DNA from: a candidate division Kazan bacterium RIFCSPLOWO2_01_FULL_48_13 | Lineage (GTDB): Bacteria > Patescibacteriota > Kazan-3B-28 > UBA10110 | DNA length: 34,605 nt | Direction: 5' to 3' | Assembly: GCA_001771275.1 (NCBI GenBank) | Contig: METE01000004.1 | Location: 1 to 34,605, forward strand | Shown here: piece after piece, positions 1 to 34,605 of the stretch | How positions within the stretch are numbered: position 1 is the first letter of the stretch | Layout of the letters: every line of letters starts with the position of its first letter | Position numbers and translations under genes: made by a program | The notes under the pieces: generated by a model | Told to the model about the DNA's origin: nothing | What the model saw: the letters and a program-made list of their open reading frames with translations, nothing else | The model's database searches: none

Positions 1-125
1 AGCGATTCGAGAACGAGAAGTTCGGTCACAATCGTAGGCTGTTAGCGTAGCTAACCGTAGTCCGTCTTCATGACGAATACCTCCCAATGTCGCCTGACAG
101 TACAAATTTCGCGACATTGAGTCAG

Positions 126-959
126 CTATGATGCCAGCGTCTTACGGCGCCGGTAGACAACGACACTTCCATCGTCGCCAGGGATGGTGACGGGGTAATG
201 TTCGGGCTTGCCGAGCATTGTGTGCTCGAAGTCCGACGCGACCTGAATGAGTGCGCGACGCGGTAAACATTTGCCGTGCGCATGTGTCTTCACTAACTCG
301 CGTATCGCCACCGCCTTTTTGTGGGCGGCGGCGATTGTCGCCGGTTGTGGCATGATCAGCTTGAATGTACCGCCGACAATGCCCTCCCTATACAAGTCCG
401 GGTTGACCGGACAAGAAGAGAATCTGAACAGGTCTGAGATGTCGCGTGTCCACGGCAGCGCAAACGAAAATGATCTCGTGCTGATCTCCGACTGATAAAA
501 GTATCCCGCATAACAGACTTCTACCTTCACAACCTGCGGCCGACGGTTATCCAGCGCTAAATCAGACCAGAAAGCCTGATTCGTGATCAGCCCAAAATCC
601 CACCGCTCGCTCCAAGCGGCGTTGTTGGAATTTACCTCGATATTCGCCACGCCGAACCATGTCGGCTGAATATCGGACAGAGTTGCCCAATGGAAGCTTC
701 CGCGTTCAAATCCTTCCAGCCGCCGCAGCTCCCTCAGGACACGCTCCGCCGCGACCCGACGGATTAACTCGCTGCCGAACATCCAGGCACAAGATACTGG
801 ATGTCCTTTCATAAGGCTGAGCACCTCGTTGGTGCTAACCTCGAACCTCAACTCGTTTAGGTCTTCATCGCCCAACGCCTTTAAACGCTGAATTTCCCCC
901 TCGATCTCCCGCTGGGGATTCAGAAACGACTCATTCCAGTCTACAAACCTCTTGAACAT
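126..959 (-). CDS. hypothetical protein (277 aa)
   Basis: Long minus-strand ORF with a good Shine-Dalgarno-like AAGGAGAGGA just upstream of the ATG; no family recognised. Confidence 0.7.
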   Translation of the reverse strand: MFKRFVDWNESFLNPQREIEGEIQRLKALGDEDLNELRFEVSTNEVLSLMKGHPVSCAWMFGSELIRRVAAERVLRELRRLEGFERGSFHWATLSDIQPTWFGVANIEVNSNNAAWSERWDFGLITNQAFWSDLALDNRRPQVVKVEVCYAGYFYQSEISTRSFSFALPWTRDISDLFRFSSCPVNPDLYREGIVGGTFKLIMPQPATIAAAHKKAVAIRELVKTHAHGKCLPRRALIQVASDFEHTMLGKPEHYPVTIPGDDGSVVVYRRRKTLAS

Positions 960-1308
960 TTCCTCTCCTTCTGCTGGGCATCACCCAGACAGTACTTCTA
1001 CTGCCGCCCGGTAGCACCAGGGCTACAATACGAACATTCGCTCCTGATGAGCGGTTTACTGTACACCTGTGGAACAGATATATAAGAAACCGCCCACCAG
1101 ATACAGGAAGGGGTTCGATCACCTAATTATCAAATGGCATCTTACTCTTCGAGGGTACTCCCGCAGAGACCGACTGTCAATAGTTTCTCGGCTCTCAGAG
1201 CCACTTTCCTCCTATATAACCCCACCCCACCTCCCCTTGATAAGGGGAGGAGTAATTTTTCGCTATCGGAGGAGGGGAAGCTTTCCCCTATCCCATCGGA
1301 GCCCGAGT

Positions 1309-1573
1309 GTGCTGAATCAACAAAACCACCGCTGTCGAAGCTGTTGTTTGAGGAGGGCTTTAGCCCAACGAGTTCAGCGAGAGGCGGAAAGGCGGTTTTG
1401 TTAGATGAAGCACAAGGGCGACTGGGCGTCCTTTTGGTGCTACCATTTTGGACGAGCAAAATGGTAGCAAAAAGCTGAACCGGAACAAATGGGTGGTGAA
1501 AATAATATTGTAAGATTCTGGACCCCAGTAGTAGAGCAAAGCTCACTACGGGGCGCGGCAAGCCAGAATGACG
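1309..1573 (+). repeat. Modular nested-hairpin repeat, copy I (nested hairpin + GCTACCATTTTG hairpin + GATTCTGG...CCAGAATGAC hairpin)
   Basis: Outer stem AACAAAACCACC/GGCGGTTTTGTT, TTGTTTGA-[GGGCTTTAGCCC]-ACGAGTTCAGC core, then GGGCGTCCTTTTGG linker and hairpin 1439-1468; shares modules with copies at 9418, 10255 and 17177. Confidence 0.75.
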
Positions 1574-1610
1574 AGGCAGAGATTGCCGCGTCCGTCGGCT
1601 GACGGACTCG

Positions 1611-1680
1611 CAATGACAAAAATAGATTCCTGCCTTCGCAGGAATGACAAGACAAGATCCTGGACGATGCCAGGATGACG
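1611..1680. repeat. Short palindromic repeats (ATTCCTGCCTTCGCAGGAATGAC and ATCCTGGACGATGCCAGGATGAC)
   Basis: Two adjacent hairpins ending in ATGAC, similar to other ...ATGAC palindromes in the window. Confidence 0.6.
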
Positions 1681-1701
1681 CTGCGAGGTAAACAGCGTCA
1701 A

Positions 1702-2166
1702 CTAGCGAACTTCGAGAATCGTATACTGTCTCGTTCCATCCGGCGTAGTCACATCAACCTGATCGCCCTTCTTCTGTCCCATTAAGGCGCGACCAATCGG
1801 CGACTCGTTGCTAATTTTGCCTTCGGCTGGATTTGATTCGTTAGAGCCAGTGATCACAAACTGTTTAGTATCACCATTAACTTGGACCTTCACCGTAGAG
1901 CCCAACGCCACCCGGCCATTGGTCCGATTATTGTCGTCGATCATTTTAGCGATCTTTAACATCGACTCGATCTCGGCGATCCGGCCTTCGATAAATGATT
2001 GTTTGGTTTTAGCTTCTTGATACTCGGCATTCTCCGACAGGTCGCCAAACTCCCGCGCTTCTTTGATCTTAGCGGTGATCTCTTTTCGTTCCTCTAACAG
2101 TCTGGAGAGCTCAGTCTTCAGCTCTTCCAAACCGGCCCGAGAAATGTATAAATCTGGTTGCGTCAT
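1702..2166 (-). CDS. greA: Transcription elongation factor GreA
   Basis: Translation matches GreA: LSRLLEERKEITAKIKEAREFGDLSENAEYQEAK and SPIGRALMGQKKGDQVDVTTPDG. Confidence 0.95.
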   Translation of the reverse strand: MTQPDLYISRAGLEELKTELSRLLEERKEITAKIKEAREFGDLSENAEYQEAKTKQSFIEGRIAEIESMLKIAKMIDDNNRTNGRVALGSTVKVQVNGDTKQFVITGSNESNPAEGKISNESPIGRALMGQKKGDQVDVTTPDGTRQYTILEVR

Positions 2167-2240
2167 AGATAATATTTAAACACTAATAAACTTGCCTCCT
2201 TATAGACAATATGTACATTTAAGCAAATCAAGGAAGTCTG

Positions 2241-2314
2241 TCAACCCCGTAGTATAAACTGGCGTGACTTTGTCATTTTCAGCGGAGCTGCGCCAGTTTT
2301 CACTATCGGGGTCA
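2241..2314. repeat. CCCCGTAG...CTAyCGGGG terminal-inverted-repeat hairpin element, copy 1
   Basis: TCAACCCCGTAGTATAAACTGGCG...CGCCAGTTTTCACTATCGGGGTCA inverted repeat in the folD-greA gap. Confidence 0.65.
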
Positions 2315-2326
2315 AGGGGAAGAAAA

Positions 2327-3175
2327 TCAGCTCCTGCGGCTTAAAATTTTGGCAGCTTGGATCACATTATTAATCAATGCGCTGACCGTGAGCGGCCCAA
2401 CCCCGCCGGGGACTGGCGTAATGTGGCTAACTCTTTTGGCTACACTGGCAAAATCAACATCCCCCACCCAGTGGTTTCCTAATTTATTAATACCGGCATC
2501 AATCACTACCGCCCCCCGCTTAACCATTGGGCCGTTAATTAGATGCGGTACCCCCGCCGCGGTAATTAAGATATCTGCCAAGACGGTTTTGTGTTTAAGG
2601 TCCTTCGTCGATTCGTTGAGAATCGTTACGCTCGATTTTAAGTTGGCCAGCAGAATACTAATTGGCATCCCCGCCACTTTGCCAAAACCCACCACCGTCA
2701 CATCCTTACCCTTTAGGGTGATGCGGTACTTCTCGATCAACTGCCAGATGCCCAGCGCAGTCGCCGGAATAAAGCGGGGCTGGCCCAACTCGAGCAACCC
2801 TAAGTTCTCGGCGCAGAGACCATCTACATCTTTTAAAGGATGAATGGCATTGATCAATTTAACCGCGTTGAATTTTTTGGGGACTGGCAACTGCACAATG
2901 ATTCCGTGCACCTTCTTATTCCGATTGAATGCGGCGATCACTCGCAGCACCTCTGCCTCTCTTACCACTCTGGAAAAATCCTTCAACCAAAAATTAATTC
3001 CCAATTTATGGCAGAGCTGGCGCTTTTTTTCGACATAGATGCGCGAATCTGGTGTGGCTCCTACCATAATGATCGCCAAACCCGGGGTAATTCCCCGGCG
3101 CTTTAATTTGGCTACCTCCAGCCTTAGTTTAGCGTGCTGTTCAGTTGCTAATTTTTTCCCATCCAGTAAAATCAT
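2327..3175 (-). CDS. folD: Bifunctional methylenetetrahydrofolate dehydrogenase/cyclohydrolase FolD
   Basis: Motifs KKVHGIIVQLPVP, KDVDGL, GKDVTVVGFGKVAGMPISILL, TPVPGGVGPLTVSALINN. Confidence 0.93.
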   Translation of the reverse strand: MILLDGKKLATEQHAKLRLEVAKLKRRGITPGLAIIMVGATPDSRIYVEKKRQLCHKLGINFWLKDFSRVVREAEVLRVIAAFNRNKKVHGIIVQLPVPKKFNAVKLINAIHPLKDVDGLCAENLGLLELGQPRFIPATALGIWQLIEKYRITLKGKDVTVVGFGKVAGMPISILLANLKSSVTILNESTKDLKHKTVLADILITAAGVPHLINGPMVKRGAVVIDAGINKLGNHWVGDVDFASVAKRVSHITPVPGGVGPLTVSALINNVIQAAKILSRRS

Positions 3176-3197
3176 ATAAATTATGTGTTACGCGTCC

Positions 3198-3303
3198 GTC
3201 ATTCTGGTAAGTCCGTCAGCTGACGGACGCATCCAGAATCTTAAGATCCTGGACCCCAGTAGTAGAGCAGAGCTCACTACGGGGCGCAGCAAGCCAGGAT
3301 GAC
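3198..3303. repeat. Palindromic repeats: GTCATTCTGG-[GTCCGTCAGCTGACGGAC]-CCAGAAT followed by GATCCTGGACCCCAGTAGTAGAGC...CTACGGGG...CCAGGATGAC
   Basis: Direct inspection; second part nearly identical to 1514-1573 and 17418-17476. Confidence 0.7.
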
Positions 3304-3311
3304 GATAAAAA

Positions 3312-4391
3312 CTAAATTAGCTTGAGAATATCTTTATAAGTCACAGCGACAATCAGCGCCATCAACAGTACAAATCCAATGGTATGCACCATCCCCTCCA
3401 CCTGTTGTGAGATCTTTCGGCCTCCCCGCAAAACTTCTAAACCAACAAATAACAACCTCCCGCCATCTAAGCCCGGAAAAGGCACCAGATTAAGGATGCC
3501 TAAGTTGATCGACAGGAAGATCACAAACTGCAGCATGCGAAGCGCCCCTAATTGCACCAAATCGGCCGTGATCCGGGCGATTCCTACCGGGCCCGCCAAT
3601 TCGGCTGGCAGACTCGCAGTAGTAAATAGTTTATAGATCAAACCCACCACCGCCATCACTACCAACCAAATGATCCGCCAGGTTTCTTGTAGCGCGATCC
3701 ACGGCACCTGCCACCAGGCATAGTGTACCTGCTGGATCGCTCGATCGATCCAGGCGCCGATCACCACGCCATCCGAGGTTAGGGTGGGCTTCACTGACAC
3801 GGCTACCGGCTCGCCCCCTCGTTCAATTCCCAACTTAATGGTTTTATCTGCCTGGTCGGCGATCAGAGACTTAAAGACGGTCGGACTGCCCGCCGCCACT
3901 CCATCCACAGATAGGATATAGTCTCCCGCCCGAAGCTGCGCCGCTGCCGCCGGCGACTTATCGGCCACCTGCAGCACTACTACCTTGCCCTGCACTTGAG
4001 CCTCCGCGGCGTAGTCCTCCACCGGTCCCACCATCGGCGGCATCGACAGCCAAAACCCAATCATCAGAAGCACCCAAGCAAGCAGGATATTCATCAAGAT
4101 TCCACCGCCCAATACCCAAAACCTTGCCCCAGCGCTTTTGTTAGCTAAAGAGTGTTTGCCCCCTTTTTCATCTCCATTCTCGCCGTGCAACCTGACAAAT
4201 CCGCCAAACGGAATCCAGTTAATCGAATAAATTGTACCTTTATATTTAATCCCCCAAATCTTGGGCGGCATCCCCATTCCAAATTCTTCCACCCTAACAC
4301 CATTACGCTTAGCAAAATAAAAATGGCCCAGCTCGTGCACCAAGATAACTAAAGTAAAGATAATAATAAATACCAGAATAGCAATAAACAT
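3312..4391 (-). CDS. rseP: Membrane-associated site-2 zinc metalloprotease (RseP/M50 family) with PDZ domain
   Basis: HELGHFYFAKRNGVRVEEFGMG (HExxH), FVRLHGE, central PDZ-like region, LNLVPFPGLDGGRLLF. Confidence 0.92.
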   Translation of the reverse strand: MFIAILVFIIIFTLVILVHELGHFYFAKRNGVRVEEFGMGMPPKIWGIKYKGTIYSINWIPFGGFVRLHGENGDEKGGKHSLANKSAGARFWVLGGGILMNILLAWVLLMIGFWLSMPPMVGPVEDYAAEAQVQGKVVVLQVADKSPAAAAQLRAGDYILSVDGVAAGSPTVFKSLIADQADKTIKLGIERGGEPVAVSVKPTLTSDGVVIGAWIDRAIQQVHYAWWQVPWIALQETWRIIWLVVMAVVGLIYKLFTTASLPAELAGPVGIARITADLVQLGALRMLQFVIFLSINLGILNLVPFPGLDGGRLLFVGLEVLRGGRKISQQVEGMVHTIGFVLLMALIVAVTYKDILKLI

Positions 4392-5480
4392 TTAGCGGAT
4401 GCGATTAACAATAAAATCTATCCATTTGCCAAATAGCTGCCTGGCTCGCGAATCGGATAATTTATTCAATGCTGCCCGGGCTTGACCGGCATATTTATTT
4501 GCCACACTGGCGGCATAATCGATCGAACCCAGCTCCTTCAGTATAGTATGAACCCGCTCGACCTCCACCGCCGATGCCCGCTCATTGCCCAGCACCGATA
4601 GCAGCAATTGTTTCTGAGAGGCATCAGCCACTCGATAAGCGTGCGCGATAATCACTGTCTTTTTCCCCTCGCGAATATCCGAGCCCACCGGCTTGCCCAG
4701 CTCTTTTTCGTCCCCCACTATCCCTAAGATGTCATCCCGCAGCTGAAAGGCTAAGCCGGCCTCTAAACAGATCTGTTGGATGGTCTGAACCGTCGGATGC
4801 TGCTTATCTAATTTATTGATCCCAATCATCGCCCCAGCTTGTCCGGCAAACCCAAAGGTAGAAGCAGTCTTTTGGGCCAACATACCCAAGATCATCTCCT
4901 CGGTTACCTCGTCCAATGAGAGCTGAGAATACTCCAAATCCAATGCTTCCCCCGACATCACCCGGGGCACCCAGTAGTTGGTCATCTCACGGATAATATA
5001 GCGGAACACCTCGGTATTAACTTGATCGCTTAACTCGTTGATCATGCTCATCGCCCAAGCTTGCTGAACATCCCCCACCAGCATCGCCATGCTTCTGGCG
5101 TACTGCTCCAACTCGGCGCTGTCTTTTATTTTTGGCCTATTTAGCTCACGATAGTAAGCGTGAACACTCGGGCCACCCCGTCTTAGATTGTCGTTATCGA
5201 TCAGATCGTCGTGGACTAATGTCCAAGTATGCGACATTTCGATCGCCGCCGCAGCCGGCAGCGCCAATTTTGGATCGCCGCCAGCGGCTTCGCACGCCAA
5301 CATTAATATAGCCGGCCGCAGCATCTTGCCGCCTCTGAGTGTGTATAGACCAGCGCCGTCCGCGATATACTTCGGCGTTATTTGAGACTTAAACGGACTA
5401 TTGAGAATGTAGTCGGCGATCAGTCGCGATTTTTCCTGCAGCTCCGCCTGAAGATCGATCATGAGAAAATTATTTACCAA
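4392..5480 (-). CDS. Polyprenyl (geranylgeranyl/farnesyl-type) diphosphate synthase
   Basis: Prenyltransferase motifs LVHDDLIDND (FARM) and QLRDDILGIVGD (SARM). Confidence 0.9.
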   Translation of the reverse strand: MVNNFLMIDLQAELQEKSRLIADYILNSPFKSQITPKYIADGAGLYTLRGGKMLRPAILMLACEAAGGDPKLALPAAAAIEMSHTWTLVHDDLIDNDNLRRGGPSVHAYYRELNRPKIKDSAELEQYARSMAMLVGDVQQAWAMSMINELSDQVNTEVFRYIIREMTNYWVPRVMSGEALDLEYSQLSLDEVTEEMILGMLAQKTASTFGFAGQAGAMIGINKLDKQHPTVQTIQQICLEAGLAFQLRDDILGIVGDEKELGKPVGSDIREGKKTVIIAHAYRVADASQKQLLLSVLGNERASAVEVERVHTILKELGSIDYAASVANKYAGQARAALNKLSDSRARQLFGKWIDFIVNRIR

Positions 5481-6147
5481 AATTCCGCTGTCGCCGGGTG
5501 TACTCCCGGATGGCTTTCTTTAGATCCTTCTCCCCAAAGTCCGGCCACAAAGTATTAGTAAAATATAATTCACTATATACTCCTTGCCACGGCAAAAAAT
5601 TACTTAACCGCATCTGGCCACCGGTTCTGATGATCAGATCGGGATCCGGCAGACCAGCGGTATCCAAGTGGGCCGCCAAGCTTTTCTCATCAATTCGTCC
5701 TGCCCGGCTCGCCTTCGCGGCTGCTCTGGATATCTCGTCCCGGCCGCCATAACTTAAGGCGACGGTTAATATATCGCGCCGATGCGCTTTAAGTTTATTA
5801 ACCGACTTATCAATAGCGCTCTGCAGACTTTTTGGGAAATCCTTTACCCGGCCAATCACCTTTAACCCCACCCGCTCTCGATCCATTTGATCGGTGTATT
5901 CCTGAATGGTTTTCTCTAATAACTTTAGCATCGCGCGGACCTCGGTCTTGTTACGCTGCCAGTTTTCCGTGGAGAACGCGTAGACCGTTACATAATGAAT
6001 GCCCAGCTTCTTGCAAGCCTTCGCCATTTTATCCAACGCCTTAACCCCCGCCGCATGGCCAGCGCTAACCGGCCGGCCCTTTTTCTTGGCCCACCGGCGA
6101 TTACCGTCCATAATAACTGCCAGGTGATTAATCTGACTCTTGGCCAT
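5470..6147 (-). CDS. uppS: Isoprenyl transferase / undecaprenyl diphosphate synthase
   Basis: HLAVIMDGNRRWAKKKGRP, TVYAFSTENWQR, DLIIRTGGQMRLSNFLPWQGVYSELYFTNTLWPDF. Confidence 0.95.
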   Translation of the reverse strand: MAKSQINHLAVIMDGNRRWAKKKGRPVSAGHAAGVKALDKMAKACKKLGIHYVTVYAFSTENWQRNKTEVRAMLKLLEKTIQEYTDQMDRERVGLKVIGRVKDFPKSLQSAIDKSVNKLKAHRRDILTVALSYGGRDEISRAAAKASRAGRIDEKSLAAHLDTAGLPDPDLIIRTGGQMRLSNFLPWQGVYSELYFTNTLWPDFGEKDLKKAIREYTRRQRNFGK

Positions 6148-6155
6148 AGTGTTAA

Positions 6156-6710
6156 CTAAATCGATCGAAGATCGGCAGTCTTTCGCTCTAAGAGCTTATC
6201 AATTTCGGATATGCCGTTATCGACCACTGTCTGATATTCTTTTTTAAATCGCTCTTGGTCGTCCTCACTTACCCCGCCGTTCTTCGCTTCGCGTTCCATA
6301 TGATCGATCGCTTCGCGGCGATGGCTTCTTATATTTACTCTGGCTTCTTCGGCTAATTTATGGGCGACCTTAACCAGCTCGTCTCGGCGTTCGTCGCTTA
6401 AGGGCGGCACATTAACCCGCACTCGGTCGCCTTCATTGGTTACACTCAAACCCAAGCCCGATTCGCTAATCGCCTTTTCGATCGCTCCTGCATTGGCTTT
6501 ATCCCACGGTTGGATCAGCAGCTGTCTGGGGTCGGGTACCGTTACTCCCGCTACCTGATTGATCGGCATCCGCTGACCGTAAACATCTACCATTATCTTG
6601 TCCAGCAGCGAAGCGGAGGCGCCGCTGCTTCTTAAGCAAACAAGCTCCCCGGTTAGATGAGTAATTACCCCTGCGATTCTTTCGCTCAACTCTCGCCTAA
6701 TATTTTCCAT
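6156..6710 (-). CDS. frr: Ribosome recycling factor
   Basis: ASLLDKIMVDVYGQRMPINQVAGVTVPDPRQLLIQPWDK and VNVPPLSDERRDELVKVAHKLAEEARVNIRSHRREA. Confidence 0.95.
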   Translation of the reverse strand: MENIRRELSERIAGVITHLTGELVCLRSSGASASLLDKIMVDVYGQRMPINQVAGVTVPDPRQLLIQPWDKANAGAIEKAISESGLGLSVTNEGDRVRVNVPPLSDERRDELVKVAHKLAEEARVNIRSHRREAIDHMEREAKNGGVSEDDQERFKKEYQTVVDNGISEIDKLLERKTADLRSI

Positions 6711-6758
6711 GGCTATTCTCTAATTTTGTATTCTTAACTTTTCACTTATCACTCTCTT

Positions 6759-7349
6759 TTACCTGTCCCCCACCTCAAAGCGCACAAACCGCGCCACTTT
6801 AATATTTTCTTTTACTATCCCCACTACATTGTTGATCAGATCTTCCACCTTTTTGTCCTGATCCAGCACAAACGGCTGGCGCAGCAGACAAACCGATTCG
6901 TAAAATCCGTCCAGCTTGCCGGTGATAGCTTTATCGGCTACTGCTTTGGATTTGTCCTCCACTTGCGATTTATAAAGTTCTTTTTCGGCCGCGATAACAT
7001 CCGCAGGCACATCTTCTGGCGCGACATAGAGGGGCTGCATCCCGGCAATATGAGTGGCAATCTGTTTGACTAATTTCTTAAAATCATCTCCCCGCGCTAC
7101 AAAATCTGTTTCGCAGTTAACCTCGACCATCGCTCCGATCTTATCGCCCGGGTGCAAGTAAGTAGCGATTATCCCCTGCGAAGCAGCTCGTTCGGATTTA
7201 CTGGCGGCGATAGCGGCTCCCTTCTCTTTCAAAATTACCAACGCCTTGTCGGTATCACCCTGAGCTTCGTTGAGCGCCTTCTTAACATCCATCACTCCCG
7301 AACCAGTCAGGTCGCGCAATTTTTTTACATCGCTCGCTTTGATCTCCAT
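6759..7349 (-). CDS. tsf: Elongation factor Ts
   Basis: VKKLRDLTGSGVMDVKKALNEAQGDTDKALVILKEKG, VEVNCETDFVARGDDF. Confidence 0.95.
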   Translation of the reverse strand: MEIKASDVKKLRDLTGSGVMDVKKALNEAQGDTDKALVILKEKGAAIAASKSERAASQGIIATYLHPGDKIGAMVEVNCETDFVARGDDFKKLVKQIATHIAGMQPLYVAPEDVPADVIAAEKELYKSQVEDKSKAVADKAITGKLDGFYESVCLLRQPFVLDQDKKVEDLINNVVGIVKENIKVARFVRFEVGDR

Positions 7350-7353
7350 ATCT

Positions 7354-8244
7354 TTACGCCTTCCGTTTAGTAGTAGCTCTTTTTTCTCGCTTTTCCGCCT
7401 CTAATTTTTCTTCTTCGTGCTTGGCCTCGGCTAACTGCACCTCTTTCTGCTCCAGCACTTCGGTAATATCCTTGCTATCTAACGCCTGCTCCTCCAACTG
7501 CTCGACCGCCTTTTTAGACTTAGGAACTACTCCTCCCCGAGCCTTGAGGCTCTCTGAGCCGGAGACAGGCCGCTTGCCGCCCAAGGTATCCACGATAGCC
7601 TGACTGATCATCCGAATGCCTTGCTTAGCATCGTCATTAGCCGGGATCACAAATTCAATTCCCGAGGGGTCAGCATTAGTATCGACCATCGCGATTACCG
7701 GGATATTTAAGCGGAGCGCTTCTTTAAGGGCGATCTTTTCTCGCAATACATCAACAATGAACAGGGCATCGGGCAACGCGGTAAGATTATCTACCCCGCC
7801 AAATGATTCCTCTAAATTAGCCAACTCTTTCTCCAGTAAGCCGACCTCTTTCTTGGTCATATCACCAAAATCCTTGCTCGCCATCTTCTCGCGCAGCTGC
7901 TTAAGATAGTTGATCCGATTTTTGATCGAAGAAAAGTTAGTTAAGAGTCCGCCCGGCCAACGATTTGCTACATACGGCAAACCTGCTGCCTTGGCCACTT
8001 CGGCGATAATATCGCTGGCTTGGCGCTTAGTGCCAACCAACAGGATATTGCCCCCTTGTTTGGATAGCTGCGCCGCAAAATCCAGAGCCGCTTTTAGTTT
8101 TTCTTCGGTCTGCACCAGATCAATAATATGAATACCGTCTCTGGCATCAAAAATGTAAGGCTTCATCTTGGGGTGCCACCGAAAAGTCTGGTGGCCAAAA
8201 TGCAGCCCCGCTTCTAACATCTCTTCTACCGATAACTTACCCAT
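7354..8244 (-). CDS. rpsB: Small ribosomal subunit protein uS2
   Basis: LLEAGLHFGHQTFRWHPKMKPYIFDARDGIHIIDLVQTE, RWPGGLLTNF, PVIAMVDTNADPSGIEFVIPANDDA; followed by tsf. Confidence 0.96.
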   Translation of the reverse strand: MGKLSVEEMLEAGLHFGHQTFRWHPKMKPYIFDARDGIHIIDLVQTEEKLKAALDFAAQLSKQGGNILLVGTKRQASDIIAEVAKAAGLPYVANRWPGGLLTNFSSIKNRINYLKQLREKMASKDFGDMTKKEVGLLEKELANLEESFGGVDNLTALPDALFIVDVLREKIALKEALRLNIPVIAMVDTNADPSGIEFVIPANDDAKQGIRMISQAIVDTLGGKRPVSGSESLKARGGVVPKSKKAVEQLEEQALDSKDITEVLEQKEVQLAEAKHEEEKLEAEKREKRATTKRKA

Positions 8245-8288
8245 TGCCTATTTCTCCTTATTACTTCCGGCCAGATCACTTCAGATAG

Positions 8289-8350
8289 AGATCCCACCAA
8301 TTTGACTGCCCCAATAGGGTGATCTCGTCCTCGAGATTAAATTGGCGGGA
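8289..8350 (-). promoter_or_regulatory. Putative structured 5' leader of rpsB mRNA
   Basis: Closing stem TCCCACCAATTT (8292-8303)/AAATTGGCGGGA (8339-8350) pairs fully only as minus-strand RNA (G-U), enclosing ATCTCG/CGAGAT and CCC/GGG hairpins; lies 45-105 nt upstream of the rpsB start. Confidence 0.4.
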
Positions 8351-8417
8351 CAGGATCTACCTGATCCCTGAACCGTGCTTATTACTCTTAAGAGATTAGC
8401 TGAACTTCGCCTCCTAG

Positions 8418-8494
8418 TCAACCCCGTAGAAGATTTTGGAGTAGCTGCTACCCTAATTTGGCGAAGCCAAACTCCAAAATTCTCTACGGGGTTA
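8418..8494. repeat. CCCCGTAG...CTACGGGG hairpin element, copy 2
   Basis: TCAACCCCGTAGAAGATTTTGGAG...CTCCAAAATTCTCTACGGGGTTA. Confidence 0.7.
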
Positions 8495-8501
8495 AGTCGT
8501 G

Positions 8502-8507
8502 TATAAT
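8502..8507 (+). promoter_or_regulatory. Candidate -10 box (TATAAT) for the tRNA-Val transcript
   Basis: GTGTATAATTTAG upstream of the tRNA; no strong -35 seen. Confidence 0.4.
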
Positions 8508-8516
8508 TTAGCCGAA

Positions 8517-8562
8517 GGCGATTAGCTCAGCCCCCACGGGGTCCCTTCGGGATTGGTTAGAG
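8517..8562 (+). pseudogene. Truncated tRNA 5' fragment (acceptor/D-arm copy) interrupted by a 22-nt hairpin-rich insertion
   Basis: GGCGATTAGCTCAG + CCCCCACGGGGTCCCTTCGGGA + TTGGTTAGAG; flanks duplicate the first ~25 nt of the adjacent tRNA-Val. Confidence 0.65.
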
Positions 8563-8570
8563 TACATTTC

Positions 8571-8647
8571 GGGCGATTAGCTCAGTTGGTTAGAGCGTTC
8601 GGTTCACATCCGAAAGGTCACTGGTTCGAGTCCAGTATCGCCCACCA
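8571..8647 (+). tRNA. tRNA-Val (anticodon CAC), CCA encoded
   Basis: GGGCGAT-TA-GCTC...GAGC-G-TTCGG-TTCACAT-CCGAA-AGGTC-ACTGG-TTCGAGT-CCAGT-ATCGCCC-A-CCA folds as a complete cloverleaf by hand. Confidence 0.96.
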
Positions 8648-8675
8648 CTACCACATTACCGCTCAAAGCGGCCTG

Positions 8676-8738
8676 CCCCGTAGTGAAACCACCGCTGATT
8701 TATCGGCCGAGATAAATCCGGCGTTTCTACTACTGGGG
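8676..8738. repeat. CCCCGTAGT...ACTACTGGGG hairpin element, copy 3
   Basis: CCCCGTAGTGAAACCACCG...CGGCGTTTCTACTACTGGGG directly after the tRNA. Confidence 0.6.
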
Positions 8739-8758
8739 TTTTAATTTATAATGAATTC

Positions 8759-9376
8759 ATGCACGCTCAATCCGATTCGGCTACTCGCTCCCGCCAGCCA
8801 CGCAATATTGTGTTGGCAGTATTTGTTAGCATCGTCATTTTTATCTACGATGTTTTTAAAACTGTCACGACCGTTTTGGGCGTGGCGTTTCTGATCCGCT
8901 TCTTCCTAATCCAGCCATTCTATGTCAGCGGGCAATCGATGGATCCCACCTTCGAAGATAATCAGTATATTATTGTTGATCAAGTGTCTTATCGCTTCCA
9001 CCAGCCCGATCGAGGCGATGTGGTGGTATTCCGCTACCCTAAAAATCCGGCCTTTAGTTTCATTAAACGAATCATCGGTTTGCCGGGAGAGACCGTGTTG
9101 GTTCATAACGGCGAGGTGACTATCTTCAATAAGCAGTACCCCGATGGCACCAAACTAACCGAGCCGTACATCCCTTATCAAACCAGCGGCGAGGTTCGCC
9201 TCCAACTCAAATCAAATGAGTTCTTCGTTCTGGGCGATAATCGTCCTAATAGTTCCGACTCACGCAGCTGGGGCATCCTCAACCGCAGCTTTATGATCGG
9301 CAAGGTCTGGGTAGTGCTATATCCGTTCGATCAGTTTAAGACCGTCCACACACCGATCTATGGTAAAGGCCTCTAA
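8759..9376 (+). CDS. lepB: Signal peptidase I
   Basis: N-terminal TM segment, SGQSMDPTFEDNQYIIVDQVSYRF, RGDVVVFRYP, FIKRIIGLPGE, FFVLGDNRPNSSDSRSWG. Confidence 0.95.
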   Translation: MHAQSDSATRSRQPRNIVLAVFVSIVIFIYDVFKTVTTVLGVAFLIRFFLIQPFYVSGQSMDPTFEDNQYIIVDQVSYRFHQPDRGDVVVFRYPKNPAFSFIKRIIGLPGETVLVHNGEVTIFNKQYPDGTKLTEPYIPYQTSGEVRLQLKSNEFFVLGDNRPNSSDSRSWGILNRSFMIGKVWVVLYPFDQFKTVHTPIYGKGL

Positions 9377-9417
9377 GAAAGGTCGCCCTTAGCGGGCGCG
9401 GCAAACCATAGCCATTG

Positions 9418-9652
9418 TCATTCCCGCGCAGGCGGGAATCCAGACATAAACATAAACTGTTTTGCCACCCCATCCGTCGGCTGACGGACGGGGTGGCACC
9501 CCAAAAGACACCCCAATCACCAATTGCTACCCAAACACTAAAATCCTCTTACTTGGCACTATTAGCTGAACTCGTCCGTCAGCTGACGGACTCAGACAGC
9601 AGCTGTGCCAAACGAGGATTTTACTATTGGCTGACGCAATTGGCTCTATGGG
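9418..9652 (-). repeat. Modular nested-hairpin repeat, copy IV (inverted orientation)
   Basis: Minus strand: CCCATAGAGCCAATTGC, outer stem TAAAATCCTC/GAGGATTTTA, GTCTGA-[GTCCGTCAGCTGACGGAC]-GAGTTCAGC, GATTGGGGTGTCTTTTGGGG linker, TGCCACCCC/GGGGTGGCA hairpin, then GGATTCCCGCCTGCGCGGGAATGAC. Confidence 0.7.
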
Positions 9653-9730
9653 TCCGGCAATAAAAGCGCCCCTTCTCCAATGGCGTAAACAAAAAGCGGT
9701 CCGCTCGGCTCCGTAAAGGCATAAAACAAA

Positions 9731-9756
9731 AGCGCCCCGATGGACATCGGGGCGCT
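9731..9756 (-). terminator. Rho-independent terminator of rplU
   Basis: AGCGCCCCGAT-GGAC-ATCGGGGCGCT perfect 11-bp stem followed on the minus strand by TTTGTTTTAT. Confidence 0.85.
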
Positions 9757-9763
9757 AATAAAT

Positions 9764-10078
9764 TTAGGCGGAGATTTTAGTAACTTTGATCCGTAATACT
9801 TGCTGGCGATGGCCAGTCTTTTTTCGATAGTTCTTGCGCCGGCGCATCTTAAAAACTACCACCTTATCGGTTTTGTGCTCGTTGACTATTTCTGCCTCTA
9901 CTGTGGCGCCCTTAAGGAGCGGATCCCCAACCTTAAGATCTTTGCCATCATCAGAAATGGCCAGTAATACTTCATCAAAGGCTATCTTGCCAGATTCGGC
10001 AGGGGATTTCTCAATATCTAAAACATCACCCTCGCCTACCAAGTATTGCTTCCCTCCGGTTTTGATTACTGCTTTCAT
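9764..10078 (-). CDS. rplU: Large ribosomal subunit protein bL21
   Basis: MKAVIKTGGKQYLVGEGDVLDIEK...VVVFKMRRRKNYRKKTGHRQQVLRIKVTKI; start trimmed from the ORF track to the conserved MKAVIKTGGKQY. Confidence 0.94.
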   Translation of the reverse strand: MKAVIKTGGKQYLVGEGDVLDIEKSPAESGKIAFDEVLLAISDDGKDLKVGDPLLKGATVEAEIVNEHKTDKVVVFKMRRRKNYRKKTGHRQQVLRIKVTKISA

Positions 10079-10132
10079 TGCCATCTGATTATCTATTACA
10101 AAGGCGAGTATATATGGAAATCCCCCCAATAG

Positions 10133-10207
10133 TCAACCCAGTAGAGAATTTTGGAGCTGGCTAAGCCAGTTAAGCGATATCTACTCCAAAATCTTCTACT
10201 GGGGTCA
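10133..10207. repeat. CCC(A/C)GTAG...CTACTGGGG hairpin element, copy 4
   Basis: TCAACCCAGTAGAGAATTTTGGAG...CTCCAAAATCTTCTACTGGGGTCA. Confidence 0.7.
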
Positions 10208-10254
10208 ACCCCACCCCACCCCCGCCATTGGAGGAAGGGCATCCTTATTTGAAA

Positions 10255-10590
10255 CCCATTGAGCCAATTGCTCTTTTGTAGCCCATGCCATCGGAGGAGG
10301 AATGTTATCAATTGAGCTAAATCTCAGCTGGGTGGAGGCACTTGTTTGACCCATCTCCAGTTGCTTCAACTGGGGATGGGGAGTTGTGCCGAGAACGCCC
10401 AGAGACTTAGCCAATTGATAGTTCCGACGACTGGCCGTCCTTTTGGCGCTACCATTTTGGACGAGCAAAATGGTAGCAAGTAAATTAAGAAAGAATATTG
10501 CAAAGATTCTGGACTCCAATAATCGCGGGGCAGGCAAGCCAGTCCGCCAGAGCCCAAGGCTCCCCTTTGGGGCCGGCGGAGACGATGAGG
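10255..10590 (+). repeat. Modular nested-hairpin repeat, copy II
   Basis: CCCATTGAGCCAATTGC left end, outer stem TATCAATTGAGCTAAATCTC/GAGACTTAGCCAATTGATA, TTGTTTGA-[CCCATCTCCAGTTGCTTCAACTGGGGATGGG]-GAGTT, GGCCGTCCTTTTGGC linker, hairpin 10448-10477, GATTCTGGACTCC. Confidence 0.7.
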
Positions 10591-10604
10591 GTTGGCCTGA
10601 CAAA

Positions 10605-11081
10605 TTAGGAAATTAATACGAACTTGTCCCCTGCCTTTATCTTATGATCAAGGGCAGTCCCAGATGGCACCTCTAAGACATAGCGGGCCGGAAATTGATT
10701 AACATACCGCTTGAGATGGGTGGGCGCTACCCCCGGTTCTGGCGATATATTGCGGTCGATCTCTACTACCCGGAGAGCGTCATCCACCCAGATAATGTCA
10801 ATCGAAAAATTCATATCTATCATCCAAAATGGGTAGCGGCCCATCTGATCAAATACAAACCACATCCCGGCATCCGCGGCCAAACTGCTCCGGCCCGACA
10901 AACCTTGTTCTCGTTCCGATGCCGTATCGGCCACCTCGGCTTTAATAAGATAGCGATCAGGCAGGCGAATACTCACCCGATCACTATTAGGGTTAATGGT
11001 CGATCGTCCACAGCCCGACAAACTCAAAACAACCGCCAACGATACTATTAGTAAGCAGCTGTTATTAATCCATCTAATCAT
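10605..11081 (-). CDS. DUF192 family lipoprotein-like protein
   Basis: Signal/lipobox-like LSLSGC, AEVADTASEREQGLSGRSSLAADAGMWFVFDQMGRYPFWMIDMNFSIDIIWVD. Confidence 0.85.
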   Translation of the reverse strand: MIRWINNSCLLIVSLAVVLSLSGCGRSTINPNSDRVSIRLPDRYLIKAEVADTASEREQGLSGRSSLAADAGMWFVFDQMGRYPFWMIDMNFSIDIIWVDDALRVVEIDRNISPEPGVAPTHLKRYVNQFPARYVLEVPSGTALDHKIKAGDKFVLIS

Positions 11082-14000
11082 TTATTTTTTCTTTAACCCC
11101 AACCGAAATACTCGATCGCTTATCAAGATCTTTTCTTTGGCCAGTTTAGCATCAGCTTTGATCTCTACCGCTAAAGTCTCTCCCTGGATATATTCTGCCC
11201 ACTCGATCAGTGTTTTCTTGATCAACTCATCATCAGTTGCATAAAACAATTCAATTCGGTCAGACAACTCTAAGCCAGACATTTTACGCAGCGCCTGCGC
11301 CGCCCGCACGATCTCGCGGGCCAACCCTTCTATTTCCAGAGCTGGAGTGATCTGAGTGTCTAATTCATATTTGGCCAGCCCAAACTTTACCTGTTTGACA
11401 TTTAATTCATCAGCGATTAGCTCAGCCAACTCGACTCCCAAGTCCGGTTCGGTGGATCTCATCTCGGACAACGGTTGTCTTACCTTGATCTTGGCCTGCT
11501 CTCTTAAGGCATGGCCTATCACGACCACCCGCCGAGCCGCTGACATCTGAGTCAGCAGTCCCACATCTAATTCCGTAGATTTGGGCCAATTATTTAAATG
11601 AACCGAGAGGGGATCCGTCTCAGTTTTTAAGGCCCCATAGACCATCTCGGCCAACATTGGCATAAACGGCGCTATGATCAGCGCAGCGGAACGCAATACG
11701 GTATACAAAGTTTGATAAGCCTGCTGCTTATCCGCGGCATCTTCATTTTTCCAAAACCGCTTGCGACTCCTGCGGACATACCAGTTAGAGACATCGTTCA
11801 CTAAGAATTCAATGGCTAGTCCGGAGTTCATCATATCGTAGGCCTCTAAGCCATTGGTAACTGTTGCGATCGTTTCATCCATCCGCGCCAGAATCCAACG
11901 ATCCAATAAATTCTTGGGCCTAACCGATCTGGTATTTGGCTGCCATCCGTCCAAATTAGCGTAAGTGGTAAAGAAGGATAATGTATTCCACAAAGTTAAT
12001 ACTAACCGGCGCGTAACTTGTTTTAATTCATTTTCATCAAAACTCTTAGACAAATCCGGTTGACCGCTGGTGCAGAGATGCCACCGCAATACATCCGAAC
12101 CATAGCGATTAAAAATGTCCCACGGATCGACCATATTGCCTTTGGATTTGCTCATCTTTTTACCGTGCTTATCCATAATGTGGCCGTTCACTAACACATT
12201 TTTATACGGCGCTCCCTTATCTAACAGGGTAGAAATGGCTAATAATGTATAAAACCAACCTCTGGTCTGATCGATACCTTCGGCAATAAAATCGGCCGGA
12301 AATGACATCCCCTTATCGATTCTCTCCTTGTTTTCGAACGGATAGTGCCACTGCGCAAACGGCATCGCGCCACTATCAAACCAAACATCAATCACCTCCG
12401 GCACCTTAAAGTATTCCTTACCATCTTTTATCAGCACAATCTCATCAATAAACGGTTTATGCGGATTAAATTCTTTTTTGTCATCCCGAACTCGTTTCGG
12501 GATCTTTTTGTTAGATTCTGAACCAAGTTCAGAATGACCGGTAACTATCTCGGGATCTTTGGCTAATGATTTTAATTCCTCAAAACTGCCAACGCAGATA
12601 TAATCATCTTCGTGCCGCCAAAGTGGCAGAGGCGTACCCCAATACCGATCGCGTGAAACCGCCCAATCTTTAACTTCTTTTAGCCACTCACCAAACCGGC
12701 CTTCTTTAATGTGATCGGGGATCCAGTGAACGGTTTCGTTGTTAGTAATTAACTGGTCACGCAACTGCGACATCTTAATAAACCAGGAGTTCGTCGCATA
12801 ATAGAGCAGCGGCGTATCACATCGCCAACAGAACGGATAGTCATGTTCGTAATCATAGTCGTCCAACCATAGTAGCCTCTGCTTCAGATTATCGATTATC
12901 CCCTGCTCTACCTCAGGATCTTTTATGTATTTACCAGCCCATTTTTCTACCCCCGGTAAGAACTTCCCCTCAGTTGATACAGTGTGAACTTTAGGCAGAT
13001 TTACCTGCTCCCCTAACCGATAATCATCCTCGCCATACATCACTGCCGTATGCACCACTCCCGTACCATCTTCAGTTGTTACAAAATCCGCCGGATAAAT
13101 CTTAAACGCGTTGGTAAAATTTTCTACCGTGTCCGAAATTGATCCCGGAAATAACGGTTCATATTCTTTTCCTACCAAGTCCTTGCCAGAAAACTCTTCG
13201 ACAATCTCACCAGGTTCATTCACATTGTATTTGGAACCTGGCCCCGGGGGTATTTTTTTGTGGACAGTAACCCCATACTCTAAGCAACTGCCAATCGCTC
13301 CATATAGTGGGTGAGTATTATCGTGTGATCGCTCATAAATTGTCTTGGCCAAAATAACATAAAAATATCTCACCGGTATGAACTGCCCTCCTGGAGAATA
13401 TGGTAATTTGACCTTCACATACTTAATATCTGGGTTAATCGCCAACGCAACATTCCCGGGTAATGTCCAGGGTGTGGTTGTCCACGCCAAAACATAAGTG
13501 TCTTTCTCATTTTTAAGTTTAAACTTAACATAAACCGATTTGTCGGTAACTTTTTTATACCCCTGAGCTACTTCGTGGCTCGATAACGCCGTCCCGCATC
13601 GTGGGCAGTAAGGCACTACCTTATGACCGCGATACAACAGCCCCTTGTCCCAGACCTGCTTGATGATCCACCAAACCGATTCGACATAGTTAGGATCATA
13701 GGTGATATACGGATGCTCCAGATCTAACCAATAACCGCTCCGGCGGGTAAACTCTTCCCAGTCCTTTTTGTATTCCCAAACACTATCTTTAGCCTGCTGG
13801 TTAAACTCCGCTACTCCATATTTTTCGATAGCCTGCTTATTCTTAAGGCCTAATTTTTTCTCGATAGCAATCTCGACTGGCAACCCATGAGTATCCCAAC
13901 CAGCTTTGCGCTCGACCAAGAACCCTTGCATCGTTTTAAACCGAGGAAAGATATCTTTAAAGTATCGCGCAATTAGATGATGTAACCCCGGTTTATCGTT

Positions 14001-14159
14001 GGCTGTGGGCGGCCCTTCAAAAAACACATACCGCTTTCCTTTGGCTCTTGCCGCCAAACTTTTTTCGAAGATCTTTTCTTTATCCCAAAACTTCAGAATT
14101 GCTTCTTCTTGTTCTGGCAGATTGAGCTGAGAATTAATTTTTTTGAACTGGCCCATCAC
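11082..14159 (-). CDS. ileS: Isoleucyl-tRNA synthetase (with an in-frame repeat-derived insert)
   Basis: FFEGPPTANDKPGLHHLIARYFKD, GWDTHGLPVE, DVWFDSGAMPFAQWHYPF, KMSKSKGNMVDPWDIF. Confidence 0.96.
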   Translation of the reverse strand: MMGQFKKINSQLNLPEQEEAILKFWDKEKIFEKSLAARAKGKRYVFFEGPPTANDKPGLHHLIARYFKDIFPRFKTMQGFLVERKAGWDTHGLPVEIAIEKKLGLKNKQAIEKYGVAEFNQQAKDSVWEYKKDWEEFTRRSGYWLDLEHPYITYDPNYVESVWWIIKQVWDKGLLYRGHKVVPYCPRCGTALSSHEVAQGYKKVTDKSVYVKFKLKNEKDTYVLAWTTTPWTLPGNVALAINPDIKYVKVKLPYSPGGQFIPVRYFYVILAKTIYERSHDNTHPLYGAIGSCLEYGVTVHKKIPPGPGSKYNVNEPGEIVEEFSGKDLVGKEYEPLFPGSISDTVENFTNAFKIYPADFVTTEDGTGVVHTAVMYGEDDYRLGEQVNLPKVHTVSTEGKFLPGVEKWAGKYIKDPEVEQGIIDNLKQRLLWLDDYDYEHDYPFCWRCDTPLLYYATNSWFIKMSQLRDQLITNNETVHWIPDHIKEGRFGEWLKEVKDWAVSRDRYWGTPLPLWRHEDDYICVGSFEELKSLAKDPEIVTGHSELGSESNKKIPKRVRDDKKEFNPHKPFIDEIVLIKDGKEYFKVPEVIDVWFDSGAMPFAQWHYPFENKERIDKGMSFPADFIAEGIDQTRGWFYTLLAISTLLDKGAPYKNVLVNGHIMDKHGKKMSKSKGNMVDPWDIFNRYGSDVLRWHLCTSGQPDLSKSFDENELKQVTRRLVLTLWNTLSFFTTYANLDGWQPNTRSVRPKNLLDRWILARMDETIATVTNGLEAYDMMNSGLAIEFLVNDVSNWYVRRSRKRFWKNEDAADKQQAYQTLYTVLRSAALIIAPFMPMLAEMVYGALKTETDPLSVHLNNWPKSTELDVGLLTQMSAARRVVVIGHALREQAKIKVRQPLSEMRSTEPDLGVELAELIADELNVKQVKFGLAKYELDTQITPALEIEGLAREIVRAAQALRKMSGLELSDRIELFYATDDELIKKTLIEWAEYIQGETLAVEIKADAKLAKEKILISDRVFRLGLKKK
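12480..12538. repeat. Palindromic repeat element inserted in frame in ileS
   Basis: GTCATCCCGAACTCGTTTCGGGATC...GATTCTGAACCAAGTTCAGAATGAC, two hairpins with GTCA/TGAC ends; encodes GHSELGSESNKKIPKRVRDDKK. Confidence 0.85.
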
Positions 14160-14664
14160 CTCGTCCGGTAATTAAAAACTTGCGGATGCTGCTATCCAGA
14201 TCGACAAAATTATCCGCCAGCTCGCGCAACTTACCGGAAGCGCTTCGGCCAAAGGCCATCACTTCTACGCGTTGTCCTAAGCTCCTTAAATGTTCTAACA
14301 ACGGAATAAAATCGCCGTCGCCCGAAACTATTACCACTACATCGATCTTGGGCGCTAACCGGATAGCATCCATTGAGATTCCCACATCCCAATCGCCTTT
14401 TTTATGGCCGCCGTAAAATACCTGCAGTTCCTTGCTTTTAACCTCAAAACCAATCTGATCCAGCGCATCAAAAAACTTCTGTTCCTCGGGGTTCTCTGCC
14501 TTGATCACATAAGCGATCGCCCGAACTAATTTACGATCACCAACTGCTTCTTTTAAAACAGCCTTGAAATTGACCTTCTTGTTGTACATTACCCGCGCCG
14601 AATGATACAGATTCGACACATCCACCAGCACTCCGACCCGCTGATCACTATGTTGAGTAGACAT
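14134..14664 (-). CDS. NYN domain (LabA/DUF88-like) putative RNase
   Basis: VGVLVDVSNLYHSAR, GDWDVGISMDAIRLAPKIDVVVIVSGDGDFIPLLEHLRSLGQRVEVMAFG. Confidence 0.88.
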   Translation of the reverse strand: MSTQHSDQRVGVLVDVSNLYHSARVMYNKKVNFKAVLKEAVGDRKLVRAIAYVIKAENPEEQKFFDALDQIGFEVKSKELQVFYGGHKKGDWDVGISMDAIRLAPKIDVVVIVSGDGDFIPLLEHLRSLGQRVEVMAFGRSASGKLRELADNFVDLDSSIRKFLITGRGDGPVQKN

Positions 14665-14725
14665 CTTGTAATATTAAAAAATACTCTCCCATTATAGCCA
14701 AATCCCCCCGGATAGCAACTGACTT

Positions 14726-14863
14726 GTCATCCTCGAGCTCTGTCTTTGTCATCCTGAAAACACATTACTGCCGTAGGCCTATAAAATAACTTATTCAGGA
14801 TCCAGGCCGTGAGCCCTCCTACGATCGATTATTCGACTACGCTAACGCCCCACTCCGGATGAC
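14726..14863. repeat. GTCATCC...GGATGAC-type palindromic repeat region
   Basis: GTCATCCTCGAG..., GTCATCCTGAA... closing with CTCCGGATGAC. Confidence 0.5.
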
Positions 14864-14866
14864 AAA

Positions 14867-15100
14867 TTACGACAGTTCTATCACCTTATCTCGGCTGGTC
14901 GCCCCCCGAACCGCCCGCAATTTACTCTTCGCCACTCCTAAATGAGCGGCCAACAGCTTGAGCACGGCCGCGTTGGCCCTGCCATCCGTTGGCGCCGCCG
15001 TCACCCTAACCCTAAACCCCTCAGTGGTCTTTTCCACCGCATTCTTTTTCGATTTCGGAAACACTCTAACACTAAACCTCATAACTCTATTATTCCACAA
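14867..15100 (-). CDS. DUF167/YggU family protein
   Basis: RVFPKSKKNAVEKTTEGFRVRVTAAPTDGRANAAVLKLLAAHLGVAKSKLRAVRGATSRDKVIEL. Confidence 0.88.
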   Translation of the reverse strand: MWNNRVMRFSVRVFPKSKKNAVEKTTEGFRVRVTAAPTDGRANAAVLKLLAAHLGVAKSKLRAVRGATSRDKVIELS

Positions 15101-15199
15101 TTAAAAAAGCAAGCTTACTCATCGTGATAAATCACGACTTTCAGCTCGCTGTGAAGCTCGAATGGGATAGAAAATTCCAAAAACCAAAATCCCAATGGA

Positions 15200-16108
15200 T
15201 TATACTGTGGCAGAACGCCCACCGAGGCGATTACTGGCGCCGCCACTGCCCGGAGATATAAGCTGCCAGCCCCAGCCATCTGGAAGAGTGAGAAAGCCAG
15301 CAAAAATCACCCGACCCCGAAAGAACGACCCAAGTAGACGGGCCTGAGCATCAATGTCTGGATAAGACCCGTGGATTATTTTGCAGAACTGGCTAAAGAC
15401 AGCGTAAACCGTTAGGCCATAGCCTATAGCGCCCTGCTTAGCAAGGATTTCTCGAAGCGTAGCTTCAGTCGTATTAAGGTAGGGAGTATCAAGCGAGCTT
15501 TCAATAAACATCCAACCCGACATAATCGGATCTATCACCACATCGCGATTAGTCGCCTCCGGACAGAACTCATGCCAACTGGTAGTAGAAGGGAAAATAT
15601 CGGTCAAGATGCGCAGGGCTGGCACATCAGATAGTTGGTCCGCGACGAAAATTAGAATACGGCCCCGGCTCTTTTCCTCTTGTATCTTCTGGGGGTTATT
15701 GGGAACTTCGGGAATTTTCAGCCATAAACCCCACCATTGGTAGAGCAGTTGCCAACCCCGCTGAATGTTTACTGGATCCAACGATAGGCAAAAGTCCCTA
15801 ATACCATCCGTTGTGAACACCCTAACTGGTCGATCTCCCTTAAACGACTGCAAAACATCCAAGACACTCCGGATTTGCTCTGGATTACGCCCACCCTTGG
15901 GAGAGCGAATCAAATCCCTGAACGAAATTGATAAGCTATCAAAACGATAGACAATATCGTTTACCTTCTCTTTGTCGGTTTGAGCGACCATTTCTACCCC
16001 CTCCCTGTGGTATCCGCACAGGGCCAATCTCTGTAATCCTTGATAGGTGTCTGATTGGCAAAGATCAAATGCACCCCCGACTGTACTCAAAAAACCACCC
16101 TCAGTCAA
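15200..16108 (-). CDS. hypothetical protein (about 300 aa)
   Basis: Long minus-strand ORF; no family recognised; start codon uncertain. Confidence 0.55.
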   Translation of the reverse strand: MTEGGFLSTVGGAFDLCQSDTYQGLQRLALCGYHREGVEMVAQTDKEKVNDIVYRFDSLSISFRDLIRSPKGGRNPEQIRSVLDVLQSFKGDRPVRVFTTDGIRDFCLSLDPVNIQRGWQLLYQWWGLWLKIPEVPNNPQKIQEEKSRGRILIFVADQLSDVPALRILTDIFPSTTSWHEFCPEATNRDVVIDPIMSGWMFIESSLDTPYLNTTEATLREILAKQGAIGYGLTVYAVFSQFCKIIHGSYPDIDAQARLLGSFFRGRVIFAGFLTLPDGWGWQLISPGSGGASNRLGGRSATV

Positions 16109-16175
16109 GAATTAATCACCCCCACAAACATAAAAACAACTTACTGCCAAGATGTACGATCGGACGTTTTGGCGG

Positions 16176-16709
16176 TTAATATTCAATGCCAATACGAGCA
16201 ATTTGGCCTTTATCAAAATAATGTTTAACTTTTTTCATCTCCGTCACCAGATCGGCAGTTTTAATAAATTCTTTGGGAGCAGTATGGCCAGTAATAATTA
16301 CTTCTCCCTTGGCCGATGCTTTTTTAATTAAACTAATGGTTTTAGCTAAAGGAATGAACTTTAACTCCACCGCATCCACAATTTCATCCAGCACCAATAC
16401 ATCATATCTTTTTTTGGCGACCACATTCTCCAAAAATTTAAGTCCTGATTTCGCCAATCTTTTGTGCTCGTTCGGCCCCGGTTTATCCCAGGTAAAATGA
16501 CTGGGGCCAAACTGATGGATGGAAAAATTAGAGCCAAGTAATTTAGCCGCCTTCATCTCGCCAATATCACTTCGCCCCTTCATCCACTGCAGAAAAATCA
16601 CCTTTTTGTCGTGCCCCACCGCCCGTAAAGCCAAACCCAATGCGGCGGTAGTTTTGCCCTTCCCCATCCCATAATAAAACTGTATGTAATGTTGCTTATT
16701 AGAAACCAT
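16176..16709 (-). CDS. Cob(I)yrinic acid a,c-diamide adenosyltransferase (CobA/CobO/BtuR family)
   Basis: YYGMGKGKTTAALGLALRAVGHDKKVIFLQWMKG P-loop, DVLVLDEIVDAVELKFI, GEVIITGHTAPKEFIKTADLVTEMKKVKHYFDKG. Confidence 0.92.
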   Translation of the reverse strand: MVSNKQHYIQFYYGMGKGKTTAALGLALRAVGHDKKVIFLQWMKGRSDIGEMKAAKLLGSNFSIHQFGPSHFTWDKPGPNEHKRLAKSGLKFLENVVAKKRYDVLVLDEIVDAVELKFIPLAKTISLIKKASAKGEVIITGHTAPKEFIKTADLVTEMKKVKHYFDKGQIARIGIEY

Positions 16710-17145
16710 AGTACGACCAATGGATTAATAGCCCGCCCACGACCAGCCCGGAATAATAAAATGCCGGGAATGGGCCAATCCAAACTTTATGCCATGGCAC
16801 ATCTTTTTTAAAAAATCTCGCCAATAAAAAATGCGGATTAAATACAAACCACAAAAAATCTTCTATTACGAATAGACACAACAAACTGCCAAGCGCCCTG
16901 GTCTCCAACTGCCAACTCCACTGACTCAACATTATGAACGGCAGATGAAATAGCGCCAACAAAAATAGATTAAGACAAAGATGATAGCCAGTAATCTCTG
17001 CCCTGCCTAATAGTTTATTCCAAATGGTGTTACTAATCCGCCAGGTCGGCAGATTCTTCGCCCAACCCGCTCCTCCCTCGATCTGAATCTCCAACAATGC
17101 AAAACAAGTAGCTACAACCACCAAGTATGCGAGCAATAGTCCCAT
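16699..17145 (-). CDS. Small integral membrane protein of unknown function
   Basis: Several hydrophobic segments (MGLLLAYLVVVATCFALL; NLFLLALFHLPFIML; GSLLCLFVIEDFLWFVF); ORF overlaps the adenosyltransferase start by 11 nt. Confidence 0.7.
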   Translation of the reverse strand: MGLLLAYLVVVATCFALLEIQIEGGAGWAKNLPTWRISNTIWNKLLGRAEITGYHLCLNLFLLALFHLPFIMLSQWSWQLETRALGSLLCLFVIEDFLWFVFNPHFLLARFFKKDVPWHKVWIGPFPAFYYSGLVVGGLLIHWSYYGF

Positions 17146-17176
17146 AAACTTATTCTATCCTTAAATGGCCTCTAAT

Positions 17177-17476
17177 CCCATTGAACGAATTGCGTCAGCC
17201 AATAGCAAAACTGCCGTTTGGCGCGGCTGTTGTTTGAGTCCGTCAGCTGACGGACGAGTTCAGCCAATCGTGCCAAGTAAGGCAGTTTTTGCTTTTTGGC
17301 TAGCAATTTGTGATTGGGCGTCCTTTTGGCGCTACCATTTTGGACGAGCAAAATGGTAGCAAAAGAATATTGGGCAAGCAAAATGGTGGCAAAAAGATAT
17401 TTAAGGATTCATTGTACGATTCTGGACCCCAGTAGTAGAGCAAGGCTCACTACGGGGCGCGGCAAGCCAGAATGAC
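17177..17476 (+). repeat. Modular nested-hairpin repeat, copy III
   Basis: CCCATTGAACGAATTGC, stem GCCAATAGCAAAACTGCC/GGCAGTTTTTGCTTTTTGGC, TTGTTTGA-[GTCCGTCAGCTGACGGAC]-GAGTTCAGC, GATTGGGCGTCCTTTTGGC, hairpin 17331-17360, GATTCTGG...CCAGAATGAC. Confidence 0.75.
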
Positions 17477-17494
17477 GGGATGATATGGTAGCGG

Positions 17495-20281
17495 TTAGCT
17501 ACATCCCGTCGTAGTGCCGCATTCTCGACACGAGAAACAAGTCCCATTCCGTATCATCAGCGCTCCACAAGTTGGACATGGCGGCGCATACTTGATCCCA
17601 TTAGTACTGCTCGATTCCTCTGTGCTGATCGACAAGACTGGTTGCTCCACCGCTGGTTCGCTATGATGATTGCTCTCTTCCTGCAACAGTTTAGCCGAAA
17701 CATCCACCAGCCCCATTGCCACTTGCCGATCAAGAGGCAGAAATTCTTTACCTAACCAGCGAGCGATATAATCGGGCATCGATTTAGCCATCGGGATCTC
17801 CGGGTTATCGGTAATCCCCCACGGATCAAATCTTAAATTGAGCAGAGAATCAATGATCGTATCGGCCCCCACTCCTTCTTGCAACATCTTGGAAGACAGC
17901 CGCGCGATGGTTCCCAGCAGCCCGTTAACGATTGAGCCCTCTTTACCGGCAGTAATAAAGATCTCGCCCAAATCCCCATCTTCAAACCGATTGGCGGTAA
18001 TGTAGATCTTGTGTCCGCCGATCGAGAATTTATGAGTCAGTCCGGCCCGAGTTTTAGGCATCTCCCGCGTCCGAGTTGGAATCTGTAGGGGGCTTACCCC
18101 GCTATCTTTTCTGGTAGTAAGCGGCTGGGAAGATTTGCTGCCATCTCGATAGATCGCCAAAGCTTTTAAGCCCTTGCGCCAAGACTCCACATAGATCTCT
18201 TCAATCTCATCGACCGTTGCTTCATTGGGCATGTTAACCGTCTTGCTGATCGCCCCCGACAAAAATGGCTGAACTGCTACCATCATCTCCACATGCGCTG
18301 AGGCCCTAATAAATCTCTCGCCATCACCACACTTATTAGCGCAATCAAAGATCACTAAATGCTCGTCGTGCAAGTTGGGCGCGCCTTCGATCTTGCTGTT
18401 GTCCAATATATATTGCTTGATCACTGCAATCTCGTCAGCGCCGTAACCTAAATATTTCAATGCCGGCTCAACTGATTGATTAACAATCGAATATCCGCCA
18501 CCGCCTGCCAACTTCTTATATTTTACTAAAGCGAAGTCCGGCTCGATACCAGTGGTATCCACATCCATTAATGGGCCAATCGTACCAGTAGGCGCCAATA
18601 GCGAAACCTGCGCATTTCTAAATCCATACTGTTGGCCTAACTCTAATGCCCTATCCCAATCCTCCATTACCGCAGTTTTAAGATAATCGGGCAGATTATC
18701 CAATTCCGTGGCAGCCTGATGATGCAACCGAATCACATCCAACATACTTTCCCGATTAAGCTGGTACTCTGAGAAGGCTCCCACTCGTCCGGCGATCTCA
18801 GCTGAGACAGCGTAGGCGTGGCCGGTCATAATTGCCGTGATGGCCGCCGCCAGACTTCTTCCCTCCGCACTGTCGTAGGGCAGACCCTTCTGCATTAAGT
18901 AGGCGCCCAAGTCGGCGTAGCCCAAGCCCAATGTCCTAAACTTATGCGAATTAAGCGCCATATCCGGATACGGGTATGAAGCAAAATCCACAATGATCTC
19001 CTGCGCCAAAATAAATATTTCGACCGCGCGGCGGAACGCCTCGACATCAAATTCACCATCGGGTTTTACAAACTGGGTTAAACGGATCGAAGCCAGGTTG
19101 CAGGCGGTATCATCCAAGAACATGTATTCGCTGCACGGATTGCTAGCATTGATTCGGCCCGACATCTTGCAGGTGTGCCACCGATTAACAGTAGTATCGT
19201 ACTGCATTCCTGGATCAGCGCAGCGCCAAGCTGATTCGGCGATCATTCGCATCAGATCACGCGCAGGGTAAGTTTTATGCACCTCACCGGTAGTCTTAAA
19301 TTTAGTCTGCCAGGTACCACCCGAAAGATAAGCTTGCATAAAGCTATCCGTAACCCGGACCGAGTTATTGGCGTTTTGGCCAGTCACGGTATGGTATGCC
19401 TCACCGTTAAAATCGTCATCGTAACCCGCCTGGATCAGGGCGAACGCCTTGTCTTCTTCCCTCGCCTTCAATTTGATGAAATCCTCAATCTCCGGATGAT
19501 CAACATCCAAGATTACCATCTTAGCCGCCCGCCGAGTGGTCCCGCCCGATTTGGTTGCTCCGGCACCAGTATCAAACACCTTCAGGAACGACAACAGCCC
19601 GGAAGAGGTGCCGCCGTTGGACAGCTGTTCGTATTTTGACCTGAGGTTGGAAAAATTAGTCCCCGTACCGGAACCATACTTAAATAATCTCGACTCGCGT
19701 TTAACCAGCTCGAAGATGCTCTCTAATGAGTCTTCGATCGACTGGATAAAACAAGCACTGCACTGCGGATGCTGATACGCGCCAGTTGATAACTCCACTT
19801 GATTAGTCTCGGTATTGTAATAAAAGTTCTCGGTTTGCTTGTCTATGTGATAGTTGTGCCACAGGCCGACATTAAACCATACCGGTGAATTAAACGCGCC
19901 TTTTTGATGCAACAGCAGATAGCTCAGTTCGTCTTTAAAGATCTTTGATTCTTCTAAACTCTCAAAATAACCCAGTTCTTCGCCAGCCTGGGTCAGCGCG
20001 TTCGCCACCCGATCGATCAGCTGCCGTACGCTCGTCTCACGGCCTTCTGGACCGGGGATTCCCCGTTTTCTTAAATATTTATAAGCAGCAATGTTAACCG
20101 CCGTATCCGACCAAAAATCCGGCGCCTCAACCTCGACATCGATTAATGCCTTATCTTGTTTAGCGTCATAGATATAAGCGCGCCGCTTATTCCACTTCAC
20201 CTCCGCGAATACATCATCACCGTCGTGAGTAAAATATCGGGTTGCCAGTTCGCGGCCGGTGCGGATTTTGGTCAGTGCCAT
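17495..20281 (-). CDS. nrdJ: Vitamin B12-dependent (class II) ribonucleoside-diphosphate reductase
   Basis: FNSPVWFNVG, HPQCSACFIQSIEDSLESIFE, NASNPCSEYMFLDDTACNLASI, LAPTGTIGPLMDVDTTGIEPDFALVKYKKLAGGG, TSCPD-like C-terminal region and terminal CPTCG...CRECGTTTGCS. Confidence 0.94.
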   Translation of the reverse strand: MALTKIRTGRELATRYFTHDGDDVFAEVKWNKRRAYIYDAKQDKALIDVEVEAPDFWSDTAVNIAAYKYLRKRGIPGPEGRETSVRQLIDRVANALTQAGEELGYFESLEESKIFKDELSYLLLHQKGAFNSPVWFNVGLWHNYHIDKQTENFYYNTETNQVELSTGAYQHPQCSACFIQSIEDSLESIFELVKRESRLFKYGSGTGTNFSNLRSKYEQLSNGGTSSGLLSFLKVFDTGAGATKSGGTTRRAAKMVILDVDHPEIEDFIKLKAREEDKAFALIQAGYDDDFNGEAYHTVTGQNANNSVRVTDSFMQAYLSGGTWQTKFKTTGEVHKTYPARDLMRMIAESAWRCADPGMQYDTTVNRWHTCKMSGRINASNPCSEYMFLDDTACNLASIRLTQFVKPDGEFDVEAFRRAVEIFILAQEIIVDFASYPYPDMALNSHKFRTLGLGYADLGAYLMQKGLPYDSAEGRSLAAAITAIMTGHAYAVSAEIAGRVGAFSEYQLNRESMLDVIRLHHQAATELDNLPDYLKTAVMEDWDRALELGQQYGFRNAQVSLLAPTGTIGPLMDVDTTGIEPDFALVKYKKLAGGGGYSIVNQSVEPALKYLGYGADEIAVIKQYILDNSKIEGAPNLHDEHLVIFDCANKCGDGERFIRASAHVEMMVAVQPFLSGAISKTVNMPNEATVDEIEEIYVESWRKGLKALAIYRDGSKSSQPLTTRKDSGVSPLQIPTRTREMPKTRAGLTHKFSIGGHKIYITANRFEDGDLGEIFITAGKEGSIVNGLLGTIARLSSKMLQEGVGADTIIDSLLNLRFDPWGITDNPEIPMAKSMPDYIARWLGKEFLPLDRQVAMGLVDVSAKLLQEESNHHSEPAVEQPVLSISTEESSSTNGIKYAPPCPTCGALMIRNGTCFSCRECGTTTGCS

Positions 20282-20302
20282 CGAGCTTTCCTCCTTATTA
20301 GT

Positions 20303-20377
20303 GTCATTCTGAACTCGTTTCAGAATCCTTCTGATCCGAGATCCTGATCCGCCAGTTGGCGGAAAATTCAGGATGAC
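20303..20377. repeat. GTCATTCTGAACTCGTTTCAGAATCC...GGATGAC palindromic repeat
   Basis: Same family as the ileS insert; also contains TCCGCCAGTTGGCGGA. Confidence 0.7.
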
Positions 20378-20408
20378 ATTAAATTAATAAAATTTTAATT
20401 CATTCCTG

Positions 20409-20565
20409 TGACTCGTCCGTCCGTAGTCCGTCAGCTGACGGACGCAGGAGGAAGGCGGGAATCCAGAAACAAAAACGAAAACTTTCTTTTTCTGTCTGGA
20501 TCCCCTCCGCCAGCCGGCGGAGTCGATGCGCTAACGCTGTCGGCTCGAGGACGACAAGTCGACTA
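20409..20565. repeat. Composite palindromic repeat region including GTCCGTCAGCTGACGGAC (20426-20443) and TCCGCCAGCCGGCGGA
   Basis: Direct inspection; multiple nested palindromes between nrdR and nrdJ. Confidence 0.6.
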
Positions 20566-21015
20566 CTTGTGCACTAACTTCTTGATCTCGGCTTGAAAAT
20601 CGGTAATATCGACAAACTCGCGATAAACCGAGGCAAACCGAATATACGCCACTTTATCTACCTTTTTGATCCCGGCCAGCACGATCTCTCCGATTTGGCA
20701 GCTGGTTACTTCGGAATCGTATCGCTCCATAATCTCACGCACAATTCGACCGATTAATCCTTCAATCACATTTTGGCTGATGCTCAGTTTCTCAAATGCC
20801 TTATAAATTCCGCGCGCTAATTTGTCGCGATCAAATGTTTCGCGCGATCCATTTTTTTTAACCACTAACAAATTCGGCGATTCAATTCGTTCGTAGGTAG
20901 TAAACCGATGATGGCATTTTTCACACTCGCGCCGACGGCGAATACTTAAAACATCTTCGCTCTCGCGCGAATCAATTACGCCTGTCTCCCCTTTTTTGCA
21001 AGCCGGACAGCGCAT
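20563..21015 (-). CDS. nrdR: Transcriptional repressor NrdR
   Basis: MRCPACKKGETGVIDSRESEDVLSIRRRRECEKCHHRFTTYERIE zinc ribbon and ATP-cone. Confidence 0.97.
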   Translation of the reverse strand: MRCPACKKGETGVIDSRESEDVLSIRRRRECEKCHHRFTTYERIESPNLLVVKKNGSRETFDRDKLARGIYKAFEKLSISQNVIEGLIGRIVREIMERYDSEVTSCQIGEIVLAGIKKVDKVAYIRFASVYREFVDITDFQAEIKKLVHK

Positions 21016-21094
21016 CCCGTTACAAATCTACTTAGCAGATATATTCGAACATGGACTTAACGCGATTGTCCCAATAAGTGATTTCTAACGGGAC
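21014..21094. repeat. Short segment bounded by imperfect ATCCCGTTA(C/G)AAATC inverted repeats
   Basis: ATCCCGTTACAAATC (21014-21028) vs GATTTCTAACGGGAC (21080-21094), 13/15 complementary; abuts nrdR ATG. Confidence 0.55.
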
Positions 21095-21104
21095 AAGTAG
21101 TAAA

Positions 21105-21170
21105 ACGCAAGATATTGTGTTGCAACTGATAATGTAACACAAAATATAGTGTATACCAAACTATTGTCAA
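21105..21170 (-). promoter_or_regulatory. nrdR promoter with two NrdR boxes
   Basis: Boxes ACGCAAGATATTGTGT (21105-21120) and ACACAAAATATAGTGT (21137-21152), starts 32 bp apart; minus-strand -35 TTGACA (21165-21170), 16-bp spacer, -10 TATATT (21143-21148) inside the second box. Confidence 0.75.
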
Positions 21171-21219
21171 AATCCGCTTCCACTCTTTCTAAAGCCAGAA
21201 ATTATCCACCTTCCCTATC

Positions 21220-21247
21220 AAAAAGCCCCAATTAATTGGGGCTTTTT
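21220..21247 (-). terminator. Rho-independent terminator after ftsZ
   Basis: AAAAAGCCCCAATTAATTGGGGCTTTTT palindrome just past the ftsZ stop. Confidence 0.85.
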
Positions 21248-21264
21248 GATCAATCAATGTCTAA

Positions 21265-22356
21265 TTAGCTCTTAATCTTCTTGCGGATAAAGGCGGGAAC
21301 ATCCAGTTCGGACCTGCCCTCCTCGGCCTCTTCCTTCTTGCGCTGCTCGGGACGCTTGCGGCTGCTGCCCACACCATAGGTAGCATCATCAAAACCAGTG
21401 GCCACCACCGTGATCTTAACCTCGCCCTGCATCGCCTCGTCGATCACCGCACCAAAGATAATATTGGCATCTGGGTCGGCGGCTTCGGTGATGATCCGAG
21501 CCGCTTCGTCGATCTCATACATCCCCAAGTCGGGCCCACCGGTGATATTGAATAGAATACCCTTGGCTCCATCGATTGAGAGCTCCAGCAAGGGGCTGTC
21601 GATTGCCTGCTTGGCGGCTTCCAGAGTCCGGCTATCGCCGGTGCCTCGGCCAATACCCATCAAGGCTGAGCCGGAGTTGGCCATAATCGCCTTAACATCG
21701 GCAAAATCGACATTGATCATCCCGTGCTGAGTGATCAGATCGGAGATGCCCTGAACGCCCTGGCGCAATACATCATCTACCACCGAGAAGGCATCGTAGA
21801 GCGAGGTCTTCTTGTCGATCACCTGCAGTAGCCGGTCGTTCGGAATAACGATTAAGGTATCGACCCGGCTGCGCAGCTCCTCGATCCCTTCATCGGAGAT
21901 CTTTTTACGACGGAGACCTTCAAATGAGAACGGCTTGGTGACTACCGCCACCGTTAACGCCCCTAACTCTCTGGCGATCTCGGCCACGATCGGGCCGGCT
22001 CCCGTACCGGTACCGCCGCCCGCGCCGTAAGTGACAAACACCATATCCGCGTCCTTCAACGCGTTGTAGATATCTTCCTTATTTTCTTCGGCCGCTTTCT
22101 TACCTAACTCCGGATCGGCCCCGGCACCTAATCCTCTGGTGGTGGTTTGGCCGATATGCACTTTGCTGGGAGCATCACAGTAATGCAAGTCCTGCGCGTC
22201 AGTATTAATCGCCACAAACTCGACTCCCTTGATCTTTGATTCGACCATGCGATTAACCGCATGCGAACCAGAACCACCAACGCCCACAACTTTTATGCGA
22301 GCAAATACATCTTCCCCCATAAAGTCACGAACTGCTCCTCTTCTTTGTGCCGGCAT
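21265..22356 (-). CDS. ftsZ: Cell division protein FtsZ
   Basis: [81 protein letters not shown]. Confidence 0.97.
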
Positions 22357-22434
22357 CTTCTGTACCTCCTAAGTACTTATGGACTTTAATAATCCCCAAC
22401 TACTCCACACTTTATCCACCCAAATTGACTTCTC

Positions 22435-22463
22435 ATTATAGCTGGGGGTCATTGGGAAGTCAA
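22435..22463 (-). promoter_or_regulatory. Sigma70-type promoter of ftsZ
   Basis: Minus strand TTGACT - 17 bp - TATAAT; SD AGGAGGT follows before the ATG. Confidence 0.7.
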
Positions 22464-22554
22464 AAATCTTTTTCTAACTAAAATTATTAGCTCCCACAAG
22501 ACAAAAACAGCCGACCATCATCAAGTTATCCACCACTGGTCGACTGTGGATAAG

Positions 22555-22622
22555 CCCCGTAGAGAATTTTCCAGTTGCTTCACAATAGCAGTGAAACCGC
22601 TGGAAAATCTTCTACGGGGTCA
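22555..22622. repeat. CCCCGTAG...CTACGGGG hairpin element, copy 5
   Basis: CCCCGTAGAGAATTTTCCAGTTGCTTCAC...GTGAAACCGCTGGAAAATCTTCTACGGGG immediately after the ftsA stop. Confidence 0.75.
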
Positions 22623-22625
22623 ACC

Positions 22626-23840
22626 TTATTTGAACCAACCCCTGATCCGAGACAGCACCGCACCGATGTTGGGCTCGTGAGCATAGGCTGGCGCATTCTG
22701 CTTCTCGTCCATCCCCCACATCATCAATCCAATTCCAGTGGCAAACCGCGGATCGTCCAACCGATCCACTACTCCCCTAAGTTCGATCGGAAAACCAATG
22801 CTGGCTGGCAGGCTAAGATGATCCTTAGCGGCTTCGGCGATACCAGGCAGCTTACTCCCCCCACCCACTAACACCGCGCCACACGGCAGCATTCCGTCCC
22901 GCCCCACTTTTCTCAGCTCAGTTTTAACTAACAAAAATATCTCGGCCAATCGATCTTGGATGATCTCTGCTACATATCGACGAGAGACTGTTTGATCCTC
23001 GGATTTATCAAATTTAGATAGATCAATCTGGTCGCGTTCCGATAGAGTAACGGGGCTGGCCATGCCATACTCCAACTTAACCGCCTCCGCTACTTCCAAT
23101 GAAGCCCGCAAGCCAATGGCGATATCCGAAGTAATGTGGTTAGAGCCGATCGGCAAGACAGCCGAGTGGTAGACATCACCGTCCTCAAACACCACCATCC
23201 CGGTGGTACCGGCCCCGATATCGATCACCGCTACACCCAGCTCTCGCTGTTTCTTGCTGAGGATGGCAGTACTAGCCGCCAACGGGGACAGCACAAAGCT
23301 GTTGATGCGGACCCCCGCCTGCTCTACTGTTTTTTGCAGATTCTTGATAAATGGAGTCGATCCGGTAATTACATGGGCATCTACCTCTAATCGAACCCCC
23401 GTCATCCCCACCGGATCCTTGATATTGTCCTGGCCATCCACCATAAACATCCGCGGGATGACATGAACGATCTCCCGATTGGGTGGCATCGCTACCGCCT
23501 GCGCGCTCTCGATTGCCCGCATTACATCATCGTGAGTTACTTCGCCCCGCGCGATCGACACCACTCCCCGAGTATTAGAGGCCTGGATGTGCTCGCCATT
23601 GATACTAATATAAACATTATCGATCGGGACACCCGCCATCCGTTCTGCTTCTTGGAGCGAGGCAGCGATCGCCGCCACCGTCTCTTCTACATCGGTTACT
23701 ACCCCTTTTCTAAGACCGCTCCCTTCTCGAACGCCAACACCAATAATATTGGGATGAACTTCGCCCTCTCGGCGATGGCCAATAATGGTCACCACCTCCG
23801 AGCTCCCCACATCAATACCAACAGTAATCTTCTCTTTCAT
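22626..23840 (-). CDS. ftsA: Cell division protein FtsA
   Basis: TVGIDVGSSEVVTIIG, VYISINGEHIQASNTRGVV, VAVIDIGAGTTGMVVFEDGDVYHSAVLPIGSNHITSDIAIGL, AVLVGGGSKLPGI. Confidence 0.95.
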   Translation of the reverse strand: MKEKITVGIDVGSSEVVTIIGHRREGEVHPNIIGVGVREGSGLRKGVVTDVEETVAAIAASLQEAERMAGVPIDNVYISINGEHIQASNTRGVVSIARGEVTHDDVMRAIESAQAVAMPPNREIVHVIPRMFMVDGQDNIKDPVGMTGVRLEVDAHVITGSTPFIKNLQKTVEQAGVRINSFVLSPLAASTAILSKKQRELGVAVIDIGAGTTGMVVFEDGDVYHSAVLPIGSNHITSDIAIGLRASLEVAEAVKLEYGMASPVTLSERDQIDLSKFDKSEDQTVSRRYVAEIIQDRLAEIFLLVKTELRKVGRDGMLPCGAVLVGGGSKLPGIAEAAKDHLSLPASIGFPIELRGVVDRLDDPRFATGIGLMMWGMDEKQNAPAYAHEPNIGAVLSRIRGWFK

Positions 23841-23917
23841 GCGATAATTTACCCCGTCATCCTGTTAAATCCTGCACTTATTATAGGTAAGAAGATCGGG
23901 TAAGACAAATCGGCTAT

Positions 23918-24373
23918 TTATAAGATAGCTGTCACGATCTTATCTTCTAATCTCTCCATTACATTGGCGTCGGCTTTATCCTTATGATCGAATCCCAGCA
24001 GATGCAGCACCCCGTGCACAAATAACTGTATAAATCGCTCCCGGGAGGTTTCATGCAGATCATGCGCCTCACGCATTAGCGTGGGGTACGAGATATAGAT
24101 ATCGCCAAGATAATTTTTATCTTTACTGCTATCAACTGAGACAAAGTCTTTTATCTCATCATTGGCAAACGATAGCACATTGGTTGGTCGATCGTTGCCG
24201 CGATAGCGATGATTTAAATTCTTAATGTGTTCGTCCGAAGTGATCACCAACCCCACCTCCGAGTTTTGGTCACCCGCGGCATGCGATAGGGTCATATCAA
24301 AAATAAAATGGATGAAACTCTCATCCACCCCCTCCACTCCAAAGGTGTCATATCCAATAAATACTCTCGACAT
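23918..24373 (-). CDS. ybeY: Endoribonuclease YbeY
   Basis: LNHRYRGNDRPTNVLSF and HGVLHLLGFDHKDKADANVME. Confidence 0.95.
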   Translation of the reverse strand: MSRVFIGYDTFGVEGVDESFIHFIFDMTLSHAAGDQNSEVGLVITSDEHIKNLNHRYRGNDRPTNVLSFANDEIKDFVSVDSSKDKNYLGDIYISYPTLMREAHDLHETSRERFIQLFVHGVLHLLGFDHKDKADANVMERLEDKIVTAIL

Positions 24374-24384
24374 TCCTCTCCGCC

Positions 24385-24822
24385 CTAACCTTTCAGCTGT
24401 TGGCTGACTAATTTAGATACCACTCCGCCATCCGCGTTCCCTCCGGTTCGCTTCATTACCGAACCAATGATCTGCCCCATTTGGGCACCCGGATTGGCCG
24501 CCACCTCTTCTATGACGATCTTTAATACCTCTGCCTCGTTCATCATCTGCGGCAGATAGGCTTCCAGGATCTTGCTTTCTGCTTCTTCTTTATCGCCCTG
24601 CTCGGCTCTGCCACCCGATCGAAAGCTCTCGGCCGCCTCCTTGCGCTTTTTTACCTCTCGCCGAATCACCGCATAAGTAGCCGAGTCGTCCAATTCGCCC
24701 CCTTTGGCGATCTCTTCGTTGTGTAAAGCCGCCGATAGCATCCGCAGAGTCTGCAGCTTAAGATCTTCGCGATTCTTCATCGCCTGCTTCAGGTCAGAGC
24801 TAATTTGGTCCTTAAATGCCAT
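24385..24822 (-). CDS. GatB/YqeY domain protein
   Basis: DLKQAMKNREDLKLQTLRMLSAALHNEEIAKG, EAYLPQMMNEAEV, GQIIGSVMKRTGGNADGGVVSKLV. Confidence 0.92.
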   Translation of the reverse strand: MAFKDQISSDLKQAMKNREDLKLQTLRMLSAALHNEEIAKGGELDDSATYAVIRREVKKRKEAAESFRSGGRAEQGDKEEAESKILEAYLPQMMNEAEVLKIVIEEVAANPGAQMGQIIGSVMKRTGGNADGGVVSKLVSQQLKG

Positions 24823-24883
24823 CGTCCGCCTTTATGAAGTTCTCTGATTCGCTAACCCCCTAACCTGCTGACCTGCTAATCTA

Positions 24884-25087
24884 CTAATAGAGCTCTTTCT
24901 TCTTCTGGACTTTAATGCGTTCTTTACGCACTGCCGAAGCTCGCCGCTGACGCTTGGTAATTGGCTTAGTCTTAAATCGCCGCTCCCTGGCCTCGGTGAG
25001 AACCTTGCTCATCACGACCAATCGGTTAAACCGGCGCATCATCGCCTCAAAACTCTCCTTTTCCTTCCTTTTGACATTACTTGACAT
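24884..25087 (-). CDS. rpsU: Small ribosomal subunit protein bS21
   Basis: MSSNVKRKEKESFEAMMRRFNRLVVMSKVLTEARERRFKTKPITKRQRR; ORF-track start trimmed. Confidence 0.8.
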   Translation of the reverse strand: MSSNVKRKEKESFEAMMRRFNRLVVMSKVLTEARERRFKTKPITKRQRRASAVRKERIKVQKKKELY

Positions 25088-25122
25088 AATCGAATAATAA
25101 GCTCTAAGACTGCTTTGGTCAA

Positions 25123-25153
25123 CCCATCTCCAGTTGTTGCAACTGGGGATGGG
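25123..25153. repeat. CCCATCTCCAGTTGTTGCAACTGGGGATGGG palindrome
   Basis: Near-identical to the inner palindrome at 10350-10380. Confidence 0.7.
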
Positions 25154-25188
25154 CAACCCCATCACTTTCTGTCGTTTTGGTAGAGGGG

Positions 25189-25755
25189 TCAATAAATCCC
25201 GGTAAGCGGGATCTCTTGGGCTCGAACCTTCTTAGCGATGGCCAAACCACGAACTGCTGATGGGGAATATAACGATAGGGCCTTAAGCCCGGCCCTCATG
25301 GAGCTCCCTGTAGTAACAACATCATCAATTAGGGTGACATCCTGCCCCCTAATCAAATCAGGATTATTGCATCGTAAACTGCGAAATTGCAAAGTAGCAT
25401 TGCGCGTATTCTTGGCAAGGGAATAGCGTCGCCCCAAACAACCGCTTCCGTTCACCCATTTAGCATTCATCCGACACAAATGTTTAACCAAGATAAACGG
25501 CAATTGTTTGCTCTTTGCCTTAAATTTATTAGTCGACGGGAACGGAACTAAAACTGTCCTGCTGTTTGATATTTCGTCCCGCAGCCAGCCAGCGATCTCT
25601 TTGGAGTAATCTCGCGCCCCCCGCTTTGTATCTATCACCTTGAGGGTACGACTACCTCGCAATCTATGCTCACCTAACTGATTACGATCCCGTTTCTCTA
25701 TAAAGTAATTTACGAATACGATATTGTGATCGCCAAATAGGTCTTTTTTTATCAC
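25189..25755 (-). CDS. Phosphoribosyltransferase-domain protein (ComF-like)
   Basis: PRPP-binding motif GQDVTLIDDVVTTGSSMRAGLKAL. Confidence 0.8.
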   Translation of the reverse strand: MIKKDLFGDHNIVFVNYFIEKRDRNQLGEHRLRGSRTLKVIDTKRGARDYSKEIAGWLRDEISNSRTVLVPFPSTNKFKAKSKQLPFILVKHLCRMNAKWVNGSGCLGRRYSLAKNTRNATLQFRSLRCNNPDLIRGQDVTLIDDVVTTGSSMRAGLKALSLYSPSAVRGLAIAKKVRAQEIPLTGIY

Positions 25756-26807
25756 TTCCTCTGATTTATCTTTTTATATAATTCGTCGAAAAACGATACG
25801 AGCGCCATTTCCGCATCTTCGTGCAAGTATAGATCAACTTGGGGATTGTTCAGGCTACACTTTTTCCCCACCATAATTAGCAGGGCATCTGGCACATCTT
25901 GTTTTATCAAGGTATCATTGATCAAACCGGCATCGGTGTCTCCGATGTGCAAAATTATGTGATTACTCGAAGAGATCTTGGCCCTTGCCAACCACTCCTT
26001 GAGACCGATACCCTTATTTACAAATGTGGTTAGTTTAGACAGCCTGGCAAAAATCAGATCGTGTTTGTCATATTTGTCGCTAAAGAACACCTTTCTCTTC
26101 AAGGAGTAGTTCCTAAAAATATCATTGCCCCTCACCCCAAGTAATCGTCCGAGTTGACTGATGTTATGCTCCGTTTTAGCAGTCAATCGCTCAAATAAGA
26201 GTCGATGACCAACCCACGATCTTATGACTGGGAATTCGACCCTCAACACCTCTCTTAATCCCTTATCGGATAATCGCCGAATATTCCGGATAGGCGGTAA
26301 TTGTCCTCCCTTAAACCAATCGCGCGGATTCTGAGCAAAAAATAAATCACGGTAATCTAATGCATGATCGTTATAGTAAACTATCCGACCTTTAGGATAG
26401 GACAAATCGACAAAAGGCAGCTGTCCACTTTCGACCCCCTTAAGCAAATGCCGCAAGGCGACTCGATCAATAATACTATTCTTATTAATATATTTTTTAC
26501 TGTTATGAACTATCAAACCACCCGAGTAAAGAACGGCATTCCGCAAATTTAGAAAACTTCTGCTAAACGCGGAGAAGCCCAGTAGATCCCTACCGGTATT
26601 AGGCAACAGAATAATTAGCTTGTCGGATACTAAACTCTTGATTATAGCCTTTACTTTTTTATTGATGTAATTGGAGCCTTTGTCGCGAATAACCAAGGTA
26701 TTATCCAAGTCCAAGCTAACTACTATGGGCAACCGCTTGCCCACAATATGTTCATCTAAAAAGGCGTCTATCGCTTTTTTCATCACACTATCAGCTATGT
26801 ATATCAA
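25752..26807 (-). CDS. HAD-superfamily hydrolase (phosphatase-like)
   Basis: VVSLDLDNTLVIRDKGS (DxDxT), LLPNTGRD, HIGDTDAGLINDTLI (GDxxxD-like motif). Confidence 0.82.
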   Translation of the reverse strand: MIYIADSVMKKAIDAFLDEHIVGKRLPIVVSLDLDNTLVIRDKGSNYINKKVKAIIKSLVSDKLIILLPNTGRDLLGFSAFSRSFLNLRNAVLYSGGLIVHNSKKYINKNSIIDRVALRHLLKGVESGQLPFVDLSYPKGRIVYYNDHALDYRDLFFAQNPRDWFKGGQLPPIRNIRRLSDKGLREVLRVEFPVIRSWVGHRLLFERLTAKTEHNISQLGRLLGVRGNDIFRNYSLKRKVFFSDKYDKHDLIFARLSKLTTFVNKGIGLKEWLARAKISSSNHIILHIGDTDAGLINDTLIKQDVPDALLIMVGKKCSLNNPQVDLYLHEDAEMALVSFFDELYKKINQRK

Positions 26808-28113
26808 CCATCTTTTGGTCTAAAAAATCAATCAGGCCCCCCGATCCTGGATCGGGTTGCGCAAAATGATTAGCTAGTATCAACGATAATATCAAGTCCT
26901 TTTCATCCATACCCGCTATGTCCTTAACTCCAATCGCCCGTAATAGAAACGCGCTTTGCAGTCTTCCTACCAACTCTTGTTCGCATCCGGCTGGCAATAA
27001 TCTGGTGACCGGCCGCACTACGCTATCCCGAAACTGCGTGTATATCTCTTGCTTTAGTTTGGGATAGGGAAACTGGCCATTAACCACCAGCTTCTGGTTT
27101 TTTCTATCTAACTCGCACGAAACAGTAACGCCAGACGAGAATTCCGATAGGCTATCATATTCCTGTCTATCCCTACTTCTCATGTCCGACAAAGTCTCTG
27201 TATTGAAATATTTGGGAATAAAGTAATGCCCTCCCGAGTAGTTGTAGTACGAAAAAATAGCAATATCTTGTATCAGATCGTTATAACCGCCGGTTTCAAA
27301 ATCAAAGAATTTGCCACACAGCGCCATATTAGTTTCGGTGGGATCACCCTGTGACAGTACAAAGAATCGATTGTGTTCCGGCGATAAGTCGTGCCGCGCT
27401 TTTTTAATCAACTCCCCCAATGTCAATGACATTATCTCTCCGTTGACAACAAAAGTCAGTTTTGATAAATCTTCGAATGTAATGCTTTCGGACAGGGATG
27501 GGAAATTAAACATTCTCCCAGCGTACAGCTGATCGATGCGGCCACCCGGCTTGACCCTATCGTAAAAGAACCTGTCATTTTGGCCATGCAAAATAAGCGG
27601 CATTTTAGTAAAGTGTCTCTGAAATATGCTTCCCATTGTGTCAAATAGCCGCCCAGTGCCTTGCAGCACCTTTTGAACATCTTGGGTATCAATCTGCTGT
27701 AAAATCCGGTTGATCTGACTTTGCATCTGCCCTTCCGAAGTACTGATTTCCTCACAATAATCTTGCAGATAGAGTCCATAATCATCGAGGAAGAAGTGAT
27801 CCACGATTCTCTCGTGAGGATATTCCGCCGCAATCTTATAACCCTGCAGTTCTTGCAGTATGCGACTCGGCTTAGATATTTTGAAAAATCTTTTTTCCCC
27901 CTCGACTTCTACGCACCCAAAAACACTTTTGCGTGTTTTGTGCGCTTCGACAACGCGATGATTAACCACGCCATATTCAGAAAGGCATTGATCAATTATC
28001 CCCTCCGCTTGGAGTCGGATTCTTTCCACATAGTCGCCCTCCTTCTCGACAGCCAGTCTATTTAAGGATATCTCCGGCTCATCAGGTTGTGGCGGCACAC
28101 CTTCGATGTTCAT
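26791..28113 (-). CDS. APH/choline-kinase-fold phosphotransferase-like protein
   Basis: FFVLSQGDPTETNMALCGKFFDFETGGYNDLIQDIAIF resembles the HGDxxxxN...D(F/L)E catalytic/metal loops. Confidence 0.65.
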   Translation of the reverse strand: MNIEGVPPQPDEPEISLNRLAVEKEGDYVERIRLQAEGIIDQCLSEYGVVNHRVVEAHKTRKSVFGCVEVEGEKRFFKISKPSRILQELQGYKIAAEYPHERIVDHFFLDDYGLYLQDYCEEISTSEGQMQSQINRILQQIDTQDVQKVLQGTGRLFDTMGSIFQRHFTKMPLILHGQNDRFFYDRVKPGGRIDQLYAGRMFNFPSLSESITFEDLSKLTFVVNGEIMSLTLGELIKKARHDLSPEHNRFFVLSQGDPTETNMALCGKFFDFETGGYNDLIQDIAIFSYYNYSGGHYFIPKYFNTETLSDMRSRDRQEYDSLSEFSSGVTVSCELDRKNQKLVVNGQFPYPKLKQEIYTQFRDSVVRPVTRLLPAGCEQELVGRLQSAFLLRAIGVKDIAGMDEKDLILSLILANHFAQPDPGSGGLIDFLDQKMVDIHS

Positions 28114-29243
28114 ATAGATCTCACCTTACGCATTATCTCTATATAAGAATCGGCGATGTTAGCCAATAATAGATCGGATAGCCCCCGGCGACCAATATGC
28201 CTTTTTATGGTAATCACATTAATAACAAATTTATACAGCTTAGCCCGATCAGGTAGGTAGTAATCGGCTATGCTGTCTGCGATTGTCCGAGTGAATTCCT
28301 CTTCGAGATCGCTCATTAGAACCTGCAAAACAGGATCGTTACTATACTCTGTATCTATCTCTAAGGCACCAGCCTTCAACGACACCACAGCTTTACCGCT
28401 ATTACCGGGGGCCTTTCCGTCTCTAATGTAAGCAACCCGATAGAACCTGTTCGCAAAATTAAACAGCTTGCCGATGTCCATCGCTAAATCGCCCAGCTCG
28501 TCTCCATTAGAAAGGTCCACTACCTTAAACCCATCCGGCCCTAAGATGATATTTGGTGGCTGAAAATCCCCCGTAATAGCCGAAAGATACGGCGGGTTGA
28601 ACCTTTGGAATAATTGCACCACATCATCCACCATCTCGTTGATGGACGGCAACGATATGCGCTCATCATTACTATTCAGAACAATTTTCATATTTATCAA
28701 ATCAGCAAAACCAATGACTGAGTCCCCGATCTGGATCTGCAGGTTCTGAGATAGGTCATCCAGCCGATCGGTCATATATTTTTCCACTCCACCCGCAATC
28801 TCAGTTTCATTCTTAGTGAGGGTGTCCAACCAAAGATGCTTGGCTGCTTGTTGCAATATACTGCGGATGCAAGTGTACACTTCACCCCATTGCCCATTTT
28901 TTCTCAATATAAAATCATCGAGAGTTTCTCCATCATAAAATGGCAACACCAATACCTCATTACTAATATTAGGGATTAAAATGGGTGACAGAAGAAACGG
29001 CTTATTACTGAACTTCGGACTCTGATAAATATTGTTCTCGCGTTCTACTTTTTCTCCTATTTTAACAAAATACTTCTTGCCGGAAGCCAAAAAAATTACT
29101 TTGCGAGCGCCGGTTTGCCCCCCTCTAACTTTTTCTTCAGAATACTGACCATCGCCAAAATACTCGCGGAGCACTTGCTCAATATGTTGAAAGTAGCTTT
29201 GGCTAACCAGCTGTCTTCTCTCGGATGCATTTATGATTCTCAT
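28110..29243 (-). CDS. APH/choline-kinase-fold phosphotransferase-like protein
   Basis: AITGDFQPPNIILGPDGFKVVDLSNGDELGDLAMDIGKLFNF resembles HGDxxxxNIL...VIDL...GDLAxD; N-lobe KKYFVKIG lysine. Confidence 0.7.
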   Translation of the reverse strand: MRIINASERRQLVSQSYFQHIEQVLREYFGDGQYSEEKVRGGQTGARKVIFLASGKKYFVKIGEKVERENNIYQSPKFSNKPFLLSPILIPNISNEVLVLPFYDGETLDDFILRKNGQWGEVYTCIRSILQQAAKHLWLDTLTKNETEIAGGVEKYMTDRLDDLSQNLQIQIGDSVIGFADLINMKIVLNSNDERISLPSINEMVDDVVQLFQRFNPPYLSAITGDFQPPNIILGPDGFKVVDLSNGDELGDLAMDIGKLFNFANRFYRVAYIRDGKAPGNSGKAVVSLKAGALEIDTEYSNDPVLQVLMSDLEEEFTRTIADSIADYYLPDRAKLYKFVINVITIKRHIGRRGLSDLLLANIADSYIEIMRKVRSI

Positions 29244-30346
29244 AACGCATTTACCCTCGCAACAAAATCACTGACTACATCTTTTATCAGCTCAACCCCA
29301 ACATTACGCGCTATCCCCCATCCACTATCAGTGGGAATAATAAAATTATAACAACCCCGGGTATTGATTTTGTCCATAGACAATACAGCTAACAGATTGG
29401 ATGAGGTCATTTGTTTGACCACTCTCCGATCCTTTTCTACATAGCGATGGAAAAGGCCAAATGTATCGACTATGCTTTCGAGTCTCGATTTTTTCAGCTT
29501 CTGCATCCGACGGGCAATTAAGGCGGCAAATAATATGCCGTACGCAACTGCCTCGCCGTGGTTAATCATCGGGTCTCGCTCTAAATAATTGGCTATGGTA
29601 TGACCCAGGCTCAAGGCCCTATGATGCCCGTTGGCATCATAGGGGTCTGATTTAACAAAATGTGTCTTGACGGTTAACGATTCGCTAATTATATCGAGTG
29701 GCAATTTAGTAAATTGTCCGGTAATTAAAAGATGCTCTACCTTGCCCAAAAGTGAAGTGTGGCGCCCCACTATGGCATGCTTCCACACTTCAACCAGACC
29801 ACAGACAATCTGCCGTGGAGATAGACTATCCAAGAAATTAGCGTCGCAAATGGTATATCTTGGCGAATAAAAAGAACCTATCAGGTTTTTCTCTCCCATA
29901 AAATTAATTGCCACCTTGCCGATTATGGAGTCGCCTTGGGACATTAGGGTGGTAGGCACATATACCATAGTGATGCCCCGCATATATACGGAGGCGATGA
30001 AACCCATCAAATCACCCAGATGGCCGCCCCCGATAACCACCAAACAGCTCTGACGACTAAGGGGAAACTTGCGCATACGGTGCAACACCCTCCCTACTTG
30101 GTTATAATCTTTACGAATTGTATCTGCCAATAAAATGAGAGGTATTTTGAGACTTCGCTTCAACCGACCTGCCATCATTTTAACCCGCGGGCTCTCGTGT
30201 ACCTTCGCATCAACTACCAATAATAGCTGGTCAAACTGACCATCTTTAATAAACTTGGTTAATACCGGAATGAAATTGTTCCCAACAACAATGTCTTGGT
30301 TAACTCGGGGCAGATGAATGCGAATTGTCTCGTGGATTAATAACAT
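29240..30346 (-). CDS. Sugar phosphate cyclase superfamily (3-dehydroquinate synthase-like) enzyme
   Basis: LVVIGGGHLGDLMGFIASVYMRGITMVYVPTTLMSQGDSIIGKVAINFMGEKNLIGSFYSPR, GLVEVWKHAIV, RALSLGHTIANYLE, INHGEAVAYGI. Confidence 0.88.
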   Translation of the reverse strand: MLLIHETIRIHLPRVNQDIVVGNNFIPVLTKFIKDGQFDQLLLVVDAKVHESPRVKMMAGRLKRSLKIPLILLADTIRKDYNQVGRVLHRMRKFPLSRQSCLVVIGGGHLGDLMGFIASVYMRGITMVYVPTTLMSQGDSIIGKVAINFMGEKNLIGSFYSPRYTICDANFLDSLSPRQIVCGLVEVWKHAIVGRHTSLLGKVEHLLITGQFTKLPLDIISESLTVKTHFVKSDPYDANGHHRALSLGHTIANYLERDPMINHGEAVAYGILFAALIARRMQKLKKSRLESIVDTFGLFHRYVEKDRRVVKQMTSSNLLAVLSMDKINTRGCYNFIIPTDSGWGIARNVGVELIKDVVSDFVARVNAL

Positions 30347-30450
30347 GTTTTATCAGCACTCCATTTGTTAAGCTTAGAACAAAATAATCGAACCAATACC
30401 ATGGCTCAATAGCATTACTCCTGTTAGTAAGAGCCAGCCCCTATCTAACT

Positions 30451-30852
30451 TCACTTACTCAGCAGGACGGCGGCCTCGGTATAACTGCTCAACCGCTCGG
30501 TTAAGGGCGCCCCGCCCAACAGATGAAAATGCAGGTGTGGCACCACTTGTCCGCCCCACTTGCCCACATTTACCGTTACCCGATAACCGCTATCGGCGAT
30601 GTTTAACTTCTTAGCTAACTCCTTGCACCGATAAATCATCTTGCCCATCAGTTCCTTATCCTTCGGAGTGATATCGGCCAAACTGGCGATATGTTTTTTG
30701 GGAACCACCAACACATGGATCGGCGCATGGGGATGAATATCATCAAAAGCGATCATATCCGCATCGGCAAACCGTTGGCTGACCGGCAGCTTGCCATTAG
30801 CGATCTGACAGAACGGGCAATCCTTAGCTGACCTTTTGAGAGGACGCTTCAT
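30451..30852 (-). CDS. HIT family (HinT-like) protein
   Basis: DCPFCQIANGKLPVSQRFADADMIAFDDIHPHAPIHVLVVPKKHI and GGQVVPHLHFHLLGG; start taken at MKRPLKRSAKDC. Confidence 0.94.
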   Translation of the reverse strand: MKRPLKRSAKDCPFCQIANGKLPVSQRFADADMIAFDDIHPHAPIHVLVVPKKHIASLADITPKDKELMGKMIYRCKELAKKLNIADSGYRVTVNVGKWGGQVVPHLHFHLLGGAPLTERLSSYTEAAVLLSK

Positions 30853-30981
30853 CCCGTTAGAAATCCTCGGCACAAAAATACATAGTCTTTTTGTGCGCAG
30901 TTAATAATATATAAGCTTTAAAAATAGTTGGTATCTTTAGTTGAATATTAAAATGGGTTAGCGGCAGACTTCTAACGGGAT
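30851..30981. repeat. 131-bp segment bounded by perfect 12-bp ATCCCGTTAGAA/TTCTAACGGGAT inverted repeats (no gene inside)
   Basis: Same ends as those bounding the GIY-YIG ORF at 32287-32575. Confidence 0.7.
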
Positions 30982-31967
30982 TCATCCAGTTTAATTATCT
31001 GGTTGATAATATTCTTTACTTCAACCGCGATCAACCGCTTATTCTTATTATCCCTCTCCCCCGTCGCCAAATCGTAGAGGATGCCAGTTAACGACAATAC
31101 AAAGGTCGGCTCTTTGTCGGCTCCCGTCAGCCCATATCCAGCTCTAATCTGATTAACCCAAGTTTCCAGACTCAACTTTTCATCATCAATCTTTAATAAT
31201 GTCCAAGCCAAGAACCGCATCGGCACATAGTGGCGTGGCCGGGTGGTGATGTCTATATCAACTACTCCCATTCGATGTTCTAAGCTATCATACGGCACAA
31301 TTAAATGATCACCATTCGGGTCTCGCCAAATCCGCACCATATCATTTAACTCGGATTGGTGTCGCTGAGTATAGGTCTGAACCTGATCAATAAAATTCTC
31401 ATTAATTAAATCGGACCGGGTTAGCTCAGCGTCCGCCAAGATCGGCTTTATCCAACCCTTCTCATCGTTGTTGGACAACTTTTGCGCTACCCACTCGCGT
31501 CCATTATCAGCCTCATCCTTTTCTAATGGCGCTTGGTTCAATAGGCCATCTATACTACTTAAAGTCTCAAACACTTTTTCCATTAGGTCGGGCTGCTTCC
31601 AAAACTTTTCCCGCGACACTGGCATGCCCTTTAGATGCTCAAATAATATATACCGACCCGGTTCCTCTCTTTTAACCTGAGGAACCCGAAATAACTTGTT
31701 GTCAGTGGCCAGCTGACGCAGATGATTAGTCTGTTCTGCTTCGCGATCGTTGAAATTGCCAATCTTCAAGTTGAATTTGGTTCTATGGCTGTCCTCCACC
31801 AAGAACATATTGAATTTGGGCTTAATCCCATCACCAGCCGAAAATTCACCAACTGGATTATGATTCAGATCAATCTTTTCTCCGCCGGTAAATCGCGCTG
31901 ACGGCCGAACACCCAACTCATCGCAGAGCTGATCTAATGGACTAAGCTGTGACCAACGCTCAATCAT
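30972..31967 (-). CDS. Hypothetical protein with APH/kinase-like features (possibly degenerate)
   Basis: KFNLKIGNFNDREAEQTNHLRQLA...FRVPQVKREEPGRYILFEHLKGMPVS N-lobe-like and RDPNGDHLIVPYDSLEHRMGVVDIDIT C-lobe-like segment. Confidence 0.5.
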   Translation of the reverse strand: MIERWSQLSPLDQLCDELGVRPSARFTGGEKIDLNHNPVGEFSAGDGIKPKFNMFLVEDSHRTKFNLKIGNFNDREAEQTNHLRQLATDNKLFRVPQVKREEPGRYILFEHLKGMPVSREKFWKQPDLMEKVFETLSSIDGLLNQAPLEKDEADNGREWVAQKLSNNDEKGWIKPILADAELTRSDLINENFIDQVQTYTQRHQSELNDMVRIWRDPNGDHLIVPYDSLEHRMGVVDIDITTRPRHYVPMRFLAWTLLKIDDEKLSLETWVNQIRAGYGLTGADKEPTFVLSLTGILYDLATGERDNKNKRLIAVEVKNIINQIIKLDESR

Positions 31968-31970
31968 CGA

Positions 31971-32288
31971 TTATTTGATTAGATTATCCGCATCGACTGC
32001 TTCCCACTCACCACCCACCTCTCGATAAACCGCGAGGGTACTGCTTTTTTCGTCCGGTGAGTAGATGTATTCGTACTGAGCTGCGCTTTTGCCCCGCCGG
32101 TGCGCCCCGATTATTTTTTTATCTAAAACTACCGGCTTAACCGTTCTGACCATTTTAATTTTTCCGATCGGCGCCTCAAAGATCAGGGTTTCGATATCCG
32201 ACACACCCTCTTTTGTCTGCTCGCGGGAGAGCACCTTAAAATTCGTCAGAATCCGATCCAATACTTCTCCCCATTTTTCATCCTTCAT
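31971..32288 (-). CDS. hypothetical protein (about 105 aa)
   Basis: ORF from MKDEKWGEVLDRIL; ATG abuts CTTCTAACGGG; start trimmed from ORF track. Confidence 0.6.
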   Translation of the reverse strand: MKDEKWGEVLDRILTNFKVLSREQTKEGVSDIETLIFEAPIGKIKMVRTVKPVVLDKKIIGAHRRGKSAAQYEYIYSPDEKSSTLAVYREVGGEWEAVDADNLIK

Positions 32289-32575
32289 CCCGTTAGAAGC
32301 CCTTAGCAAAAAATAATTTTAACCGATTATTAATATATCGTTTACCCATACCAGATTTAAGATATCGCTCTCTGGCCCTCGCATCATCCCGGTTCAAAGA
32401 TACCTCATAGTATATCAACTTCCAGGGCACTCCAGATTTAGTTGATGTATTTCTACTGTTATTGTGGGTTAAAATTCTTTTTTGCAGATCGTTGGTCGAA
32501 CCAGTATACCACTTTCCATTTCGTTGACTCACCAGAAGATAAACATACCACTTTGACTGGCTTCTAACGGGACTC
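32287..32575 (-). mobile_element. Candidate TIR-bounded GIY-YIG element
   Basis: ATCCCGTTAGAAGCC (32287-32301) and GGCTTCTAACGGGACT (32559-32574) inverted repeats bracket the GIY-YIG ORF. Confidence 0.55.
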
Positions 32576-32577
32576 AT
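32293..32577 (-). CDS. GIY-YIG nuclease domain protein
   Basis: KWYVYLLVSQRNGKWYTGSTNDLQKRILTHNN...WKLIYYEVSLNRDDARARERYLKSGMGKRYINNRLK. Confidence 0.93.
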   Translation of the reverse strand: MSPVRSQSKWYVYLLVSQRNGKWYTGSTNDLQKRILTHNNSRNTSTKSGVPWKLIYYEVSLNRDDARARERYLKSGMGKRYINNRLKLFFAKGF

Positions 32578-33877
32578 ATATGGTTGGTACTCTTAGCCCC
32601 TTTTCTTCCAATTTCTTTAAAGTAATCTTAACCATATCCCGATCGATCACTGTCTCCTGTGATCGGTCTTCCATATCTCTGATGATCACATTCTTATCGT
32701 GCACTTCTTGGTCACCAATAATAATGGTCAACGGCGTGTGCAGCTTGGCCGCCAAGCGCAGCTGGGTTTGGATACTCCCCCGTCCCAGAGCGCTCGAAAT
32801 CCGCAGATTGGCTAGCTCCAGTTTCTCGACCACTTCAATTGCTTTAGGCTTAGCCCGATCACCTAACTGCACAATAAATACATCACTCTGGATCAGATCC
32901 GGCACAGCCAACGCCTGTTGTTTTAAAATATCAATCACCCGTTCCACCCCGCCGGCATAGCCAAAGGCGGGCGTATCCGGACCGCCCAGCTGTTTAACCA
33001 AAGTATCGTAACGGCCGCCGCCGCCCAAGGATAGTTCCTCGTTGCTGCGCGCTACTACCTCAAATACTGTGTGAGTATAGTAATCCAGACCACGGACCAA
33101 TTTGGGATCTAATTCGTATTCCACCCGCATCTCATCCAAATATTCCAGTACTTTGGTAAACCGTTTTTTTGATTCGTCATCCAAACTATCGATCAGCGAC
33201 GGTGAGATCTTATCCAGAATCTCCCGACATTTGCCGGTCTTGCAGTCCAACACCCGCAAAGGATTCTTTTTTAGCCGCAGCTTGCAATCGGCGCAGAGAT
33301 CTTTCTTGTTTCGTTCCAATAGCTTGCCCAATGCGGTCATCATCTTGCCTTTGGCCCGTTCTGTGCCTAAACTGTTGATCTTAATTACGATGTCCTGCAT
33401 CCCCAGTTTCTTATGGAACTTAGCTACCGTTTGGATCAGCATCGCATCCACGATCGGATCGTAATCCCCCAATAACTCCAATCCGCACTGATAAAACTCT
33501 CTGTATCTGCCCGCCTGTGGCCGATCATATCTAAACATCGGACCCCAATAATACAGCTGAACCGGCTGCGGCATAGTCTGCATCCCGTGCTCGATATAGG
33601 CCCGCGCCACTCCAGCTGTACCTTCGGGCCGCAGGGTTAGGCTATTAGCGCTTTTGTCTTTAAAGCTGTACATCTCTTTGCTGACGATATCAGTAAACTC
33701 GCCCACGCTGCGTTTAAACAGCTCAGTAGCTTCAAAAGTGGGGATGATGATCCGCTCAAAACCAGCAGCTTGCGCTGCTTCGCGAAAATTATTTTCGACC
33801 CAAAACCAATACTTCTGTTCGTCCGGCAATATATCGTGGACGCCCCGGGGCGCTTGGATCTTCTTTTTATCAGTCAT
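32564..33877 (-). CDS. hisS: Histidyl-tRNA synthetase
   Basis: APRGVHDILPDE, LTLRPEGTAGVARAYIEHGM, PVQLYYWGPMFRYDRPQAGRYREFYQCGLELLG, RGLDYYTHTVFEVV, LGGGGRYD. Confidence 0.97.
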   Translation of the reverse strand: MTDKKKIQAPRGVHDILPDEQKYWFWVENNFREAAQAAGFERIIIPTFEATELFKRSVGEFTDIVSKEMYSFKDKSANSLTLRPEGTAGVARAYIEHGMQTMPQPVQLYYWGPMFRYDRPQAGRYREFYQCGLELLGDYDPIVDAMLIQTVAKFHKKLGMQDIVIKINSLGTERAKGKMMTALGKLLERNKKDLCADCKLRLKKNPLRVLDCKTGKCREILDKISPSLIDSLDDESKKRFTKVLEYLDEMRVEYELDPKLVRGLDYYTHTVFEVVARSNEELSLGGGGRYDTLVKQLGGPDTPAFGYAGGVERVIDILKQQALAVPDLIQSDVFIVQLGDRAKPKAIEVVEKLELANLRISSALGRGSIQTQLRLAAKLHTPLTIIIGDQEVHDKNVIIRDMEDRSQETVIDRDMVKITLKKLEEKGLRVPTIYESR

Positions 33878-33891
33878 AGGACTATCGATTA

Positions 33892-34605
33892 CTATCTCTC
33901 TCTCCGTCTACCCATCCATAATAGAACAGGGGCAGCAATAAAGATCGAAGAATAAGTGCCAATTACTATACCGATCAGCAAAGCCAGGGTAAAGAACTTA
34001 AGTGTCACCCCGCCGAATAAGGTCATCGCCAACAACACTAACACAACCGTAAAAGAAGTATTGATCGAGCGAACAATCGTCTCCGAAATGCTATCGTTAC
34101 AGATAGTTTCCAAGTTCTCACCTGCCCGCCGACGCAGATTCTCTCTGATTCGATCAAAAGTAACAATGGTGTCGTGGACAGAAAAGCCCAACAAGGTAAG
34201 GAGAGCAGCTATAAACATACCGTCGACTTCTGCTCCAAAATAATGACTCAGTACAGCATAGGCACCCAGAAGAATTATTACATCGTGAACCAAAGCCACT
34301 AATGCCCCAAACCCAAAATCCCATGAGGTTAACGGCTTAGGTACTCGGCGGAAAGCGTAGGCCAAGTAAAACATAATGCCCAGCGCTGCTATGATCACAG
34401 CTAAGATAGCCCGTCGAACAATATCGGCGCTAATGGTTGGATCAACACTCTCGAATCGCAACTCCTCGGCTTGTTCGAATTTAGCCCGAAGATGACCCAT
34501 AATGGCATTTTTTTGATCATTATCGATTTGGGCGCTCCGGATAAAATAACGATCATCCTCCGTCGATTGCGGAGCCACATCTAAACCAACTACCTGTTTA
34601 TAGGC
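33892..34605 (-). CDS. secF: Protein translocase subunit SecF (5' end beyond window)
   Basis: ALVALVHDVIILLGAYAVL, ALLTLLGFSVHDTIVTFDRIRENLRRR, SISETIVRSINTSFTVVLVLLAMTLFGG; frame stays open to the window edge. Confidence 0.92.
   Translation of the reverse strand, partial: AYKQVVGLDVAPQSTEDDRYFIRSAQIDNDQKNAIMGHLRAKFEQAEELRFESVDPTISADIVRRAILAVIIAALGIMFYLAYAFRRVPKPLTSWDFGFGALVALVHDVIILLGAYAVLSHYFGAEVDGMFIAALLTLLGFSVHDTIVTFDRIRENLRRRAGENLETICNDSISETIVRSINTSFTVVLVLLAMTLFGGVTLKFFTLALLIGIVIGTYSSIFIAAPVLLWMGRRRER

Follow-up and report, generated by a model that had tools for sequence, protein, structure and literature searches.

Introduction

Sugar phosphate cyclases start the pathways leading to acarbose, validamycin, aminoglycosides and sunscreens. 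Acarbose biosynthesis sets a precedent for a cyclase acting together with two kinases and a phosphatase (PMC9200736). In 3-dehydroquinate synthase (DHQS), residues R242, N246 and H253 (M. tuberculosis numbering) are part of an 11-residue DAHP pocket, and almost all activity is lost in the N246A mutant (PMC6262012).

A block of five genes, the first of which encodes a relative of DHQS, has been analysed in a candidate division Kazan bacterium (contig METE01000004.1; the window is the whole stretch of 34,605 nucleotides). The organism, a very small bacterium, belongs to the Patescibacteria (CPR), which have tiny genomes and are regarded as host-dependent for most building blocks. No such cluster was found described in Patescibacteria in open-licence papers. 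The block probably makes a phosphorylated ring sugar, not aromatic amino acids.

Results

The five genes are a single insertion

Five co-directional overlapping genes are located on the minus strand between 30346 and 25189 (Table 1). The coordinates proposed in a sequence-only reading were reproduced exactly, as were the overlaps of 4, 4, 17 and 4 nt found proceeding from the cyclase to the phosphoribosyltransferase (PRTase) gene. For each of the five ORFs the coding signal is confined to the annotated frame. The 17-nt overlap of the HAD gene holds with the TTG start; use of the ATG found eight codons inward results in a 7-nt gap.

All five genes are missing in a same-genus genome (G001, hisS 92% identical) that shares the gene order. 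There the rpsU and HIT genes abut, and in the empty site the HIT gene is separated from the rpsU flank by only about 8 bp. The region aligned to the promoter-like site of rpsU is found also in this empty site. The G+C content of the block is 43.6%, vs 48.4% in the remainder of the window. Since the block is missing as a unit, flanking synteny is intact and G+C is lower, its organization goes beyond chance co-direction, and the five genes are a single insertion. In the genome that carries the block, the palindromic repeat of the left edge is found in 7 copies per strand, and its reversed control in none (pattern search). The HIT gene and an APH gene (30972-31967) were considered as further members of the cassette and rejected, as both are core genes in relatives.

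Table 1. Features of the five-gene block and of its left edge, in window coordinates
Feature	Coordinates	Strand	Basis and remarks
Promoter-like site of rpsU, TTGACC-17-TATTAT	25094..25122	-	consensus scan; abuts insertion edge
29-bp palindromic repeat	25124..25152		left edge of the insertion
Insertion extent	25126..30453		flank alignment to L148:12537-12546; synteny
PRTase-fold protein, 188 aa	25189..25755	-	GTG start; PRPP loop VTLIDDVVTTGSSMRAG
Predicted HAD-IIB (Cof-type) phosphatase, 351 aa	25752..26807	-	TTG start, alternative ATG 26783; PF08282
K2, APH/choline-kinase-like, 440 aa	26791..28113	-	motif LSQGDPTETNM...FFDFETGG
K1, APH/choline-kinase-like, 377 aa	28110..29243	-	motif ITGDFQPPNII...KVVDLSNGD; 4-nt overlap with cyclase gene
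Predicted sugar phosphate cyclase, 368 aa	29240..30346	-	PF01761, PF24621, fingerprint, tree

The cyclase and its pocket

The cyclase call of the earlier reading is borne out by the DHQ_synthase N- and C-terminal domains, both well over cut-off (PF01761, 110.7 bits vs 24.2; PF24621, 64.4 bits vs 27.6). The Zn ligands E186, H249 and H263 are kept, as are the catalytic residues R123, D139, K144, N154, K189, K227 and K326. Domain scores and residues together fit a member of the sugar phosphate cyclase superfamily. In the tree, which was built without EEVS or DDGS sequences, the protein falls in a clade of eight rows (support 100/99), made of the window cyclase and seven others, which come from a Nanoarchaeota MAG and from further Patescibacteria. 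The window cyclase and two relatives linked to K2-type genes are grouped with the same support (100/99). E186, H249, H263, D139, K144, K189, K227 and K326 are present in 8/8 clade members.

The clade is marked by the fingerprint D237/H242/S246/N253/I327. All eight members feature H242, S246 and N253, positions at which R, N and H, respectively, stand in 107 of the 110 other homologues. D237 is likewise found in 8/8 members, and is replaced by E in 97/110 other homologues. The DAHP pocket is thus incomplete, 3 of its 11 residues being altered in the clade (Arg242 to His, Asn246 to Ser, His253 to Asn).

The genome (97.5% complete) has no match to the models for chorismate synthase (PF01264) and shikimate dehydrogenase (PF08501), each of which matches 14/14 control genomes. 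Both enzymes are missing in all seven bacteria that carry a clade cyclase. An ordinary shikimate DHQS with unrelated neighbours would have aroB (TIGR01357) as best curated model, as found for the cyclase, which is also the sole DHQ_synthase match in its genome and has a conserved catalytic core. This reading is nevertheless very improbable, because the score of 215.1 bits does not reach the aroB cut-off of 305, the clade is separate, the pocket is altered in every clade member, and the two shikimate enzymes are missing in a nearly complete genome. The view that shikimate metabolism is not involved was thus upheld, as the cyclase lies outside the DHQS clades and does not match the DHQS active site; a full shikimate pathway accompanied by a bona fide DHQS was looked for, with negative outcome. 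Judged by its sequence, the cyclase is other than an ordinary 3-dehydroquinate synthase. Placed on a separate, undescribed branch, it probably serves the formation of a phosphorylated ring sugar and not of aromatic amino acids.

The cut-off of TIGR04425 was not reached either (166.7 bits vs 400). Among PDB profiles, 2-deoxy-scyllo-inosose synthase (DOIS) is the third-best match of the cyclase (169.7 bits), and C7 cyclases score lower (5tpr, 116 bits; 4p53, 105 bits). The tree places DOIS beside CPR cyclases from outside the clade of the window cyclase (L019, L059). The cyclase was not found in viral contigs, and its phage matches resemble ordinary host DHQS.

K1 and K2

The placement of K1 and K2 as APH-like kinases is tentative and draws on motifs and weak transitive evidence; neither protein has a significant Pfam match, to APH/choline-kinase clan families included. 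K1 has a weak relative, L019:8185-9114 (E 2e-5), which matches PF01636 at 37.2 bits, and the K1 profile weakly resembles methylthioribose kinase (E 0.044). The K2 profile weakly resembles choline kinase (E 0.014), and K2 is homologous to L052:5981-7021 (profile E 1e-11) and to the C-terminal part of L053:6614-8593 (2e-7). Besides the PF01636 match, relatives of the two proteins have weak matches to three clan families. K1 and K2 have no detectable BLASTP homology to each other (E 0.19), and their profiles are weakly similar (E 0.036). Predicted structures were too poor to use (pLDDT 33.1 for K1, from a single sequence; 33.8 for K2, from three sequences). It is the motifs that suggest an APH fold.

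K1, K2 and the HAD protein are nearly orphans. K1 was not found in viral contigs, plasmids or phages, nor K2 by single-sequence search of genome contigs. Among 380 genomes of the phylum, the K2 family has members in four, including all three that host a clade cyclase (3/3), and in those three the K2-type gene neighbours the cyclase gene. The K2 family is thus linked to this cyclase clade across three families of bacteria. All five genes were seen together in this genome alone; co-location in relatives, on which the earlier proposal depended, therefore holds for the cyclase and K2-type kinase, which lie together in three genomes from separate families, but not for the full set.

The APH-type motifs and the recent insertion may also suit a cassette for small-molecule inactivation or salvage, in which the kinases are resistance genes, the HAD and PRTase proteins scavengers, and the cyclase is recruited for another reaction. 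The association of K2 with the clade cyclase in three bacterial families and the retention of every ring-closure residue make this quite improbable.

HAD phosphatase, PRTase and neighbouring genes

The HAD phosphatase call was confirmed by a match to Hydrolase_3/Cof (29.1 bits vs cut-off 20.9) and by the motifs DLDNT, NTGRD and GDTDAGLIND. No other close copy of the gene was found among 380 genomes of the phylum, and none in viral contigs. The PRTase call fared less well: the PRPP loop is intact, but PF00156 scores 25.4 bits, just below the cut-off of 26.3. The PRTase has no obvious place in a cyclitol pathway.

The PRTase matches the PADLOC model ShosT (E 7e-10), and a relative adjoins DprA on a Hymenobacter plasmid, as in ShosTA. 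The protein could be regulatory or ShosT-like instead of nucleoside-forming. A conflict or defence cassette may accordingly be envisaged, in which the ShosT-like PRTase is the effector, while the cyclase, kinases and HAD protein produce or remove either a signal of nucleotide type or a toxin that is phosphorylated; the recent insertion, and the near-orphan K1 and HAD genes, as expected of an arms race, would fit. Yet the other cassette proteins have no meaningful PADLOC match, no DprA-like ShosA gene was found in the cassette or next to it, the PRTase gene closes a metabolic-looking operon, and relatives of the cyclase neighbour NUDIX, NTase and MTase genes, not known defence genes. We regard a defence role as unlikely.

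In the relatives from Levybacteria and Nomurabacteria the cyclase genes are found amid those for a GT2 glycosyltransferase-NUDIX fusion, a methyltransferase, an NTase and an HprK-like protein. NTases accompany most cyclase relatives, and none is encoded by the five genes. L019 has candidates for ATP-grasp and methyltransferase. The Levybacteria and Nomurabacteria neighbourhoods would agree with a cell-envelope pathway, in which the cyclitol is activated and incorporated in a surface glycan or lipid head group, and so would the host-attached life of these organisms. The cassette itself lacks a glycosyltransferase, a flippase and a polyprenol enzyme, and the probability of this reading is low.

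Discussion

Proposed pathway

The reading favoured here, with moderate confidence, is that the cassette is a horizontally acquired, mobile pathway leading to a phosphorylated cyclitol by an acarbose-like logic. The first enzyme, from an undescribed clade of sugar phosphate cyclases, would depend on Zn and NAD and form a carbocycle, with loss of phosphate, from a sugar phosphate that is not DAHP and is likely C6 or C7. The two putative APH-fold kinases would next add phosphate to one or two positions of the cyclitol, and a single phosphate would then be taken off by the HAD phosphatase; these reactions would parallel the kinase-kinase-phosphatase steps of the acarbose pathway. The PRTase-fold protein may be a regulator, or may use PRPP to attach ribose-5-phosphate to the cyclitol. 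The cassette encodes no aminotransferase, dehydrogenase, nucleotidyltransferase or transporter, hence the pathway is very short or needs host enzymes. The product may serve envelope decoration, or be a diffusible metabolite.

The product had been imagined as a cyclitol- or nucleoside-like metabolite. The cyclitol type is the best reading, and the nucleoside part hinges on one PRTase-fold protein. It is a tentative and somewhat doubtful idea that a new class of cyclases, found so far in Patescibacteria of ultra-small size and in a single DPANN MAG, opens a new natural-product-like pathway in organisms regarded as making next to nothing, and that in this genome the ring product is phosphorylated and PRPP-coupled to yield a cyclitol nucleoside-like compound.

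A cyclase cluster that recurs, is transferred and serves something other than aromatic amino acids would denote a dedicated product of Patescibacteria cells. A new ring-forming activity, if true, would add a branch to the superfamily from which acarbose and the other products mentioned at the outset originate. The clean active-site fingerprint and the occurrence in several genomes make the cyclase substrate directly testable in vitro.

Comparison with known systems

Ter-type nucleoside operons have ATP-grasp, Pelota and CitE-like partners; these are absent here, and such an operon was rejected, as was an MAA-type cluster, since neither ATP-grasp nor methyltransferase is present. ShosT of the ShosTA system is the closest model for the cassette PRTase, but the ShosA/DprA partner is missing and the PRTase gene overlaps a HAD phosphatase gene.

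The window cyclase shares with AroB (TIGR01357) the fold, the Zn ligands, the catalytic Asp/Lys/Asn set and the phosphate-binding residues. It differs in the pocket (R242H, N246S, H253N, E to D) and near the C-terminus (KK to KI), stays under the curated cut-off, lacks shikimate partners and belongs to a separate clade. The putative sugar phosphate phospholyase TIGR04425 is, similarly, an AroB paralogue outside shikimate metabolism, but its possible CPR examples (L006, L007) have the DHQS-like pocket R, N, H, unlike the window cyclase. DOIS (2d2x/2gru) has in common the cyclase fold, the Zn site and the loss of Arg242; with G at 242, E at 246 and H253 kept, its pocket is unlike that of the window cyclase.

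Acarbose and validamycin clusters (AcbC, AcbM, AcbU, AcbJ; PMC9200736) differ in that their kinases are of ROK/sugar-kinase types, whereas those of the cassette are APH-like by motif. Their epimerase, dehydrogenase, NTase and glycosyltransferases have no counterpart in the cassette, in which the PRTase is in turn extra. What they have in common with it is the logic, in which a cyclase resembling DHQS comes first and two kinases and a phosphatase come after it.

A five-gene block inserted beside rpsU

The sequence-only reading had described five overlapping minus-strand genes, encoding a cyclase, two kinase-like proteins (K1 and K2), a HAD phosphatase and a PRTase-fold protein. The arrangement holds, as the ORFs overlap in order by 4, 4, 17 and 4 nt, and in all five the coding signal is confined to the annotated frame. 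The 17-nt overlap is conditional on a TTG start of the HAD gene; an alternative ATG at 26783 leaves a 7-nt gap. The G+C content of the cassette is 43.6% versus 48.4% in the remaining window, and GC3 is 46-48% in its genes, whereas the checked neighbours and core genes range from 50 to 64%. K1 and the HAD protein have no close homologue among 380 genomes of the phylum.

The order rpsU-HIT-APH-hisS-secF is kept in the same-genus genome G001 (hisS 92% identical), where the five genes are missing and the aligned flanks lie only about 8 bp apart. G003 and G002 belong to the same family and likewise lack the cassette genes. The block is therefore a clean insertion, loss in all relatives being the less simple alternative. 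The left edge sits on a 29-bp palindrome (CCATCYCCAGTTGnnnCAACTGGRGATGG), immediately upstream of a promoter-like rpsU site. This is a dispersed repeat, with seven copies in the genome, five of which lie outside the window. The HIT and APH-like genes were rejected as cassette members, being core genes in relatives. The APH-like gene is intact in the window and is split into two overlapping ORFs in G001. Another dispersed hairpin, GCTACCATTTTG-loop-CAAAATGGTAGC, has three copies in the window, all with the same loop.

Coordinates of the features discussed (window positions unless a locus is named)
Feature	Position	Strand	Basis
Cyclase	30346-29240	minus	ORF reading
K1	29243-28110	minus	ORF reading
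K2	28113-26791	minus	ORF reading
HAD phosphatase	26807-25752	minus	ORF reading
PRTase-fold protein	25755-25189	minus	ORF reading
Inserted block	about 25126-30453		flank alignment
29-bp palindrome	25124-25152 (insertion edge); 10351-10379		pattern search
Second hairpin	1438-1469; 10448-10477; 17331-17360
12-bp hairpin	29617-29644
APH-like gene	30972-31967
APH-like ORFs, G001	L148:12919-13888
HAD and K2-like genes, G027	L160:6290-8352
Berkelbacteria locus beyond the cyclase, G291	L052:10925-14394
Cyclase locus, G112	L019:5833-13044
Cyclase, G217	L059:5816-6922

A distinct clade of cyclases

Both DHQ_synthase domains of the cyclase, N- and C-terminal, score well above cut-off; the protein scores 215 bits against the aroB model (cut-off 305) and 167 against TIGR04425 (cut-off 400). 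Homologues occur in 45 of the 380 genomes, close ones only in G291 (277 bits) and G264 (253 bits); the next scores 125 bits. A three-sequence profile scan of genome contigs added five members (L062 to L066, 159-203 bits), ordinary 3-dehydroquinate synthases (DHQS) scoring from 148 bits down. The scan relied on two short peptide patterns, and further members may therefore exist; several of the relatives are MAG contigs. The eight cyclases share one branch (support 100/99) of a maximum-likelihood tree without EEVS and DDGS sequences. Since the tree is unrooted and its deep order unsettled, the clade may stem from within DHQS.

Positions 237, 242, 246 and 253 are D, H, S and N in all eight members, and E, R, N and H in 97, 107, 107 and 107 of 110 other homologues. 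From the A. nidulans structure, R242 holds the substrate carboxylate. At position 327 the clade has I or L in place of K. No member departs from the set of Zn ligands and catalytic Asp, Lys and Asn. The pocket for DAHP, the DHQS substrate, comprises eleven residues in the S. aureus and M. tuberculosis enzymes, including R242, N246 and H253, and an N246A mutant is reported to have lost almost all activity (PMC6262012). The simplest inference is that the clade would retain ring formation on a substrate other than DAHP. A perfect 12-bp hairpin lies within the cyclase gene, exactly over the fingerprint-loop codons (PYDANGHHRA); no perfect hairpin of this length arose in 20 shuffled versions of the window.

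Simple aromatic amino-acid synthesis, weakly disfavoured from the sequence alone, finds no more favour in the genome of this Patescibacteria (CPR) host (0.79 Mb, 20 contigs, 97.5% complete). Model searches detected no chorismate synthase in it or in the six other bacterial carriers, and no shikimate dehydrogenase in any of the eight carriers, several being of unstated completeness; both models match 14/14 control genomes. The Nanoarchaeota MAG (1.7 Mb, possibly a mixed one) is the one carrier in which chorismate synthase was found; in contrast, five relatives with ordinary DHQS have it. Four tests reject an ordinary DHQS: the model score, the residues of the pocket, the tree and the absence of pathway genes. 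The cyclase is a fresh variant of a known enzyme superfamily in a new gene context, and clade and fingerprint appear undescribed in the open-licence papers searched.

Other Patescibacteria host different cyclases. Those of G112 and G217, genomes in which no chorismate synthase was found, group with 2-deoxy-scyllo-inosose synthase (100/98). The G112 cyclase is adjoined by a probable ATP-grasp protein (no Pfam match), a methyltransferase, a NUDIX protein and an APH kinase, a neighbourhood reminiscent of mycosporine clusters. Loci L018 and L020 encode AroB paralogues with a DHQS-like pocket, adjoining a common family (DLRENHxVxGxKAEFEAEGTR) resembling an HpcH/HpaI-type aldolase; the arrangement is possibly the TIGR04425 context.

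Gene neighbourhoods in relatives

K2 has homologues in two genomes: in G291 it is a kinase-like protein, in G264 the C-terminal portion of an NTase-like/kinase fusion. Combined in a profile, these two proteins recover K2 (E 1e-11), and a profile of K2 and the G264 protein finds that of G291 (E 2e-7). The K2 profile matches 4 of 380 genomes: own, G291, G264 and, weakly, G027. The clade cyclase occurs, among the 380, only in the first three, which belong to different families, and always within about 2.5 kb of K2; the chance of this co-occurrence is about 4 in 9 million if labels are independent, relatedness being ignored. HAD genes are paired with K2 in the own genome, G291 and G027. In G027 the pair lies within a histidine biosynthesis operon, between apparent hisD and hisC.

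Co-location in relatives stands for cyclase and K2, neighbours in three genomes; the complete five-gene set was seen only in the own genome. The block may alternatively be a defence or conflict cassette built round a ShosT-like PRTase. Around the cyclases of other relatives a common set is found, made of a methyltransferase, an NDK-P-loop kinase, a NUDIX protein (in fusion with an NTase or a GT2 glycosyltransferase), an NTase and an HprK-like protein. The GT2 and HprK-like members of this set suggest an envelope-decoration pathway as another alternative. The G291 locus has an extra NodU/TobZ-type carbamoyltransferase. Past its cyclase lie genes for a NUDIX protein, a double P-loop kinase related to the NDK-P-loop kinases of other clusters, another NTase-like protein and a guanylate-kinase-like protein.

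Comparison with the acarbose pathway

In acarbose biosynthesis the DHQS-like cyclase AcbC is followed by the 7-kinase AcbM, the 1-kinase AcbU and the phosphatase AcbJ, nucleotidylation coming after (PMC9200736). The cassette has the same enzyme kinds in the same number: a cyclase, two putative kinases, whose putative APH fold is deduced from Brenner-type motifs and weak transitive matches, and a phosphatase. It differs in having a PRTase-fold protein in place of the nucleotidyltransferase. With its different kinase types and no NTase, the cassette is not a member of the pseudosugar pathway family; by analogy, it would act like the opening of such a pathway.
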